Of a stretch of 64,000 bases of DNA, positions 1 to 64,000 are shown piece by piece. The stretch spans positions 248,001-312,000 of the forward strand of contig JAHBUW010000002.1 in assembly GCA_019637875.1 (NCBI GenBank), in the 5' to 3' direction. Position numbers and translations under genes: made by a program. The notes beneath the pieces are model-generated. The model made no database searches. It was not told where the DNA came from and worked only from the letters and a program-made list of their open reading frames with translations. The stretch is from Pseudobdellovibrionaceae bacterium (GTDB taxonomy: Bacteria > Bdellovibrionota > Bdellovibrionia > Bdellovibrionales > Bdellovibrionaceae). Positions within the stretch are counted from its first letter, which is position 1; each line of letters begins with the position of its first letter.

Positions 1-102
1 GCTCGTCGCGGGCGAATTCACGAATCCGTTCCACACGTACCAGCCGCCGCCTCCCAGCGCCGCCATGAACAGCAGCGCCGAGAGCCAAACCGCGGCCTTC
101 AT
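1..102 (-). CDS. N-terminus of a small membrane-anchored or exported protein (partial)
   Basis: Only the first 34 codons lie in the window; the gene runs off the left edge. Reading the minus strand from the ATG at 102-100 gives MKAAVWLSALLFMAALGGGG followed by WYVWNGFVNSP. This is a short basic start, a hydrophobic stretch of about 18 residues and a polar region, so it is either a signal peptide or a single membrane anchor. The ATG overlaps the astD stop codon as ATGA, so the gene is the last visible member of the AST operon and probably translationally coupled to it. The function cannot be read from so short a piece. Confidence 0.6.
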   Translation of the reverse strand, partial: MKAAVWLSALLFMAALGGGGWYVWNGFVNSPATS

Positions 103-1619
103 CGCTGGTCTCCGGTGGGGTAGTTCATGCCGGTCAAAGTTTTGGTCGGATCGAACGGCGTCGGATCTTCCAGGCTCGCGACCGGCACCGCGCAATAGTC
201 GATCGCGAAATGCGCCGACGCGCGGTCATTGCCGGATTTCCCCATGCCGCCGAACGGGAGCTTCGAGCTCGCGCCGTTCGTGGTGCGGTTCCAGTTCAGC
301 AGGCCGACTTTGCACTCCAGCAACGCCTTTTCGTAAAGCGCGCGATTCTTCGTGAACAGCGCCGCCACCAGGCCGAAGCCCGTGGAGTTCACCATGTCCA
401 GAGTCTCGTCGAAGTCGTTCACTTTCGTGATCGAAACGTTCGGACCGAAAATTTCGGACTTCTGGTAGATCGAATTCGGATCGTACTTCTGCACCAGGTT
501 GATGCTCGGGGTGACGAAGTGCCCTTTCCATTTCAGATCCAGCGCTTTCCCGCGCATCAGGCTTTCGCAGTTTTCGCGTTTCGCGATCTCTTGAAAACGC
601 AGATACTTTTCGACCGAGGATTCGTTGATGAGCGGGCCCATGAACGGATTTTCGCTCCAGTGACCGATGCTCAGACGTTTCGCCGCCTGGTAGAATCTTT
701 CGGTGAATTCGTCGGCGATTCTTTCGTGCACGAAAACGCGGCTCGTGCAGGCGCAGCGCTGCCCCGAGGTCATGAACGCGCCGACGATCGTTTCGTAAAC
801 GGCCTTATCCATGTCCGAATCGTCCCACACCATCGTGGCGTTCTTACCACCCATCTCGAGCGCGAGAATTTTCCAGTAATGGGTCAGGGTCTCTTGCTTG
901 ATTTTCAGACCGACTTCGTAACTTCCGGTGAACAGGATCCCGTCGACGTTTTCATGCAGCACCAACTTACGCCCGGTTTCCGCCACGCCTTGAATCATGT
1001 TGAAAACGCCCGCCGGGAACTCCGCGAGCTGGAACAGCTTCGCGTAAAGCTGACCCACCGCCGGCGTCTGCTCGGAAGGTTTGTAAACGACCGTGTTCCC
1101 CATCAAGAGCGCGGGCACGATGTGACCGTTAGGCAAATGCGCGGGGAAGTTGAACGGACCGATGACCGCCATCACCCCACGCGGCTTGAAGCGCGTCACG
1201 CCCTCGACACCGGGAAGGGCGTTCGGCAAATGCTCCGCTTCGACCAGCTTGATCGAGTGGTTGACGGTGATGTCGATTTTACCGATGCAGGCCGTGACCT
1301 CCGTTTTGGATTCCCAAAGGGGTTTTCCGGTGTCGCGCGCGATCGCCATCGCCAGTTCGTCTTGATGCGCTTCAAAAACGCCCTTCAGTTTCATCAGGCG
1401 GTTTTTACGTTCATCCATCGACAGGCGCGCCCAGGGAAGATACGCCTTCTTCGCCGCCGCCACCGCCGCGTCCACGTGGTCCGCGTTGTAGGGAACCTCG
1501 ATGACGATATCGTTCAAATCGGCCGGGCTTTTATCGACGATTTTACCTTCGGCCTGTTTGACCGGGTTAAAACTTCCATCAATGAAATCGCCCAGGTAGG
1601 TCATGCGTTCCGTGCTCAT
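99..1619 (-). CDS. astD: N-succinylglutamate 5-semialdehyde dehydrogenase (AstD-like)
   Basis: This 506-residue aldehyde dehydrogenase should oxidise N-succinylglutamate semialdehyde to N-succinylglutamate with NAD+, the fourth step of the AST pathway. The catalytic Glu is E255 in LEMGGKN and the catalytic Cys is C289 in SGQRCAC. The Rossmann region includes GPFNFPAHLPNGHIVPALL, which is close to the E. coli AstD segment, and the C-terminal LPFGGMGKSGN and DYCAVPVASLE segments also match AstD better than generic dehydrogenases. Its ATG overlaps the astA stop (ATGA at 1616-1619), and its own stop overlaps the next start. The AstA neighbour supports the substrate. A broader aldehyde range remains possible. 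Confidence 0.88.
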   Translation of the reverse strand: MSTERMTYLGDFIDGSFNPVKQAEGKIVDKSPADLNDIVIEVPYNADHVDAAVAAAKKAYLPWARLSMDERKNRLMKLKGVFEAHQDELAMAIARDTGKPLWESKTEVTACIGKIDITVNHSIKLVEAEHLPNALPGVEGVTRFKPRGVMAVIGPFNFPAHLPNGHIVPALLMGNTVVYKPSEQTPAVGQLYAKLFQLAEFPAGVFNMIQGVAETGRKLVLHENVDGILFTGSYEVGLKIKQETLTHYWKILALEMGGKNATMVWDDSDMDKAVYETIVGAFMTSGQRCACTSRVFVHERIADEFTERFYQAAKRLSIGHWSENPFMGPLINESSVEKYLRFQEIAKRENCESLMRGKALDLKWKGHFVTPSINLVQKYDPNSIYQKSEIFGPNVSITKVNDFDETLDMVNSTGFGLVAALFTKNRALYEKALLECKVGLLNWNRTTNGASSKLPFGGMGKSGNDRASAHFAIDYCAVPVASLEDPTPFDPTKTLTGMNYPTGDQR

Positions 1620-2659
1620 GTTTGCTCCTTATGCGGTCGCGGATAGTGGAACGGCGAAACGAAAACTTCTTGGCCGGCTTCGGCGCCGACCGTCTTTTGT
1701 GATTTCGGAGAAAGGAAAATACTGTCGCCTTCGCGATCGAAGGTGACGAGTCCCGCGCGAAACCCCTCATCCCCGACGTAGCCCAAGAGACCCGTCTCGG
1801 GATAGCTATCGGCGATCCCGCCTTCCAGCACGAACCGCTGCCCCAACTTGATCGGCAACGCTTCTTTGAACGACACCCCGAAGTGCGGGCCGCCGTCGAA
1901 GGGATCGACTTCCTCCAGATATTTGAAGCCGATCGACTCCAGAAGATGCTGCGCGGGTTTGGTTTGCTCGCCCACACGCCCCAGAACCAAACGCGCTTTC
2001 GCGTCCAGCAGGCACATGTAGATGTCTTCTTCCGGAAACAGCGTGCGGATGAACTCTTTGTTTCCCTGACTGATGAGATCGGCCTCTTGGTACGGCAAGC
2101 CGGTGAAACGGCGACCGAGGGCTTCCCAGAATTCGCTGCGCCCCTCTTCGGTCAAAGGCGGCGTCAGCTCGCACAAGATTCGATCTTCGAAACGTTCGGG
2201 ATGCATCCCCATGTACAAGAAACGCGACAACGAGATCTGTTTCCCCAATTTTTCGGGACGTTTGCGGTACATCTTGTCGACCAGCAGACCACCGATTTCC
2301 GTCGGCCCATCCGCGTCCCACTGAAAGCGCAACACTTTGTGGATGAACCCGATTCCCAAGTCGCGGCTGGAATGATTGCGTTCCAGCACCTTGAAGTAGC
2401 TATGGGGAATCTCTTCGGTTCCGTGTTTCGCCATGATGAGCGAAGATCCGACGACGATTTGTTCCTCGGTGTCTTCCACCACGAACAAGTATTCGGTTTC
2501 ATGCTTCGGCAGCTCGCCCGCGAAGGATTTCACGCTGCGATCGATTTTCCCCGCGATGACCTTCTTATCGGCCGGCAGATTCAAAAGCGCGAACTGGCGC
2601 GCCAGATCGACGAGCTGATTCAGGTCATCATGTCGGACTTCGCGAACCAAAAATGTCAT
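1616..2659 (-). CDS. astA: Arginine/ornithine N-succinyltransferase (AstA-like)
   Basis: A 347-residue protein of the AstA/AruFG family, which transfers succinyl from succinyl-CoA to the alpha-amino group of arginine, or of ornithine in some members. Recognisable family segments are FAGELPKHETEYLFVVED near the N-terminus, GGLLVDKMYRKRPEKLGKQIS, FWEALGRRFTGLPYQEAD and the C-terminal FKYLEEVDPFDGGPHFGV. The length matches the family (about 340). The start overlaps the stop of the M20 hydrolase gene by 4 bases, and the stop overlaps the astD start. Because no astB (succinylarginine dihydrolase) is visible, ornithine is an attractive alternative substrate; that is inference. Confidence 0.88.
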   Translation of the reverse strand: MTFLVREVRHDDLNQLVDLARQFALLNLPADKKVIAGKIDRSVKSFAGELPKHETEYLFVVEDTEEQIVVGSSLIMAKHGTEEIPHSYFKVLERNHSSRDLGIGFIHKVLRFQWDADGPTEIGGLLVDKMYRKRPEKLGKQISLSRFLYMGMHPERFEDRILCELTPPLTEEGRSEFWEALGRRFTGLPYQEADLISQGNKEFIRTLFPEEDIYMCLLDAKARLVLGRVGEQTKPAQHLLESIGFKYLEEVDPFDGGPHFGVSFKEALPIKLGQRFVLEGGIADSYPETGLLGYVGDEGFRAGLVTFDREGDSIFLSPKSQKTVGAEAGQEVFVSPFHYPRPHKEQT

Positions 2660-4011
2660 AGACTCATCCTGGCCATGAGGCCGTCGTAAAAATCCACCGC
2701 CCGCCGCAGGTCATCGATCCTAACACGTTCCTCGGGAGTATGGATATTGCCTTCTCGGACGCCCGGACCAAACGAAACGCACTCAATGCCCACGCGATGG
2801 AAGAGCGACGCTTCATTCGTCGAAGAATGCGTGCCGGTTTCCACCGGTAATCCCTGATCCTTGGCGATCCCCCGCAACGTGCGCGTGAAATTTCCGTTGG
2901 CATCGGTGCGATAGGGTCGTTTGTAATCCGACACGCGGAAGTCACCGCCCACGCGTTGGCACTCGGCCCGAAACTTCTGCATCCATGCTTCATATGTTTC
3001 ATTGGTGATGCCCGGGGGAATGCGCACCGTCCCCATGATCTCGATCCCGTAGTCACGCGTGCGGACCGAACCCAAATTCAGGGTCGGATGCGGCGGCGAG
3101 AAATCCAAGTCCCGGTGGAACAGGAATTCACTCTCCAGACGTTGCACGGCCGCGAAAACGTGATTCAACTTCTTCGCCATCGGCAGTCGGAAGCCCGAGA
3201 AAGGATCGATCTCGAGGAACGCCTGCGCCGGTACGGTGTTCGCGTTCACGCCCCCGTCGATTTCCATGATCGCCAAATCTTCCGGAAGCTGGCTTAGGTA
3301 CGAAAGCATCTTGATGACCGCGCTTTCACCGCGCTCGGGGTTCGCGGAGTGCGCGCTTTTCCCCGAAAAGGTCTTCGAAATCGTCGAGGAGTTTTCGCGC
3401 AGGTTGTGATCCTCGCGATAGTCCGCTTCGTCCTCCTCGAACGGCAGCTGGATCTCGACGTGCGCGAAACCGTTGCCCGCGGTCAGCAGACGCAGATCCG
3501 AGGGCTCGCCGATGACCGCGTATTTCGCGTTCATTTTGTTTTTGCGGATCAACTTCAACGCGCCGGTCATCCCGGTCTCTTCGCCGAAGGTGTAGACCAG
3601 CACCGGCGGCAAACTGCCCACCCGGCCGCCGTGCGCGGCCTTGAACCGGGTCAAAGCTTCCAGCTTACAAATGGCGTCCAGCTTACAATCGGCCGCGCCC
3701 AAACCCCAGATTTCGCCCTCGATGATGTGCGCGTCGAAGGGATTCTGCCCCGTCTTCGTCCATAGCGCGAAAGGCCCCGGATCCGGCGTATCGAGCCGCG
3801 TCTGCAACATGAGTTCATAGTCCGGACGCGGACCGGCCAGACGAATCAGCAGATTCGCCTGGGGCGTCTCTTTCTGCGTCTCTTCCTGAACGTCGACGTC
3901 AAAACCGCGCGCGCGCGCCAGCTCCGCCAAGAAGCGGGTCGCTTCGGCGTTACCGTGCGCGGGAGTCGTATCCAAAGAGATGAGCTTTCGGCAAAGCTCG
4001 ACAAAATCCAA
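2656..4011 (-). CDS. M20-family amidohydrolase in the AstE position, with an altered metal site
   Basis: A 451-residue M20/ArgE/DapE-type deacylase. The start codon is TTG, directly abutting the astC TGA, with a good GAAGGGG ribosome site ahead. Family landmarks are GLGAADCK (metal ligand D108), TFGEETGMTGA (catalytic E144 and ligand E145), GEPSDL, the dimer-domain SGKSAHSANP and the last-ligand region GNIHTPEERV. The first metal motif, normally GHxDxxP, reads TRLDTPDP, so the usual His is Arg (R72) while D74 is kept. From context it may cleave N-succinylglutamate to glutamate and succinate in place of AstE. That is inferred. An acetylornithine deacetylase role, or loss of activity, cannot be excluded. 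Confidence 0.75.
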   Translation of the reverse strand: MDFVELCRKLISLDTTPAHGNAEATRFLAELARARGFDVDVQEETQKETPQANLLIRLAGPRPDYELMLQTRLDTPDPGPFALWTKTGQNPFDAHIIEGEIWGLGAADCKLDAICKLEALTRFKAAHGGRVGSLPPVLVYTFGEETGMTGALKLIRKNKMNAKYAVIGEPSDLRLLTAGNGFAHVEIQLPFEEDEADYREDHNLRENSSTISKTFSGKSAHSANPERGESAVIKMLSYLSQLPEDLAIMEIDGGVNANTVPAQAFLEIDPFSGFRLPMAKKLNHVFAAVQRLESEFLFHRDLDFSPPHPTLNLGSVRTRDYGIEIMGTVRIPPGITNETYEAWMQKFRAECQRVGGDFRVSDYKRPYRTDANGNFTRTLRGIAKDQGLPVETGTHSSTNEASLFHRVGIECVSFGPGVREGNIHTPEERVRIDDLRRAVDFYDGLMARMSL

Positions 4012-5397
4012 TCAAACCCCTTCGAGGATCGTTTGCTCGATGATCTTACCGACCATCTCGATCTCGTGATCCTGGGTCACCGCGGGCACCAGGAAACGAA
4101 TCCGGACGGGATCCTTTCCGCAAGGGAACGCGATCAGGCCCAGAGTGAACATCTTCTTCAGAAGTTTATCGACGGTCTCTTTTTTGCCGTCGAGAGGAGT
4201 GACCGCGATCATCAGGCCCATGCCCTCCGCATCCACGAGCTTGCCCTTGCAGGTCGTCTCGTTCAGACGGTTCAGCATGCCGACGAATTTATTGTGGATC
4301 TGCATCACGCGGCCGTTCGGCCCCATGTAGCCCTCTTCCATGATGTTCAAAATCTCGAGACCCGAGGCCAAGGCCGCCGTGCTTCCCGAGAATGTGCCCG
4401 CGATCAGGCCGGGCGCGGGATTCATTTCTTCGGTGTAAAGGGTCGCGCCGACCTGCGCGGTCTTCGCGATCGTGCAGAGGTCGATGTATTCGCCGATCCC
4501 CAGAGTTTCGAACGCGAAGAACTCGCCGGTGCGGGTGAAGGTCTGAACTTCGTCCGCCCAGACGGGAATCTTCTTTTCGCGGCAGAACTCGAGCAACGGG
4601 ACGAAGAACTCGCGCGGGGCCGGACGGTAACCGCCCTCGCCCAACATCGGCTCGAACGCGAACACCGAGATGTTGTTCTCGTGCTTCGCGACGAACTCTT
4701 TCATCGCGGTCAAAGTTTTCTCGCCCGAGCGCGCGTCGCGTTTATCGTAGAAAGGCAGGCGCAGGACCTCGTTGTATTCGGGAAGACCCACGCGGTAAGC
4801 GGGGTTGTCCGTCAATTCCGCCATCATCGTCGAGCGGCCGGCGAAAGCGTTCTGGAAACTCATCATCATCCGCGCCGGGGTTTTCTTTTGGCGCGTAATT
4901 TTGAGCGCGCTTTCATTCGCCATCGTTCCGCAGGTCGACAGCCAGCCGTACTTCAGGCGGCTTTTGCGACCCGCGAGCTGCACGAGCTTTTCGAGCATGC
5001 GCGTGTACTCTTTGTTCGGCTGCAGGTTTCCTTGGTTCACGATGTCCGCGAGCGCGCCGCGCACTCCCGCCGCCATCACGCGCGGATGCGCGTGCCCGAG
5101 CAGGTGGATGCCGATCCCGTTGATCATGTCGATCTTCACGCTGCCGTCTTCAAGCTCCACGAAAACACCGCGGCCCGCGCCGGTGCCCATATAAGAATAA
5201 TGCAAGGGGCGACCCCGAACGGCGCCCGCGCGATCGAACTCTTTTTTGCCGGCGTCGACGAAGGCGGGCAAGGGCGCGCGCACTTCCTTCAGGGGCTCTT
5301 CCAGACGCGTGACTTCTTTCACCAGCGTTTGGATCTGTTGTTCGATTGTCGAAGAGTTCGCGATTTCGTGACCGATCAAAGACGGATTTTGTGCCAT
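4012..5397 (-). CDS. astC: Class III PLP aminotransferase, succinylornithine/acetylornithine type (AstC/ArgD-like)
   Basis: About 461 residues of class-III (ornithine/GABA-type) aminotransferase. It shows the GTMANESALKITRQ phosphate-binding segment, FAFEPMLGEGGY, PVWADEVQTFTRTGEFF with the PLP-ring Asp, and TIAKTAQVGAT with the likely Schiff-base Lys. I chose the ATG at 5397 because AAAGG lies 9 bases upstream; the in-frame GTG at 5406 lies directly against that site. It is the first gene of the AST operon, so succinylornithine is the expected substrate. No argD occurs in the arginine biosynthetic cluster of this window, so it could also act on acetylornithine. The N-terminal extension of about 50 residues is longer than in E. 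coli AstC. Confidence 0.75.
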   Translation of the reverse strand: MAQNPSLIGHEIANSSTIEQQIQTLVKEVTRLEEPLKEVRAPLPAFVDAGKKEFDRAGAVRGRPLHYSYMGTGAGRGVFVELEDGSVKIDMINGIGIHLLGHAHPRVMAAGVRGALADIVNQGNLQPNKEYTRMLEKLVQLAGRKSRLKYGWLSTCGTMANESALKITRQKKTPARMMMSFQNAFAGRSTMMAELTDNPAYRVGLPEYNEVLRLPFYDKRDARSGEKTLTAMKEFVAKHENNISVFAFEPMLGEGGYRPAPREFFVPLLEFCREKKIPVWADEVQTFTRTGEFFAFETLGIGEYIDLCTIAKTAQVGATLYTEEMNPAPGLIAGTFSGSTAALASGLEILNIMEEGYMGPNGRVMQIHNKFVGMLNRLNETTCKGKLVDAEGMGLMIAVTPLDGKKETVDKLLKKMFTLGLIAFPCGKDPVRIRFLVPAVTQDHEIEMVGKIIEQTILEGV

Positions 5398-5495
5398 GAA
5401 CGACACCTTTCTTGTGAGGGCTCAATTCTAGCCCCGGCCCAGAATGAAGACAAGAACTGGCAATTCATTGGGAAGTACTGCAGACTGTTCCTCGC

Positions 5496-6299
5496 ATGAC
5501 CTTCCGCTTCACTCTTCCGACACTCATCGCCGCGGTCTTTCTTCTGAGCGCCCCCGCGATTGCGCAGGACTCCACGGACTCCGCTTCGCTGGACAGTGCC
5601 CTTTCGGCATTGCACAGCGGGGCGAATCAAAAGGCCCTGGACGAATTGCGAGTCCTGCTGAGCGAAACGCCGCATGACCCCGCGCTTCTGACCAATGCGG
5701 GAATCGCGGCCGCCCGCCTGGAGCAATGGGGACTCGCCGCCGGTCTTTTGCGCGATGCCGTGGAGGTCGCCCCCACGGAAAACGCGCCTCGGCAGGCCCT
5801 GGATTTCGTACTCGCCAAACTTCCCGTGAAGGAGATCTCGCACAGCGCCGAATTCTGGGAGACCTACCGCGAGAACGTCCTCAGCGGCGTTTCGCTCTAT
5901 TGGCTGGCCCTGATTGGCGCCCCTCTCGTCCTTTTAGTGGGACTCCTCGTGCTGCGCTTCATCGCGGACCGCCGTCGCGCACTGGTCGACGAAGAACCTA
6001 TGCCGCGCGTCGGACCCGCGCACGTGGCCGCCATCCTTCTCTTGGTTTTGCACCTGGGACTGCTGATGACGAAAGTGATGGACCGTGGTCAACCTCGCGG
6101 CACGATCATCGAAACGAAAATCGCCGCTCACTCCGCCCCCGATTCCCAGTCGCCCTCGCTGTTTGAACTTTTCGCGGGACTCGAGGTCCTCATTCTGCGT
6201 GAAAATGAAGCTTGGGCCCAAGTCCGCTATCCCGGCGGACCGACCGGCTGGATTCCCAAGAGCGCCTTGCATTTCGCCCTCGCCCCCGCCGGCGGTTGA
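5496..6299 (+). CDS. BatE-like exported TPR/SH3 membrane protein
   Basis: 267 residues: a signal peptide (about 1-24, ending AIAQ), a TPR-like helical region (about 27-110; HSGANQKALDELRVLL, DPALLTNAGIAAARL), two membrane segments (about 130-155 and 175-192) and a C-terminal bacterial SH3-like domain with AWAQVRYPGGPTGWIP. This TPR-TM-SH3 order is that of BatE proteins of the Bat (aerotolerance/MoxR-associated) complexes. No batA-D or moxR neighbours are present here, so the assignment rests on domain order alone. It is divergent from the AST operon with about 100 bases between them. No strong ribosome site is visible before the ATG. Confidence 0.6.
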   Translation: MTFRFTLPTLIAAVFLLSAPAIAQDSTDSASLDSALSALHSGANQKALDELRVLLSETPHDPALLTNAGIAAARLEQWGLAAGLLRDAVEVAPTENAPRQALDFVLAKLPVKEISHSAEFWETYRENVLSGVSLYWLALIGAPLVLLVGLLVLRFIADRRRALVDEEPMPRVGPAHVAAILLLVLHLGLLMTKVMDRGQPRGTIIETKIAAHSAPDSQSPSLFELFAGLEVLILRENEAWAQVRYPGGPTGWIPKSALHFALAPAGG

Positions 6300-6340
6300 C
6301 TTCCCAAAAGCCTCCCCAGTAGACTTCCTGCGAGGTAACG

Positions 6341-7090
6341 ATGCTTCGAGTCATTGGTCGGTTGTGCTGCGCGCTCGCGCTGGTTTCGGTGATTTCCTGC
6401 GCGTCGGAGGAAAAGAGCTCCGACACGCCCGAAGGCGCTTACGCGATCGCGGAGGAATTCGCGAAAGACGACCGTTACGAAGAGGCGATCCGCCGCTTCA
6501 ATGACGTGAAGAACAAATACCCCTACAGCAAGTTCGCCACCATGGCCGAACTGGCCGTCGCGGACACCTACTTCAAGCAAGAATCTTACCCCGAAGCGCA
6601 AGTGTCCTACCAAACCTTCAAAGAGCTGCACCCGAAGCACGCGCAAATCGATTACGTGACCTACCGCCTGGGCCTTAGCTTCTTCGAACAGTTGCCCGAG
6701 ACCGAGGATCGCGACCTGAGCTTGGCCCAAAGCTCGATCATCTACTTCGACGAAGTGATGTCGCTCTACCCGAACTCGCCTCACGCCAAAGAGGCGCAAG
6801 AAAAGAAAACCGAAGTGCTGAAGAAACTCGGCGCAAAAGAGATGTACATTGCGGACTTCTATTTCAAACGGAAAGTCTACGCGAGCGCGCTCACGCGCTA
6901 CGAGGGCCTTTTGCGCACGTACCCGAATTTGGGTTTCGATGCGTTGGCGCTTTCGCGCGCCGCCCAGTCGGCCGCGCACGCCGGCGAACTGGATCGCGCC
7001 AAACAATTGGTCGCTCGATTGAAGACCCAATTTGCGGGCTCGAGTGAGCTCGCCGACGCCGAAAAAGTTCTGCAATCCGCCACGAAATAG
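6341..7090 (+). CDS. bamD: Outer membrane protein assembly lipoprotein BamD
   Basis: 249 residues, the usual BamD length. The signal sequence ends in a lipobox (VISC, Cys near residue 20), followed by five TPR-like helical pairs such as YEEAIRRFNDVKNKYPYSKFA, YPEAQVSYQTFKELHP and YASALTRYEGLLRTYPN, which are typical of BamD/ComL/YfiO. BamD is the periplasmic lipoprotein scaffold that works with BamA in inserting beta-barrels. The gene is preceded by AGGTAACG and followed after 18 bases by another TPR gene, probably in the same transcript. A YbgF/CpoB-type TPR lipoprotein is less likely. Confidence 0.83.
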   Translation: MLRVIGRLCCALALVSVISCASEEKSSDTPEGAYAIAEEFAKDDRYEEAIRRFNDVKNKYPYSKFATMAELAVADTYFKQESYPEAQVSYQTFKELHPKHAQIDYVTYRLGLSFFEQLPETEDRDLSLAQSSIIYFDEVMSLYPNSPHAKEAQEKKTEVLKKLGAKEMYIADFYFKRKVYASALTRYEGLLRTYPNLGFDALALSRAAQSAAHAGELDRAKQLVARLKTQFAGSSELADAEKVLQSATK

Positions 7091-7108
7091 GGAAATAGAG
7101 GGGGTTTC

Positions 7109-7840
7109 ATGGCCAACGTACTTCATGATGATGTGCTCGATGAAGCGCGCCGCGAATTCATCAACGGCAACTACAAGGTGGCCGAGCCCCTCCTCAATCA
7201 GCTGATCTTACGAAACTCGCGTAATCCCGAGATCTTCCAGATGCTCGCGACCATCGCTTACGACAAAGGCCAGTTCAACAAGGCGATCAAAACCTTCCGT
7301 CGCGCCTTGGAAATCGATCCGACCTACACCGACGCAAGCGTGGGCCTCTCGATCATTCTGAACGACCTGGGCCGTTACGACGAAGGCAAACAAGTCTTCG
7401 AAGAGGCCAAAGGCCTGCTCGACAAACGCAAAGGCCAGTCCGACCCCTGGCTGGAAGAGAAGCTCGCCTCCAAACACGAAGAGCTCGCGGACCTGTACTT
7501 CCAATACCAGCGCTATAACGAAGCCCTCGAGCAACTCCTGAAGGCCTTGAAGCTGTCTTCGCGCAAAACCGAGATCACCATGCGCGTCGCGGAGTGCTTC
7601 GTGAAATTGGGCGACGGCGAGCGCGCGATTCGCGAACTCAAGACGCTGATCAAAGACTTCCCGCAGTATCTGCCCGCGCGCGTGAAGCTTGGACTCGTTT
7701 ACTACAATCAGAACTTCATCGCCGAAGCGACCGAGCAGTGGGAAAACGTGCTCTACCGCGACCCCCAACATGCCGAGGCGAAAAAGTACCTGAAAATGGC
7801 GCAGGCCGCAGGCATCACGAAGATGGACCTGTCGCCTTGA
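7109..7840 (+). CDS. Cytoplasmic tetratricopeptide-repeat protein
   Basis: 243 residues without signal peptide or membrane segment, composed almost wholly of TPR motifs: YKVAEPLLNQLILRNSRNPE, FNKAIKTFRRALEIDPTYTD, YNEALEQLLKALKLSSRKTE and FIAEATEQWENVLYRDPQHA. TPRs are protein-binding scaffolds, so no enzymatic role is implied and the partner is unknown. A GGGGG ribosome site sits just upstream. It is placed between bamD and the phosphoribosyltransferase gene with short spacers, suggesting one operon. Confidence 0.75.
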   Translation: MANVLHDDVLDEARREFINGNYKVAEPLLNQLILRNSRNPEIFQMLATIAYDKGQFNKAIKTFRRALEIDPTYTDASVGLSIILNDLGRYDEGKQVFEEAKGLLDKRKGQSDPWLEEKLASKHEELADLYFQYQRYNEALEQLLKALKLSSRKTEITMRVAECFVKLGDGERAIRELKTLIKDFPQYLPARVKLGLVYYNQNFIAEATEQWENVLYRDPQHAEAKKYLKMAQAAGITKMDLSP

Positions 7841-7883
7841 TTTGAGCTTTGATTTGATGAAAGATATCGTCCGGAGGGAATCG

Positions 7884-8402
7884 ATGTCGAAACTCATGGA
7901 CGATCTGCTGCCGTTCCTGCCGCATGCGGAGATTCAAAAGCTCGTCAAAAAACTCGCGCGCCAACTGGAATTCGATTACGAAGGCCGCGAAGTCATCTTC
8001 ATCTGCCCCCTGCGCGGATCGATTCACCTGGTTGCGGATCTGATGCGCGAAGTGCAACTCCCGCAGCAAGTCGATTTCGTCTACGTGCAAACGATCGCCA
8101 AAGGTGGCGCGATCAAGATGACGAAAGACATCACCCTGAATATCACGGGCAAACACGTCATCATCGTTGAAGAAATCATCGACAGCGGTCGTTCGCTGAT
8201 TTTCTTGCGCAACCGTCTGCTGTCTTCGAATCCCGCTTCACTGAAGATCCTCACGCTTCTCGACAAACCCGCGCGTCGCGATTTGCCGATCCAAGCGGAT
8301 TACATCGGTAAAGTGATCGAAGATCGCTACGTCGTGGGTTACGGTATGGACTCCGAAGAACTCGGTCGTAATTACCCCGACGTTTACTATCTCAAAAACT
8401 AA
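7884..8402 (+). CDS. hpt: Hypoxanthine phosphoribosyltransferase
   Basis: 172 residues from the ATG at 7884, chosen because GGAGGG lies 5 bases upstream; an in-frame TTG at 7842 has no such site. The fold is a type I phosphoribosyltransferase: the PRPP loop is VEEIIDSGRS (residues 95-104), where purine salvage enzymes carry E-D/E-x-x-D-T/S-G, and CPLRGSIHLVADL and the late DRYVVGYGMD segment match HPRT enzymes, which convert hypoxanthine or guanine plus PRPP to IMP or GMP. It lies downstream of bamD and the TPR gene and ahead of a tiny membrane ORF. Confidence 0.8.
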   Translation: MSKLMDDLLPFLPHAEIQKLVKKLARQLEFDYEGREVIFICPLRGSIHLVADLMREVQLPQQVDFVYVQTIAKGGAIKMTKDITLNITGKHVIIVEEIIDSGRSLIFLRNRLLSSNPASLKILTLLDKPARRDLPIQADYIGKVIEDRYVVGYGMDSEELGRNYPDVYYLKN

Positions 8403-8420
8403 GCCGTCGGGAGTAAGCTC

Positions 8421-8498
8421 ATGGTCCCGAAGCAGCTCGTTTTTATTTTCGTTTTCGCGGTGGTGGTCTTCTTCCTGTTCAACGCGCTCGTTTCCTAG
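8421..8498 (+). CDS. 25-residue single-span membrane peptide
   Basis: A short ORF 18 bases after hpt, starting at ATG 8421 with GGGAG about 8 bases upstream and ending TAG. It encodes MVPKQLVFIFVFAVVVFFLF followed by NALVS: a positive N-terminus and one uninterrupted hydrophobic helix of about 18 residues, the usual look of bacterial small membrane proteins. It overlaps the stop codon of the convergent HmuY-like gene by 4 bases. No homology can be assessed at this length. It may instead be the decayed start of a larger membrane protein. Confidence 0.45.
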   Translation: MVPKQLVFIFVFAVVVFFLFNALVS

Positions 8499-9685
8499 CG
8501 TCCGGACGTGATCGCCGCGGCTTCCTGAGCGCTCAGTGGTCCGCGAGCGCCTTCATTGACGAAGATACGCCATTCTCGAGTCAACGCCCCGCTTTTCACC
8601 TGGTTCACCACTAAAAGCCGCAAATCCCAGTCCGTGCGTTCCTTCACGCAGGTCCAAGACTCCTGGCGGATGAACGAAACGCAAAACTGCGTCGAACGCG
8701 CGTCCGTCGTGAAGTTCAAAGTCAGGGGCGCCGTCGCGCTCGCGAACGCGTCTGCGCCCGCCGCCTGCACCGCCGCTTCGAACGTCAGCGTGGTGCTGAA
8801 CGCCGCGGCCCCCGTCGTCGACTCGTCGATCTGCGCCACGCGAAGCTTCGCGTAAGCCTCATCCCCGGGGGATTTCAGAACCCACCAACGATCGGCGCGT
8901 GCCGCGCGTTTTTGGGTCGCGGGATCCACGCTGAACCACTCGCGTTCGTGCATCACGCGGTCGATCCCGTCGGGAAGATAGAAGTTACGCGCCGTCGCCG
9001 CGTCGGCGGCCTCGAAGCCCGCGACCGCGCGCGCTTTGAGTTCGGGGTCGCGCAGCTTCGTGACGGCCAAAGCGCCGTTTTCGTCGAAGAACGCGAACCG
9101 CTCAAGCAGCGCGCCGACCACCTCGCCCGGTCCGGATAGGCCGCCGTTCAACTTCACATCGGTGCCGCGAAAAGCGATGTCCCAGTCGCGATCGACGCGG
9201 GCTTCTTCGTCCGTCATGCGCCGCTGGGCCAGCGACTGCAGATTCACGTAGGTAAAGACGTTCCAGGTCGGGTCACTCAAGCACCCCGCATGATCGGGAT
9301 TGGTGAACGGGTTCCCGCAGGCGCGCGCATCGATGTCGATTTCGCGTCCCGCTCCTGAAGAAGTGCCGATCGCCAACTTCACCCAGCCCGGCTCATTGGT
9401 TTCCGAGTGGTGATAAGACCGAATCTGCAACTTGTGAATGTTCACGCCGCTCCGGACGACGAAGACATCGAAGCGCGGCCAGATGATGTGCGTGGCCATT
9501 TCGTATTCATACCACTTCACGTTCTGGAACAAACCGCCCTTGCCGTCTTTCAGATAGTCGCCCGAGAACGCCTGGGGCTTTTCTTCCCCCGCGGGCGGTC
9601 CGGCTTTGGGCCGAAGCTCCACGCGTTCGCAGCCGAGACTCAAACAGATCAGAAACAGCGGAACGAGGTATTTCATCATGATCAT
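8495..9685 (-). CDS. HmuY-like lipoprotein, partner of the adjacent TonB receptor
   Basis: About 396 residues. The N-terminus is a lipoprotein signal with lipobox LSLGC. HmuY-type features are WDIAFRGTDVKLNGGLSG in the middle and a second related segment, DWDLRLLVVNQVKSG, near the C-terminus. HmuY family proteins are surface or outer-membrane haem-binding lipoproteins that pass haem to a TonB-dependent receptor. The gene starts inside the stop codon of that receptor (ATGA at 9682-9685). In-frame ATGs at 9679 and 9676 fit the AAGG site better, so the true start may be 6 or 9 bases later. Haem as ligand is inferred from the family; the haem-binding residues are not verifiable here. Confidence 0.65.
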   Translation of the reverse strand: MIMMKYLVPLFLICLSLGCERVELRPKAGPPAGEEKPQAFSGDYLKDGKGGLFQNVKWYEYEMATHIIWPRFDVFVVRSGVNIHKLQIRSYHHSETNEPGWVKLAIGTSSGAGREIDIDARACGNPFTNPDHAGCLSDPTWNVFTYVNLQSLAQRRMTDEEARVDRDWDIAFRGTDVKLNGGLSGPGEVVGALLERFAFFDENGALAVTKLRDPELKARAVAGFEAADAATARNFYLPDGIDRVMHEREWFSVDPATQKRAARADRWWVLKSPGDEAYAKLRVAQIDESTTGAAAFSTTLTFEAAVQAAGADAFASATAPLTLNFTTDARSTQFCVSFIRQESWTCVKERTDWDLRLLVVNQVKSGALTREWRIFVNEGARGPLSAQEAAAITSGR

Positions 9686-11730
9686 CCTTCGAAATTCAGT
9701 CCCAGGAAGAGCGTGCGACCCGTCGCCGGTCGCAAATCATAGACCTGCGCGGTGCCGTCGACCATCGTCGCGCGGCGCTCGTCCAGCAGATTGCGCACGC
9801 CCAAATACACTTCCAAGTTCCGGTTGATCGGGCGGTTGTAACGCAGATCCAGAACCGAGTAACCCGCATACGCTTCGGTGTTCGCGATGTCGGCGTAAGC
9901 GTCGCCGTTGTAGCGCCAAGTGGCGTTCAGGTTTCCGCGTTCACCCGCGAATTCGTAAAACAAGTTCAGCTGCCCTAGATAGAACGGGCGATTCGGTACG
10001 TAAAGGCCGGTTCCTTCGTCACGCGCGCGGGTGTAGACGAACGACGGCGACAACCGCCAGGCCGAGGCGAACTTCCAAGCGCCCGCGAGCTCGAAACCTT
10101 GAATTTGCACTCGGTCCAAATTCGCGAACCGGAACGCGCGTTCCGAGGTCCCCGTCGCGATTTCGGTCGTGGTGATCAAGCCGCCAACGCGGTTGTAAAA
10201 CAGATTTCCGTTCGCGCTGTAGTCCTGACCGCGCGCGATTTCGATACCCACCTGCGCGCTGACGGATTCTTCGGGCCGCAAATTCTCATCGCCGTAAACC
10301 ACGTAACCCGCGAACGAGCGGTGATCCAACAAGTAGTAGCGTTCCTTCAGATTCGGGCGGCGGAAACCCGTCCCCACCGAGGCCCGCACCGAAGTCGTAT
10401 GGCCGTCGATCCAATCGGCTTGGTGCAGCCAGTTCACCTTGGGATCGATGTGCATTCCGAATGCGGGATCGTGGGTCAATCGCGCGCCCGTGATGATCTC
10501 GTGACGATCACGGATCCAATCGTCCTGCGCGAAGATTTCGATGGAGTCTTGCGAACGACCGGCGACTTCGACGCTATCGTAAACCGTGGTCGCGTCGATC
10601 GCGGTGCGATTGCGTTGATCGAGGGTCTGCTTCTCCGCGACGGCCCCGACGCTCACGACATGTTCGTCCGTCGGGTTGAAGTCCCACTGCATTTCCACGC
10701 GTTGGCGGTCTAAAATCGCACTTTTGCTGGATTCCACGACCGCGGTCGTGGGGTCGTCTTCCATATCCAACTTGTCGTCCACGCGCTCGCCAAGGACGTA
10801 AACCGAAAACGTGGACGATTCCGACGGACTGACCTGATAACCGGCGCGCGCGCGCAGGCGTTTGATGTCGCCGCGGTTCTCGACCGGCAGGTAGCTCGCG
10901 TTGGGTTGCAGGCGGGCGAAGTAGGTCGTCGCGGACTCGTCCGCATAACCGGCCTCGAAGTTCACTTTGCGACGCTCACCCAGCTCACGCTCGTAGAAAA
11001 GACCGACCTGATTCTTTTCAAGATCGGGCGTATCACGCGTCACCGTTCCGGGGTCACGATCGATGCTCGCTTCCGCTTGACGGCTCAGACTGACTTTCCA
11101 GGCGTTTTGGCCCCGCCGCGCACTGGCCAAACCCTTCACCTGATTCGGCGCCGAAGGATCCACGCTCCGCCGTGTCCCCGCCCGCGTCTCGTCCGCGGGG
11201 AAGAATTCTTTCATCAGATCCAGCTCGTAACTGAAGCCGTCTTTCGGGCGTTTCGTGATGATGTTGATCACGCCGCCCATCGCCTGACCGCCGTAAAGCG
11301 CGGACGCCCCACCCTTCACGACCTCGATCCGATGAATGTCGTTCGCCGAAATTTGCGTGAGGTCCACCCCGGCCGAGGAGTTTTGCAAAATGGGCGCGCC
11401 GTCGATCAGAACCAAGACATGATCACCGCCCAGACCTTGCAAAACCGCGCTCTGTCCAGTCTTGCCGGTGGCGTTCATCAACGTGACGCCCGGGATCTCC
11501 AGCAAGGCCTCGGCCGCATTCCGCAAACGACGCTCACGGATTTCGGACTCACTGACGACCTCGGTTTTCACCGGGCCTTCTTTCAGGCTTTTCGGCGTAC
11601 GCGTCCCGGTGACGACCATATCGTCGAGTCGCATCGCGCTTTCATTGGCGGTGTCTTGAGCGAAGGATTGGGAAATCGCGGTGACCAGGAATAAACCCAC
11701 CCACAAACCGCGGCGCATTGACGTTGTCAT
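9682..11730 (-). CDS. TonB-dependent outer membrane receptor (probable haem or iron uptake)
   Basis: About 682 residues from the ATG at 11730, which gives a clean signal peptide (MRRGLWVGLFLVTAISQSFAQ) after four residues; a longer reading frame from 11814 has no signal peptide and crosses the divergent gene. The plug domain is evident: VVTGTRTPKSLKEGP (TonB-box region), AAEALLEIPGVTL, VLVLIDGAPIL, IHRIEVVKGGASALYGGQAMGGVINIIT. The remainder has beta-barrel character and ends with YLGVRNLLDERR and LFLGLNFEG. It is coupled to the HmuY-like lipoprotein gene downstream, suggesting haem uptake, although cobalamin or another siderophore is possible. No Fur box was identified with confidence. Confidence 0.87.
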   Translation of the reverse strand: MTTSMRRGLWVGLFLVTAISQSFAQDTANESAMRLDDMVVTGTRTPKSLKEGPVKTEVVSESEIRERRLRNAAEALLEIPGVTLMNATGKTGQSAVLQGLGGDHVLVLIDGAPILQNSSAGVDLTQISANDIHRIEVVKGGASALYGGQAMGGVINIITKRPKDGFSYELDLMKEFFPADETRAGTRRSVDPSAPNQVKGLASARRGQNAWKVSLSRQAEASIDRDPGTVTRDTPDLEKNQVGLFYERELGERRKVNFEAGYADESATTYFARLQPNASYLPVENRGDIKRLRARAGYQVSPSESSTFSVYVLGERVDDKLDMEDDPTTAVVESSKSAILDRQRVEMQWDFNPTDEHVVSVGAVAEKQTLDQRNRTAIDATTVYDSVEVAGRSQDSIEIFAQDDWIRDRHEIITGARLTHDPAFGMHIDPKVNWLHQADWIDGHTTSVRASVGTGFRRPNLKERYYLLDHRSFAGYVVYGDENLRPEESVSAQVGIEIARGQDYSANGNLFYNRVGGLITTTEIATGTSERAFRFANLDRVQIQGFELAGAWKFASAWRLSPSFVYTRARDEGTGLYVPNRPFYLGQLNLFYEFAGERGNLNATWRYNGDAYADIANTEAYAGYSVLDLRYNRPINRNLEVYLGVRNLLDERRATMVDGTAQVYDLRPATGRTLFLGLNFEG

Positions 11731-11801
11731 TACCGCTGTTATAACCAATTCTAGTAAGGGGTCAGGGAGCATTCTGATCCTTCCGAAAGGATGAAAACAA
11801 A

Positions 11802-12215
11802 ATGACAAAAGCATCTCTCCTTCTCGCCTTCTCTTTCCTTTTTTTCACGGCCGCGCACGCCGATGAGGGGACCGCCACCCCGTTTACCGACGTCGCGTTC
11901 GACGCCGCCCCCTCGGTCAAAGTGACCGTCGATGGCGATGAACTCTACCTCTTGGCTGTCAATGGTGTCGCGCGGGCGAACATCATGCAAGCTTGCGAAG
12001 CGGCTTACGGCGCGCAGTGCGGCTGCATGTTCGCGGAACGCTTCAGTGAAATGATGGCCAAAATCGGCCAGCCCGTCGGTGCGACCGCGGACCTGCGCCT
12101 TTATAAATTCACGACCCACGAGGTTGTGACAAAAGTCGGACAATCCGTGTCCACGGCCAATTTTGACGAAATCAAAACAAATCGCGAGCTGCGCAACGAA
12201 CTCTGCTTTCCGTAA
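11802..12215 (+). CDS. Exported protein of unknown function, Cys-containing
   Basis: 137 residues with a clear signal peptide (about 1-20, ending TAAHA) and a ribosome site (GAAAGGATG) close to the ATG. The mature protein of about 117 residues contains a compact Cys-bearing helix region (QACEAAYGAQCGCMFAERF) and a further Cys in the last residues (ELCFP), consistent with disulphides in the periplasm. It is divergent from the TonB receptor with about 70 bases between them. I do not recognise the family. Confidence 0.6.
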   Translation: MTKASLLLAFSFLFFTAAHADEGTATPFTDVAFDAAPSVKVTVDGDELYLLAVNGVARANIMQACEAAYGAQCGCMFAERFSEMMAKIGQPVGATADLRLYKFTTHEVVTKVGQSVSTANFDEIKTNRELRNELCFP

Positions 12216-12253
12216 GGTTGACCCGGCCGGGCGCTGGGGTAGGATTGAAAACC

Positions 12254-12766
12254 ATGAAAAACACCATTTCGCTTTTCGTGTTGATCCTGACCACCACCTT
12301 CCTCGGCGCCTGCTCGCCGAACAATGAGATGGTGGCTTCCCAACGCTCGCCGGAGTTCTTCAATCAGTTCATGAATCCGGCGGCGGATTTCTCGGTGGCC
12401 GAATCCAAAATCGGCGAACTCAAAGTGATGGAAGTCGGCGCTGAATACCCGATGCGCTACGTCCTTTTCCAAGATGGACGCTTTTACTACCAGATCGACA
12501 AGCTCGGTGACGGCACCGGCTGGTGGAAGTTGGAAGGCGGCGGTCTGGAGTTCACGGCGGTTCGCCCCATCTTCGACATGCACCTGTATTTGTCGGCCGC
12601 CGATGCGCAAACCGATGCGACCGTCCTGCGCTTCAACGACCGTCACGGCTTCAACTCGGTCAATATCCAACTGCGCGATCCGAGCGCCAATATGACGTCG
12701 TTCGGGATCGTGCCCACACGTTTGCCCGAGCTTCGCCCCTTCACGGCGCATCCCGCAGGGATATGA
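12254..12766 (+). CDS. Lipoprotein of unknown function
   Basis: 170 residues from the ATG at 12254, which directly begins a lipoprotein signal (MKNTISLFVLILTTTFLGAC, lipobox LGAC); the frame is open 36 bases further upstream but without a signal. The mature part has strands such as RYVLFQDGRFYYQIDKLGDG and GWWKLEGGGLEFTAVRP, resembling a small beta-sheet domain. The stop overlaps the next start as ATGA, so the two lipoproteins are probably co-expressed. No family recognised. Confidence 0.6.
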   Translation: MKNTISLFVLILTTTFLGACSPNNEMVASQRSPEFFNQFMNPAADFSVAESKIGELKVMEVGAEYPMRYVLFQDGRFYYQIDKLGDGTGWWKLEGGGLEFTAVRPIFDMHLYLSAADAQTDATVLRFNDRHGFNSVNIQLRDPSANMTSFGIVPTRLPELRPFTAHPAGI

Positions 12767-13032
12767 TCGCCCGGCCTTCCCTTTTCCTCGCGGCCGCGCT
12801 CCTCAGCTCTTGCGTCACGAGCCGGCCCGACTCGGGTCCCGTCACGCGACGTCCCTCAAGCCTCGATGTTCAACGCGCCCAATGTGAAATGAACTCCTCG
12901 CAGCTCGTGCTGGTGATGACCGGAAACGCGGGGCATATCGCGGCCGGACACGAAGCCGACGGTCGCTTCCACCATCCCCAAGAAATCGCCGACTTCGTTC
13001 GTTCGAACCCGACCGGCACCAACCCGGCTTGA
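12763..13032 (+). CDS. Short lipoprotein, possibly frameshifted
   Basis: 89 residues starting at an ATG overlapping the previous TGA. The N-terminus is a lipoprotein signal (MIARPSLFLAAALLSSC, lipobox LSSC), followed by a polar region with HHPQEIADFVRSNP. The ORF stops at 13030-13032, and another frame opens at the same spot with 40 further codons, so the gene may be short, or broken by a one-base shift. The function is unknown. Confidence 0.45.
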   Translation: MIARPSLFLAAALLSSCVTSRPDSGPVTRRPSSLDVQRAQCEMNSSQLVLVMTGNAGHIAAGHEADGRFHHPQEIADFVRSNPTGTNPA

Positions 13033-13154
13033 TGGACAAGCTCGCTGGAGCGACTCTCGATTCCGCGCAAGCTTACTCGAAGTTCATGCAGAAAATCGGC
13101 GTGATCTCCCTCTGGAAACGCGTCGAACGCGATCTTCCCGAACGCCCACATTAG
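13032..13154 (+). CDS. 40-residue ORF, possible continuation of the preceding lipoprotein
   Basis: Begins at ATG 13032, overlapping the previous stop (TGATG), and ends TAG at 13152-13154. It encodes a mostly helical polar peptide (MDKLAGATLDSAQAYSKFMQ then KIGVISLWKRVERDLPERPH) with ordinary local codon use. No ribosome site of its own is evident, so it would need translational coupling, or it is the true C-terminus of the upstream lipoprotein separated by a frameshift. The evidence is weak either way. Confidence 0.3.
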   Translation: MDKLAGATLDSAQAYSKFMQKIGVISLWKRVERDLPERPH

Positions 13155-13323
13155 CTCCGGATTTTTTATTGTTTCAGAGGGAAATCGCCTAGGTTTTTGA
13201 CGAATCCAGGCCCCTGTCAAAAGCGTCGACATTCGCTTTCAAGATTCCGTCGCACCGTCGTCTCACGACGGGACCGATTTCCAAAAAACCCCGCAATTTT
13301 CAGTCACGGCGGCACAATAAAGC

Positions 13324-13351
13324 TAACAAACCGGAACGATTTTTCCGATGT
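13324..13351 (+). promoter_or_regulatory. Possible sigma-28-like promoter ahead of the Flp pilin gene
   Basis: TAACAAAC and TCCGATGT are separated by 12 bases and end 26 bases before the flp start codon. They partly resemble the flagellar-type sigma-28 pattern TAAA(GTTT)-N11-GCCGATAA. The match is imperfect and was found by eye. The rest of 13155-13377 holds a perfect 7-bp hairpin (13255-13271, loop CTC) without a T-run and no gene. Confidence 0.2.
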
Positions 13352-13377
13352 GGAGCTTGTGAATGAAAGGGGTTTTT

Positions 13378-13572
13378 ATGAATAAACTTAAAACTTTCGC
13401 CCGCCGTTTTATCAACGATGAATCGGGTCAGGGTATGGCCGAATACGTCCTGCTGATCGTCGTCGTCGTCGGCGTCGCCTTCATGTTCCGCAAGAACATC
13501 ATGAGCATGGTCCAAGATAAAATGACCAGCGTCTCGGGCGAATTCCAGAACTTCAACGTCGAAGGAAAGTAG
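13378..13572 (+). CDS. flp: Flp-type prepilin
   Basis: 64 residues from ATG 13378 (AAAGGGG 5 bases upstream; the ATG at 13363 would place that site inside the gene). A basic leader (MNKLKTFARRFINDESG) is followed by QGMAEYVLLIVVVVGVAF. If the prepilin peptidase cuts after the Gly, Glu is at +5 and Tyr at +6, the EY signature of Flp pilins, and the hydrophobic stretch forms the pilus core. It is the first gene of the Tad locus and is presumably the major pilin subunit, polymerised by TadA/TadB and released through the RcpA secretin. Confidence 0.88.
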   Translation: MNKLKTFARRFINDESGQGMAEYVLLIVVVVGVAFMFRKNIMSMVQDKMTSVSGEFQNFNVEGK

Positions 13573-13627
13573 TCCTCGAACTCTCTAAGTTGGGGGGCCG
13601 TAGAGCTCCCCAACAAAGAAGGCGTTT

Positions 13628-13819
13628 ATGATTCTTGAGTACATCCTACTTCTCAGCATGATCGTACTCTTCGTCGTGTCCGTGGTCTTCACGGGGCCCA
13701 ATAAAGCATTCAAAAATGCCGGCCCCAAGCTCGCGGCGCGGGTCGAAAAACAGCTCATTACGGGCGACCGCTTTTCACGCGATGGCGTCACTCCCGCCAC
13801 CGAGTGGAAGGAGAAATAG
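13628..13819 (+). CDS. Small pilin-like membrane protein without a leader
   Basis: 63 residues with a GAAGG ribosome site. The protein opens directly with MILEYILLLSMIVLFVVSVV, looking like the mature end of an Flp pilin (EY then hydrophobic helix) but without the basic leader and Gly needed for prepilin peptidase. The remainder is polar and basic. Sited between flp and tadV, it is likely a structural or accessory part of the pilus. An unprocessed membrane anchor is the simplest reading of the sequence. Confidence 0.6.
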   Translation: MILEYILLLSMIVLFVVSVVFTGPNKAFKNAGPKLAARVEKQLITGDRFSRDGVTPATEWKEK

Positions 13820-13828
13820 ATTGGGCCC

Positions 13829-14341
13829 ATGGAATGGAATCTGCTCAACATCGTTGCTATCGGGTGCCTGACCGCCGCGGTCGTCGCTGACCTGCGCACG
13901 CGCAAGATTCAGAACATCCTGAGCCTGACCTCCCTGGTCCTGTGTACACTCGCCGTCATTTATGTTTCGTCCACGCAATCCACATCGCATTGGACCGAGC
14001 CCCTGAAAGCTTTTGGCCTCGCTTCCGTCATCGCGCTTTCGTTGTTCGCGATGAAAGTCTGGGGCGGCGGGGATGCGAAGATGTTTATCGCCGTTTCTCC
14101 ACTCCTGCTTTTCGCGGAAACGCCGATCTACCTTCTATGTTGTCTCGTTTGGGGATCGGTTCTGGGATTGACGTCAGCGCTCCTGAACGCCCGCATGGGC
14201 GCGATGATCAGCAATTTGTCCGTCCTGCTGATTCACCGCAAGGGCGTCGATCAATCGCACCTCGTGAAGGTGCCGTTCTCGGTCGCACTCCTCCTCGGAT
14301 ACCTCAGCCTGATGACCTTACGCGGACTGGGGGCCTTATGA
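13829..14341 (+). CDS. tadV: Flp prepilin peptidase (TadV/CpaA)
   Basis: 170 residues, the size of single-domain type IV prepilin peptidases. The two catalytic aspartates are visible: D21 in VVADLRTRKIQN and D82 in the GGGDAKM motif (family GxGDxK). Several hydrophobic helices cover most of the protein, placing it in the inner membrane. It should cleave the leaders of Flp and the TadE-like proteins. The stop overlaps the start of the next pilin-like gene (ATGA). Confidence 0.85.
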   Translation: MEWNLLNIVAIGCLTAAVVADLRTRKIQNILSLTSLVLCTLAVIYVSSTQSTSHWTEPLKAFGLASVIALSLFAMKVWGGGDAKMFIAVSPLLLFAETPIYLLCCLVWGSVLGLTSALLNARMGAMISNLSVLLIHRKGVDQSHLVKVPFSVALLLGYLSLMTLRGLGAL

Positions 14342-14631
14342 GCCGCAGCCCCCGCTCACAGCAAGGCCAAGCACGTTCGCGCCATCAGCGCGGCCAAGCC
14401 ATTGTCGAGTACATTCTCCTCATGGTCGTCCTGATCGGCGTGTTCGGCGCGATCATGAACATCCTCAAAGGCAACGACCTCGCCACGCGCTTCACCAGCG
14501 CGCCTTGGGAAAAAATCAACGGCATGATTCAGTGCGGGAACTGGGTCGGTTGCGGCGTCAATCAGACCGCGCCCGGCGTTCACCCGAATACGCAGAACCG
14601 GGTCCTCACTCTCGACCCGAAGAGGATGTGA
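14338..14631 (+). CDS. Flp/TadE-like pseudopilin
   Basis: 97 residues starting at ATG 14338 within the tadV stop. A long basic leader (MSRSPRSQQGQARSRHQRG) is followed by QAIVEYILLMVVLIGVFGAI, with Glu at +5 after the Gly as in Flp and TadE substrates. The C-terminal half contains a short Cys pair (IQCGNWVGCG), which may form a disulphide outside the membrane. It is probably a minor pilin or pseudopilin of the Tad system. Confidence 0.7.
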   Translation: MSRSPRSQQGQARSRHQRGQAIVEYILLMVVLIGVFGAIMNILKGNDLATRFTSAPWEKINGMIQCGNWVGCGVNQTAPGVHPNTQNRVLTLDPKRM

Positions 14632-14632
14632 G

Positions 14633-15283
14633 ATGGGCACGCGCGGAACCCCCTCCTACCTTCGAAACAAATCGCGCGATCAACGCGGCGTCATCGTCGC
14701 GGATTTCGTTTTCTCGATCGTCCTTGCGGCCGGCCTGGGCATGATCTTATTCGCGATGTCCTATACGCTGGCCGTCGTCGAAGTCACCCAGTACATCAGC
14801 TTCTCGGTCGCGCGCGCGGGAATGGCGGGACATAAAACCGCGCTCGAACAAGAGAATAAGGCGCGCGCGAAATACACTCAGCTGACGACCAGCAAAGGCG
14901 CAATCGGCAGTCTGTACGCCACGTCATGGTTTCAATTGGGTTCGCGAGATAAACTCGATGTCCGCCAAGGACCGACCGGTAACGGCGAAATGTTCGACCA
15001 AGATTTGGCGGGCGGCGCGGATAAACGAAACTGGTTCATCGGCGTCAGCATCCCTCTCACCGTCGGTCTGCTGAAGATGAAATTGCCTTTGATCGGCGAC
15101 ACCGCCCCCGACGAGGACGACGGCCCGCAAACCGCGCTCAACTCGATGCTGATCCGCGACCCCTCCGAAAAAGAGTGTAAAGACTTTTACGAGCAACGTC
15201 GTTCCGCGCTCAAAAATCTGCCCGCCGGTCGTCAGTTCTACCAAACCGGATCCTACGTACCGCTGGAGGACAACGGATGTTAA
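14633..15283 (+). CDS. TadE/TadF-like pseudopilin
   Basis: 216 residues. The leader-like RDQRG is followed by VIVADFVFSIVLAAGLGMIL, where the +5 residue is Asp rather than Glu; a single N-terminal membrane helix and a polar domain of about 170 residues follow. This is the arrangement of TadE/TadF/TadG pseudopilins, which are exported by or regulate the Flp machine. It starts one base after the previous stop and overlaps the next gene by 7 bases, so it is clearly part of the operon. Confidence 0.65.
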   Translation: MGTRGTPSYLRNKSRDQRGVIVADFVFSIVLAAGLGMILFAMSYTLAVVEVTQYISFSVARAGMAGHKTALEQENKARAKYTQLTTSKGAIGSLYATSWFQLGSRDKLDVRQGPTGNGEMFDQDLAGGADKRNWFIGVSIPLTVGLLKMKLPLIGDTAPDEDDGPQTALNSMLIRDPSEKECKDFYEQRRSALKNLPAGRQFYQTGSYVPLEDNGC

Positions 15284-15822
15284 AACCGTCGACCCCGCGG
15301 AAAACGCGCGCGCAAAAAGGAATGGCTTCGGTCGAAATCGTGCCGATCCTGCTTCTTTTCGCCATGCTCTTCAACTTCACGCTCGGCTTCTTCGGCGTCA
15401 TCCACGCCGGAATTCTGAATAGCATCGCCGCGCGCAACTACGCATTCGAGACTTTCCGCAATCGGACCAACCTCACCTACCTGCGTGACGTCGATCTACG
15501 AGGCGCGAACGAGGAAGTCGAAGCGCGCTACACGAAAGTGGGCTTCCGTTTTCACGGGATCATTTCCGAAAACAACCGCGGCTCGCAGGATTGGATCGCG
15601 ACTCAACGTCCGATCCGGTTCACGGATGCCGGCGGTATGGACGAAGCTCTAGGTGACAAGGGCGATCACACGACGTTGGTCCGGTCCATTCAAAGTACGG
15701 GAAAAGTGTCCGATACGTTTACTGGAATGTCGGCGGAAGAAGGAAAAAGCGGGGTCAATCCCGTTTGGTTGCAGACGCTTTACGGAATTTGTCTGAACTC
15801 GAAATGTGGACCGTCGAACTAG
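15277..15822 (+). CDS. TadE-like pseudopilin
   Basis: 181 residues. Basic leader (MLKPSTPRKTRAQKG), then MASVEIVPILLLFAMLFNFT: Glu is at +5 after the Gly, the TadE signature. A single N-terminal helix precedes a domain of about 140 residues that ends with two Cys (ICLNSKC). It is likely a prepilin-peptidase substrate acting as a minor pilin. It overlaps the upstream pseudopilin gene and is followed after 12 bases by the CpaB gene. Confidence 0.68.
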   Translation: MLKPSTPRKTRAQKGMASVEIVPILLLFAMLFNFTLGFFGVIHAGILNSIAARNYAFETFRNRTNLTYLRDVDLRGANEEVEARYTKVGFRFHGIISENNRGSQDWIATQRPIRFTDAGGMDEALGDKGDHTTLVRSIQSTGKVSDTFTGMSAEEGKSGVNPVWLQTLYGICLNSKCGPSN

Positions 15823-15834
15823 AAGGAAGAGCAG

Positions 15835-16740
15835 ATGGGTAACGAAACCAGGACATTATGGATTTCGGTTGGAGCGGGGCTGTTCGCCATGTTCCTCGTA
15901 TACTCGTTCCTTCAAGAACAAAAAGCCGAAATCGTGAAGCCCTACGGCGGCAAAATGAACGTCGTCTTCGCGCTGAAAGACATTCGCGAACTCGACACCA
16001 TTGACGACACGATGATCGAAGTGCGCGAGATGCCCCAAAGCTTCGTCGTGCAAGGCCAAGCGGTCCGCAATCCCGAAGACATCATCGGCTACGTCGCGGC
16101 GGCGCCGATCCAAAAGGGCGAACAAATTCTTTCGAACAAATTGCTGCAACCCGGTCCCGACACCGGAATTTCGTTGCAAGTTCAGCCCGGAAAACGTGCC
16201 CTGGCCGTTCCGATCAACGAATACACGGGCGTAGCGCGCCTGATCCGTCCCGGTGATCGTATCGACATCGTCGCGGCCGTGGACGTCGGCAAAGGACAGA
16301 ATCAACGTCGCGAAGTCGCGACCATCATGACCGACATCACCGTTCTCGCCACGGGCGTGAACGTCGTGAACAACATTCCCCGCTCGGTGGAACTCGATCC
16401 CGATACGGGCAAGATCATGCAGACGGTGCTGACGGGCGACACCCGGTACACCTCCGTGACCTTGGAGCTCTCGCCGAAGGAAGCGCAGGACATCGTGTTC
16501 TTGCAGACCGCCGGCGCGGGAAACATCTACTTCACTTTGAAAAATCCGAATGACCGCAATTCGACACAACGTCTGCCGAGTTCGGTGGCCGAAACAATCC
16601 TCGGACGTCCTTCGTTCGAGCCTTCGGCACCCGCCCCGGCACCGCCGGTCATTCAAATTCCGCAGCAACCGGTGCCGGTGGCACCCGCGCCGGCCGCAAG
16701 GCCGACGCAACGGCCGCGGAAAGGTTTCCGTCCGCTATAG
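15835..16740 (+). CDS. rcpC: Flp pilus assembly protein CpaB/RcpC
   Basis: 301 residues. An N-terminal membrane anchor (about 5-22) is followed by an SAF/beta-clip domain (about 40-110; IRELDTIDDTMIEVREMP, GYVAAAPIQKGEQILSNKLL) and the RcpC/CpaB domain with GKRALAVPINEYTGVARLIRPGDRIDIVA. The C-terminus is rich in Pro and Ala. CpaB proteins sit in the periplasm and help the secretin RcpA assemble. The order rcpC then rcpA then tadZA is the classical Tad order. A GGAAGAG ribosome site precedes the ATG. Confidence 0.85.
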   Translation: MGNETRTLWISVGAGLFAMFLVYSFLQEQKAEIVKPYGGKMNVVFALKDIRELDTIDDTMIEVREMPQSFVVQGQAVRNPEDIIGYVAAAPIQKGEQILSNKLLQPGPDTGISLQVQPGKRALAVPINEYTGVARLIRPGDRIDIVAAVDVGKGQNQRREVATIMTDITVLATGVNVVNNIPRSVELDPDTGKIMQTVLTGDTRYTSVTLELSPKEAQDIVFLQTAGAGNIYFTLKNPNDRNSTQRLPSSVAETILGRPSFEPSAPAPAPPVIQIPQQPVPVAPAPAARPTQRPRKGFRPL

Positions 16741-16798
16741 TTGATTATCGTTCACTGGGTTTGGGTTGGGTTCTGGTTCGGGGGCGTAAGGGGAGATC

Positions 16799-18394
16799 AT
16801 GAAGACGAGAACGCAAAATTTCAAAGTCGCTGCGGGACGGGTTTCGACCTGGTCCCGTCTGTGCTTTGTGGCGATGCTTTCGCTCGGGATCTTGATGCAT
16901 GTCGCACCCGCGAGCGCGCAAGAACTGCCCGGCCCCGCGGAAGAAACCGCGAAAGAGCCGACGAAAAAGCCGAAACGCTCACGCCGCTTCCTGACGCTCA
17001 CCGTGGGTGTCGATCAGGATGAAAAGCTGCCCGTGAAGATGAAGAACCTGGGGCGTGAAAACCTCAAAGGGACTTGGCGACGTATCGTCAGCGTGACCTT
17101 CTCGGAAGAAATCAACACCCTGCGGTTCACGCCGAACCGCGAAGGGGTCGCGACCCTCGTGGTCATCGATGCCAAACAACGGGTCGTCGCCGAGTACCGT
17201 ATCGAAGTGCGCAAAAGCCGTTTGGACGGTATCGCGCGTGAACTCAAAGGTCTACTGGGCGATATCGAAGGTATCTCGATCAAAATCGTGAACAACAAGG
17301 TCATCGTCGACGGGCAAATCGTCATCCCGAAAGACATGTACCGCATTCACACCGTCGTGAAACAATACGGAGATCAAGTTTCGTCGATCGTGACCCTGTC
17401 ACCGATCGCGCAGAAACGGATCGCCGAGTTCATCGAAAAAGACATTCAGAACCCCGAAGTGCGCGTGCGCGCTTTGAACGACAAATTCATCCTTGAAGGC
17501 ACGGTCAACAGCGACGATGAACGCAACAAGGCGGAAATCATCGCGAAGGCCTACGTTCAGCCGACCTTCCTGGAATCGGCGATTCAAGACGGTATCGTCC
17601 GCGCGCCCCGTCCGGCGAACGACGGGATCATCAATTTGATTTCGGTGCGCCCGTCCGCACCGCCGCCGCCTTCGAAGACGGTTCAATTGGTCATTCACTA
17701 CGTCGAGCTGAAGAAGGACTACCAACGTGGATTCCGCTTCCAGTTCATGCCGAACCTGCAAGATCAGTCGACCCTGTCGTTCCGTGCGGGACAACAGCAG
17801 GACGCCGACAGCGGATGGAGCATCACGGGGATCATCGATCAATTGCTGCCCAAGCTGAACTGGTCGAAGCAGCACGGCTACGCGCGCGTTCTGGAGTCCA
17901 CAAGTTTGATCGTCCAAGACGGCAAGCGGGGCGTCCTCAACTCGATCCGCGAAATCCCCTATACCACCGCCGCCGGCGGCGATACGGGCGGCCTGGTCAC
18001 GGCGTTCAAAGATGTCGGTATCGCCACGGCGATCACCCCGGTCATCTTGGGTGAACGCTCGGATTCACTCAGCCTCTCGATGGAATTCGACATCAGCTCG
18101 CTGGTCGGTTTGACCGACGCGGGTCCCCTGACCTCGCGGAACAAGATCACGAGCGACATTGTCGTACGCAGCGGACAAAGCGCCGCGGTCGGCGGCTTGA
18201 TCTCGAACCGCGCGACGACGAACTACAATAAACTGCCCAAGGACGTTTCGGACAATCCGATCATCTCGCTCTACGCGTCCAAGGATTTCCAACGCGATCA
18301 AAGTCAATTCGTGGTCTTCGTCACGCCGATCATCAAAAGCTCGGCTTCCAGCGGGTCCGAAAAGATCAAACGTAAGTTCCGTCTGAGGGATTAA
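16799..18394 (+). CDS. rcpA: Flp pilus secretin RcpA/CpaC
   Basis: 531 residues: signal peptide ending ASAQ (about 40), an N-terminal pilus-secretin domain (about 55-140), a BON-like segment (about 150-250; RVRALNDKFILEGTVNSDDERNKAEIIAKAY) and the C-terminal secretin domain (about 350-515) with LESTSLIVQDGKRG, FKDVGIATAITPVI and VRSGQSAAVGGLISN. Secretins form the outer-membrane ring through which the Flp fibre leaves. The start has GGGGAG just upstream. The stop shares a base with the next start (TAATG). Confidence 0.87.
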   Translation: MKTRTQNFKVAAGRVSTWSRLCFVAMLSLGILMHVAPASAQELPGPAEETAKEPTKKPKRSRRFLTLTVGVDQDEKLPVKMKNLGRENLKGTWRRIVSVTFSEEINTLRFTPNREGVATLVVIDAKQRVVAEYRIEVRKSRLDGIARELKGLLGDIEGISIKIVNNKVIVDGQIVIPKDMYRIHTVVKQYGDQVSSIVTLSPIAQKRIAEFIEKDIQNPEVRVRALNDKFILEGTVNSDDERNKAEIIAKAYVQPTFLESAIQDGIVRAPRPANDGIINLISVRPSAPPPPSKTVQLVIHYVELKKDYQRGFRFQFMPNLQDQSTLSFRAGQQQDADSGWSITGIIDQLLPKLNWSKQHGYARVLESTSLIVQDGKRGVLNSIREIPYTTAAGGDTGGLVTAFKDVGIATAITPVILGERSDSLSLSMEFDISSLVGLTDAGPLTSRNKITSDIVVRSGQSAAVGGLISNRATTNYNKLPKDVSDNPIISLYASKDFQRDQSQFVVFVTPIIKSSASSGSEKIKRKFRLRD

Positions 18395-20619
18395 TGCTTT
18401 TAAGTCCTGGTTGTAACGTCATTGCGGTCGGTGGTGGTAAAGGCGGCGTCGGTAAGTCCGTCTTTTCGGCCAATTTCGCCCTCGCACTGATGATGGAACT
18501 GAAAACCCAAGTGCTGCTGATCGATGCCGACGCACGTTCGTGCGGTGACCAGAACGTCATCCTGGGCGTGCGTCCGAACAAAACGATCGCCGAACTCGCG
18601 GCCTTCCAAGGATCGCTGACCCCCGCCTCGATTCCGCAAATGGTCACGCAGCTGCCCTCGGGCCTGTCGTACATCGGCGCCGTGCGCGGACCGGATGAAA
18701 CGCTGAAAGTAAATCCCGAGGCTTTCATGAAGCCCCTGGAATTCCTTTCGCGCCACTTCAAATACATCATCATCGACGTCGGTACGGACTACGGCCCGTT
18801 GCAAACGACGCTGATTCAAGAATCGACCGCCCTGATGATCTTGACCGTGCCCGAAGTGCTGGTCGTGAACCAGACTTTGCGCATGATTCAAGAACTCCTC
18901 GTCGCGACCATGCCGCAAGAGATGTTCCAGCTGGTGATCAACAAAGTCGGACCCGGCGCGCTGTCCCCGCAGGCGATTTCGCAGACTTTGCGGATGCCCG
19001 CCTTGGGTCTGATTCCGCAAGACGATGCGACCACCGCCATGAGCCTGAGTAAGTCGACCCCTTTCGTGATCGGCGCCCGTCAGGCTCCGATCACTGCGGC
19101 TTATCACGACCTCGTTCGCAAGCTGACCGGCGGTACGCTGCAAAAGCTGAAGTCGGTGCAAAAACCGCAAGGCCAAGTCCAAATTGGCCAAGGCCGCAAC
19201 GAAACGGTGGCCGCGCAGAAAGAGTCCGCGGCGCTGATTCACGCGGGCCAAGAAGAACTCGATCCCCGTAACGTGCTGAAGTTGCGCGTCCACGGCGAAC
19301 TCATCCGCGCCATGGACTTGAAAAAGGGCGTCGCCGACACGAATGGCGATCCGCAAAAAGAAGAAGCCCTTCGCCAAAAGACGCTCGCGATGATCACGAC
19401 CCTCGTCGACAAAGAATCGCCGAACACCGCGCGTGACGAACGCTCGCGGATCATCAAGGAAGTCCTTGAAGAATCCCTTGGGCTGGGGCCTTTGGAAGAT
19501 TTGCTGGCCGATCCCGCCGTCACCGAGATCATGGTGAACGGATACAAAAGAATTTTCATCGAGAAATCGGGAAAAATTCAGCTTTCCCCCACGACCTTCA
19601 CATCGAACCATCATTTGCGCAACGTCATCGAACGTATCGTGACGCCGCTCGGTCGCCGTATCGACGAAAAGACTCCGTACGTCGACGCCCGTTTGCGCGA
19701 CGGTTCCCGGGTGAACGCCATCATCGAGCCCCTGTCGATCGATGGCCCCGCACTGACCATTCGTAAGTTTAAAAAGGGCGGAATCACCCCCGAAAAATAT
19801 ATGGAATTCGGTTCGGTCTCGAAGCCGATGCTGGATTTCCTAAAAATCTGCGTCGAGAACGGATTGAACGTCGTCATCTCTGGCGGTACCGGATCTGGTA
19901 AAACCTCGCTTCTGAATATGATCTCGGGCTACATCCCGGCGACGGAACGTATCGTCACCGTCGAGGACGCGGCCGAGCTACAAATGAAACAGGAACACGT
20001 CGTCCGTTTGGAAACCCGTCCCGCCAATATGGAAGGAACGGGAGCCGTAACGATCCGTGACCTCGTCAAAAACTCCCTGCGTATGCGCCCCGACCGGATC
20101 GTCGTCGGGGAAACGCGTGACGGCGCCGCCTTGGACATGCTCCAGGCGATGAATACCGGTCACGACGGTTCGATGACCACGACGCACGCGAACAGCCCGC
20201 GCGAGTGCACCGCACGTTTGGAAACGCTTTGCTTGATGGCCGGAATGGATCTTCCGGTCGCCGCGATTCGCGAGCAGATCGCCAGCGCCGTCCACATCAT
20301 CGTGCAGATCTCGCGTCTGTCCGACGGAAGCCGTAAAGTCATCAGCATCACCGAGGTCTGCGGACTGCAAGGCGGAACGATCACGATGCAAGAGATCTTC
20401 CGCTTCAAAGAAACCGGCTTCGACAAAAACCGTAAGATCGTCGGCGTTTTCCAGGCGATGGGTTTGATCCCCTCCTTCATCGAAAAACTCGAGCAGAAGG
20501 GCGTCATCATTCCGCGCGATATGTTCTCGAATGAACCGCCGAAACCCGCCGCCCAGGCCGCGCCCAAAACTTCGCTCATGCCGACCATGCCCGGCATGAA
20601 GAAAATCGGAGGCAAGTGA
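18394..20619 (+). CDS. tadA: Fused TadZ (ParA/MinD-like)-TadA (CpaF) pilus ATPase
   Basis: 741 residues joining two Tad proteins usually encoded separately. Residues about 1-265 are a CpaE/TadZ-type ParA/MinD domain with an intact deviant Walker A (KGGVGKS, 16-22), [17 protein letters not shown] and [12 protein letters not shown]. After a Gln-rich linker (about 270-310), residues about 315-741 are TadA/Cpa[15 protein letters not shown]-loop GGTGSGKT near residue 497, [12 protein letters not shown] and [19 protein letters not shown]. TadA powers pilus assembly and TadZ positions the machine, commonly at a pole. The ORF is continuous across the junction with no stop or frameshift. Confidence 0.88.
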
Positions 20620-21506
20620 TGGATATCATCAACAAGCTCCTGGGAAGTCATTGGATCGCACTGCCGCTGATCGGACTTTGCGTCGCGACCATCGTGTACA
20701 TGTGGTTCGACAAGATCCTGAATAAAGTCATGGGAAGCGCCGCGAGCAACCGTTCCGAAATCCTGCGCTACCTGAACCTCATGCACGTGGAAGTGAATCC
20801 CCGTCACGTCGATTACCTGCTGTTCTTTTGCAGCTTCGGACTCGGCTTGGCGTTCTTCCTGCTGCTATGGCCGCGCGCGACGATCGGATTGATCATCGGT
20901 GGGACCGTCGGTGGCTTCATGTGGCGCGTCCCCTTGCTGCTGATCCGCTCGCAGTGGGAAAAGCGAAATCAGAAGCTCGTCGATCAGATGGTCGACGGCC
21001 TCACCATCATGGCGAACGGGATCAAAGCCGGTCTGTCCGTGCCCCAATCCATGGAACGCGTCGTGGAAAATTTGCCGAATCCGATCAGCCAGGAATTCCG
21101 CCTGGTCCTCAGTCAGATCCGCATGGGACGCAGCGTGGAAGAGGCGCTCCTGGACCTGGGGGAGCGTATTCCCAAGGCCGACGTCCAGATGTTCGTGACG
21201 GCGATCAACATCCTGAAAGAAACCGGCGGTAACTTGGCCGAAACTTTCACGACCATCGTCGTGACGATCCGCGAACGTCAGAAAATCGAACGTAAAATCG
21301 AAGCGATGACCGCGCAGGGAATCATGCAGGGGTTCATCGTATCGATGGTCCCGATCGGTTTGATCGCGCTTTTCTACTTCATCGACCCCGGATACATCAT
21401 GCCCATGTTCACCTCGACCTTGGGCATTATCCTTCTGATGATCATGTTCGCATTCATCATTATCGGTGGTGTCGCCATTCGAAAAGTGGTTACAATCAAA
21501 GTGTAA
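20619..21506 (+). CDS. tadB: Tad inner-membrane platform protein (TadB type, T2SF domain)
   Basis: 295 residues from the ATG overlapping the tadA stop; GGAGG lies 6 bases upstream. Three hydrophobic segments in the first 110 residues are followed by a T2SSF domain (LVDQMVDGLTIMANGIKAGLSVPQSME, then GRSVEEALLDLGERIP and LKETGGNLAETFTTI) and two more membrane segments at the C-terminus. This layout matches TadB; the sister gene tadC does not follow, and the next gene encodes an exported RHS protein. It should anchor the TadA ATPase in the inner membrane. Confidence 0.83.
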   Translation: MDIINKLLGSHWIALPLIGLCVATIVYMWFDKILNKVMGSAASNRSEILRYLNLMHVEVNPRHVDYLLFFCSFGLGLAFFLLLWPRATIGLIIGGTVGGFMWRVPLLLIRSQWEKRNQKLVDQMVDGLTIMANGIKAGLSVPQSMERVVENLPNPISQEFRLVLSQIRMGRSVEEALLDLGERIPKADVQMFVTAINILKETGGNLAETFTTIVVTIRERQKIERKIEAMTAQGIMQGFIVSMVPIGLIALFYFIDPGYIMPMFTSTLGIILLMIMFAFIIIGGVAIRKVVTIKV

Positions 21507-21556
21507 TCACATCGCGGCCGTAGGCCGTACGGACCCTTTTCGATGGAGTTTCAAGG

Positions 21557-23221
21557 ATGAAACGAACCTCGCGGCTTTTGGCCCTGGTCACCGCTTTTCT
21601 CGGATCTGCTACCGCTCACGCCATCGTGGATATGAAGACCGCGAACTACAGCCAAACGTGGACGGATATCGACGTTCCTTCGGCGGCAAATCAGTTCAAA
21701 CTTAAAGTCGACCGCACTTACAACAGCCGTTCGCTTTTCGACGGCATGTTCGGTTTCGGTTGGTGTTCGGATTTCGAAACCCGCTTGGACATCACTCCCG
21801 AGGGCAACATCCGCCTGATCGAATGCGGTTCGGGTCAAGAGACCGTTTACATGCCTTTGGAGTTCAATCGTAAAGACATCGACAAAACCATCGCCGCCAT
21901 CTTGCCCAAGCTCCGCCAACAGCAGGGCATGGATGAAAAAGCGCTCAAGGCGCTTCAAGAAGAAATGGTGTCGAACGCCAAGCTGCGCGCCAAGTACGCC
22001 GCCGACTTCAAAATCAAAGTCGAACCCAAAGAAGGCATGCAGTACTTCGCGAACGGTCGCGAAGTGGAAAAATTCGTTTTTTCCAAAAACGTTTACACCC
22101 GCACGCTGGTCAGCGGAACGCAAATGCGTTTCAACACTCAGGGTCGCATGACCCATATGTACGATGCCGCCGGTAACTTCTTGCGCTTCGAGTACGACAA
22201 AGACCAAGTCCGCGAAGTCGTCGATAACAACGGCCGTAAGCTCAGCTTCAAGTACTTTAACAACAAGAAGGTAAAAGCCATCTCGGGTCCCAACGGCACG
22301 ACCGCCGAATATAAATTCGAGGGCCTTGACGATCTGAACTGGGTGAAGAACCAATGGGGCAACATCTACACCTACGCATATGACGATCGCCATAACTTGG
22401 TGAAGGTCAATTACCCCGATAAAACCTCGATCCAAATCGGCTACAACCAAGAGCGCGACTGGGTCACAAAGTTCGTGGATCGCGATAAGTGTACCGAGGA
22501 CTACGGCTACGAACTTTCGAAGTCGGATCCCAAGATGCACTACTGGTCGACGGTGAAAAAAGTCTGCCGCAAAGAGATCGTCAACGAATCAAAACACGAG
22601 TTCATTCACAAAAAACGTGATGACGGCCAAGTTTACTTGCAGCGTGTGATCTCGACGATCAACGGTTCGGTGACCGATATCACCTACCACGAAGTCTTCA
22701 ATCGCCCCCTTACGATTCGCCGCAATGCCGAGACCTCGAATTTCGAGTACTACGCGAATGGCCAGATCCGTACGAAAAGTACGCGCCTGACACGTATGAC
22801 TTACCAGTACGACAAGAAAAGCCAGAAGGTCTCGGAGGTGCAAACGACGGTGTTGAACGACAAAGGCAAAGCCGTCACCAGTCGCAAAACCGCGTTCCAA
22901 TACGACGCCAAAGGGAATCTGACCTTCGCTTCGAACTCCGAAGGACAACGCGTACGCATGACCTATGACGGTCGCGGCCGCATCAAGACGATCACGGACC
23001 AAGCCCGTAAGGTCGTACGCATCGACTACGAAGAACGCTTCGGCAAACCCGCCGTGGTCAGTCGCCCCGGCCTCGGAACGATCCGCGTCAGCTACAAGGC
23101 CAACGGCGACATCGACAAGGTGAATTCCGCGGAAGGACCCACCGTAGCCATGCAGGTTGCCAGTACTTTCAATAACTTACTCGACATACTTTCCCCGGCG
23201 TCCCCGGAAGTCTACAATTAA
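21557..23221 (+). CDS. Exported RHS/YD-repeat protein at the end of the Tad locus
   Basis: 554 residues: signal peptide (about 1-22, ending TAHA), an N-terminal DUF6531-like RHS start (FKLKVDRTYNSRSLFDGMFGFGWCSDFE), a charged helical insertion (about 100-160), and a run of YD-type repeats (MTHMYDAAGNFLRFEYDKDQ, YTYAYDDRHNLVKVNYPD, TAFQYDAKGNLTFASNSEG, VRMTYDGRGRIKTITDQ). It lacks the RHS core autoproteolysis region and a C-terminal toxin, so it looks like a short structural RHS shell rather than a polymorphic toxin. It lies 50 bases after tadB with its own AAGG site. A surface or pilus-associated role is inferred from position only. Confidence 0.75.
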   Translation: MKRTSRLLALVTAFLGSATAHAIVDMKTANYSQTWTDIDVPSAANQFKLKVDRTYNSRSLFDGMFGFGWCSDFETRLDITPEGNIRLIECGSGQETVYMPLEFNRKDIDKTIAAILPKLRQQQGMDEKALKALQEEMVSNAKLRAKYAADFKIKVEPKEGMQYFANGREVEKFVFSKNVYTRTLVSGTQMRFNTQGRMTHMYDAAGNFLRFEYDKDQVREVVDNNGRKLSFKYFNNKKVKAISGPNGTTAEYKFEGLDDLNWVKNQWGNIYTYAYDDRHNLVKVNYPDKTSIQIGYNQERDWVTKFVDRDKCTEDYGYELSKSDPKMHYWSTVKKVCRKEIVNESKHEFIHKKRDDGQVYLQRVISTINGSVTDITYHEVFNRPLTIRRNAETSNFEYYANGQIRTKSTRLTRMTYQYDKKSQKVSEVQTTVLNDKGKAVTSRKTAFQYDAKGNLTFASNSEGQRVRMTYDGRGRIKTITDQARKVVRIDYEERFGKPAVVSRPGLGTIRVSYKANGDIDKVNSAEGPTVAMQVASTFNNLLDILSPASPEVYN

Positions 23222-23239
23222 GGATAGAGGGGTAAAAAC

Positions 23240-23641
23240 ATGAGCAAGCTGCTTGTTGTTACGATCATGATGATGTTCGCTCCGATATCGGCCTTCACCC
23301 AGGCGAACGATGCTCCCGCGTCTTCGGACATGGACCGCGCCGTTCCCGAGGGCTGCAAGGACTTCACCTCTGAGCAAATGAAGGACCCCAACAGTCCTTG
23401 CTACGCGGAAGTCAGCAAAGACCTCGATCCTCGTCGCACCGAAGGCGAATACTTCGATGCGAACCTGACCAACACGCCGCTCAAAGATGAGTGCAACGGC
23501 TGCCATGTCATGACCGGCATCGATCTGCCCGGAAACACGAACGAGAACGTCTATAACGTGAAATTCCTGAAGAACGCGGTTCCCCAGTACGGCTCGCCAG
23601 TCGAGGCCGCAGGCAGCGACGAGAAGTCCGGAACGGATTGA
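23240..23641 (+). CDS. Small exported protein with one CxxCH motif
   Basis: 133 residues with a signal peptide (about 1-20), an AGAGGGG ribosome site, and the motif ECNGCHVM, the canonical covalent haem-attachment signature of c-type cytochromes. No second CxxCH is present. Met residues that could be a distal ligand are near (HVMTG). It lies 18 bases after the RHS gene and is followed by a strong terminator, so it closes the transcript. It may be a monohaem cytochrome c, or the motif may be a structural Cys pair. Confidence 0.55.
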   Translation: MSKLLVVTIMMMFAPISAFTQANDAPASSDMDRAVPEGCKDFTSEQMKDPNSPCYAEVSKDLDPRRTEGEYFDANLTNTPLKDECNGCHVMTGIDLPGNTNENVYNVKFLKNAVPQYGSPVEAAGSDEKSGTD

Positions 23642-23675
23642 TCAGACACGCGTCGAACAATTTGACGGTGGAAAG

Positions 23676-23706
23676 AACGTGTCTCGGAATGAGACACGTT
23701 TTTTTT
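23676..23706 (+). terminator. Rho-independent terminator after the Tad/RHS transcript
   Basis: A perfect 10-bp stem (AACGTGTCTC / GAGACACGTT) with a GGAAT loop, followed directly by a T-run. It lies 35 bases after the CxxCH gene and reads on the plus strand. Confidence 0.9.
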
Positions 23707-23811
23707 GGTCCAAAGTTTATATATTGAATCTGAGTGCCTCAAACCAGGATCGAGTGGCACCGATCTCGCAATACTCTCCTTACGAGACACAATGCTCTAC
23801 CAGGAGGGCCT

Positions 23812-24027
23812 ATGAAAAAAGCCACGATGTTGTTCGCAGCCATTCTGCTGTCGGCGGGCACAGGATTCGCCCAGTCGAAGTCGACGCGCGCACAAGACCG
23901 CAATATCGCACGGGACAATAAAACCGATTGCGGACGCCTGCAACAGACCGATCTGTTCGCGAATACTAATCCTCCCGCGTCGACGTCGGCAGCGAAAAAA
24001 GGATCGGCGAAGTCCGGTCGCGATTAA
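23812..24027 (+). CDS. Small exported protein of unknown function
   Basis: 71 residues from ATG 23812, which has a strong AGGAGG site 5-6 bases upstream; the longer frame from 23734 lacks both a ribosome site and a signal. The signal peptide is about 1-20 (ending GFAQ). The mature part is about 50 residues, polar, low in hydrophobics, with one Cys and an Ala/Ser/Lys-rich tail. It is its own transcription unit between a terminator and a convergent gene. No family recognised. Confidence 0.6.
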   Translation: MKKATMLFAAILLSAGTGFAQSKSTRAQDRNIARDNKTDCGRLQQTDLFANTNPPASTSAAKKGSAKSGRD

Positions 24028-24311
24028 TCCGCTTCGGTTTCCGCGCCGGTTTTCCGGTGGCGGAACTCGACCGACCACGGCTTCTGCCCGACGCTTGCGC
24101 CGGAATCCAGGCCGGCCCAGCGATGGCCTTTCTTCCAAAGATCACTCGTGATCTTGATGGCTCCGCCCGCGACCTGACGAAGTTGCTCCGTCACCATGCT
24201 GGTGGTCAGCCAGCGTTCCGCGCGCGATTCCAACGTACGTCCACCAAATTCGATTTGCATCAACATGACGATCACGACGGTTGCGACGATCGATTTAACG
24301 ACGAACATCAT
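24024..24311 (-). CDS. Small membrane-anchored protein of unknown function
   Basis: 95 residues from the double ATG at 24311, with GGAAGGA about 8 bases upstream; the frame is open further upstream but only through the next gene. The N-terminus is a hydrophobic segment (VKSIVATVVIVMLM), then a charged helical region (GRTLESRAERWLTTSMVTEQLRQV). It sits 17 bases after the CheY-like gene and is convergent with 23812-24027, overlapping by 4 bases. Function unknown. Confidence 0.5.
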   Translation of the reverse strand: MMFVVKSIVATVVIVMLMQIEFGGRTLESRAERWLTTSMVTEQLRQVAGGAIKITSDLWKKGHRWAGLDSGASVGQKPWSVEFRHRKTGAETEAD

Positions 24312-24328
24312 GTTCCACGTCCTTCCAA

Positions 24329-24721
24329 TTAGCCGACGCTTTCGCGCGAAGGCGCGCGGTAGCCGTCCAGTGTTTCCAGTAAAGATTGAACGTCTTGAAC
24401 TCGAAAAGGCTTTTCCAAAAAGCGGATGCAGCCCGCTTGATTTGCGCGCGCGCGAACGATTTCCTCTGTCGCGGTCGACATGGCGATGATGCGACACTGC
24501 GGTCGAGCCTCCAGAATTTCGATCGCGGCTTCGGCACCATTTTTTTCCGGTAAAACCATATCCATGAAGATGAGATCCGGCTTGGCGAGCTTCGCGCGTT
24601 CGATGGCTTCGGTTCCCGTACGGGCTTCCGCGACCACTTCGCAGCCAAGATCCATGAGCATCGAAACCAGTATTTGCCGGACGAAACCGGCGTCATCCAC
24701 GACGAGAACCTTCAGCGCCAT
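24329..24721 (-). CDS. CheY-like single-domain response regulator
   Basis: 130 residues of receiver domain only. The acidic pocket is D9-D10, the phospho-acceptor is D54 in FMDMVLPEKNG, the conserved Ser/Thr is in IIAMSTATEE, and the Lys is in LEKPF. There is no output domain, so it signals by binding a partner, as CheY does to the flagellar switch or as stand-alone receivers do in phosphorelays. No chemotaxis genes lie nearby, so the partner is unknown. Confidence 0.88.
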   Translation of the reverse strand: MALKVLVVDDAGFVRQILVSMLMDLGCEVVAEARTGTEAIERAKLAKPDLIFMDMVLPEKNGAEAAIEILEARPQCRIIAMSTATEEIVRARANQAGCIRFLEKPFRVQDVQSLLETLDGYRAPSRESVG

Positions 24722-24735
24722 GAATAAATGTTAGA

Positions 24736-25023
24736 TTAAAATGGAGTGTTCGCCGAGGCCGGTTTTTTCTCGGAAGACGGCTCACGATCGGATTTAGAGT
24801 CTTGGTCGCGCTCCCACTTTTCCACGTCCTCTTTCGAGATCTCACGATAGCGACCCGACTCAAGTCCGGCTTCCGCCGGCGAACGATCCGGCGCCGCGGT
24901 CGTCCCCGCCGCCGGAAGCAGCGAACGACTCTCGGGGGAAACCGCAAACGCCACCGACGCGACCAAGAAGGACCAACAAACGACAAACGCGATGTAGTGC
25001 GAAGGACGCGATGGAAATGCCAT
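24736..25023 (-). CDS. Small exported or anchored protein of unknown function
   Basis: 95 residues from the ATG at 25023, chosen because it begins a signal-like segment (AFPSRPSHYIAFVVCWSFLV); the frame is open to 25143 without one. The mature part is strongly charged and Ser/Pro-rich (DVEKWERDQDSKSDREPSSE), suggesting a disordered periplasmic tail. It lies 14 bases upstream of the receiver gene on the same strand. No family recognised. Confidence 0.45.
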   Translation of the reverse strand: MAFPSRPSHYIAFVVCWSFLVASVAFAVSPESRSLLPAAGTTAAPDRSPAEAGLESGRYREISKEDVEKWERDQDSKSDREPSSEKKPASANTPF

Positions 25024-25119
25024 AACTCCGTTTCGGATTCCCCGAGTTCCTCCTGAAGACCGGCAAGCCCATCGACGGGTCCGATTGACTTGATCCCACC
25101 CCCACCCGATCATGAAAAG

Positions 25120-26700
25120 ATGAAATATCTTAGGTATTTTCACGCTCTTTCGCTGCTACTAACCTGCCTTTCGTCGGGCCCGGTTTTCGCGCAAATCAAA
25201 ACCTACCAAAGCGCCATCGACCAAACGCTGAACCTTCGGAAAATCGCGGTCGTACCGATGGAAGACAACGTTAAACACATCTACGCAAGCCCTCTGACCG
25301 AAAGCTTGCTGAACGAATTGAAGCAAGATCGCAGATTCGAAGTTTTGGCAGGCCCCGCACCTCGTTTCGCCCCCGAGGAATTCGAAGGCAACCCCAAGTC
25401 CGTCGCCACTTACCTCTCGTCGGTCAAAGCCGACGCGCTCATCACCTCGCGATTGATCAAAGGCGCGCGCGGACTCTCCTTGCGTCTGACATTGATCGCG
25501 GGTTCGGAAAATTTACCGATGGCGCAAGAGATCCTCGAAGACTACCCCGGTTTCGAAACCGAAGACGTCAAACGCCAGCTCAGCCAGCTCTTGGCGAAAT
25601 TGTTGTCGCGTTTGCCTTACCAAGCCTTAGTGACCAGTCGGCAGGGACAGGTCGTGACGTTGAACGCCGGTTCACGACACGGGTTACGACTGAACGACGA
25701 AATTTTCGTCGTCTTGATCACCGGCATCGAACGTCATCCGAAATTCAAGTTCATCACCAAAGTCGACCGCGAAATCATGGGCAAAGTTCGCCTGGAGAAA
25801 GTCGACGACTCGGTGTCGTTCGGCAGCTTGGTGTCGGAACGCTCGGCCAATCTCGTGCAGGCCGGTTTCAAAGCCACGTGGTCCGAGCCCGTCAGTTATC
25901 CGCGGGCGGGCATTACCGAGGGCGGTGGTCTGGTGCCGGGCATCGGCGATCGCCCCGACGCTCCCCTGGCCTACGGCAACGCCCCCCGCGAATGGACGAC
26001 GGGTCAGGATGCAAGCTTCGGCAAAGTCGCCCTGCTGGCCGGCATCGCGCAAACCAATTTATCCACGACGTTATCCACCGGCGACAGCGCCAGCGGCGCC
26101 AACAACTTCAGTCCTTTGGTGCGCATCGATGCCCAGATGTGGCTGGATCCACGATGGCAATTCGATCTCATCATCGAACAGATGGCGACGAAGATTCCCA
26201 ACGAGCTCGCGAATTCGTCACCTTCGAATTTGAATCTGCAGATGCAAGAGCTGTCGCTGCTGCTGGGCTACAACTTCCTCGTTGAACCCGAGGATTTTTG
26301 GGGACCGAAGTTCGAATTGATGGGCGGCTTTTCGAAAACCACGCTGTTCGTTGACGATTCCACTCCCCGTGCGCACACCAGTAAAGAATACGGCGGCTTC
26401 GCCTTCGGTCTCGGCGGGTCTTTCCCTTTGGTCGCCGAAAACAACTCGCGTTGGCTGTTGGGCGGAAAGTTCCTGTACTACTGGCAACCCACCATCAGCG
26501 AAACTCCCGTTTCCAGCGGCAGCGCCTCGAACCAAATCACGCATTTCAATTTGTTCGCGGAATACGGGATTTCCACCAAGATGGCGTTCCGCACGGACGT
26601 GAACTTCAAACAGGTTTCGAGTTCCTTTTCCGGTGGTCCGGCGAACTCCGCCAGTGCCAACATGGTCAATTTGATGGCCGGCGCCGCGTTCTATTTCTAA
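25120..26700 (+). CDS. Outer-membrane protein: periplasmic N-domain plus C-terminal beta-barrel
   Basis: About 526 residues from ATG 25120, which starts a good signal peptide (MKYLRYFHALSLLLTCLSS, ending VFAQ). The N-terminal domain (about 25-150; LRKIAVVPMEDNVKHIYASP, ADALITSRLIKG) resembles the nucleotide-like folds of CsgG/LpoB/TolB-type periplasmic modules. It is followed by a small beta domain with VTLNAGSRHGLRLNDEIFVV, a pattern seen in FlgT-like C-terminal domains. The last 220 residues are aromatic and alternating, ending AAFYF as barrels do. The function is unknown; domain readings are by eye. Confidence 0.65.
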   Translation: MKYLRYFHALSLLLTCLSSGPVFAQIKTYQSAIDQTLNLRKIAVVPMEDNVKHIYASPLTESLLNELKQDRRFEVLAGPAPRFAPEEFEGNPKSVATYLSSVKADALITSRLIKGARGLSLRLTLIAGSENLPMAQEILEDYPGFETEDVKRQLSQLLAKLLSRLPYQALVTSRQGQVVTLNAGSRHGLRLNDEIFVVLITGIERHPKFKFITKVDREIMGKVRLEKVDDSVSFGSLVSERSANLVQAGFKATWSEPVSYPRAGITEGGGLVPGIGDRPDAPLAYGNAPREWTTGQDASFGKVALLAGIAQTNLSTTLSTGDSASGANNFSPLVRIDAQMWLDPRWQFDLIIEQMATKIPNELANSSPSNLNLQMQELSLLLGYNFLVEPEDFWGPKFELMGGFSKTTLFVDDSTPRAHTSKEYGGFAFGLGGSFPLVAENNSRWLLGGKFLYYWQPTISETPVSSGSASNQITHFNLFAEYGISTKMAFRTDVNFKQVSSSFSGGPANSASANMVNLMAGAAFYF

Positions 26701-26706
26701 ATGTAT

Positions 26707-28134
26707 CTAATCGACGCCCTGGGTACGTTCCCCCGGGGCACTTTGCATGGGAAGCGCGGCGGGAGTATCCGCACGGGGGGCCACGGGATAGGGGCACCCC
26801 TTCCCGCTCGGCTCGCAGTTCAGCCCCTGGGTCAGCGCGGGTTGGCGCAACATGATGTTGTCCACGCGTCCGGCCCACGAAGGATGCGATCCGGTCGAGT
26901 CGTAGCGTGATTCGGCCTTCACGCCGCAAGCATAGTCCATTTGCATGAGGTGCGCCTTCAGGGCGTTCGGCAGCTTCACGGTCTTTCCCGTCTTGGGCGA
27001 CACCCGCTTCGGCATGGGACCGTTAACGACGCGATCGCGCAGGGGTAGTTCCGTCGCCATCGTTTCCGCCGCAAACCAGTCGCAGAAAGCCTCGTTGTGA
27101 TGATTCGAGTAACACGCGTCTTTCAGATCGGGGGAGCTCGACTTCTCTTTAGGCGAACGGAATTTTCCACCCGCGTCCGAACGTAGGCAGCGGTAGGTCT
27201 CGTAGAAAGGGGTATGAACAAGATCGCCCGTGGCGCGCGGGATTTTTTTTGCCGCGGAATCGCCATCCAATCCACCGCCCAAACGGCACAAGTCGAAAGC
27301 GTGGGAAATCTCGTGGGTCATCGCGCGCAGAACTGATTCGTCGGGTTGAAACATGGCGCTGGGGGGAATGGAAATGTCCTGAGCTCCGTAGTCGAAACTC
27401 GCGTGGTAGGGTATCCCGCACCCATTGATAGAATAAGGGTACTTGTTGTTCGTGACCGCGCGGACACGTTCCAGAATTTCCTTTTCATTCGCGTTCAGTG
27501 CGGACTCCGCACGCCCCGCCAGAATTTTTCGCTCAACCGCCGCCTTCGCCTCCTTGAACAAGCGTTCGGCGCGCGCATCCTGTTGCGAAAAATCGAACTG
27601 CATCGTGTCCTTTTGACCTTTGCGGGCGGCGTACTTTTTAGAGATTTGATCCAGCGAAAACGTCGCGTCGACCAGATTCATATAACCGTCTTGACCGAGT
27701 TTTTGCTCCCAGTAGGCGCGGACTTCCGCCGGCGTCTTCGACTGCCGCGTGGGGTTTGCCGAATCCGGCGGCCAGTTGACGATCTCCGTTTCGCTCGGAA
27801 GAACCTGTCGCAACTGCAAATCGCCGTTCATCCAACGGTTCAACGTTGCCGAGGGAACCTCCCCCGGCTTGAGCGCCGAGAAAGCCACCGCGAGCTTCGC
27901 CAATTCGGGCTTCGTTTCGGCTTCATTGCGATTGCTTTCCGATTGCGAGATGGATTGCAGCGCACACGCGGGAACACTCGTCCCGTCCTCGAACTCCAGA
28001 GAATCCTCTGGATTCAAATCTTCGAAGAGCTTGCAGTCTTGGGTCAGCGTTTTCAGATCGCACGTCCGAGCCTGGACCGGTACCGCGAGCGCCCAGGCCG
28101 CCAACAAAGTGAGGACCGCGCCCGGGGGAATCAT
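26707..28134 (-). CDS. Secreted zinc metallopeptidase (HExxH)
   Basis: 475 residues with a signal peptide (about 1-22, ending VQA). The zinc motif is MTHEISHAFD (H274, E275, H278); a downstream NEAFCDWFAAE may provide the third ligand, as in gluzincins. Numerous Cys (in CDLKTLTQDC, NGCG, CRLGGG, YACG, LNCEPSGKGC) suggest disulphides outside the cytoplasm. It is not a recognised M48, M4 or M1 member by eye. It is the second gene of a two-gene unit; its start overlaps the stop of 28131-28637 (ATGA). Such secreted peptidases are plentiful in predatory bacteria, but that role here is inferred. Confidence 0.7.
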   Translation of the reverse strand: MIPPGAVLTLLAAWALAVPVQARTCDLKTLTQDCKLFEDLNPEDSLEFEDGTSVPACALQSISQSESNRNEAETKPELAKLAVAFSALKPGEVPSATLNRWMNGDLQLRQVLPSETEIVNWPPDSANPTRQSKTPAEVRAYWEQKLGQDGYMNLVDATFSLDQISKKYAARKGQKDTMQFDFSQQDARAERLFKEAKAAVERKILAGRAESALNANEKEILERVRAVTNNKYPYSINGCGIPYHASFDYGAQDISIPPSAMFQPDESVLRAMTHEISHAFDLCRLGGGLDGDSAAKKIPRATGDLVHTPFYETYRCLRSDAGGKFRSPKEKSSSPDLKDACYSNHHNEAFCDWFAAETMATELPLRDRVVNGPMPKRVSPKTGKTVKLPNALKAHLMQMDYACGVKAESRYDSTGSHPSWAGRVDNIMLRQPALTQGLNCEPSGKGCPYPVAPRADTPAALPMQSAPGERTQGVD

Positions 28135-28637
28135 CTTCCCTTCCCTTTAAGCCCATCGAATTGCCGTAGATGACTCAACATCTCGGTCGTGCTTTTACCG
28201 AGATTGCGCACCTGGGGATCGGCTGCGGGGCCGGGACAGAAGCGATTCACATAACGGATTCCATCCACGAACGCACGGGCCTCGAAAGGGTGCGCGCACG
28301 CGGGTTGCCGCGAAGTCTTCACCGCCATGATATCACGGCTCCAACGCTCGAAATCTTGCTTCGTGATCACCGACAAAGCGACCGTACGGTGGCCACGGCG
28401 GAACTTCAGAAAGTGAGTGGGTTGGGCGCCGAGTTTGAGCTGCTCGAGGATGAGCCACTCCATCTGGGTATTCACCCGCACTTCGTAGCTTTTCAGAGGT
28501 TTATCGGAGAATGTCGCGGGCGATTTCACTCGTGCAGCCGGAGCTTTGCCAATCGGCTTAGGAGGAGCGGCGATCGCGCCTATCCCCAGGGCGAGAAATC
28601 CACCCACCAATATGCCTTTCCCGAAGCTTAGACCCAT
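28131..28637 (-). CDS. Exported protein of unknown function
   Basis: 168 residues. The N-terminus is hydrophobic (GILVGGFLALGIGAIAA), acting as a signal or anchor, followed by a Pro/Ala/Lys linker and a domain with WLILEQLKLGAQPTHFLKF and two Cys (PACAHP, RFCPGP) that could pair. The C-terminus is polar. Its stop overlaps the start of the metallopeptidase gene, so the two are translationally coupled. Regulation of, or partnership with, the peptidase is plausible but inferred. Confidence 0.6.
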   Translation of the reverse strand: MGLSFGKGILVGGFLALGIGAIAAPPKPIGKAPAARVKSPATFSDKPLKSYEVRVNTQMEWLILEQLKLGAQPTHFLKFRRGHRTVALSVITKQDFERWSRDIMAVKTSRQPACAHPFEARAFVDGIRYVNRFCPGPAADPQVRNLGKSTTEMLSHLRQFDGLKGKGR

Positions 28638-28660
28638 CCTTCAACGCTAACATTCGGGCA

Positions 28661-28691
28661 TAAAAAAACCCAGGTCCGTGGGGACCTGGGT
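28661..28691 (-). terminator. Rho-independent terminator of groESL
   Basis: On the minus strand a perfect 10-bp stem (ACCCAGGTCC / GGACCTGGGT) with a 4-base loop is followed by a T-run, 53 bases past the groEL stop. Confidence 0.9.
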
Positions 28692-28743
28692 CTTGGATTT
28701 TCACCTGTGTTTCACAGGACGAAGATCGGGAAGCGGGACGACA

Positions 28744-30736
<1,993 letters not shown>

Positions 30737-30808
30737 TCGAATCCTCCTGTCCTGACTCTCGGACAACATAGATAGGGGGTTTTCCCCTTAAACTTGAGAT
30801 CGGGCCCA

Positions 30809-30836
30809 ATATGGACGGCCTCAAATCACAGTCAAG
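30809..30836 (-). promoter_or_regulatory. Heat-shock (sigma-32-like) promoter of groESL
   Basis: On the minus strand CTTGAC (30836-30831) and GTCCATAT (30816-30809) are separated by 14 bases, close to the sigma-32 pattern CTTGAAA-N11-16-CCCCATNT. The expected start of transcription is near 30802, giving a leader of about 65 bases before groES. No CIRCE (HrcA) inverted repeat is visible between here and the gene. Confidence 0.5.
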
Positions 30837-30897
30837 GTGAGTCGCGGAATTTTTCCGATCGGAGGATGGCGCGATGAGTTATCGGGCTTTCAAAGCC

Positions 30898-31389
30898 TTA
30901 TTGAGTCTGGATTCCAAGGCGATTGCGCTTCACGGGAGTGGGCTGCGAACGCTCGATCAATTGGAAGTAGGACTCCAGGAAAAGACCCACTTCTTCGGGA
31001 CTCAAGCGAGCGGCGATCTCGCCGATCCGCGGACGGACTTCTTGGCCCTTCACGTAGAGGTAAAGGTAATCACGGGTCGTCAGATCCTGCGCCACTTCCA
31101 GATTCCAGTGCTCCTGAGCGAGCTCCTGCTGGAGCAGGGGCAAACGGGGCGAACGGGCATTCACGTTGCGCTGCTCGAGGTATTGAGTCCGCAGGGCCTT
31201 CAGTCGTTTTTGAGAGTGGAAAATCTTGGCGGCCTTCCATTCCTTGAAGGTCAGCGGAGCCGGAGTCGGCGATACGGCAACGGCAGGAGCGGCGGCAGGG
31301 GTATTCGCCTGGGCCGACGAGAAGCCGACAAGGACGAAAAGCCCCATCAGTGCCGAAACACGAACCGACTTACAAAGAACAACGAACAT
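30898..31389 (-). CDS. Exported helical protein of unknown function
   Basis: 163 residues from ATG 31389 (GGAG 5 bases upstream; the frame is open to 31455 without a signal). The signal peptide is about 1-28, ending SAQA. A Pro/Ala linker leads to a helical, charged region (LKALRTQYLEQRNVNARSPR, LLQQELAQEHWNLEVAQDL) and a final segment with LSPEEVGLFLESYF. It is probably periplasmic. It lies upstream of, and on the same strand as, groES but beyond that promoter. No family recognised. Confidence 0.55.
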   Translation of the reverse strand: MFVVLCKSVRVSALMGLFVLVGFSSAQANTPAAAPAVAVSPTPAPLTFKEWKAAKIFHSQKRLKALRTQYLEQRNVNARSPRLPLLQQELAQEHWNLEVAQDLTTRDYLYLYVKGQEVRPRIGEIAARLSPEEVGLFLESYFQLIERSQPTPVKRNRLGIQTQ

Positions 31390-31626
31390 CACGACTCCAA
31401 AGTTATGAGCCCGCCGACACGGACCTGCCCCCGCCCATTCCAAGATCCGCGCCACCCGACGGGCCCCTCAGATCCAAAGAAACAGGGGGGCAGGTCCGAC
31501 CCCAAGCCCCTCACTGACAAAAAGGGTGCGACGGGCCGCTTTCGGGCGCGCTGTCAGGATTGTTAACAGCTCGAATTTACATGGAATTCCCTTGCCCCCT
31601 CGATTTGGGCCACGGAAGATCGGGGC

Positions 31627-32880
31627 GTGAAAACCCTCCTTTTCTCCTTTCTTCTGACGTCGGCGGCGTGGGCCTCGCCCCCGCTTCAATCCCCCGAGAC
31701 GACTCCACGGGTCTCTGACTACGGTTATCCCTGGGCCCGCGCGAACGAAAATCTGTGTGTGGAGCTGGAAAACCAGGGCGACCGTAAAGTCCCCCGCACG
31801 GATTGGTTTTGTGCGGCCGGCGACGGAGATATCTATCTACGGACGCTCGGCGCGGAAGAGTTCTATCACGGCGTCGGTCACTGGGTGCAGTTGCGCGCCG
31901 AAGCCCGCCCCTCCGATCACGTCGCGATCAATCTGCGCAGCCTTCTGTATTCCGGCAGTATCAGCTACGGCTACACCCGTCCGCTGGGCTTCTACAATCT
32001 GCTCGGTTTCACCGCCGAATGGCCGGAAGAGGTTTTTGGGGGCCGCGCCGTCGGGCGCGTGATGGATTTGGGTCGGCAGACCATCGGTACGGGCTTGCTG
32101 CTTCAGGAGCACGAAACTGCGGGGCTTCTGCTCGATTGGCGCAACGGCGATTGGCAACTGAAGCTTCTAGGTGACGGTACAGGCGGCCTCTTGCTTGCGG
32201 ACGATCTAAAAAACTACGAGCTCAATTGGCGTGACGGCGCGATCGGCATCGGTTTTACCGAGTGGACGGAAGGGAATCGCGGCAATCCCCCCTTCCGTCA
32301 TCCCGCGAAGTATCTGTACTCGAACGTCGCGTGGTCCGACATCTGGTCGACAGGTCTCGAAGTGAATGCGCGCAACAACGCGCTGGCGGCGCTCGCGCGC
32401 GTGAGCGCCTTCTGGGATTTCGAAAGTTGGAAGCTCTTCGTGCGCATCGAGGGCCGATCGATTCAAGAGGCTTGGGGCGATCAATTCATCCAAAGAATCG
32501 AGCATATGTACACCGCCTACGATCAGTACGACAAACGTGTGATGAACACGAAGAACATCCTGACCGTCGACGACGACGTGACGGCGGGTTCACTCGATCT
32601 CAATCTCAGTTTCCGTATCGGAGAACGCTACGAAGTCCAAATGCTGAACGAAGCCGTGACCTTCCGTTACAACCAGGCGGATCACAAAAATCTGTTCTTC
32701 TACCGCTGGGGTGTCGCCTACATCCCCCGCACGGAGCAAACTGAAGCGCTTGTTTTCTTCGTTTCCAACAAGGTGCTGACCGATAGCCTGGCGCTACCGC
32801 CGTTTTTGGACTCAAGCCAAAACGTCGTCATGTTCAAAGCGGTTCCGTTCTTCGGCGCGGAAGCGCGCTTCCGCTTCTAG
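31627..32880 (+). CDS. Predicted outer-membrane beta-barrel protein
   Basis: 417 residues starting GTG, with a signal peptide (KTLLFSFLLTSAAWA, cut near residue 16). The mature protein alternates aromatic and polar residues throughout (VAINLRSLLYSGSISYGYTR, WKLFVRIEGRSIQEAWGD) and ends AEARFRF with a terminal Phe, the hallmark of barrels assembled by BAM. No plug domain or enzymatic motif was seen. It converges with another small barrel gene, overlapping by 4 bases. The upstream 237-base spacer holds no gene I can see. Confidence 0.6.
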   Translation: MKTLLFSFLLTSAAWASPPLQSPETTPRVSDYGYPWARANENLCVELENQGDRKVPRTDWFCAAGDGDIYLRTLGAEEFYHGVGHWVQLRAEARPSDHVAINLRSLLYSGSISYGYTRPLGFYNLLGFTAEWPEEVFGGRAVGRVMDLGRQTIGTGLLLQEHETAGLLLDWRNGDWQLKLLGDGTGGLLLADDLKNYELNWRDGAIGIGFTEWTEGNRGNPPFRHPAKYLYSNVAWSDIWSTGLEVNARNNALAALARVSAFWDFESWKLFVRIEGRSIQEAWGDQFIQRIEHMYTAYDQYDKRVMNTKNILTVDDDVTAGSLDLNLSFRIGERYEVQMLNEAVTFRYNQADHKNLFFYRWGVAYIPRTEQTEALVFFVSNKVLTDSLALPPFLDSSQNVVMFKAVPFFGAEARFRF

Positions 32881-33350
32881 AAATAGAATCGACCGCCCAG
32901 GCCCGCACCAATCGAAGCCGCCGTCGAAGGCGTCAGATCCAGCGTGAGCGCGAGCTCTCCGAAAAATTCGACGGGCGCTTTCGGAAGCGTATAGGACGTG
33001 CCGACCGAGGTGCGCACACCAAGGTAAGTACGGCCCGTGTCGGGTTTGTTCGTTTCGCGCGTCGTGCTGTACAAACGCCCTCCGACTCCGGCGTAGAAAA
33101 GCATCGGAAACTCTTCCACCCGATAGTAATCGGGAAAACGCCAAAGATAAGTCGAGTGCAGATAGGTTTCGGTACCGGGATAAAAACGCCACGCGAGCGC
33201 CAGATCGATCGAATGACCTTCATCCAATTTGTAGTTCCCGGTCACGCCGACCGGAGTTCCTAGAATCAAACCCACACCGATGGGACCCGCCGCTTGCGCC
33301 GCGGTCGCCGTCACCAGACTCAACATCAATCCCGCCATCAACTTCATCAT
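32877..33350 (-). CDS. Small outer-membrane beta-barrel protein
   Basis: 157 residues from ATG 33350 (signal MMKLMAGLMLSLVTATAAQA). The mature part of about 135 residues has Gly- and aromatic-rich strands (GVGLILGTPVGVTGNYKL, SIDLALAWRFYPG, FYAGVGGRLYS) and ends GAGLGGRFYF with terminal Phe, typical of eight-stranded OmpA/OmpW-size barrels. The ribosome site is weak. The 260 bases up to the PilZ gene hold no further gene. Confidence 0.6.
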   Translation of the reverse strand: MMKLMAGLMLSLVTATAAQAAGPIGVGLILGTPVGVTGNYKLDEGHSIDLALAWRFYPGTETYLHSTYLWRFPDYYRVEEFPMLFYAGVGGRLYSTTRETNKPDTGRTYLGVRTSVGTSYTLPKAPVEFFGELALTLDLTPSTAASIGAGLGGRFYF

Positions 33351-33610
33351 GGATTCACAGCTAACTTGCTTCGACGGCCTCGTCACCGTCTCGTTTTGGC
33401 GCGTTCAGAGTGTCAGCGGAATGACGACTGTTGGGGCTCCGATTGTTTCGAAAATCAAAAGTCATAACGCAGACTTGGGCAAGAGGACGTCGCAAAAATC
33501 ACGCTTCCCTGGCGATGACCTGGTGCCGACCGCAAACTATTGCGAGAAGAGCGGGCCCGCCCCTTGCTCTAACTCCCTCTGGGTTCATTGGGTCATTCGA
33601 AGGAGGCGCC

Positions 33611-34093
33611 ATGATTTTCAAACCGAAATCGAAACAGACTCCCGCAAAACAGTCGCGTTCCAAAGATTCGGACTTTCAAGGCATCACCGATCTTTCACAG
33701 ACCGAAGTCTCTTTACGTCCTGATTCCCATGGCAGCCTCGAAGAAGAGTATACCGCAACCGGACACCGTTTAGAGATCGTCGATTCGATGGGACGGCGTC
33801 AGCACGTGCGTTTCAGCGGACACGTCACGGTCGTCATTTCAAACGAGCGCTCGACCTTCCGTACATCGACCGTCAACGTGTCTTCCGGTGGCGCGTTTCT
33901 GCGCGACCTGATCCCGCACGAATTCCTGGCAAAGCCTTTCGATTGCCTTTTCATCGCGGAGAAAAGCGATAACTCACGAGAGTTCTTAATGGTGCGCGGG
34001 AAAGCGCTCGAGTTCCCTTTGCGCTCGCACCGGGTGCAATTCCTTTCGGCGCCCCAGCATATGCAAGAGACCCTGCACTCAATTTTCGGATAA
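33611..34093 (+). CDS. PilZ-domain protein (probable c-di-GMP receptor)
   Basis: 160 residues from ATG 33611 with AAGGAGG upstream. The PilZ domain occupies about 55-160: the RxxxR box is RQHVR and the (D/N)xSxxG box is NVSSGG, the two c-di-GMP-binding motifs in the right order and spacing. The first 50 residues are polar and Lys/Ser/Gln-rich with no recognised domain. It could tune motility, pili or exopolysaccharide. Its last 15 bases overlap the convergent argR gene. Confidence 0.75.
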   Translation: MIFKPKSKQTPAKQSRSKDSDFQGITDLSQTEVSLRPDSHGSLEEEYTATGHRLEIVDSMGRRQHVRFSGHVTVVISNERSTFRTSTVNVSSGGAFLRDLIPHEFLAKPFDCLFIAEKSDNSREFLMVRGKALEFPLRSHRVQFLSAPQHMQETLHSIFG

Positions 34094-34552
34094 AGCGAAG
34101 ACGTCCTGGATGCGGGCCATGATCGCATCGATCTTCTTGACCGATTCGGGCGCCAAAAAAATCGTGTCGTCGCCCGCAATCGTTCCCAAAATTCCTTCAG
34201 ATCTCATCGCATCCAAGTGACGGGCAACCAACGACGCCGAGCCCGGCGTCGTATGCAAAACGATCATGGCGCCGTTGTGGGCCATATCCAACACTAAGCC
34301 ATCAAGATTCGACGAAGGAACCGGCGTCGCCGTCAGATCTTCGGTCAGCCGATACACGGTGCGGCCGCTCACGTCCTGTGCCTTCACCGCGCCAATCCGG
34401 CGCAGGTCACGCGAAATCGTGGACTGGGTGACGTGGTAGTCGCGACTTTTCAGCTCGGCCGCCAGTTCCTCTTGAGTCGACAGAGCCCCGCTCTCGAGGA
34501 GCTCCGTCAAAACCTTCAATCGTTCCTGAGTGTCGCCCGTCTTCATCGCCAC
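34079..34552 (-). CDS. argR: Arginine repressor ArgR
   Basis: 157 residues. The N-terminal winged helix has the recognition segment VTQSTISRDLRRIGAVK; the C-terminal hexamerisation and arginine-binding domain has LHTTPGSASLVARHLDAM and ILGTIAGDDTIFLAP with the conserved acidic pair. ArgR binds ARG boxes when arginine is plentiful and represses synthesis while often activating catabolism. It is the distal gene after argF (4 bases apart) and likely acts on the argC/argG intergenic sites. Confidence 0.93.
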   Translation of the reverse strand: MAMKTGDTQERLKVLTELLESGALSTQEELAAELKSRDYHVTQSTISRDLRRIGAVKAQDVSGRTVYRLTEDLTATPVPSSNLDGLVLDMAHNGAMIVLHTTPGSASLVARHLDAMRSEGILGTIAGDDTIFLAPESVKKIDAIMARIQDVFALSEN

Positions 34553-34556
34553 TGTC

Positions 34557-35507
34557 CTAAAAGCCTTTCACGTTGCCGCTCTGGATGCCGTGATAAATCC
34601 CGAACATCAGCGCTTTCTGCGCGTGCAGGCGATTCTCGGCCTGGCGGAAAAGCGCGCTGCGCTCGTGTTCCACGACATCCGCCGTGATTTCCTTTCCCTT
34701 CACCATGGGAAGGCAGTGCAGAACAATGGCACGCGGCGAGGCCGCATTCAAGAGGTCCATATTGACTTGATACCCCGCGAACGCCGCTTCTTTGGCTTTC
34801 GCTTCGGCCTCTTGCCCCATGCTGGTCCACACATCGGTGTAGATCGCATCGACGCCCTTCACGGCTTCCGCCGGAGTCGCGAACGCGCGGATCTTCGCGC
34901 CCATTTTTTCGGCGCGTTTCTCGGCCCGCTTCACGATTTCCGCGTCGGGCTCAAAACCTTTGGGGCACGCGTAGTGAACGTCAACGCCCGCCCAGGGCGC
35001 CAACAACAGGAGCGAGTTCAGGACGTTGTTCCCGTCGCCCACGTAGGCAAGCTTCAGTCCTTTCAAATTTCCGAAGGACTGCTTCAGCGTTTGCAAATCC
35101 GCGAGCGCCTGACAGGGGTGATGTTGATCCGAAAGTCCGTTGATGATCGGCATTTTCGCGAACTTCGTCATCTTCGCAAAAATCGAATGATCGAAGGTCC
35201 GCAGCATCATCCCGTGCACCATGCCCTGCATGACCCGTACGGAATCCTCGGGCTCTTCCGATTTCTTCTGCGCGGAATCCAAGACCAGCGCGGTACCGCC
35301 CAGCTCTTGCACGCCCACGGTGAAACTCACGCGCGTCCGCAACGACGGCTTCTCGAAGACGAGGGCAAAGGTCTTCCCTTGCAGCGGTCCATCGACGAGC
35401 ACGCGACGCTCTTTACGGAAAAGCTCCGCGGTCTCGAGAAGCGCGTTCAACTGCTCCGGCGAGAGCTCCTCGCCGGTCAGGAAATGGGGGAAGTCGAGCT
35501 TAAGCAT
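34557..35507 (-). CDS. argF: Ornithine carbamoyltransferase
   Basis: 316 residues. Carbamoyl-phosphate site FEKPSLRTRVSF (Ser-Leu-Arg-Thr-Arg where most enzymes have STRTR), QHHPCQALADLQT (HPCQ motif), the ornithine-site DVWTSMGQE, and VLHCLPM (HCLP motif). It makes citrulline from ornithine and carbamoyl phosphate. The start overlaps the argB stop by 8 bases. SLRTR-type loops also occur in transcarbamylases using N-acylated ornithine, but the HCLP and DxxxSMG blocks favour ordinary ornithine. Confidence 0.92.
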   Translation of the reverse strand: MLKLDFPHFLTGEELSPEQLNALLETAELFRKERRVLVDGPLQGKTFALVFEKPSLRTRVSFTVGVQELGGTALVLDSAQKKSEEPEDSVRVMQGMVHGMMLRTFDHSIFAKMTKFAKMPIINGLSDQHHPCQALADLQTLKQSFGNLKGLKLAYVGDGNNVLNSLLLLAPWAGVDVHYACPKGFEPDAEIVKRAEKRAEKMGAKIRAFATPAEAVKGVDAIYTDVWTSMGQEAEAKAKEAAFAGYQVNMDLLNAASPRAIVLHCLPMVKGKEITADVVEHERSALFRQAENRLHAQKALMFGIYHGIQSGNVKGF

Positions 35508-36357
35508 ATTGGAAATCCTCCGAAGGAAGCTCCTCGAACCGAGGAGGGTACTTCAGCCATGCCGGCGCGTGCCCGTTGTCGTAACAGGTGGTGCCGACCC
35601 AGTCGCTCCACAGACCTTTCACCGCATCGATCGCGTTCAAGACGCGCACGCTGCCGATTCCGTTCAGCGCCGCGAACTGAATCGCGCGCACCTTCGTCAG
35701 CATGCCACCGGTGACGATGTCCTTTTCGATCAAGTCTTGCAGATCGTCCACGCTCTGTTCGCGCAGCAGACAGCCGTCGCCGTTCAAGATGCCGGGCATA
35801 TCGGTCATGAACAGCAGTTGTTCCACCTTCAGCGCGGCCGCCAGGCGAGTCGCCGCCCAGTCCGCATTGATGTTGTAGGTCTCGCCGTTCGCGCCGACGC
35901 CCAAAGGAGCGATAACGGGAACGGGCGAACCCTTGATCTGCGCCAAGCCGTCGATGAAAAGCGTATTCACGCTTTGGATTTGTCCCACCTGGCCCAAAGC
36001 TTCCGAGGCCCGCGTGCAGGACAAGATGCCCCCGTCAGTGCCCGAGAGCCCCATGGCGGGAACGCCCGCGACGTTCAGCGCGCGGACGATCCGGCTGTTC
36101 ATGGAGCCGCTCAGCACCATCTCGATGGTGTCCATCATTTCGTTCGTGGTCACGCGCTGGCCGTCTTTGAACGACCAGGTGATGCCCTTCTTGGTCAGCT
36201 CCGCATTGATCGCGGGACCGCCGCCGTGAACGATGACGACCTGGTAACCGAATTGGCGGAACTCTTTCACGGCCTGCACGATCCCTTGCAGGATCGAGTC
36301 TTTTTGCAGCGAAGCGCCACCCAACTTGATCAGAATTTTTTTTGATTGGTTCATCAT
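35500..36357 (-). CDS. argB: Acetylglutamate kinase
   Basis: 285 residues from the ATG overlapping the argJ stop (ATGA), with GGAG 5 bases upstream; the frame is open to 36408 inside argJ. Amino-acid kinase landmarks are ILIKLGGASLQ, VVIVHGGGPAIN, YNINADWAATRLA, LLFMTDMPGIL and DIVTGGMLTKVRAIQFA. It phosphorylates N-acetylglutamate in the second step of arginine synthesis. The C-terminus is about 40 residues longer than usual (WSDWVGTTCYDNGHAP to FQYA), which is mildly unusual. Confidence 0.93.
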   Translation of the reverse strand: MMNQSKKILIKLGGASLQKDSILQGIVQAVKEFRQFGYQVVIVHGGGPAINAELTKKGITWSFKDGQRVTTNEMMDTIEMVLSGSMNSRIVRALNVAGVPAMGLSGTDGGILSCTRASEALGQVGQIQSVNTLFIDGLAQIKGSPVPVIAPLGVGANGETYNINADWAATRLAAALKVEQLLFMTDMPGILNGDGCLLREQSVDDLQDLIEKDIVTGGMLTKVRAIQFAALNGIGSVRVLNAIDAVKGLWSDWVGTTCYDNGHAPAWLKYPPRFEELPSEDFQYA

Positions 36358-37550
36358 GAGTACTCCGTATTGATATCGACGTATTTCTTCGACAGATCGC
36401 AGCCCCAAGCGGTGGCTCTGTGCCCACCGGTGCCGAAATCCACTTCGATGCGCACCTTCGACAGACGCAGCTCCTTGCGGACCTCGTCCCGATCGAACGC
36501 CAGCGGCGCGCCGTTTTTGAAAATCTCTTTGCCTTGAATGCTCAGGTTCATCTCGCGAAACGCGTTCGCGGGGATCCCGGCCGTTCCCAACTTCGCCAAG
36601 ATGCGACCCCAGTTCGGGTCTTCACCGTGGATCGCCGTCTTGACCAGCGGGGATGTCGTCACCGCGCGCGCCGCGACCCGTGCCAATTCGACATCGGGAA
36701 GCCCACGCACTTCGACTTCGACGAGTTTCGTCGCGCCTTCACCGTCCGCCGCGATCGACTGCGCCAGAAACTGCGCGACTTCCAGGAGCGCCTTACGGAA
36801 CGTCTGGATATCCTTCTGTTGCGCAAGCGAAATCCCCGAAGCGCCGTTCGCCATCATAAACACGCAGTCGTTGGTCGACGTGTCGCCGTCCACGCTGATC
36901 ATGTTGAAGCTCTCGTCGACCACTTCCTTCAGCATCAAGTGGCACATGCCCGGTTCGATTTGCGCGTCCGTCAGCAGATAACCCAGCATCGTCGCCATGT
37001 TCGGGTGAATCATCCCCGAACCCTTCGCGATGCCCGTCAGCCGCACCACGCCTGTCGACAGCGCCACCATGGTGGTCATCGACTTGGGCACAAGGTCCGT
37101 CGTCAGGATCGCGAGCGCGAAATTTTCGGTCACGTCGGTCAAACGCGCCGCGAGCTCGGGCATCCCGGGAATGATCTTATCCATCTCGAGCGGCTTGCCG
37201 ATCACGCCCGTCGACGCGACGAGGACTTCATTGGGTTGCACCTGCAAAGCGGCCGCGCAGGCCTCGACCATGGCGAGGTTGTCCTTCACGCCCTGCTCAC
37301 CGGTCGCCGCATTGGCTTGACCGCTGTTCGTCAGAATTGCGCGGATCCCCTTCCCGGGCAGCAGCGCTTTCGAGTAGTGCACGGGCGCCGCCGCGCACGC
37401 GTTCGTCGTGAAGACGCCCGCGGCCGTTGCGGGAACATCCGAAAAAATGAGTCCCATATCCGGGCGGTAACGTCGGACGCCACAGTTCACACCGCTCGCG
37501 AAAAAGCCTTTCGGCAGAAGAGTCCGTTGCAATCCAGGGCCAGGGGTCAT
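36354..37550 (-). CDS. argJ: Bifunctional ornithine acetyltransferase / N-acetylglutamate synthase
   Basis: 398 residues from the ATG overlapping the argC stop (ATGA at 37547-37550). ArgJ landmarks are VFTTNACAAAPV, ILTNSGQANAATG, and the self-cleavage region KGSGMIHPNMATML (cut before Thr), with DPNWGRILAKLG near the C-terminus. ArgJ recycles the acetyl group from acetylornithine to glutamate, so a separate ArgE is unnecessary. Whether it also uses acetyl-CoA cannot be read from sequence, but no argA is seen here. Confidence 0.93.
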   Translation of the reverse strand: MTPGPGLQRTLLPKGFFASGVNCGVRRYRPDMGLIFSDVPATAAGVFTTNACAAAPVHYSKALLPGKGIRAILTNSGQANAATGEQGVKDNLAMVEACAAALQVQPNEVLVASTGVIGKPLEMDKIIPGMPELAARLTDVTENFALAILTTDLVPKSMTTMVALSTGVVRLTGIAKGSGMIHPNMATMLGYLLTDAQIEPGMCHLMLKEVVDESFNMISVDGDTSTNDCVFMMANGASGISLAQQKDIQTFRKALLEVAQFLAQSIAADGEGATKLVEVEVRGLPDVELARVAARAVTTSPLVKTAIHGEDPNWGRILAKLGTAGIPANAFREMNLSIQGKEIFKNGAPLAFDRDEVRKELRLSKVRIEVDFGTGGHRATAWGCDLSKKYVDINTEYS

Positions 37551-38641
37551 GACCGACCTCCATTTTGAGAACCGGTCGCCTTTGCGGGTGCCGGGTGAAA
37601 GTAAAGACCCGCCGTCGCCGGCAAATCCAACCACACATTCATATTCTCGATCGCCTGGGTGGCCGCCCCTTTCAGTCGATTGTCGATACAGCTGAACACA
37701 TACAATTTGCCGTCACGGATCTCGTAAGAAATGCGCGTTTCGGCGGTTCCGACCACTTTGGTCAGATTCGCGAGCTGCGGCTTCTTCTCCAAGGAGCCGA
37801 ACTTCGCCAGCGGATAGTCCGCGAAGGCCTCGGCGTAGGCCGCCTCGACCTGCTCCAACCGCGCACTCGTCTTCGCGTAGATCGCCGCTTGAATTCCGTG
37901 ACGGATCGGCAGCAAGTGAGTCGAAAAGAAAAGCTCCGGTTGCGTCCCCGAATATTGCGACAAGCCCTCTTCGATTTCGGGCAGATGCTGGTGACGGCCG
38001 ACCCGGTAAGGGCGCAAGTCTTCCGCAACTTCGGTGAAGAGCTGGGATTCGTTGGCCTTGCGACCCGCGCCCGAGGTTCCCGACTTCGCATCCACCACGA
38101 TCATCGCGGGATCAATCAGACCCTTCTTCAAAAGGGGAACCAGCGCCATCTGGATCGCCGTCGCGTAACAACCGGGATTCGAAACGATCTTCACGTCTTT
38201 CGCGAAGGGGCCTGCGAACGGAACCAAGCTGTAGCGCGCCATCGCGAGGAGCTCCGGCTTCACGTCGAAACCGTACCACTCTTTGATCGCATGGGTATGC
38301 AGACGGAATGCTCCGCTCAGGTCGATGACTTTCTTACCCAGGGCGACCAGTTGCGGAGCCAGCTCCAGCGAAACTTCCGCCGGAGTGGCCAGAAAAACAA
38401 GGTCCGCCTGGGTTTTCAGAATTTCGGACTCGCCCGCGACTTGGATTTGTTCGACGCCGGGAAGTTCAACTTCCGCCGCGAGATCAAAGGCTTTCGACGC
38501 ATAGACCTCGGTCAGCGCGATATCGCGACGCGGAAGCAACCCCCGAACGAGTTCGAGGCCGCTGTACCCGCGCGCACCCACCACGGCCACGCGTGCGAGG
38601 GTCTTGGAGGGGCTGAATGAGGCATCATATTTATGCGTCAT
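37547..38641 (-). CDS. argC: N-acetyl-gamma-glutamyl-phosphate reductase
   Basis: 364 residues. NADP site VAVVGARGYSGLELVRGL, catalytic Cys in VSNPGCYATA, and DAKSGTSGAGRK; the HQHLPEIEEGL block carries the conserved His. It reduces acetylglutamyl phosphate to the semialdehyde. It is the first gene of the argCJBF-argR operon and divergent from argG. An ARG-box-like repeat overlaps its start codon. Confidence 0.93.
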   Translation of the reverse strand: MTHKYDASFSPSKTLARVAVVGARGYSGLELVRGLLPRRDIALTEVYASKAFDLAAEVELPGVEQIQVAGESEILKTQADLVFLATPAEVSLELAPQLVALGKKVIDLSGAFRLHTHAIKEWYGFDVKPELLAMARYSLVPFAGPFAKDVKIVSNPGCYATAIQMALVPLLKKGLIDPAMIVVDAKSGTSGAGRKANESQLFTEVAEDLRPYRVGRHQHLPEIEEGLSQYSGTQPELFFSTHLLPIRHGIQAAIYAKTSARLEQVEAAYAEAFADYPLAKFGSLEKKPQLANLTKVVGTAETRISYEIRDGKLYVFSCIDNRLKGAATQAIENMNVWLDLPATAGLYFHPAPAKATGSQNGGRS

Positions 38642-38720
38642 GGGTGCATAATATGCTCATGAGACGCAATGTCAATATTTTATTGCAAATAAATGCGACC
38701 TGTGTGCATAAATATTCCGA
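38623..38720. promoter_or_regulatory. ARG-box-like operators between argC and argG
   Basis: This AT-rich spacer stands out from its GC-rich surroundings. The core at 38705-38718 (TGCATAAATATTCC) matches 12 of 14 positions of the E. coli ARG core TGAAT-wwww-ATTCA. A weaker minus-strand match lies at 38684-38697, and related ATGCATAA/TTTATGC half sites and a GCATAATATGC palindrome (38646-38656) lie nearer argC. ArgR from 34079-34552 is the expected ligand, repressing both directions. Confidence 0.6.
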
Positions 38721-38748
38721 AACGAGAATTTCCATGCAGGAGGTCCAC

Positions 38749-39972
38749 ATGGCCCAACAGAAAAAAGAGAACGGCAAAGACAAAGTGCTGCTCGTTTACA
38801 GCGGCGGACTCGACACATCCATCTGCATTCCCCTCATGAAGGAAGAGCAGTACGGCTACAAAGAGGTCATCACCGTGACCGTCGACGTCGGCCAAGACCC
38901 GAAGGACATCGTCCAAGCGCAAGAGAAGGCGAAGATCATGGGCACCACCCACTTCACCGTCGACGCGAAAGACGAATTCGTGAAGGACTACTGTTGGAAG
39001 GCCCTGCAGGCGAATGGCGACTACCAAGGTTATCCCATGTCGACCTCCATCGCGCGCCCCCTGATCGCGGCGAAAGCCGCGGAAGTCGCCCAGAAGCTCG
39101 GCGTGACCGCGTTCGCCCACGGCTGCACCGGCAAAGGCAACGATCAGTACCGGATCGAATTCGGTCTGCGCACCCTGATCCCCGACGCCACCATCCACGC
39201 ACCCATCCGTGAACACAATATGACGCGCGTTTGGGAAATCGAGTACGCGAAGAAAAACAATGTCCCGATCCAGCAGTCGCTCGAAAAGATTTGGTCGATC
39301 GACGAAAACCTGTGGGGACGTTCCATCGAAGGCGGACGCCTGGAAGAGCCCGACTACGCTCCCCCGGAAGAGATCTTCCAGTGGACGAAATCACCCGAGG
39401 CCGCGAACGCCGAAGCCACGACCATCACCGTGAAATTCGAGAACGGCGTTCCCGTCGCGATCAACGGCGAAACCGGAACCCCTTCGCAACTCGTGATCCG
39501 CATGAACTCCATCGCGGGCGATAACGGCGTCGGCCGCATCGACATCATGGAAGACCGGATGATGGGACTGAAGGTCCGCGAGAACTACGAGTGCCCCGCG
39601 GCGACCGTGTTCTTGAAAGCGCACAAAGCCCTCGAAAACTTGGTGCTCACGCGCGAAGAGATCCGCTTCAAAGCGACCGTCGACCTGGAATGGTCGAAGC
39701 TCGCCTACGAAGGTCTGTGGTGGGATCCTTTGAAAGAAAACCTCGAAGCCTTCATCCAATCGACGCAAAAACGTGTCGCGGGCGAAGTAAAAATGAAGCT
39801 CTTCAAAGGCGGCATCACCGTCGTCGGCCGGACTTCGCCCTGGGCGTTGTACTCGGCGGATCTGGCTTCGTTCGATACGACGACCTTCGATCAGCGTGAG
39901 TCCACCGGCGCGGTGAAAAACTTCGGTATGCAGTCGCGCATGTACCACCACCTGAAGCGGACCCAAAAGTAA
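38749..39972 (+). CDS. argG: Argininosuccinate synthase
   Basis: 407 residues from ATG 38749 (AGGAGG 5 bases upstream); the open frame from 38617 runs through the operator region and is rejected. The N-type ATP P-loop is LLVYSGGLDTSICI; HGCTGKGNDQYRIE and STSIARPLIAAKAAE are further signatures. It joins citrulline and aspartate with ATP. The stop and the argH start share a base (TAATG), so the pair is coupled. Confidence 0.96.
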   Translation: MAQQKKENGKDKVLLVYSGGLDTSICIPLMKEEQYGYKEVITVTVDVGQDPKDIVQAQEKAKIMGTTHFTVDAKDEFVKDYCWKALQANGDYQGYPMSTSIARPLIAAKAAEVAQKLGVTAFAHGCTGKGNDQYRIEFGLRTLIPDATIHAPIREHNMTRVWEIEYAKKNNVPIQQSLEKIWSIDENLWGRSIEGGRLEEPDYAPPEEIFQWTKSPEAANAEATTITVKFENGVPVAINGETGTPSQLVIRMNSIAGDNGVGRIDIMEDRMMGLKVRENYECPAATVFLKAHKALENLVLTREEIRFKATVDLEWSKLAYEGLWWDPLKENLEAFIQSTQKRVAGEVKMKLFKGGITVVGRTSPWALYSADLASFDTTTFDQRESTGAVKNFGMQSRMYHHLKRTQK

Positions 39973-41348
39973 TGAAGCTTTGGGGCGGACGTTTCGAGAA
40001 AGACCTCGACCGTGACGTGCTGGAGTTCACCACGAGCTTCGGCATCGATCAGCGCCTGTGGCCCGTCGACATCGACGGGTCCATCGCGCACGCGCGGATG
40101 CTGGGCGCTCAGGGCATCCTGAGCGCCGCGGACAGCGCGGGTCTGGTGAAAGCGCTGACGGAACTCAAGCAGGACATCGCCGAAGGCAAAGTCGTACTTG
40201 ATCCCAATGCCGAAGACGTCCACTCCGCCATCGAAGTCGCCCTGAACCAAAAGATCGGCGCGCTATCGGGTCGGCTGCACACCGCCCGTAGCCGCAACGA
40301 CCAGGTCGCCACCGACGTCCGCCTTTATCTACGCGGCCAGATCGACGAACTGCGCGCCGAGCTGAAAGAGCTGCAAACCACGCTCTTCGAAACCGCCGAA
40401 AAGCATACGACAACGGTGCTTTCGGGCATGACCCACTTCCAGCACGCGCAGCCCGTGTCGCTCGCGCACCACCTGCTGACCTATTTCTGGATGCTCGATC
40501 GGGACATCGGTCGTTTGGCCGACTGCCGCGAGCGCATGAACTTGAATCCCCTCGGTGCGGCGGCGCTGGCCGGCACCGGTTTCCCGCTGGACCGCAAGGC
40601 CACCGCGCAAGAGCTCGGCTTTGCCGGCCCCATCCCGAACTCGCTGGATGCCGTCAGCGATCGGGACTTCATCGTGGAGTTCCTCTCGGCGGGATCGCTG
40701 ATCATGATGCACTACTCGCGTCTATGCGAAGAACTCATCATCTGGTCGACTCCCGAGTTCGGTTTCGTCGAGCTGGGTGATGAAGTGACCACGGGTTCCT
40801 CCATCATGCCGCAAAAGAAAAATCCCGACGTCGCGGAGCTGATCCGCGGTCGCGTAGGCCAGCTTTACGGCAACCTGATGGGCGCCCTCACGATGATGAA
40901 GGGCCTTCCCCTCGCCTACAACCGCGACATGCAGGAAGACAAAGTCTACCTTTTCGAAGGACTTGATCTGGTCCGCGTTTCGACCCGCATGATGAACCTC
41001 ATGTTGCAAAAAGCGTCCTGGAAACCCGAACGGATGGCGGCCTCGCTGGCCGGGGACTTCTCGAACGCGACCGATCTTGCCGACGATCTCGTCCGCAAAG
41101 GCCTGCCTTTCCGCGAAGCGCACGAAGTGATCGGCCGCCTGGTGCGCCAGTCGCTCGAAACCGGCGTGGCCCTCGAAAAAATGAAACTCGAAGACCTGAA
41201 AAAGTGCTCGTCGCTGTTCGACGAAGCCAGCCTGAAAGTCATTCCGCATTTGACCGTGATGAACGCCCGGATTTCCGAAGGCGGCGCCGGCGTGGACGCG
41301 GTTAAAGCCCAGCTTCAGGTGGCGAAGACGCGTCTGGCGACGAAATAA
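39972..41348 (+). CDS. argH: Argininosuccinate lyase
   Basis: 458 residues of the fumarase/aspartase superfamily. LWGGRFEKDLDRDVLEF at the N-terminus, the SRNDQVATDVRLYLR segment, GMTHFQHAQPVSLAHH with the catalytic His region, and the signature loop GSSIMPQKKNPD with the catalytic Ser. It splits argininosuccinate to arginine and fumarate. The last 47 bases overlap the convergent gene 41302-42462. Confidence 0.96.
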   Translation: MKLWGGRFEKDLDRDVLEFTTSFGIDQRLWPVDIDGSIAHARMLGAQGILSAADSAGLVKALTELKQDIAEGKVVLDPNAEDVHSAIEVALNQKIGALSGRLHTARSRNDQVATDVRLYLRGQIDELRAELKELQTTLFETAEKHTTTVLSGMTHFQHAQPVSLAHHLLTYFWMLDRDIGRLADCRERMNLNPLGAAALAGTGFPLDRKATAQELGFAGPIPNSLDAVSDRDFIVEFLSAGSLIMMHYSRLCEELIIWSTPEFGFVELGDEVTTGSSIMPQKKNPDVAELIRGRVGQLYGNLMGALTMMKGLPLAYNRDMQEDKVYLFEGLDLVRVSTRMMNLMLQKASWKPERMAASLAGDFSNATDLADDLVRKGLPFREAHEVIGRLVRQSLETGVALEKMKLEDLKKCSSLFDEASLKVIPHLTVMNARISEGGAGVDAVKAQLQVAKTRLATK

Positions 41349-42462
41349 GATTCGACGCCGGTTTCTCGACCGGCGCGGACTCCAAAGAAGCGCCCGAATT
41401 CCGGTAGTCATCCAGGGCCATCTTCAGCTCAGGCAGGAAATCCTTGGCGGTTTTGGTCATCGTTTTCGCCGCTTTTTCCAAACTCATCCAGAACAACATC
41501 GACTCTTGCGGGACGCCGTTCGCATCGGTCAGGCGCGCGTTCAAACGCTCGGGGGCCCCATGAATGTGGGCCCAATAGGCATGGTGAAAACGAAACTCGG
41601 GACGCAGCCGCGGGCTGGCGCCGATGGCGCGCAGTGATTTCATCGTGCGGTCCGAGCCTTCCGCGACCGCAAGCTCCGCCGGCGGACGCGGGACGCGCAC
41701 GACCGCCGAACGAGTCGCGAAACGCCGCGGATGTCCTTCACTCAAGGTCCATCCGTCCAAGCGGAACTCCCGCTGCGCGACATTGCGTGGGTCTTCGTCC
41801 TCGGTGCGCATCTCGCTCATGACTTCGACCAGTCCGGTCTTCGCGTTGCGGAAAACCAGAATTTCGGCTTCGCCGTTTTTCCCGAATCGTACCGGATAAA
41901 CGAGCACCCGCTCGGGCACCGTGTGACCGGGCGTCCGCGCGATCGTCTCCAGAAAGACACGCGCTTGATCGCGTCCTTTCAAGGTCAGATGGCGCGGCGA
42001 TTCCTCCCGCAAAGCCATTTCCCGGAAGGCCTTACGGTAACGCTCCTCATAGGGTCGGTGCGTAGTCCAAACCCAACGGATGATCGAGTCTTTCGTGAGC
42101 TGCATCAGGAAAGACTCGCGATTGTCGGCCCAAAGTTTTTCCCGGGTGAAAAGACGCAAACCCGTGCGACGGATGACGGACCACAGATTTTGCCAGAAGG
42201 GAATATGCAACCAGATGATGGTGTCCGCGCGACGCCAAACGTCCGCACGGACCGCGGAATAATTTCCGTCGACGATCCAAGACGGGCCTTCCAATTGGGG
42301 AAGCGTGAGCGCGCGGAATTCTTCAGGCGTGCGCGGCTGCCAGCCCGCTTGCCAGTGGATCGCGTCGAGCTCGACGACCGGGGCTTGATTCAATTTCGCG
42401 ATTTCGCGCGCCAGCGTGGACTTTCCGCTCGCACTGACACCGACGATACTGACTCTGCGCAT
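41302..42462 (-). CDS. P-loop kinase-like protein (FlaR/adenylate-kinase-like) with unknown C-terminal domain
   Basis: 386 residues from ATG 42462, immediately at the P-loop domain (MRRVSIVGVSASGKSTLARE); the frame is open to 42588 but adds no domain. Residues about 1-180 resemble FlaR-like / DNA-topology-modulation kinases: GVSASGKST, VVELDAIHWQAGWQPR, WIVDGNY, RADTIIWL. The C-terminal 190 residues are not recognised; VLVYPVRFGKNGEAEILVFRN followed by NVAQREF could be a degenerate Nudix-like fold, a low-confidence guess. The tail overlaps argH by 47 bases on the opposite strand. Confidence 0.55.
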   Translation of the reverse strand: MRRVSIVGVSASGKSTLAREIAKLNQAPVVELDAIHWQAGWQPRTPEEFRALTLPQLEGPSWIVDGNYSAVRADVWRRADTIIWLHIPFWQNLWSVIRRTGLRLFTREKLWADNRESFLMQLTKDSIIRWVWTTHRPYEERYRKAFREMALREESPRHLTLKGRDQARVFLETIARTPGHTVPERVLVYPVRFGKNGEAEILVFRNAKTGLVEVMSEMRTEDEDPRNVAQREFRLDGWTLSEGHPRRFATRSAVVRVPRPPAELAVAEGSDRTMKSLRAIGASPRLRPEFRFHHAYWAHIHGAPERLNARLTDANGVPQESMLFWMSLEKAAKTMTKTAKDFLPELKMALDDYRNSGASLESAPVEKPASNLISSPDASSPPEAGL

Positions 42463-42509
42463 CTTCCCCTTCCCGCTTTTCCCCGAAAAGTGGCGGAAAA
42501 ACCCCCAAA

Positions 42510-43460
42510 TTAAACGTTCCGGGGCGCGCCTTGTCCAGAAAAAGATCCCGGAATCGTGAATCGCAAGTATTGCACCTGTTCCGTGCATTCGAAGCCCCAG
42601 CGTTCGTGCGCGGTGATCGATTCACGATTTTCGATTTCCGCATCCGAGCCGAGCTCACGAAAACCTTTCGTCGCCGCCCACTTCACCGCCGCTTCGATCA
42701 ACTTTCGTCCGATCCCGGCGCGCCGAAATGAAGCCTCGATAAAAATTCCTTCAAGAAACGCCACCGGCGCGGTGTCGCACCCGTTCACGTAAGGCCGAAT
42801 CGAGATTTCGCAAAATCCACGCGCTTTTCCACCGTCGTCTGCCGCACGCGCGATGAAGACGGCCACGTCGGGCCGATGAAGCATCGCTTCGGCATCATGA
42901 AGATGCGCGGCCACCCCCGCGCCGGGCCACAGCTCCTCGCGCATCCGCGCCCAGTCTTCTAGATCCGTGCTCCGGGCGCGCTCCACCGTGAGGTCGGCGG
43001 TCGAGACCATCGGTCCCGTGATCGGCAAAGCTGCACGCAACGCCAAGGCGACGCGATCCAGGTTCGCGCGCGATCCCGCATCCGGATCCGCACCGGCGAA
43101 CCCCATACGGTGACCGTCCCCGCGAAAGCGGGGCGCGATGTGGAGATGGGCGTGGAAAACCTCCTGACCCGCGACCTCCCCCTCGGACAAAAACACGTTC
43201 GCCCCCTGATACCTGACTTCACTCTGACGTTCGAAAGCGCCCAGCAGGGACTGCGCGACCTGAAACAGCCGACCCGCCGACAAAGGCGGCACTCCGGTCA
43301 AACTTTTCGAATGATGTAGAGGCACGATCAAGAGGTGACCAGGATTGATGGGATTGATATCCATGAAGGCCGCAACGGACTCATCCCGATAAACGAAACT
43401 CGCGGGCAACTCTCCACAGAGAATTCGGCAAAAAACGCAGTCCTCACTTTGGTGAAACAT
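42510..43460 (-). CDS. HIT hydrolase fused to an AAC(6')-like GNAT acetyltransferase
   Basis: 316 residues from ATG 43460, with GGAGG 5 bases upstream. The N-terminal half is a HIT domain: zinc-type Cys pair C8-x-x-C11, INPGHLLIVPLHH, and the HxHxH motif HAHLH (H103, H105, H107). From about residue 150 a GNAT domain begins whose blocks (AHLHDAEAML, GFCEISIRPYVNGCD, VAFLEGIFIEASFRRAGIGRKLIEAA, ENRESITAHERWGFECTE) resemble aminoglycoside 6'-N-acetyltransferases. HIT proteins hydrolyse nucleotide conjugates. One continuous ORF encodes both; the combined function is unknown, and resistance activity must not be assumed from similarity. Confidence 0.7.
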   Translation of the reverse strand: MFHQSEDCVFCRILCGELPASFVYRDESVAAFMDINPINPGHLLIVPLHHSKSLTGVPPLSAGRLFQVAQSLLGAFERQSEVRYQGANVFLSEGEVAGQEVFHAHLHIAPRFRGDGHRMGFAGADPDAGSRANLDRVALALRAALPITGPMVSTADLTVERARSTDLEDWARMREELWPGAGVAAHLHDAEAMLHRPDVAVFIARAADDGGKARGFCEISIRPYVNGCDTAPVAFLEGIFIEASFRRAGIGRKLIEAAVKWAATKGFRELGSDAEIENRESITAHERWGFECTEQVQYLRFTIPGSFSGQGAPRNV

Positions 43461-43565
43461 CCTCACCTCCGGCGACCAGGATTCTCGAGGCTGTCTAAAA
43501 GATCAACACGCGGGGCGGGGCCAGAAACCCCTGAATCGGGGATGGGCTTTGCATTGAAAGGAAGT

Positions 43566-44471
43566 ATGTCGCCGACCCGCCAAGTCCTCACGATCACGCT
43601 GTCTTTCGCCGGTTTCGCGGCGCTGTTCTTTCTGACCTTTTCGGCGCACGCCGAGGTCCGTCGTCTGGAAATTCCGCCCTCTTTAACGAACCCGGCGATC
43701 TTTCAAGCGACCAGTCCCCACCTCGCGCTCCGTGACGACGCGGTCGCCGCTTCGGGATTTCTGGTCATTACCCTTGGGGGAACGAACAGCCGCACTTCGG
43801 ACTTTCATCATGTCCATCAAGTCGCCTTAAGCGAAGGCCACGCGGTCCTCGGTATCGACTATCCGAACAACGTGATTTCGACCACCTGCCGGAATGCCGC
43901 CCCGAATTGCTTTGACCAGTTCCGCGCCGAAGTCGCCACGGGCGTCGCGGGCAGCGAGATCGTTCAAGTTGATGCCGTGAATTCGATCCTCAACCGCATT
44001 CAGTCGTTGGTTCACCTGCTCGCGAACCGCGACGAGCGCTGGGGCGGCTTCATGAAAAACCGAAGCGTCGACTGGAACAAAGTGATTCTGATGGGACACT
44101 CCCAGGGCGCGGGACACGCCGCGTATCTAGCGAAGTTCGTCGCGGTAAAACGCCTGGTTCTCTTCGCGGGACCGCAAGACGCGCATGCCGATGAAGTCGC
44201 CTCATGGACCCATCTTCCCGGAAAAACTCCGCCTGATCACATCTTCGCGTTTCTGCATGCCAAAGATTTTTTCGACGCGAAACTTCAGCTGAAAGTGAAC
44301 GAAGCCCTGCACGAGGGGCGAAAGCTCGAGGTCTCGAAAGTCGACGCGACGACATCCGCTAAACTGAGCCACGTCATCGTTTCGGAACGTCCCGCCCAGG
44401 ACGGACATCACGCCGTTCTTTATCCCCCGAACGAGGACGTTTTCCGCGAACTTCTTGGCGCGGACTTATAA
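43566..44471 (+). CDS. Exported alpha/beta hydrolase
   Basis: 301 residues from ATG 43566, which starts a signal peptide (VLTITLSFAGFAALFFLTFS, ending AHA) with AAGGAAG ahead; the long upstream frame overlaps the HIT gene and is rejected. The nucleophile elbow is LMGHSQGAGHA (GxSxG). The early VLGIDYPN strand and a C-terminal His (GHHAVLYP) fit a catalytic triad. The Cys pair CRNAAPNC may be disulphide-bonded. The substrate is unknown. The end overlaps the convergent GNAT gene by 6 bases. Confidence 0.65.
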   Translation: MSPTRQVLTITLSFAGFAALFFLTFSAHAEVRRLEIPPSLTNPAIFQATSPHLALRDDAVAASGFLVITLGGTNSRTSDFHHVHQVALSEGHAVLGIDYPNNVISTTCRNAAPNCFDQFRAEVATGVAGSEIVQVDAVNSILNRIQSLVHLLANRDERWGGFMKNRSVDWNKVILMGHSQGAGHAAYLAKFVAVKRLVLFAGPQDAHADEVASWTHLPGKTPPDHIFAFLHAKDFFDAKLQLKVNEALHEGRKLEVSKVDATTSAKLSHVIVSERPAQDGHHAVLYPPNEDVFRELLGADL

Positions 44472-45614
44472 GCCCAAACGTTTTTTCATCGCGGCATCGG
44501 GACGCAAGCTTCCGGAACGGAAATCCAAAATCCGACGTCGCTCCGGGTTCGTAAAATAACTCAGATGCACTAAGGTCCCAAAAGTATCGGTCAGCTCCGT
44601 ACCGGTGATCACGAAGCCCTTTTTCATCTTCGGAATCAGAATCGCATTGTTCGTCATGTTGTGACGACTCCAGATCTTTTGAAATCCCTTATCCACAAGC
44701 TTGGACAAAGCCACATCCAGAAGACGTGAATACAGACCCCGACCGCGATGCTCTTTCAGAACGGCGGAGTTCACCATATAGAAACTGTCGCGGTTGTCTT
44801 GATATCCCCAACTCCATCCCGCAAGCTCCCCGTCTTTCAAGAGCAACAGGTATTGGGCATAAAAGCGGCGATAGTCTTGATTCAATTCACGCAACCGGGA
44901 TTTTTCGGCATCACTCAATAGATCCTGTGGGCGTACGATGATTTCATTCTCGTCGAAAACGGCCTCCATGGTCTTTTCCACTCGCGGCCAAAAATCGGTT
45001 TCCGAAACCCAGACGATGGTAAAACCTTCGGGAAGGTTTTCGTTGAACGCGTCCGCGACCGGCGGATTCAACAGCTTCACGAAGTAAAGCGTGTCGCGGG
45101 TCCGCCCCCGATCCACGCAATCATCCAACTGCCGAGCTTCGAATGAATATTGATTGCGACGCGCGACCGCCGCGGATTTTTCGTTACGCCCGTCACAAGT
45201 CAAAACCACACGGTGGAAGCCCAACTCTCGCGCCAATTCTTCGCCGCGCCGGAGCGCCTCGCTGACGAAGCCTTTCCCCGCGAATCTCGCGCCCATCCAG
45301 AAGCCCACATGACAGCTGCGATTCGCCCAGTCGATCGTGTGTAAACCGAACGAACCGATCATCTCGCCGGATTTCTTCTCGTAAACCGAGAAGTCGAAGT
45401 TGCGCCCCGTCTCCCACCAGTTGGTCGCGAGGGCCAGATAGTCCTTCGAATCGTCCACGGACTTCGTTTGTTCTTCCCACGGCATCCAAGGCCGCAAGTG
45501 CTCGCGGCTCGACTGAATCAAGGCGAACATCTCGCGCGCTTGGTTCACGTCGCGGGCGCGCAGGAGCAAACGTTCGGTTTCGATTTCACGGGGAGGTTTC
45601 GGAAAGATGACCAT
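44466..45614 (-). CDS. Tandem GNAT acetyltransferase
   Basis: 382 residues with two GNAT domains. The first (about 1-175) is RimJ/RimL-like: IETERLLLRARDVNQAREMF, GSFGLHTIDWANRSCHVGFW, FAGKGFVSEALRRG for the acetyl-CoA loop. The second (about 195-365) has YMVNSAVLKEHRGRGLYSRLLDVAL as its acetyl-CoA motif and MTNNAILIPKMKKGFVITG. Substrates could be ribosomal-protein N-termini, amino acids or small molecules; sequence alone does not say. Confidence 0.7.
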   Translation of the reverse strand: MVIFPKPPREIETERLLLRARDVNQAREMFALIQSSREHLRPWMPWEEQTKSVDDSKDYLALATNWWETGRNFDFSVYEKKSGEMIGSFGLHTIDWANRSCHVGFWMGARFAGKGFVSEALRRGEELARELGFHRVVLTCDGRNEKSAAVARRNQYSFEARQLDDCVDRGRTRDTLYFVKLLNPPVADAFNENLPEGFTIVWVSETDFWPRVEKTMEAVFDENEIIVRPQDLLSDAEKSRLRELNQDYRRFYAQYLLLLKDGELAGWSWGYQDNRDSFYMVNSAVLKEHRGRGLYSRLLDVALSKLVDKGFQKIWSRHNMTNNAILIPKMKKGFVITGTELTDTFGTLVHLSYFTNPERRRILDFRSGSLRPDAAMKKRLGL

Positions 45615-45650
45615 GCATCATTCAACACTAAGGGGGCGTGGGTCGTCAAA

Positions 45651-46442
45651 TCAGCTGGGGACGCGGCCGCGAGCGAAATCCTCGACTCCGGCGAGCGAAT
45701 AGCACTCTAGCATACTGCCTTCGAATTTCGAGAAACCCATGCGCATCAAGTTGAACCGGCGGATCAAGTCGACGATCCAAACGGGTATTTTACGCTCGCA
45801 CTTGAGTTCCAAGATCACGTTAACGCCCGGATACCCGAAGGTGTCCGGGTGATCGTAATTTAGCATCGTGCCATCATTCGGATCGACGTTATAACGAGTT
45901 TCTTCGCGGTAACAAAGCTGACGATCGAAGGTCACGCGGGCGTAGTCGTCCAACGTTGAAAGGTAGGCGCGACGACGGTACTGGGTCAGGATCATCGGGT
46001 GCGCATTGTAAGTCCGGATCAGGTTGACGAAATAGTCCGTATGTTTGTCCGCGCGCGGGTCGAAAGATCCCAACGCCTCCGGATTCAGGAAAACGTCGCT
46101 CCAATTCTCGAGGGGGACTTTTCCCCGACGTTTTTTGGAGAAATCGGCGATCTTTTCTTTCGTCTCGAAGTAATAGGGCGCTTTCGGTTTGTCCCCATAA
46201 GAACGCACGCGCAGACTGAAGCGCCCCGTGTCGTTCGCCTTGTTGCGCATGAAGAAAAAGTTCGGAGTTTCGAAATAAAGGCTGTTGATCGTGTAGAAAC
46301 CGTCGTGCGAAATCTGCGAGTAGTAGTCCATCTCGCAGAACATTTCGACGTAACGCGAGATCGGCTCGACCATCGAGAACGGAATCAGGTACTTCAATTC
46401 GTACCGCTCCAAAACTGAGGGTGAAACCGGCCCGATCGCCAT
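45651..46442 (-). CDS. VTC-domain polyphosphate polymerase-like protein
   Basis: 263 residues, all a VTC (CYTH/triphosphate-tunnel) domain: ERYELKYLIPFSMVEPI, INSLYFETPNFFFM, RFSLRVRSYGDKPKAPYYFETKEK, KKRRGKVP, RRRAYLSTLDDYARVTFDRQ and VNVILELKCERKIPVWI provide the basic and acidic tunnel residues. Eukaryotic VTC4 makes polyphosphate from ATP, and bacterial VTC proteins are predicted to do likewise. There is no SPX domain or membrane segment; the adjacent DUF4956 protein may supply the membrane part. It is the last gene of the four-gene operon, overlapping the TolC-like stop by one base. Confidence 0.82.
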   Translation of the reverse strand: MAIGPVSPSVLERYELKYLIPFSMVEPISRYVEMFCEMDYYSQISHDGFYTINSLYFETPNFFFMRNKANDTGRFSLRVRSYGDKPKAPYYFETKEKIADFSKKRRGKVPLENWSDVFLNPEALGSFDPRADKHTDYFVNLIRTYNAHPMILTQYRRRAYLSTLDDYARVTFDRQLCYREETRYNVDPNDGTMLNYDHPDTFGYPGVNVILELKCERKIPVWIVDLIRRFNLMRMGFSKFEGSMLECYSLAGVEDFARGRVPS

Positions 46443-47719
46443 TACAAGATCTTCCTTTGCGATTTCGAAAGATGGTTCGTCTCGGGCGCGCCGGCGATCA
46501 CCGACATCTCATGCAGGTAAACGACGAATAACGAGCGGATACGGTACTCCAAATCCAAAAGCTGTTCACGGGCCTCGAACCAGCCTTTTTGCAGTTCGAC
46601 CGCAAGCATGGGGTCTTGCCCCGCGATGCCCTGGCTCGCCCGGCGCATCTGCTCCGGGTTCATACGCTGCTGGCTCTCGGTCATGGTCTTGTGCAGATCC
46701 AAAAGGGTTTGCAGTTCGACCGAAGCGTTTTTCACTAAACGGTCCGCCTCGGAAGCCGTATCCCGGGCCTTCGCCTTTTCGCGCAGTTCTCGCGACAGCT
46801 TACTGACCTGCGACAGATCGGTGGCCTGCGTGAAGGGCAGGTTGATCGCAACCTCTAGGCCGTAAACCTTCTCGCGTTTATCCTGCTTCATCGAGATTTC
46901 GACGTGTTCCAGCCACTTTTCGTCTTTCGCCTTTTCGTACTCGATCTCGGCTCGGGTCACGGCCAGATCCAAGGTGGCCACTTGACCGCTCAACGTCTCG
47001 CCGTTCGCCGTGATGGCCGTCACGCGCCCACGAATGTCGTTCATATCCATGAGATCCGAAAGATTGAACGCCTCCGGCGTCCCCAAGGACAATTCGCGTA
47101 GCTCCGCCTGCAGATTGCGGTAATCCCTTTCGACGTCGGCCAATTTGATATCCAGCTTTTCGATGTCGTTTTTATTCTTCAGGTAAGATTTCAGCTCGGC
47201 GCGATCACGCCCGGCGGAATACGCCAGCGCCTGACTGGCTTTGCGCACCACCGCGGTCAGCTCCACCGCGTTTTTTCTTTTCTCGCGCAATAAGGCGATC
47301 CGCGAAATGAGGTCGTACTTCGAGGACAATAAGCGCGAAAGCATTTCGCCCTGGGCCGCGCGTTCATTGCGCTCCAACACGCGCTGAAGCTCCCGCGTGG
47401 TCACGTGCTCGCTGTAACCTTTTGGATACAACCGCAGTCCGAATTTGATGTCGTCCTGGGTCAGCTCTCCGCGATCGACGCGCAGATCCGCCTTCTGCAA
47501 GGGGTTCAGCGTATTGGCGTCGGTGACCAGCTTCACCGCTTCTTCGTGGGCGGTGACGCGCGGGTCTTTCCACACGGTTTTCAACACGTCTTCCGAAGTC
47601 GCCGCCCCCGCGCCCGAGGAGAGCAGCGATGCTGCGACGAAAAATTTGGACGAAGCGGTCGCTAAGAACCCGGAAAATTTCCGGATTCCCGCCGCTTTTT
47701 GCGGCTTATTTGCGGTCAT
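46442..47719 (-). CDS. TolC-like outer-membrane factor
   Basis: 425 residues with a signal-like N-terminus (FFVAASLLSSGAGAA, about 26-40) and long coiled-coil helices (KYDLISRIALLREKRKNAVE, DIEKLDIKLADVERDYRNLQ, TDLSQVSKLSRELREKAKAR), two repeats of a similar plan with VYGLEVAINLPFT as the likely barrel strand, the architecture of TolC-family proteins. It overlaps the HlyD-like gene by 14 bases and the VTC gene by 1, so all are co-translated. Sequence identity to classical TolC appears low. Confidence 0.65.
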   Translation of the reverse strand: MTANKPQKAAGIRKFSGFLATASSKFFVAASLLSSGAGAATSEDVLKTVWKDPRVTAHEEAVKLVTDANTLNPLQKADLRVDRGELTQDDIKFGLRLYPKGYSEHVTTRELQRVLERNERAAQGEMLSRLLSSKYDLISRIALLREKRKNAVELTAVVRKASQALAYSAGRDRAELKSYLKNKNDIEKLDIKLADVERDYRNLQAELRELSLGTPEAFNLSDLMDMNDIRGRVTAITANGETLSGQVATLDLAVTRAEIEYEKAKDEKWLEHVEISMKQDKREKVYGLEVAINLPFTQATDLSQVSKLSRELREKAKARDTASEADRLVKNASVELQTLLDLHKTMTESQQRMNPEQMRRASQGIAGQDPMLAVELQKGWFEAREQLLDLEYRIRSLFVVYLHEMSVIAGAPETNHLSKSQRKIL

Positions 47720-49538
47720 TGGAGTTCACACCGCTTTCCACGAGAGGAATACGCAAGAACTTGGCGGGCTGGTCCTTCAGATCGAAAGTCACGAAGAAGC
47801 TCGAATCTTCGGGATCAAAGGCGATCCCCTCGGGTTTCAGATCTTCGAAGGACTTCAGCTGTTCGGCCGTGATTTTACCCTCGGATTCCGACAGCCGCCA
47901 GATCGCTCCGCAGCCTTCGTGGTGACAGACCGTCGTCGCGTACATACGCCCTTTGACCCGGATCAAATCGCTCATGTGGTGGGGAGCGCCCGCCACCTGG
48001 CCGAAATCCACCCACTTCACGGAAGAAAGCTGCGCGATCTCGAGGTTCTTCGTTTTGAACATCCGGTCCACATCTTGGATGACGAGCATCAAAGTCTCTT
48101 TGGCAGAGCTCAGCGGCGTCTTGAACCCGATGTACAAGAAGTTGTCCTCGACAAAGTGACTTTCGATTTCGAAGTCCGTCGCGCGCGCGCCCTTGAAGGT
48201 CGCTTTCAACTTCGCGTCCGACGAAGCGGCGATCATCTTCATCAGCATCGGCTTGAAGTTCAGCACTTCGGTTTCGGTCATTTCCAAACCCGCGCGCTTC
48301 GCCCGAACGAAAAGATTCCGCTCCGGTTTATCCTTGCCCTTTTTATTCAGCCCCTGCGACGTCATCATGTAAACGTAATCGCCGCTTTGGCTGATGGACT
48401 CCAGATCCGAGATTTCGCCGACGCCCGGGATGAAAAGCGTTTGATCTTCGATGCGACCGTCACGGTCGACCATAAACAAACTTGCCGATTTTTGTTTATC
48501 GGTGTCGTCGCTCACGACCAAAAACTTCTTCACGTCCGGAAGATAGATCACTCCCGAGGGCTCGAAATCGAAACGACGTTCCAGCTGCGCCGGCATACGC
48601 ATCTCTTGCGGTTTGCCGTCAGCCTTCGCGGTCGAAGCGGGAGCCGCCGTCGCCGCGGTATTCGCCTTCGCCATTTCGGTCGCCGCGATCACGAGCGGTA
48701 GTTTGAACATTTCGAAGTCCGGCTTGATCTGGACCTTCTCGTTCATCAGCAATCCGCTGTGCTCGGGGATCTCGACGACGACTTCGCGTCCCCAGACTTG
48801 CTGGTTCGGATAAAGCGTTAGGCGCAGCGGCATCATGATGATGCGCGAGCCGACGCTGATGATACGTCCTTGGACGGGCTGGGTCGAAGACGTGACGGGC
48901 TTCACCGTGACCGTCCGACCGACCTCCAGTCGCGTATGCAAACTTTCATGGACGAAGCCTTCGACGAAAGTGGGACTCTCCGGCGACAGCGTCAACAGCG
49001 GCATGAAATTCGGAACTTTTTCGCCTTTTTTGTAATTCACCGCGCCGACGACCCCGTCGACTTCCGCGAAGACGTACAGATTCCGCTTCGCGCGCTCGAG
49101 CAAAGCCAGCTCTTCACGCAAATCCGCCGCGTCGACCATCAGCGGGTCGGCATCGCCGTCCTCGGAGGTCCCGTTGCTGACGAGGATATTCAAATGCTTG
49201 CGAACTTTCATCTCGGCTTCGATCTTTCCGAGCATCGAGCGCGTCAGACGGATCTTACCGTTGAGTTCGCTTTGATCGAGTTCGGCCAGCAGATCCCCAC
49301 GACGGACCACTTGTCCCGGCATGACGTGCAAACGTTTGATCTCGACGGGGTATTCGAAGGTGACTTGAAACTCACGCGAGCCCGAAACTCCCATGAAGCT
49401 CATGGACTCCGAGCTGAGGTAAAATCCAAAAACGATCACGCCGGTGAGCGCGACCAACCAGGACATCGCGATGATGCGATTGCCGGTACCGATGATGTCT
49501 TCTTGAACGATCGTGATGAGTTTTTTGATGGCGTTCAT
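47706..49538 (-). CDS. HlyD-like membrane-fusion protein fused to a beta-propeller-like domain
   Basis: 610 residues. The N-terminal membrane anchor (about 25-42) is followed by an HlyD/RND-adaptor region (about 55-290): FEYPVEIKRLHVMPGQVVRR and LLAELDQSEL (lipoyl half), a short coiled coil, FAEVDGVVGAVNYKKGEKVP and EGFVHESLHTRLEVGRTVTV. After an Ala/Thr linker (about 295-315) comes a 290-residue domain with FEPSGVIYLPDVKKFLVVSDD, DLESISQSGDYVYMMTSQG and PEGIAFDPEDSSFFVTFDL, the repeat style of DUF3616/SdiA-regulated propellers, placed in the periplasm. Such a fusion is unusual. It lies 3 bases after the DUF4956 gene. Confidence 0.7.
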   Translation of the reverse strand: MNAIKKLITIVQEDIIGTGNRIIAMSWLVALTGVIVFGFYLSSESMSFMGVSGSREFQVTFEYPVEIKRLHVMPGQVVRRGDLLAELDQSELNGKIRLTRSMLGKIEAEMKVRKHLNILVSNGTSEDGDADPLMVDAADLREELALLERAKRNLYVFAEVDGVVGAVNYKKGEKVPNFMPLLTLSPESPTFVEGFVHESLHTRLEVGRTVTVKPVTSSTQPVQGRIISVGSRIIMMPLRLTLYPNQQVWGREVVVEIPEHSGLLMNEKVQIKPDFEMFKLPLVIAATEMAKANTAATAAPASTAKADGKPQEMRMPAQLERRFDFEPSGVIYLPDVKKFLVVSDDTDKQKSASLFMVDRDGRIEDQTLFIPGVGEISDLESISQSGDYVYMMTSQGLNKKGKDKPERNLFVRAKRAGLEMTETEVLNFKPMLMKMIAASSDAKLKATFKGARATDFEIESHFVEDNFLYIGFKTPLSSAKETLMLVIQDVDRMFKTKNLEIAQLSSVKWVDFGQVAGAPHHMSDLIRVKGRMYATTVCHHEGCGAIWRLSESEGKITAEQLKSFEDLKPEGIAFDPEDSSFFVTFDLKDQPAKFLRIPLVESGVNSNDRK

Positions 49539-49541
49539 GGC

Positions 49542-50225
49542 TTAGACCTCGATGATCGATTCTTGCATCATTAAATTCACACCCTTGGCGCCCGGGATCT
49601 TCTGAATCGACTGCATCACCGAGTGATTCGTGGCCTGACCTTTAAATTTCAATTGGTAGGCGTAGTCCAGCAAATCCCCTTGTCCCATTTCGCGGCACGA
49701 GATCATTGCAAAGTGTTTGCAGTTCTCGTTGAGGACTTTTTCCAGTGCGCGCGCGCTTTCCTCATCACGCTTGAGGTTGATTCTTAACAAAGCGTCGAAT
49801 TGCGGTCCGTGCGCGAACGGCGTCTTCGACAGCACCAGCGTCGCCGCCACGAAACAGAACGCGCCGATCGCCGCGATCGCGTAGGCGTGAACGCCGGCCG
49901 CAAGGCCGATCGCGAGCGACGCGAAGATGAAGAACATATCGCGCGGGTCTTTAATATTCGTGCGGAAGCGCAGAATCGAGATCGCGCCGATCATGCCGAT
50001 CCCGCGAGCCACGTTATCGCCGATTGCCTGCATCGCCGTCGCGGTCAGGATCGGACACAGCACCAAGCAGTGCAGGAAGTTTCGTGAGTACGAAAGTCCC
50101 TGGAAGGTTTTGATGTAGAGAACCGCAATCACGGTTCCCAGCACGAAGGAAAGAAGGAAGGCGTAGAAGACCGACAGCAGGGTCGGATTCGCCATCGAAG
50201 TGCTCAGGACATTGAAATCGAGCAT
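49542..50225 (-). CDS. DUF4956 membrane protein
   Basis: 227 residues. The first 130 contain about four membrane helices (SVFYAFLLSFVLGTVIAVLY, FLHCLVLCPILTATAM, MFFIFASLAIGLAAGVHAYA, AIAAIGAFCFVAATLVL) with the GMIGAISILRFRTNIKDPRD motif characteristic of DUF4956 (MgtC-like). A soluble C-terminal domain of about 95 residues follows (INLKRDEESARALEKVL). DUF4956 genes often accompany VTC-domain genes in bacteria. It is the first gene of the operon and divergent from the L,D-transpeptidase locus. The 260-base spacer at 50226-50485 holds no gene and presumably both promoters. Confidence 0.8.
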   Translation of the reverse strand: MLDFNVLSTSMANPTLLSVFYAFLLSFVLGTVIAVLYIKTFQGLSYSRNFLHCLVLCPILTATAMQAIGDNVARGIGMIGAISILRFRTNIKDPRDMFFIFASLAIGLAAGVHAYAIAAIGAFCFVAATLVLSKTPFAHGPQFDALLRINLKRDEESARALEKVLNENCKHFAMISCREMGQGDLLDYAYQLKFKGQATNHSVMQSIQKIPGAKGVNLMMQESIIEV

Positions 50226-50485
50226 CGCTAAACCTCGTCGCGCAGACGTTGGAATTGTGCTTGTAAACGCGGCGCAACATAACCGAACCCTGACAAAGAG
50301 GCGACCAATTACGCGAGATCAGGAAGTTATTGCAATGCGTTAACAGACATGAAGGAATTACACGGGGCTGTGACACTTTGCGAAATAAGCTGGGTTTATA
50401 GGCCAATCTCGGCTAATTCGCTGCCCGATATTTAAACACATCCACAAACAGCCCGGATCCCCTCCCGGCAGCAGAAGGAAACCGA

Positions 50486-52267
50486 ATGAAACTGAAAGCG
50501 TTCAACTTGGCCCTTGTGTTACTCATCGGCGGAAGTTTCTCCGTCGCGCAAAACCAGAGTGTCACCACCATCGAAGAGTACAACAAATTGGTTCCGCACT
50601 GGGGAATCAGCTGGTCGCCCGGCAGTGGCGCGGTCAACGGATACTATCCGACCTTCTATACCGGCTTCGTCATGCGCCAGCAGTCGCCCGAAAAAATTCA
50701 CGTGCGCGTGGCCCGCGGGAACAACACTCGCGTCTCGGTCATCCTCGATGAGACGACCGTTTCGGACTACCTTTACGATCTCGCCGCACGTTACGCCTTC
50801 TACAATAAAGTGACCTCGGGTTCGGGCGCGATGCTCAACATCAACCCGAAAGGCGCGAAGTTCCTGCCCCAACTTTCTTACTTCAACCAAGTTCTCGAAT
50901 CCCGTGAATACGGCATTCTCGATTTCGTGAAGTCGGGCGGCCAGTCAGACGAAGCCATCTATCAAAAAGGCCTCGAAACTCTTTCGAAGCTGAATCCCGG
51001 CCGCGTGTTCCAGATCCAACTGGATCTGAAGAACGAATTCGCGAAATGGAAAGCGGACATCCAGCGCCGTTCGGGTGGCGACGCCGCGAAAATCACGAAC
51101 GACGCGAAGGCCGTCGTCACCGCGATCAACACCCTGGTGTGGGGCCGCGTGAACTACAACGCGAAACCTTCGGACGACGTCATGGCGAAGCTGAAAACGG
51201 CCGTCAGCCTGGCGATCGCTAACGCCGCGGACGACCAGTTCGTTCCCGCCGCGCTGGAGTTGTTCAAAGCGACGACCGGCACCAAATATCAAATCAAGGT
51301 GATGGGCGCGGACGGCAAGTTCACTTCGCCGATCCAGTGCTCGGCCGCTTCTTGCGTCTTGAGCTATCCCGAATTCTCGGCGGTTTACCCGACCGGATCG
51401 ATGGAAGCGAAGACTTCGGACGAATTCGGTAACCGCATCAACCTGTTCGCGACGCCCGGTCTGTGGCAGTTCCTGAACTACGCGGGTAAAGAAGTCGACA
51501 ACATCCGCAACGAGCCGCACTACGGCTTCATCCCGAAGATGGACTACGAAGGCATCGGCAACGGTTTCCACAATCCCGCCGTTCGTTTCTGGAATCCCGC
51601 CTCGGGCCTGAAACAAGCCCTGGGCATCAACTCGGCTCACAATACTTTGTGGGCGGTGAAACGCGGTGGCGTTTCGCACGGCTGCTTGCGTCTGCCCGCC
51701 GGCCACGTCTGGGAACTTCGTCAGATCTTCCCCGTTGAAAATTCGAAGATGACCCAAGTTTCCTTCTACGGAAACAATTCGGGCGACTTCGACGTCTATG
51801 ACATCGACGGTGACGGCACCGCGGAAGTTATGGGCGTTCAGTACCTGATTTCGTACGGCCTGCAAGGCTCGAACGGATTGGCCCGTCGCGAAGGTCAAGG
51901 CTTCGAAGTCAACGCGGACAAAAAACTCGAATTCTACCAAGACCTCTACGGTGCGCGTAACGTCTTCCGCACCACCGGAGACGGCAAATACATCTTCGCG
52001 AATCCGAAAGTCTCGGTTCAGTCTTACCTGGACTTCAAAAAGAAGAGCGTCGGGACCCGCATGGTCATGAACGGCGAGTACGAACTGTACGAGCAAGTTT
52101 ACGAGAAAGAAAAAGTCCAATTGTATTCGGTCGGCAGCTCGATGGGCACCACTGAAAAACTGAAAGTCCGTTTGATGGGTCGCGTGCGCGGTTGCGCTCC
52201 GAAGACCGACAAACAGGCGTGCGGACAAGCGGCTTTCGAACAAGAAGCTCGCGGATTGGTGCGCTAA
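50486..52267 (+). CDS. Exported YkuD-type L,D-transpeptidase
   Basis: 593 residues with a signal peptide (about 1-21, ending SVAQ). The catalytic motif is GGVSHGCLRLPAGHVWEL (S397, H398, G399, C400), with the upstream conserved His in the GNGFHNPAVRFW region, as in YkuD transpeptidases that make 3-3 cross-links or attach proteins to peptidoglycan. The first 270 residues are a helical domain of unknown type. After the catalytic part, about 150 residues include DVYDIDGDGTAEVMG, an FG-GAP-like calcium-loop pattern. Coupled to the next gene (1 base apart). Confidence 0.8.
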   Translation: MKLKAFNLALVLLIGGSFSVAQNQSVTTIEEYNKLVPHWGISWSPGSGAVNGYYPTFYTGFVMRQQSPEKIHVRVARGNNTRVSVILDETTVSDYLYDLAARYAFYNKVTSGSGAMLNINPKGAKFLPQLSYFNQVLESREYGILDFVKSGGQSDEAIYQKGLETLSKLNPGRVFQIQLDLKNEFAKWKADIQRRSGGDAAKITNDAKAVVTAINTLVWGRVNYNAKPSDDVMAKLKTAVSLAIANAADDQFVPAALELFKATTGTKYQIKVMGADGKFTSPIQCSAASCVLSYPEFSAVYPTGSMEAKTSDEFGNRINLFATPGLWQFLNYAGKEVDNIRNEPHYGFIPKMDYEGIGNGFHNPAVRFWNPASGLKQALGINSAHNTLWAVKRGGVSHGCLRLPAGHVWELRQIFPVENSKMTQVSFYGNNSGDFDVYDIDGDGTAEVMGVQYLISYGLQGSNGLARREGQGFEVNADKKLEFYQDLYGARNVFRTTGDGKYIFANPKVSVQSYLDFKKKSVGTRMVMNGEYELYEQVYEKEKVQLYSVGSSMGTTEKLKVRLMGRVRGCAPKTDKQACGQAAFEQEARGLVR

Positions 52268-52268
52268 T

Positions 52269-53654
52269 ATGAAATCCCTCTCGAAGATCCTCACACTGGC
52301 AACCGCGCTGACTTTGGTCGGCGCGCACGCCTTCGCAAATCCCGACTTAGTTAAGACCTTCAAGAGCCTCGAAACAAAAAGCAAAGGCCCCTTCGGCCTG
52401 AACATGCTGCAGGGCTCGCGCTCAAAGATCGGCGTCCTCAACGGGTCGCCGAGCGGCAGCTTCCAGTTCCAAGCCGCTTACCGCAATGAAATCGCGCAAA
52501 AGCTGGCGGACACTCACAAGTTCTACGTCGGCAACCTGTTCACCACCAACTATTACGAGCTGATGGGCGAATACGTTTACGGCAACCGCGATTCGAGCCA
52601 TGACCTGAATCACCAAGGTATGGCCAACATCGCTTCGCAAATCATGCCCAAGGCCGAGATCATCGTTCAGCACTGGGTACTCGAAAAGCACTACGTGCAC
52701 GCAAATCAGAACTCGCCCCTCGCTCGCGGCTTCCGCGTTCGCGGAATCAGCGGATCGGAATTCGAAGTCGAGTACGCACGTTACTTCCTGAATTTCTTCC
52801 TGACCGGCGTGCAAACCGATCAACAGTACCTGACCGCTTCGCTCCTCGCGAAAGGCAGCCCGGTCGCCGCTTCGAATTCGCTCGAGCGCGCGCGCAATCT
52901 GATCGCCCAACAGTACGATCAGTCCGTGCTTTCGCGCGGCGAGAAAGACCCGCTCACGCGTCGTCTTTACGCGCTTCGTAACGCGATCCATAATCAACTT
53001 TCGCAGTCGGTGATCGGACAGATCGACGCTTTCGTGCGCGACTACCCCCAGTACCGCAATGATTCGACCATCACCGAAATCCGCTCGATTCTGGTGGCCT
53101 ACTACGCCGTCAGCGCGAAGCGCGTGGCGGAAGCCGCTCAGAAAATCGGCGCGGCGAATATCGTGGCCGTCGCGAATCAGCTGCAAGCCGGTGGCAACAT
53201 GGCGGGCTTCGTTCAGCTGAGCCAACTGGTCGCGGATCTGCGGACCCAACTGACGACTCCCGGCGCGATCGCTTGGGAAAAGAAAACCGAAACTCTGTTG
53301 GTTCTGAACGCGGCATCGCAGTACTTGAACAAAGAGCTGAACGTCTTGAAGTCGGTTTCCGGCAAAGAGGCCTTCCAGGTCGTCGTCAACTTGATCTACT
53401 CGGAAGGGTTTTTGATCAAAGACAACTGGGAGTACTTCGCCGGTGAAATCGCAAACTCGGCGGACGCTTCGGCGGCCGGCGCGCAAATGCCCGACATCAT
53501 CGGTATTGCGAGCGATACGCTGACGCAGGCGTTTTCGCCCGCGTTGGATCAGTGGCTGATCGTTGAACCGAAAATGCAATACTTTATCGATAACACCATC
53601 AAGTCGTCGTCTTTGAACACGGCTTCACTCTTGACTGAAAAGATCAAAAGGTAG
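52269..53654 (+). CDS. Exported protein of unknown function, partner of the L,D-transpeptidase
   Basis: 461 residues with a signal peptide (MKSLSKILTLATALTLVGAHAFA, cut near 23). Mostly helical; SNSLERARNLIAQQYDQSV and RLYALRNAIHNQLSQSVIGQ resemble segments next to PEP-synthase-type domains, but no catalytic motif is seen. It starts 1 base after the transpeptidase stop and ends 6 bases before the ATP-grasp gene, so the three are one operon. I do not recognise the family. Confidence 0.6.
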   Translation: MKSLSKILTLATALTLVGAHAFANPDLVKTFKSLETKSKGPFGLNMLQGSRSKIGVLNGSPSGSFQFQAAYRNEIAQKLADTHKFYVGNLFTTNYYELMGEYVYGNRDSSHDLNHQGMANIASQIMPKAEIIVQHWVLEKHYVHANQNSPLARGFRVRGISGSEFEVEYARYFLNFFLTGVQTDQQYLTASLLAKGSPVAASNSLERARNLIAQQYDQSVLSRGEKDPLTRRLYALRNAIHNQLSQSVIGQIDAFVRDYPQYRNDSTITEIRSILVAYYAVSAKRVAEAAQKIGAANIVAVANQLQAGGNMAGFVQLSQLVADLRTQLTTPGAIAWEKKTETLLVLNAASQYLNKELNVLKSVSGKEAFQVVVNLIYSEGFLIKDNWEYFAGEIANSADASAAGAQMPDIIGIASDTLTQAFSPALDQWLIVEPKMQYFIDNTIKSSSLNTASLLTEKIKR

Positions 53655-53660
53655 GACGCA

Positions 53661-55238
53661 ATGAAACTCGTTCTGAAAAAACTCTCTCTTATCGTGTCGG
53701 TGGCGACCCTCGCGACTCTGGCAATGACCGGTACCGCTTACGCGGCCGCGAAAGTCATGAATCCCGGCGAAGCCACGGGACAACTGGTTTACTTGTCGGC
53801 GGACGACGTCTTGAAAGAGTCGCCCAAATATAAGTCCCTGAACCCCCTCTCGATCCCCGTTTTCGGTGAGATGCCGCTGGATATGTCGGTCGTCGCGGGC
53901 GCGATCACGCTGAAACAACAGAACCTGCTTTCGCACGTTCAGTTGAAGTCACGCGCACGCCACACGCCGAATTTGGACATATCGGGCCTCGAGGGCGGAA
54001 TCGAAAACGCCATGTTCAAAAACTTCCCCGACGGTTCGTGGATCCGCATGGTTCTGGGCGCCGACGGTTCGATCAAAATCGAAGCTTCGAACGAAGCGGC
54101 GGCGACCGCGGCTTACAATAAGAAAAAGACCGCGAAGGTGAATCTGGAAGCGGACGTGCAGACCAGCACGATCTTCCGCACGGAAGAGTTGGGTTCGCCC
54201 GATTTCGTCCGCGTTGGTTCCAAAGCGGCGAACTACGCCGAACTCGCGAAAGTCTTGAACACGGCTTCGCGCACCGTCGTGCGTCCCGGTTTCGGTATTC
54301 CGTTCTACTACTATGAAGAGTTCGTGAACGCGAACCCCAAGATCAAAGCGGCCATCGAAGCTTTGCTGCGTGATCCGCTCATGAAACGCGTCGCTAAGGT
54401 CGAGTATCGCGAAGCGAAGCTGAAAGCGATCCGCGATATGATGACTGCGACCGACGCGGTCATGAACGAAAAACTCGTCGACGAGTTGATCTCGCGCTTC
54501 GAACAAGTTCGCTCGAACAATCAACCCCGCAAAATGAAACTGCGCAGCTCGACCAACTCGGAAGATCTGCCCAACTTCAACGGCGCGGGTCTGTACACTT
54601 CCGAGTCGTACAAACCGGTCAACAAAGAGGGTAAAGAGAAAAAAGACGCGAAAAAACGCGAAAGCCTCAAAGAAGCCCTGCAAGTCGTTTGGGCGTCGGT
54701 GTGGAACCTTCGCGCTTATGACGAACGCGAGTTCTTCTCGATCCCCCACGCGCAGGTCCGTATGGGCATGCAGGTGAACCCCTCGTTCGCGAACGAAGGC
54801 GCAGATGGCGTCGTCGTCACCAAGAACATGGCGGCAGATCCCCGTTACCCCGGCTACGGCGTTTACATCGAAGCTCAACGCGGTGACGACCACAGCGTCG
54901 CGAATCCCGAACCCGGCGTGAAGCCCATGCGCGTCTTGGTGCTGGTCGACCAGAACGACAAACTGAACGTCGCGAAATACGACGTCAAAGTTCTGCAAAC
55001 TTCGAACATCGGTGACGACAACAAAACGATCTTGCCCAACGACAATCCGATTCCCGTGATGACGACCGAGGAACTGAAGGACCTCGTGTACCAATCGCTG
55101 AAGGCGGAAGCACACTTCGGCCCGACCCTGGATCCGCAGAACAAAAACTTCTCGCTCGATCTGGAATTCAAAGTGGACGCGGAAGACACCGGCAAACGTC
55201 AGGTCTACTTGAAACAAGCACGTCCCTACATCGACTAA
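53661..55238 (+). CDS. Exported PEP-synthase/PPDK N-terminal-type ATP-grasp protein
   Basis: 525 residues with a signal peptide (about 1-29, ending AYAA). From about residue 180 to the end it follows the PPDK_N nucleotide-binding domain: GSKAANYAELAKVL (family GGKxANLxEL), RPGFGIPFYYYEEF, KLRSSTNSEDLPNFNGAGLYTS (family RSSxxxEDLPxxSFAGxxxT), VVWASVWNLRAYDERE, and the final DLEFKVDAEDTGKRQVYLKQARPYID. The swivelling His and PEP domains are absent. An ATP-grasp phosphotransfer domain outside the cytoplasm is odd, since ATP is not expected there. A terminator follows. Confidence 0.75.
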   Translation: MKLVLKKLSLIVSVATLATLAMTGTAYAAAKVMNPGEATGQLVYLSADDVLKESPKYKSLNPLSIPVFGEMPLDMSVVAGAITLKQQNLLSHVQLKSRARHTPNLDISGLEGGIENAMFKNFPDGSWIRMVLGADGSIKIEASNEAAATAAYNKKKTAKVNLEADVQTSTIFRTEELGSPDFVRVGSKAANYAELAKVLNTASRTVVRPGFGIPFYYYEEFVNANPKIKAAIEALLRDPLMKRVAKVEYREAKLKAIRDMMTATDAVMNEKLVDELISRFEQVRSNNQPRKMKLRSSTNSEDLPNFNGAGLYTSESYKPVNKEGKEKKDAKKRESLKEALQVVWASVWNLRAYDEREFFSIPHAQVRMGMQVNPSFANEGADGVVVTKNMAADPRYPGYGVYIEAQRGDDHSVANPEPGVKPMRVLVLVDQNDKLNVAKYDVKVLQTSNIGDDNKTILPNDNPIPVMTTEELKDLVYQSLKAEAHFGPTLDPQNKNFSLDLEFKVDAEDTGKRQVYLKQARPYID

Positions 55239-55268
55239 GAAAACGTCTTCTAAAACCAGACGAACGTG

Positions 55269-55299
55269 AAAGGCACCCTTCGGGGTGCCTTTTGTTTTT
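55269..55299 (+). terminator. Rho-independent terminator
   Basis: Stem AAAGGCACCC / GGGTGCCTTT with a TTCG tetraloop, followed by a T-rich run, 30 bases after the exported ATP-grasp gene. It closes the three-gene operon. Confidence 0.9.
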
Positions 55300-55428
55300 G
55301 CGGTCCATCGGCTAGTCGATAAGACCTTTTCCGGCACAACGCCCGGGCCAGGATTCCCTTGCCCATCTTGTGAGAGCGGACCCCGCTGATAAAATTGTAA
55401 GCACAACATTAAGCTCATGGAGGAGCCC

Positions 55429-56418
55429 GTGAACTCACCGTTCGCAGTCCAGGATGGACTGAAGTGCCTCTTATTGTCCGCGATCGCCGTCGGCGCGATC
55501 TCGGCCCTGCCCATGGTCGCCACGGCGGCCATGCCCACCAACCCCGTTTCTGATCCGCAGTTCACCCGCCTGCCGAACGGTCGCGATCTGACCTCGATTT
55601 CAGTTAAAGGGTCGCGCCTGTATCTCGCCAAGGGCACCGGCACCGCGTTCGGCGCGAGCGCGAAAGCGGCGTACGCGAAGCTGAAAGCCGACTCGCAGTC
55701 GAATCCCGATCACCGCGTGCAATGGGTGCTGATGGATCTCGATGCCCATCAGGTGGTGGACATGAGCCTCGCGCACAACCGCAAAATCTTCGGCGCTTCC
55801 TCATCGAAGCCGTTCGTGGGCGCCGCGCTTCTGGATAAGCAAGGGGGTGACCTGAGCTCCTCGCAACTTCAGCTGATGTCCGACATGATCGTCGTCTCTT
55901 CCAATACCGCTTGGACCAATTTGCAAACTCAAGCCGGTGGCGGAAATTCGACCAAGGGTCGCGAAGTTGTCCATACCTTCACCCAACGCATGGGTTACGA
56001 AAGAACGCGCGGCTTCCAAGGTTACTGGGGAACGCTGCACGGCAATGAATTGACGGCTCACGAGTCCGCGGAGTTCCTGCACGATACCTACAAAGGAAAT
56101 TATCCCGGCGCCGAAACGCTGTGGAAGATCATGCACGCGTGCCGCACCGGTTCCAGCCGCGGCCGGAAATACATCCCTTCGAATATCTACGTCGGCGGCA
56201 AAACCGGCACCTACGACGGACCGACCGAGAACCCCGAAACCGGCAAGACGAAAAACCCCGACGGGTCCTCCTACCGCGTGGCCGTGCGCAATCATCTTCT
56301 GGTGTTCAACATTGGTGGACGGCAGTATGCGCTAACGATCCTCGCTGACACGGGTTCGGACGAGTCGGCCGCAGTGTTAGCGGGTGGATTGATCCGCGAA
56401 TACCTCGGCGTGAAGTAG
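55429..56418 (+). CDS. Exported serine hydrolase of the beta-lactamase/PBP fold
   Basis: 329 residues from GTG 55429, which has GGAGG 5 bases upstream; an ATG at 55417 would overlap that site. The signal-like segment is CLLLSAIAVGAISALPMVAT. Active-site motifs, numbered from the GTG: SxxK is S124-SS-K127 (GASSSKPF), SxN is SSN in VVSSNTAW, and KTG is in VGGKTGTYDG. All three motifs of class A beta-lactamase-like enzymes are present in order. Peptidoglycan-acting activity is as likely as beta-lactam hydrolysis; the class A Glu166 equivalent was not identified. Confidence 0.75.
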   Translation: MNSPFAVQDGLKCLLLSAIAVGAISALPMVATAAMPTNPVSDPQFTRLPNGRDLTSISVKGSRLYLAKGTGTAFGASAKAAYAKLKADSQSNPDHRVQWVLMDLDAHQVVDMSLAHNRKIFGASSSKPFVGAALLDKQGGDLSSSQLQLMSDMIVVSSNTAWTNLQTQAGGGNSTKGREVVHTFTQRMGYERTRGFQGYWGTLHGNELTAHESAEFLHDTYKGNYPGAETLWKIMHACRTGSSRGRKYIPSNIYVGGKTGTYDGPTENPETGKTKNPDGSSYRVAVRNHLLVFNIGGRQYALTILADTGSDESAAVLAGGLIREYLGVK

Positions 56419-56898
56419 TCAGCGGACCTTGAGGACTTCGTATTCGAGCGTTCGATTGGCTTGATCGACGATGGCGAAGTCCCCGGTTTTTAGACCCACG
56501 AGGGCCTCTCCCAAGGGGCTTTTCGGGGTGAGAACCTGAATCGCCTGGCCTTCAAATTTAAGCACCATGCCCCCGCTCGCGGGCGTGATGAAGGCCAAGC
56601 TCTTTTTCCCATCCAGATCCAAATCCACGAGTGCGGTCGGCCCGATCGGCTTCTGGTCATCAAAATCTCGGACTTCCAAAAGTTTATAGGTCATCAGCGA
56701 CTCTTCGACTTCGGCGACTCGTTTTCCTTGGGCCCCCGCTAGGTAAGAGGCTTCGAGCGCACGGGTATCGTATTCGTTCTCGGGTTGGCTTTCTTCACCC
56801 GTCGCCGCGGCATAGGTTTCGAGAGCCGCCGCCTTCAACGCGGCGATATCCTTTTCGAGTTGGGCGATGATCGCTTGTACGAGCTTTTTCTTGTCCAT
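56419..56898 (-). CDS. GreA/GreB-family transcription factor
   Basis: 159 residues. The N-terminal coiled coil (KKLVQAIIAQLEKDIAALKA, ASYLAGAQGKRVAEVEESL) is followed by a C-terminal FKBP-like domain with TPKSPLGEALVGLKTGDFAIV, the block typical of Gre factors (SPLGxALLGxxxGD). It would enter the RNA polymerase secondary channel. The coiled-coil tip lacks an obvious conserved DE pair in the usual place, so it may be a Gre paralogue rather than a true cleavage factor. Confidence 0.75.
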   Translation of the reverse strand: MDKKKLVQAIIAQLEKDIAALKAAALETYAAATGEESQPENEYDTRALEASYLAGAQGKRVAEVEESLMTYKLLEVRDFDDQKPIGPTALVDLDLDGKKSLAFITPASGGMVLKFEGQAIQVLTPKSPLGEALVGLKTGDFAIVDQANRTLEYEVLKVR

Positions 56899-56989
56899 TT
56901 TCTCTCCGGGCCGACACTCAAGGAATACTCAAGGTCATGGTGGTGGCCATCCTTGCGATGATTTCCGAAAAAATATACGCTTTCCGTAA

Positions 56990-57652
56990 ATGACTCACAA
57001 GCCCTCGATCCTCTGCCTGGATGACGACTCTCAATTTCAAGGAACGCTTCAGCGGACCTTGAACTCCCGTTTCGTCGTTCACTCGGCGACCCGAGTCGAA
57101 GAGGCGGAGTCTTGCCTGCGTGAGTCCAATATCGACGCCATTATTTTGGACTATTCTTTAGGCGCTCGCGACGGCCACGCGGTTTTGGATGACTTGCGTC
57201 GCCAGAACTGGCGGCAACCGGTCATCGTTGTTTCGGGGGTCATCAACCTCGAAATGACCTTGGGATTTCTGAAACGCCGGGTTTTTGGCTTCCTGGAAAA
57301 GCCTTTCGCACTTGCCGAGCTGGAATCGCTTCTTCTCGAAGCGACCGGCACATCGAGTTCCACAGCCGACGAGGATTTCGAAATTCATGTCCCGACCCGC
57401 AAGGTGACCTGCCAAGGGCAACAGGTGTCGCTCACGCCCACCGAGTTCGAGATTCTGGATTTTTTCTTAAAACACCAAGGCGAACAGATTTCCCGCGACG
57501 ATATCCGCCGACACCTTTGGGGTGAGAGTAAGGTCAGCCGTCATACCTTCGATACCCACCTCCTGAACTTGAAACGCAAGCTTCCGCTGTTTGCGCGCCG
57601 GTTGGTTTCGGTCTACGGTACCGGCTACTTCTATGACCGATCGGAAAACTGA
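56990..57652 (+). CDS. OmpR-family response regulator
   Basis: 220 residues. Receiver domain 1-115 with D11-D13, phospho-acceptor D54 (AIILDYSLGARDG) and EKPF; winged-helix DNA-binding domain about 125-215 (VSLTPTEFEILDFFLKHQGE, SRHTFDTHLLNLKRKL, VYGTGYFYD). It overlaps the histidine kinase gene by 20 bases. It is divergent from the Gre-like gene with 91 bases between. Target genes are unknown. Confidence 0.87.
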   Translation: MTHKPSILCLDDDSQFQGTLQRTLNSRFVVHSATRVEEAESCLRESNIDAIILDYSLGARDGHAVLDDLRRQNWRQPVIVVSGVINLEMTLGFLKRRVFGFLEKPFALAELESLLLEATGTSSSTADEDFEIHVPTRKVTCQGQQVSLTPTEFEILDFFLKHQGEQISRDDIRRHLWGESKVSRHTFDTHLLNLKRKLPLFARRLVSVYGTGYFYDRSEN

Positions 57653-58790
57653 CTGGTTCCCGCTGCTTTGCTCGGGGATCTTCGCCACGCTCTGCATCTA
57701 CTACGCCGCGACGGACACCCAGCGCGCCCTTCCCGCCATGCAGGAAACCTATTTCTATCTGAAGTGGGCCTGCGCGATTCTCGGCTTCGGTTTCTGCGGA
57801 TATTTCTATTTTTTTGAAAGCAACGACTTCGCACTGGGTCTGCTCATGGTGATGTTCGCGGTCTACACGGTTTCGCATATGTGGCTGATGCCGCTTTACG
57901 AAAACGCTTTTCTGCAAACCGCCATTGCCAGCAGCTTCTTCAACATGCGAAGGCGTTGGATCTTTCCCGTGGTCTTCGGCGCGTGTTTGGCCGCGATGAT
58001 TTATACATATCACCTGCAGGACCTTTGGGGTTGGCGGATTCCTGAAGCCACGCGGAAAGATTGGATCGCCTCGATCGTCATTTTCTTCCTGGCGGCTTGG
58101 TTCATTCAGCTTTTCGCTTTAGGCACCTACCGTCGTGAACAGGAGCGCCTCTCGCGTTTCAGCATCATCGGAGCCGAGGCCACGCGCCTGATTCACGACA
58201 TCAAAGGCTTATTGTCATCGCCGCTCCTGATCGTCGACTCGTTACGCAGCGGCCGCAAGATCAGCAACGAAGAGTTCGAATCGCAAATGGTCTATCTCGC
58301 ACGGGACATGGAAAATGTGCGCGAAATGATCAAATCCATTCATCGCTTGGTTCGTATTGAAGAGGTCGAAAGCGAGGTCGACATTGCGGAGGCCGCGCGC
58401 AGCTCGGCGAGGCTTTTAGAGCGACGGATGCAACATGTGCGCATCCAAATGCCCGAAGCACGCAAGATCGTCACCAGCGGAGACCGACTGCACTCGGTGT
58501 TCTTCAACCTGTTCCTCAACTCTCTCGAGGCTTTTGAAGACTCCAAAGTGAAAGACGCCCGAATCGATATGCATTGGGAAGGCAACATCCTTTACTTCGT
58601 CGATAATGCCGGCGGCTTGGACAACCGCCGAGCCCAAAAAGCACATGGTTCGGGCCTTGGCCTCGCCCTCGCCAAAGCGGATTTGGCGAAAATGGGAGCC
58701 CGTCTCTCGCTCGCCTCGTCCGCGACGTCGACCACGATCCGCATCCGCTTTTCAAAGCTGCGGACGAACAAAGAAAAACCTGTAGTTTAG
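57633..58790 (+). CDS. Membrane sensor histidine kinase
   Basis: 385 residues from ATG 57633 inside the regulator gene. Five to six membrane segments occupy about 8-165, with little periplasmic loop, so the signal is probably sensed within the membrane. The His box is EATRLIHDIKG (H188), the N box is FNLFLNSLEAFED, and the G boxes are DNAGGLDN and GSGLGLALAKADLAKMGARL. It forms a two-component pair with the OmpR-type regulator. The stimulus is unknown. Confidence 0.83.
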   Translation: MTDRKTDWFPLLCSGIFATLCIYYAATDTQRALPAMQETYFYLKWACAILGFGFCGYFYFFESNDFALGLLMVMFAVYTVSHMWLMPLYENAFLQTAIASSFFNMRRRWIFPVVFGACLAAMIYTYHLQDLWGWRIPEATRKDWIASIVIFFLAAWFIQLFALGTYRREQERLSRFSIIGAEATRLIHDIKGLLSSPLLIVDSLRSGRKISNEEFESQMVYLARDMENVREMIKSIHRLVRIEEVESEVDIAEAARSSARLLERRMQHVRIQMPEARKIVTSGDRLHSVFFNLFLNSLEAFEDSKVKDARIDMHWEGNILYFVDNAGGLDNRRAQKAHGSGLGLALAKADLAKMGARLSLASSATSTTIRIRFSKLRTNKEKPVV

Positions 58791-58840
58791 CAGAGTTATG
58801 GGAATTCTGCCCCCTGACCTCGGGGTCCAGACCCGTTGTA

Positions 58841-58856
58841 ATTTACATATGTAAAT
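58841..58856. promoter_or_regulatory. Perfect 16-bp palindrome, likely operator of the rSAM-UdgX operon
   Basis: ATTTACATATGTAAAT is an exact inverted repeat, 14 bases before the radical SAM start codon. Position and symmetry suggest a repressor site. The TTAC-N4-GTAA core resembles the TTAC-N3-GTAA motif I recall for Bdellovibrio LexA, but is one base longer, so LexA control is only a possibility. Confidence 0.5.
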
Positions 58857-58870
58857 GCTAACTTGCAAGC

Positions 58871-60166
58871 ATGCAAAAGCCCCCCGCATCCGCGACGTCC
58901 CCCATCTCCGCTACCGCCGTCCAAGCGAAGTTGAAAATCCTCGCGGACGCCGCGAAGTACGACGCCTCTTGCTCGAGCTCCGGCACTCAACGCGCTCGCG
59001 ATCCCCAAGGGATGGGGAACGTGGAGGGCATGGGGATTTGCCACAGCTACACACCCGACGGACGCTGCGTTTCGCTTCTCAAAATCTTGCTTACGAACTT
59101 TTGTATCTACGACTGCAAGTTCTGTATCAATCGTGTCTCGAGCGATACGCCGCGCGCGAAATTCACGCCCGCCGAAGTCGTTTGGCTCACCTTGGAATTT
59201 TACCGACGGAACTACATCGAAGGTCTATTTCTAAGCTCTGGAATCATCGATAGTCCCGATTCCACGATGGAGTTATTGATCGAAGTCGCGCGTCGACTAC
59301 GCGAAGATCACAAATTCGGCGGCTATATTCATTTGAAGGTCGTGGCGGGCGCGTCGCAAGAGCTCGCGCAAAAGGCCGGTCGATGGGCCGACCGCCTTAG
59401 CGCGAATATCGAAATGCCCGTGCAGGCTGACTTGAATGTTCTCGCGCCGGCGAAAACGATCGCCGCCGCCGAAAAAACAATGGACCAAATTCAAGATCGC
59501 CTGGATGAAGCGAAAGAGGATCTACGCAAATTTAAATCCGCCGAGAAGTTCGCTCCCGCCGGACAAACCACCCAAATGATCGTGGGCGCCACCGAAAGCA
59601 CGGACGCCACGATCCTCAACACCTCGGCCAAGCTTTATGACGAATACAAGCTGAAGCGGGTTTATTACTCCGCTTACAGTCCCATCCCCCATGCGGACGC
59701 GCTTCTTCCCGTCGAGCGGCCGTCTTTAATTCGGGAAAACCGTCTTTACCAAGCGGACTGGCTCGTGCGTTTTTATGAATTCAAATCCGATGAGCTGACG
59801 ACGAACGAACAACCGAATCTCGCTTTGGACATCGATCCCAAAAGCAATTGGGCCTTGCGCAACCGTCCTTTCTTTCCCGTCGACGTGAACCAAGCATCGC
59901 GCGAAGAACTTCTACGCGTTCCCGGCTTCGGAGTTAAAAACGTCGAGCGCATCCTCCTGGCTCGCAAATACCGACGCTTACGCACGGAAGACCTCCGTAA
60001 ACTGCGCATCGCGTGGAATCGGGCGCGTTTCTTCGTCAAAACCGCCGACCACAATCCTGATGCGCTGTTGATCGATACGCAGCACCTTGAGTCCCGCCTT
60101 AAGCCGCAAGCGGAACAACTGGCGCTCTTCGACCTACGCGAGGTCCCTTTAAAGGATGGCGCTTGA
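58871..60166 (+). CDS. Radical SAM protein of the UDG-linked type, with C-terminal HhH
   Basis: 431 residues. The iron-sulphur motif is CIYDCKFC (C78, C82, C85; CX3CX2C). YIEGLFLSSGIIDSPDSTMEL and the C-terminal VNQASREELLRVPGFGVKNVERIL (helix-hairpin-helix) match the putative DNA modification/repair radical SAM family known to neighbour uracil-DNA-glycosylase-like genes. No ribosome site is obvious before the ATG; the palindrome lies just upstream. Its last 4 bases overlap the UdgX-like gene. Confidence 0.85.
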   Translation: MQKPPASATSPISATAVQAKLKILADAAKYDASCSSSGTQRARDPQGMGNVEGMGICHSYTPDGRCVSLLKILLTNFCIYDCKFCINRVSSDTPRAKFTPAEVVWLTLEFYRRNYIEGLFLSSGIIDSPDSTMELLIEVARRLREDHKFGGYIHLKVVAGASQELAQKAGRWADRLSANIEMPVQADLNVLAPAKTIAAAEKTMDQIQDRLDEAKEDLRKFKSAEKFAPAGQTTQMIVGATESTDATILNTSAKLYDEYKLKRVYYSAYSPIPHADALLPVERPSLIRENRLYQADWLVRFYEFKSDELTTNEQPNLALDIDPKSNWALRNRPFFPVDVNQASREELLRVPGFGVKNVERILLARKYRRLRTEDLRKLRIAWNRARFFVKTADHNPDALLIDTQHLESRLKPQAEQLALFDLREVPLKDGA

Positions 60167-61581
60167 TCCTCGCGAATTTCGATCCGCATTTTGAGAGTTG
60201 GCGCGAAGAAGCGCGGCGACTTTTGCGCGAGGGCATATCCCCCGAGCGAATCATCTGGTCCTCGGCAGACCAAGCCTTAAGCCTTTTCACCATGGAGCAA
60301 AATCGAGGATCGGTCGCGGTTGCGCTCACGCCCCGGGTGTCCGCGGATTTTTTGGCGAATGCGCGTCTCGTTTCGATGGCTCGTGACGACGAGCGCTGGT
60401 CCCTTCTTTACCGCTTGCTGTACCGCATGGCTTGCGGACATCCGGAGCTCATGAATGACGTCGTGGACGACGACGTCATCGCATTCCATCACCTTCTCAA
60501 GTCCGTGAAACGTGACCTTCATAAAATGCACGCTTTCGTTCGCTTCAAAGAAGTCCACTGGGAAGGGATCACCCGCTACGTCGCCTGGCATCGGTCCGAG
60601 CACCCCTGCTTGCGGGAAGGCGCGGAATTTTTCAAACGTCGCTTCGGTGACAAGCCTTGGTCTATTTTCACTCCGGACGAGTCCGCCCACTGGGACTTAC
60701 GCGAACTCACGTTCGCATCCGGAATCCCCCAGCACGAATTCCAAGTCACCGATGACTTCGACGAGCTCTGGAAATCTTATTACGCTTCGATTTTCAACCC
60801 CGCCCGCATCAAAATCAAAGCCATGAAAGCCGAAATGGCGCCGAAGTACTGGGGCACTTTGCCCGAGGTCGATCTCATTCGAGAGCTGGTACGGGAAGCG
60901 CCGGCACGTTTGCATCGCATGGCCGAACGTCAAAATGTGCGCGCCGAACCTCCGCCCGCAAGCAGCCTGACGGAATTGCGTCAATCCGCCCTGTCTTGCA
61001 AGGCTTGCCCCATCGCCGCCCACGCCACGCAAACCGTTTTCGGTGAAGGACCCTCTCCCGCGCGATTGATGATTGTGGGTGAACAACCTGGCGATCAGGA
61101 AGATCGTCAAGGCCGTGTTTTCACCGGACCTGCCGGCGAGATCTTGAACGAAGCGCTGCGAGCTGCGGGTGTTGATCGCACGGAAGTTTACGTGACGAAT
61201 GCCGTGAAACATTTCAAGTGGCGCCCGGGAACGACCGCCCGGGAAGGGGGCGGAAAAGCGCGCGTTCACCAAAAGCCTTCCGGAACCGAAATGCACGCGT
61301 GCCGCCCTTGGCTCGAAGCCGAGATCGCGCTCGTTAAACCCGACGTTATTCTCGCCTTGGGCGCAACCGCGGCCACAAGCGTGTTGGGAAGGCTACCGAA
61401 GCTCGGCTCCGAGCGGGGACGGGTGATTCAGGAAAATACGCTCGCGCCACGGATCGTCCTCTCGTGGCATCCCGCCGCGATTCTACGAAGCTCCTCGCCC
61501 GAAGAAGAACACCGACGAAAAGCGGAACTTGCGGCGGATCTCGCGTTGGCTTCCCGTATTTCCCAAACTGAGTTCAATTAA
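60163..61581 (+). CDS. SAM-linked domain fused to UdgX-type uracil-DNA glycosylase
   Basis: 472 residues; the start overlaps the rSAM stop. Residues about 1-255 form the domain of unknown biochemical role found next to such rSAM proteins (WSLLYRLLYRMACGHPELMN, FVRFKEVHWEGITRYVAWH). From about 265 a family-4/UdgX glycosylase follows: CKACPIAAHATQTVFGEGP (Cys ligands), MIVGEQPGDQEDRQGRVFTG, VYVTNAVKHFKW, RVHQKP with the His that in UdgX forms a covalent bond with uracil-site DNA, and VLSWHPAAILR. The loop before that His is about five residues longer than in M. smegmatis UdgX as I remember it. Confidence 0.85.
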   Translation: MILANFDPHFESWREEARRLLREGISPERIIWSSADQALSLFTMEQNRGSVAVALTPRVSADFLANARLVSMARDDERWSLLYRLLYRMACGHPELMNDVVDDDVIAFHHLLKSVKRDLHKMHAFVRFKEVHWEGITRYVAWHRSEHPCLREGAEFFKRRFGDKPWSIFTPDESAHWDLRELTFASGIPQHEFQVTDDFDELWKSYYASIFNPARIKIKAMKAEMAPKYWGTLPEVDLIRELVREAPARLHRMAERQNVRAEPPPASSLTELRQSALSCKACPIAAHATQTVFGEGPSPARLMIVGEQPGDQEDRQGRVFTGPAGEILNEALRAAGVDRTEVYVTNAVKHFKWRPGTTAREGGGKARVHQKPSGTEMHACRPWLEAEIALVKPDVILALGATAATSVLGRLPKLGSERGRVIQENTLAPRIVLSWHPAAILRSSSPEEEHRRKAELAADLALASRISQTEFN

Positions 61582-61587
61582 CACGGC

Positions 61588-61974
61588 TTAGCCTGCGACC
61601 ATCTTCTTGAAAATCTGCTCGAGGGCAGAGTCGATATCCTGGGCGCGCCCCATGTGTACCGGCGACATTTGCACGCTCGAACTGCGGGGCGCGACCAGCC
61701 AGTGGAAACGCTCCCCGCGCGAAAGCTTGCCCAGATCACCCGCGGCCGCGCCGCCCGCGCAGATTTTCGGAATCGCCTCCAGAATCGCGCGGATCGGTTC
61801 GAGGTCCACGTCCGCCGCCAACGCGCGGACTTTGTCCTCACTCATTTCGATGCGGCATTTCAAAACACCCAACTTGGCCGACGAAATCAATACGCCCACA
61901 TTGACGAATTCGCCACGGTCCACACGGGGAACCACCCGAATCACGGCGTAGTCGTAGGTATTAAGAACCTGCAC
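61588..61974 (-). CDS. DUF3037 protein
   Basis: 128 residues from GTG 61974, with AGGAGG upstream; the frame is open to 62091 inside the kinase gene, but only this start gives the family N-terminus (YDYAVIRVVPRVDRGEFVNV, GVLISSAKLGVL). The C-terminal half has an RSSSVQMSPVHMG segment. DUF3037 genes commonly pair with HipA-like kinases; the role is unknown. It overlaps the kinase stop by 14 bases. Confidence 0.75.
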   Translation of the reverse strand: MQVLNTYDYAVIRVVPRVDRGEFVNVGVLISSAKLGVLKCRIEMSEDKVRALAADVDLEPIRAILEAIPKICAGGAAAGDLGKLSRGERFHWLVAPRSSSVQMSPVHMGRAQDIDSALEQIFKKMVAG

Positions 61975-62743
61975 GTTCCGCCTCCTGCACAAAAACCGAA
62001 GAGTTCGCCAACCGATCCACGAAGTATTTGCGATAAGCCTCGCGGTGGGCCGCCGCATTGGTGAAAGGCGCCTCGGTCCCAAGCCAGTCATCTGGAATCA
62101 AATTCACCACCCGTTCCACGACGGCCGGGGTAATTTTATTCTTCATTTCGATGTCGGCTTCCTTCAGAGACTTCGCGAAGGAAAGAAGAACGTGGTCTTT
62201 GATCAGCGGAAAAGCGCTATCGCTCTTTGGTTGGCCACTACCCCATGAGTAATGGAAATACAGGGCTGCACCATGATCGATCAGACGCAATTTTTTGTGC
62301 CAGACCAGCATGTTCGCATTGCGCGCGGTCCGATCGACATTTGTGATGAACGCGTCGAACCACACGATCTTCGACGCAAGAAGAGAATCCACCGGCTGCG
62401 AGATCGGATCGAATGTGACCGAGCCCGGCAGGTAATCCAACGCCAGATTCAGACCGCCACTGGCGCGGATCAAAGTCTGAATTTCCGGATCGGGCTCGCT
62501 ACGCGCAAGTTCGGGATCCAGTTCGGCGAAAACGATTTCAGGAATATCGAAACCCGCCGCACGCGCGAGTTCTCCCGCAATCAGCTCGGCGATAAGAACT
62601 TTCGTTCCCTGACCCGCACCCCGAAACTTCAAAACGTACAGGCCTTGATCGTCGCCTTCGACAATCGCCGGCAAAGATCCACCTTCACGAAGTGGCGTGA
62701 TGTAACGATCAACATGAATCGTGCGTAATCCCATGACGGCCAT
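61961..62743 (-). CDS. HipA-like Ser/Thr kinase-fold protein
   Basis: 260 residues: LYVLKFRGAGQGTKVLIAEL (Lys region), WFDAFITNVDRTARNANMLV (catalytic-loop D and N, like HipA DxxxxNxDRHxxN), LRLIDHGAALYFHY (metal-binding D, DHG in place of DFG). The protein is shorter than HipA (about 440) and lacks its N-terminal domain, matching the stand-alone HipA-like family. It is followed by DUF3037. A toxin role is unproven. An alternative ATG at 62734 is possible. Confidence 0.7.
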   Translation of the reverse strand: MAVMGLRTIHVDRYITPLREGGSLPAIVEGDDQGLYVLKFRGAGQGTKVLIAELIAGELARAAGFDIPEIVFAELDPELARSEPDPEIQTLIRASGGLNLALDYLPGSVTFDPISQPVDSLLASKIVWFDAFITNVDRTARNANMLVWHKKLRLIDHGAALYFHYSWGSGQPKSDSAFPLIKDHVLLSFAKSLKEADIEMKNKITPAVVERVVNLIPDDWLGTEAPFTNAAAHREAYRKYFVDRLANSSVFVQEAERAGS

Positions 62744-62789
62744 CTTAACGACTTCCGCGCCGGACGCACAGGTTTTTAATCAAGCTCGC

Positions 62790-63608
62790 TTAAGGGACGA
62801 CCAAAACCGGCTTTGTTCCCGAGCGCACCAGTTTTCCGGTCACCCGTCCAAAACTGGATTTCGGCTTCCTTCGAGGAGCGATGGCGATCAAATCACTGCG
62901 TTGTGCTTGTCGACGGATTCCCGCCGCCACCCCGCCCCGCGACAGCCCAACCCGCAGCTGCGGGTGCCGACGACCGAAGGCCGTCATTTTGCGTTCCGCC
63001 TCGCCCGCCATTTTTTCTTCAAGCCGCTTCCAGGTCGGATAATCCAAAATCGGGAAGGGCTCGCCCACGATGTGGTGAGCTTCGACATGAGACTTGAAGT
63101 CCCGACGGAAATTTTCGACCAGCGAAAGGGCCCGATCGGTGCGGCGATCAAAATCCGTCGGCACCAGAATGCGACGGGGGCGCACGGCCTTTTCTCCCCG
63201 ATGAATCCATACGGGGTACGGTGAAAGCGAAGCTAGCTTGTCGGCCACACTACCCAAGAAAAAGCTCGCCACGGGGCCCAAGCTCCGGTGACCAACCATA
63301 ATGAGCGGCTTCTTCTGACTCCGCGCAACTTTAAGAATTTCGTCTTCCGCACGACCAAAGCGGATTTCGATTCGTGCGCCTATGCCGAGTCCGTAGGACT
63401 TACGTGCTTTTTCCCGCAACTTCGACGAGATTTTCGCGGTTTCCGTCTTGAGATCGTCGAAATGCTGGATGTCTTCATAAACAAGAACGTAAATCACCGG
63501 CACCTTCATGCCCGTGGCCAGTATCTTCGCCTGACGCACGACTGTCTTTGAATAAGGAGACAGGTCAACGCCCACCACGATGGAATGAGGTTTCGAAGTC
63601 GCACTCAT
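62790..63608 (-). CDS. Tandem universal stress protein
   Basis: 272 residues with two UspA domains. The first (about 1-145) has VVGVDLSPYSKTVVRQAKIL and an ATP-binding pattern IMVGHRSLGPVASFFLGSVADKL (GxxxxGxxxxxxxGS). The second (about 145-272) has ILVPTDFDRRTDRALSLVENF and ends GKLVRSGTKPVLVVP, with its nucleotide motif degenerate. Usp proteins aid survival under starvation and stress. Its ATG shares a base with the stop of the upstream exported-protein gene (TAATG), so the two are coupled. Confidence 0.82.
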   Translation of the reverse strand: MSATSKPHSIVVGVDLSPYSKTVVRQAKILATGMKVPVIYVLVYEDIQHFDDLKTETAKISSKLREKARKSYGLGIGARIEIRFGRAEDEILKVARSQKKPLIMVGHRSLGPVASFFLGSVADKLASLSPYPVWIHRGEKAVRPRRILVPTDFDRRTDRALSLVENFRRDFKSHVEAHHIVGEPFPILDYPTWKRLEEKMAGEAERKMTAFGRRHPQLRVGLSRGGVAAGIRRQAQRSDLIAIAPRRKPKSSFGRVTGKLVRSGTKPVLVVP

Positions 63609-64000
63609 TATTTGCCTCCCGAAGCGGGCTCATCCGCCTTCAACCGAATATGAAAGGTCTCTTCCTCGCCTTTAAGAATCGCTTTGATCTCGAGTTCTTC
63701 GATCTCGCCCAACGAGCGCTCCCCGCCACCCATTTCGAAATGAGTTCCCTTGCGGTCCACCACGATCATTTCGCCGGGATAGGGTTTCAACCGGCGAACC
63801 GTGAGTTTCAGTGTGGCGGGGTCGATTTTTGCCTCTTCTCGCCCCACCACAAAAATCCGCCAAGGTTTTCCCCGCGAAAGGCGTACGCTCAGCATTTCGC
63901 CGTCCGCGCGCCAGGTCGCCGTTTCTTTCCAAGTTCGCTCCAGTTCGGAAGCTCCGGAATTCAAGCTCCCGCAGAGTAAGAACAAGACCAAAAATTTCAC
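63608..64000 (-). CDS. Exported protein of unknown function at the window edge
   Basis: 130 residues if it starts at the GTG that is the last codon of the window, directly giving a signal peptide (KFLVLFLLCGSLNSGAS). The start may lie outside. The mature part is beta-rich (EMLSVRLSRGKPWRIFVVGR, ATLKLTVRRLKPYPGEMIVV). Its stop overlaps the Usp start. No family recognised. Confidence 0.55.
   Translation of the reverse strand: MKFLVLFLLCGSLNSGASELERTWKETATWRADGEMLSVRLSRGKPWRIFVVGREEAKIDPATLKLTVRRLKPYPGEMIVVDRKGTHFEMGGGERSLGEIEELEIKAILKGEEETFHIRLKADEPASGGK

Follow-up and report, generated by a model that had tools for sequence, protein, structure and literature searches.

The locus described here raises the question of why a polyphosphate polymerase of the VTC type should be encoded in one tight unit with parts that could span the cell envelope, and whether the four proteins of this unit might act together. 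Bacterial polyphosphate is usually regarded as the cytoplasmic product of PPK1. In the window, by which we mean the whole stretch of 64,000 nucleotides that was analysed, the list of open reading frames places a VTC gene in a minus-strand unit of four genes spanning positions 45651-50225. The source is a Pseudobdellovibrionaceae genome of 3.98 Mb, whose closest named relatives are Bdellovibrionaceae MAGs. We put it at slightly better than an even chance that the four genes specify one machine, which would make an anionic phosphate polymer and export it during synthesis; in this reading we infer both the identity of the polymer and its export.

Gene layout and domain composition of the four-gene unit

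In the order in which they are read, the members of the unit are as follows:

49542-50225, minus strand: DUF4956 inner-membrane protein, 227 aa, the first gene of the unit
47706-49538, minus strand: HlyD/CusB-type periplasmic adaptor with a C-terminal beta-propeller, 610 aa
46442-47719, minus strand: TolC-like outer-membrane factor of 425 aa; its N-terminus is probably a signal sequence (judged by eye)
45651-46442, minus strand: VTC-domain (triphosphate-tunnel) polymerase, 263 aa, a single-domain soluble protein

The DUF4956 and adaptor genes are separated by a gap of 3 nt, the adaptor and TolC-like genes overlap by 14 nt, and the TolC-like and VTC genes overlap by a single nucleotide, with a shared stop and start in the sequence TAATG. 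The description of the locus in the initial annotation, as four same-strand genes with 3-base or overlapping junctions, is borne out by both the open reading frames and the sequence at these coordinates. A GNAT gene on the same strand (44466-45614), which lies 36 nt downstream of the unit, was considered as a fifth member and rejected because it is absent beside the cassettes of the relatives that were checked. Divergent from the unit lies a plus-strand cluster (50486-56418) whose four products are a protein bearing an SHGC motif that is L,D-transpeptidase-like, a second protein of 461 aa, a PPDK_N protein that seems to have a signal peptide, and a Beta-lactamase2 protein; members of three of the four families are likewise found beside the cassette in two other loci (L099 and L064).

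The VTC protein matches the whole of the corresponding Pfam domain (PF09359, E 1.3e-38, profile positions 2-231 of 235). This domain fills the 263-aa protein: Pfam and a hydrophobicity scan revealed neither an SPX domain nor a membrane or hydrophobic segment in it, and it thus differs from the eukaryotic-type VTC complex, which has both SPX and a Vtc1-type membrane domain. A single-sequence search of the PDB with the window protein returned no match; profiles did find Vtc4, with an E-value of 7e-11 in HMMER for the yeast protein when the profile was built from 20 cassette VTC sequences. In the alignment, the Vtc4 residues R264, R266, K281, R361, R373, E426 and K458 correspond to R78, R80, K95, R157, R169, E212 and K239 of the window protein, and all seven of these tunnel positions are invariant in 20 of the 20 cassette VTC proteins. 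Three of them (R264, R266 and E426 in Vtc4) are conserved residues that were substituted for inactivation of the yeast enzyme (PMC9911596). Vtc4 K200 falls outside the aligned range; judged by eye, an ERYELKY motif with an invariant lysine (K17) is likely to be its counterpart. Structural models devoid of VTC tunnel residues had been named as grounds for abandoning the proposal; the residues are there, and their conservation supports polyphosphate synthesis from ATP as the predicted activity of these proteins.

The DUF4956 protein (PF16316, E 2.6e-14, 53.8 bits against a cut-off of 30.6) is the sole multi-pass membrane protein of the unit and is present as a single copy in the source genome. 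About three hydrophobic segments are seen in a simple scan, with more being possible, and there is a weak resemblance to MgtC (E 2.3e-5), a match that falls short of the cut-off. Across 27 loci, it is the most conserved of the four proteins, with a mean identity of 57%. We propose it as the candidate inner-membrane channel for the polymer.

The second protein had been described as a HlyD-type adaptor with an extra C-terminal domain, and both parts of this description hold. It matches HlyD_3 (PF13437, E 8e-11) and HlyD_D23 (PF16576, E 1.9e-7) above the Pfam cut-offs; its profile matches MacA and EmrA, and it is anchored in the membrane by a single N-terminal segment (about residues 22-40) and has a short hairpin. 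The extra domain, at about residues 305-604, is a beta-propeller by fold match: in the model, these residues align best with YjiK (Z 19.8, rmsd 2.9, 222 residues) and additionally with numerous five-bladed propellers. The model of the full adaptor, made from two sequences, is of low confidence (pLDDT 52), with the propeller region faring better. In keeping with a propeller, the adaptors of relatives match the Pfam families DUF3616, Phytase-like and SdiA-regulated. The propeller is an optional, dispensable module, since it is missing from the adaptors of three loci (L081, L082 and L086) and occurs elsewhere as a separate gene. In the latter form it encodes a protein of about 300-320 aa situated away from the cassette (L076, 7125-8090; L077, L078, L080, L084 and L085).

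The assignment of the third protein as TolC-like stands in part. The window protein itself has no Pfam hit to OEP (PF02321), and a profile of the TolC-like proteins compared by sequence with the PDB yielded coiled-coil noise only. In favour of the assignment, OEP is matched by 4 of the 30 positional orthologues (best E 6e-6), one of which, from L071, lies above the cut-off with 26.5 against 22 bits. The fold comparison points the same way: the model is weak (pLDDT 54), and its top 37 Foldseek matches in the PDB are all outer-membrane factors of the TolC/CusC/OprN/OprM type. Superposition of this same weak model on TolC gives Z 13.4 (rmsd 3.6, 202 residues), as against about Z 10 for unrelated helical proteins.

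Recurrence of the unit and its exceptions

Loci were gathered from the VTC loci of 60 relatives and from an adaptor-profile search of the phylum (369 genomes), and their neighbourhoods were inspected. The four-gene set is intact in 30 loci, always on a single strand and in the fixed order DUF4956-adaptor-TolC-like-VTC, with further loci being cut by contig ends. We analysed 27 of the intact loci jointly; the other three are near-duplicates that agree with them. The cassette is shared by some 30 genomes of Bdellovibrionota, which belong to five families or more (f1, f4, f10, f12 and f20), and the adaptor-profile search of the 369 genomes recovers the adaptor-propeller protein at near full length in 30. 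When starts are taken from the longest open reading frames, each junction in 27 of the 27 intact loci falls between an overlap of at most 149 nt and a gap of 9 nt. This recurrent arrangement is not a matter of chance, since order, strand and tight spacing are repeated in the 27 loci and their three near-duplicates, and the four genes are conserved as a set throughout the 30 intact loci. Moreover, comparison of the four proteins by their matrices of pairwise distances gives correlations (r) of 0.90-0.96 across the 27 loci, for part of which shared species history accounts. Within one genus, the adaptor and VTC occur together or not at all: of its 24 genomes, 16 have both and 8 have neither, with the cassette of G200, which a contig end truncates ahead of VTC, being scored as present; several of the 8 cassette-free genomes are single-contig assemblies.

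The adaptor and the TolC-like protein have folds of the efflux type, and the unit could on that account be read as a common tripartite pump for the efflux of drugs or metals, to which VTC is a bystander. We regard this as highly improbable, given that 30 loci invariably include VTC and DUF4956 and that there is no ABC, RND or MFS pump among the four genes and none recurs in their flanks. The reading as an ordinary efflux operon was rejected on these grounds. ABC-type ATPases were flagged near the cassettes of L018, L082 and L091 only, and the other multi-pass proteins flagged nearby do not form one recurrent family. The initial annotation had singled out, as a contrary case, relatives in which the adaptor and TolC-like pair accompanies an unrelated pump with VTC elsewhere. 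What we find is VTC as the fourth gene in the 30 intact loci, a result slightly weakened by two sets without an adjacent VTC, namely L069 and one on a Hymenobacter plasmid.

At L069, the DUF4956, adaptor and TolC-like genes are present and VTC is missing at the locus; the assembly has a contamination of 9%. On the plasmid of Hymenobacter volaticus (L121:3745-7000), an adaptor-like protein is followed by DUF4956 and then by a TolC family protein (OEP E 5e-41), and no VTC was found within 20 kb of this set. The Hymenobacter adaptor, annotated as hypothetical only and with no Pfam hit, was identified by visual inspection of its sequence. Coming from another phylum, this set supports DUF4956 as the inner-membrane part. 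As neither it nor L069 has an adjacent VTC, the adaptor and duct may handle a cargo other than the VTC product. A further irregular locus, L083, is an in-frame adaptor-VTC remnant that is probably the result of a deletion or an assembly error. Outside the phylum, the adaptor search covered plasmids and returned no match, and a DUF4956 search of viral contigs likewise returned none.

The sets lacking VTC bear upon an alternative in which the polyphosphate from VTC and DUF4956 is deposited within the periplasm or the cell, with the adaptor and the TolC-like protein serving as a structural bridge or as an exporter of some other cargo, such as protein or lipid. This would also fit the VTC-DUF4956 pairs that occur without an outer-membrane part in Gram-positives and beside CotH. 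It is at odds with the fixed gene order and the co-varying protein distances, as also with the observation that, in the phylum loci inspected, an adaptor of the cassette type that is uncut by a contig end always adjoins DUF4956, with the exception of one degraded fusion. On balance, we deem deposition unlikely. A storage role for VTC is in any case made less likely by the presence of PPK1 elsewhere in the source genome.

Proposed route of the polymer and comparison with known systems

If, as we favour, the four proteins form a single machine for synthesis and export, the following succession of steps is conceivable. The cytoplasmic VTC protein, which carries the requisite residues, would use the gamma-phosphate of ATP to build polyphosphate inside its basic tunnel. 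The growing chain would then cross the inner membrane via an oligomer of DUF4956, which would take the place of the Vtc1-type membrane domains found in the eukaryotic VTC complex. In the periplasm, the adaptor, recognisable by its fold, would link this inner-membrane channel to the TolC-type duct, while its propeller, likewise assigned by fold, may bind or trim the polymer. Finally, the chain would be released or displayed at the cell surface by the duct. Since the unit has no ABC ATPase or RND pump, polymerisation and membrane potential would supply the energy for passage. A parallel is offered by the yeast VTC complex, which couples synthesis to translocation such that the chain is fed into a membrane channel during its synthesis (PMC9911596). 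The more specific proposal of a pump-free tripartite exporter, in which VTC synthesis itself powers the passage of polyphosphate via DUF4956, the adaptor and the TolC-type duct to the surface, is one that we advance tentatively, with its chances lying somewhat short of even. As PPK1 can make storage polyphosphate in this lineage, the cassette would serve a role in the envelope or at the surface.

Each part of this scheme has a counterpart in known systems. The pairing of VTC with DUF4956 in bacteria, which the initial annotation had stated to be known, is confirmed by the literature (PMC7112168), and such pairs usually come with CotH. Those sets share with the cassette a VTC-type polyphosphate polymerase adjoining DUF4956; however, they have CotH and neither an adaptor nor an outer-membrane factor, whereas the cassette lacks CotH and has the adaptor and the TolC-type duct as fixed members. 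With the eukaryotic Vtc1/3/4 complex, the cassette shares the catalytic VTC (TTM) domain and its tunnel residues, and eukaryotic synthesis is coupled to membrane passage (PMC9911596). The cassette VTC, in contrast, has no SPX sensor or membrane domain of its own; DUF4956 would furnish the membrane part, and there is in addition a conduit spanning the envelope. Tripartite efflux and type I secretion systems, such as MacAB-TolC and HlyBD-TolC, likewise combine an adaptor with a TolC-type outer-membrane factor, but the cassette is without their ABC ATPase, or an RND or MFS component, and has DUF4956 as the inner-membrane partner and a polymerase as the cytoplasmic one. In synthase-dependent exopolysaccharide export, as in the alginate (Alg8/44/K/E) and cellulose (Bcs) systems, polymerisation is coupled to export via periplasmic and outer-membrane parts, and it is in this coupling that the likeness to our proposal lies. 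Those systems use a membrane glycosyltransferase and sugar nucleotides, whereas the cassette polymer would be derived from ATP by a tunnel metalloenzyme.

In the open-access literature, as covered for VTC with DUF4956, for DUF4956 by itself and for TolC-linked polyphosphate export, we found no description of the four-gene set. Hence, while the VTC-DUF4956 pairing is known, its envelope-spanning version without a pump or CotH appears to be new. The conserved combination of a polymerase with an envelope conduit makes the passage of polyphosphate across bacterial membranes testable by gene deletion, and DUF4956, a widespread family, gains a concrete proposed role in inner-membrane passage. Were the export proposal true, surface polyphosphate on members of the predatory Bdellovibrio group could act as a capsule, a metal trap or a phosphate donor for secreted enzymes.

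CotH, secreted neighbours and other VTC loci

CotH kinase genes repeatedly flank VTC-DUF4956 loci, both elsewhere in the phylum and on a Planococcus plasmid, and Gram-positive Pel loci combine CotH with a polyphosphate polymerase and DUF4956 (PMC7112168). Together with the secreted proteins of two uncharacterised families that often adjoin cassettes, these associations lend themselves to another interpretation: VTC might provide secreted enzymes with phosphate chains to be attached to polysaccharide or protein, in which case the product would not be free inorganic polyphosphate. A like role is imaginable in the Gram-positives where VTC-DUF4956 stands beside the Pel polysaccharide genes. However, profile searches revealed no CotH in the source genome or in the four other cassette genomes tested, and the secreted neighbours have no match to Fam20C, HipA or CotH profiles. 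We therefore consider phosphate transfer of this kind to be quite unlikely.

The first of the two secreted families, A12, comprises proteins of about 454 aa (L018:8750-10111, L022:6643-7995 and orthologues). In the Bdellovibrio-like genus, its genes are usually convergent with the cassette and directly follow VTC, and all 16 genomes that have the cassette contain members, which the 8 cassette-free genomes lack. They have invariant DRIGN and DND motifs that look kinase-like by eye. The second family, A10, comprises larger proteins of about 1100 aa (L071:11166-14495, L072:10058-13510, L074:2611-6558 and others). In nine loci it adjoins the cassette on the same strand, on either side. A10 has no Pfam or PDB match and shows no similarity to CotH or A12. 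Its motifs, too, look kinase-like by eye, and we regard both families as putative kinases at most, there being no Fam20C, HipA_C or CotH profile match and no meaningful PDB match. A10-related proteins also flank other VTC loci (L028, L029, L107 and L113).

In two of these (L028 and L029, from G035 and G029), VTC-DUF4956 adjoins an MMPL/RND-type membrane protein and a UbiA prenyltransferase, an arrangement that might provide an alternative means of moving the product. In L117 and L118, VTC-DUF4956 is found near sugar-polymer genes, the neighbours in L118 being a bacterial sugar transferase, an O-antigen-ligase-like protein and CotH.
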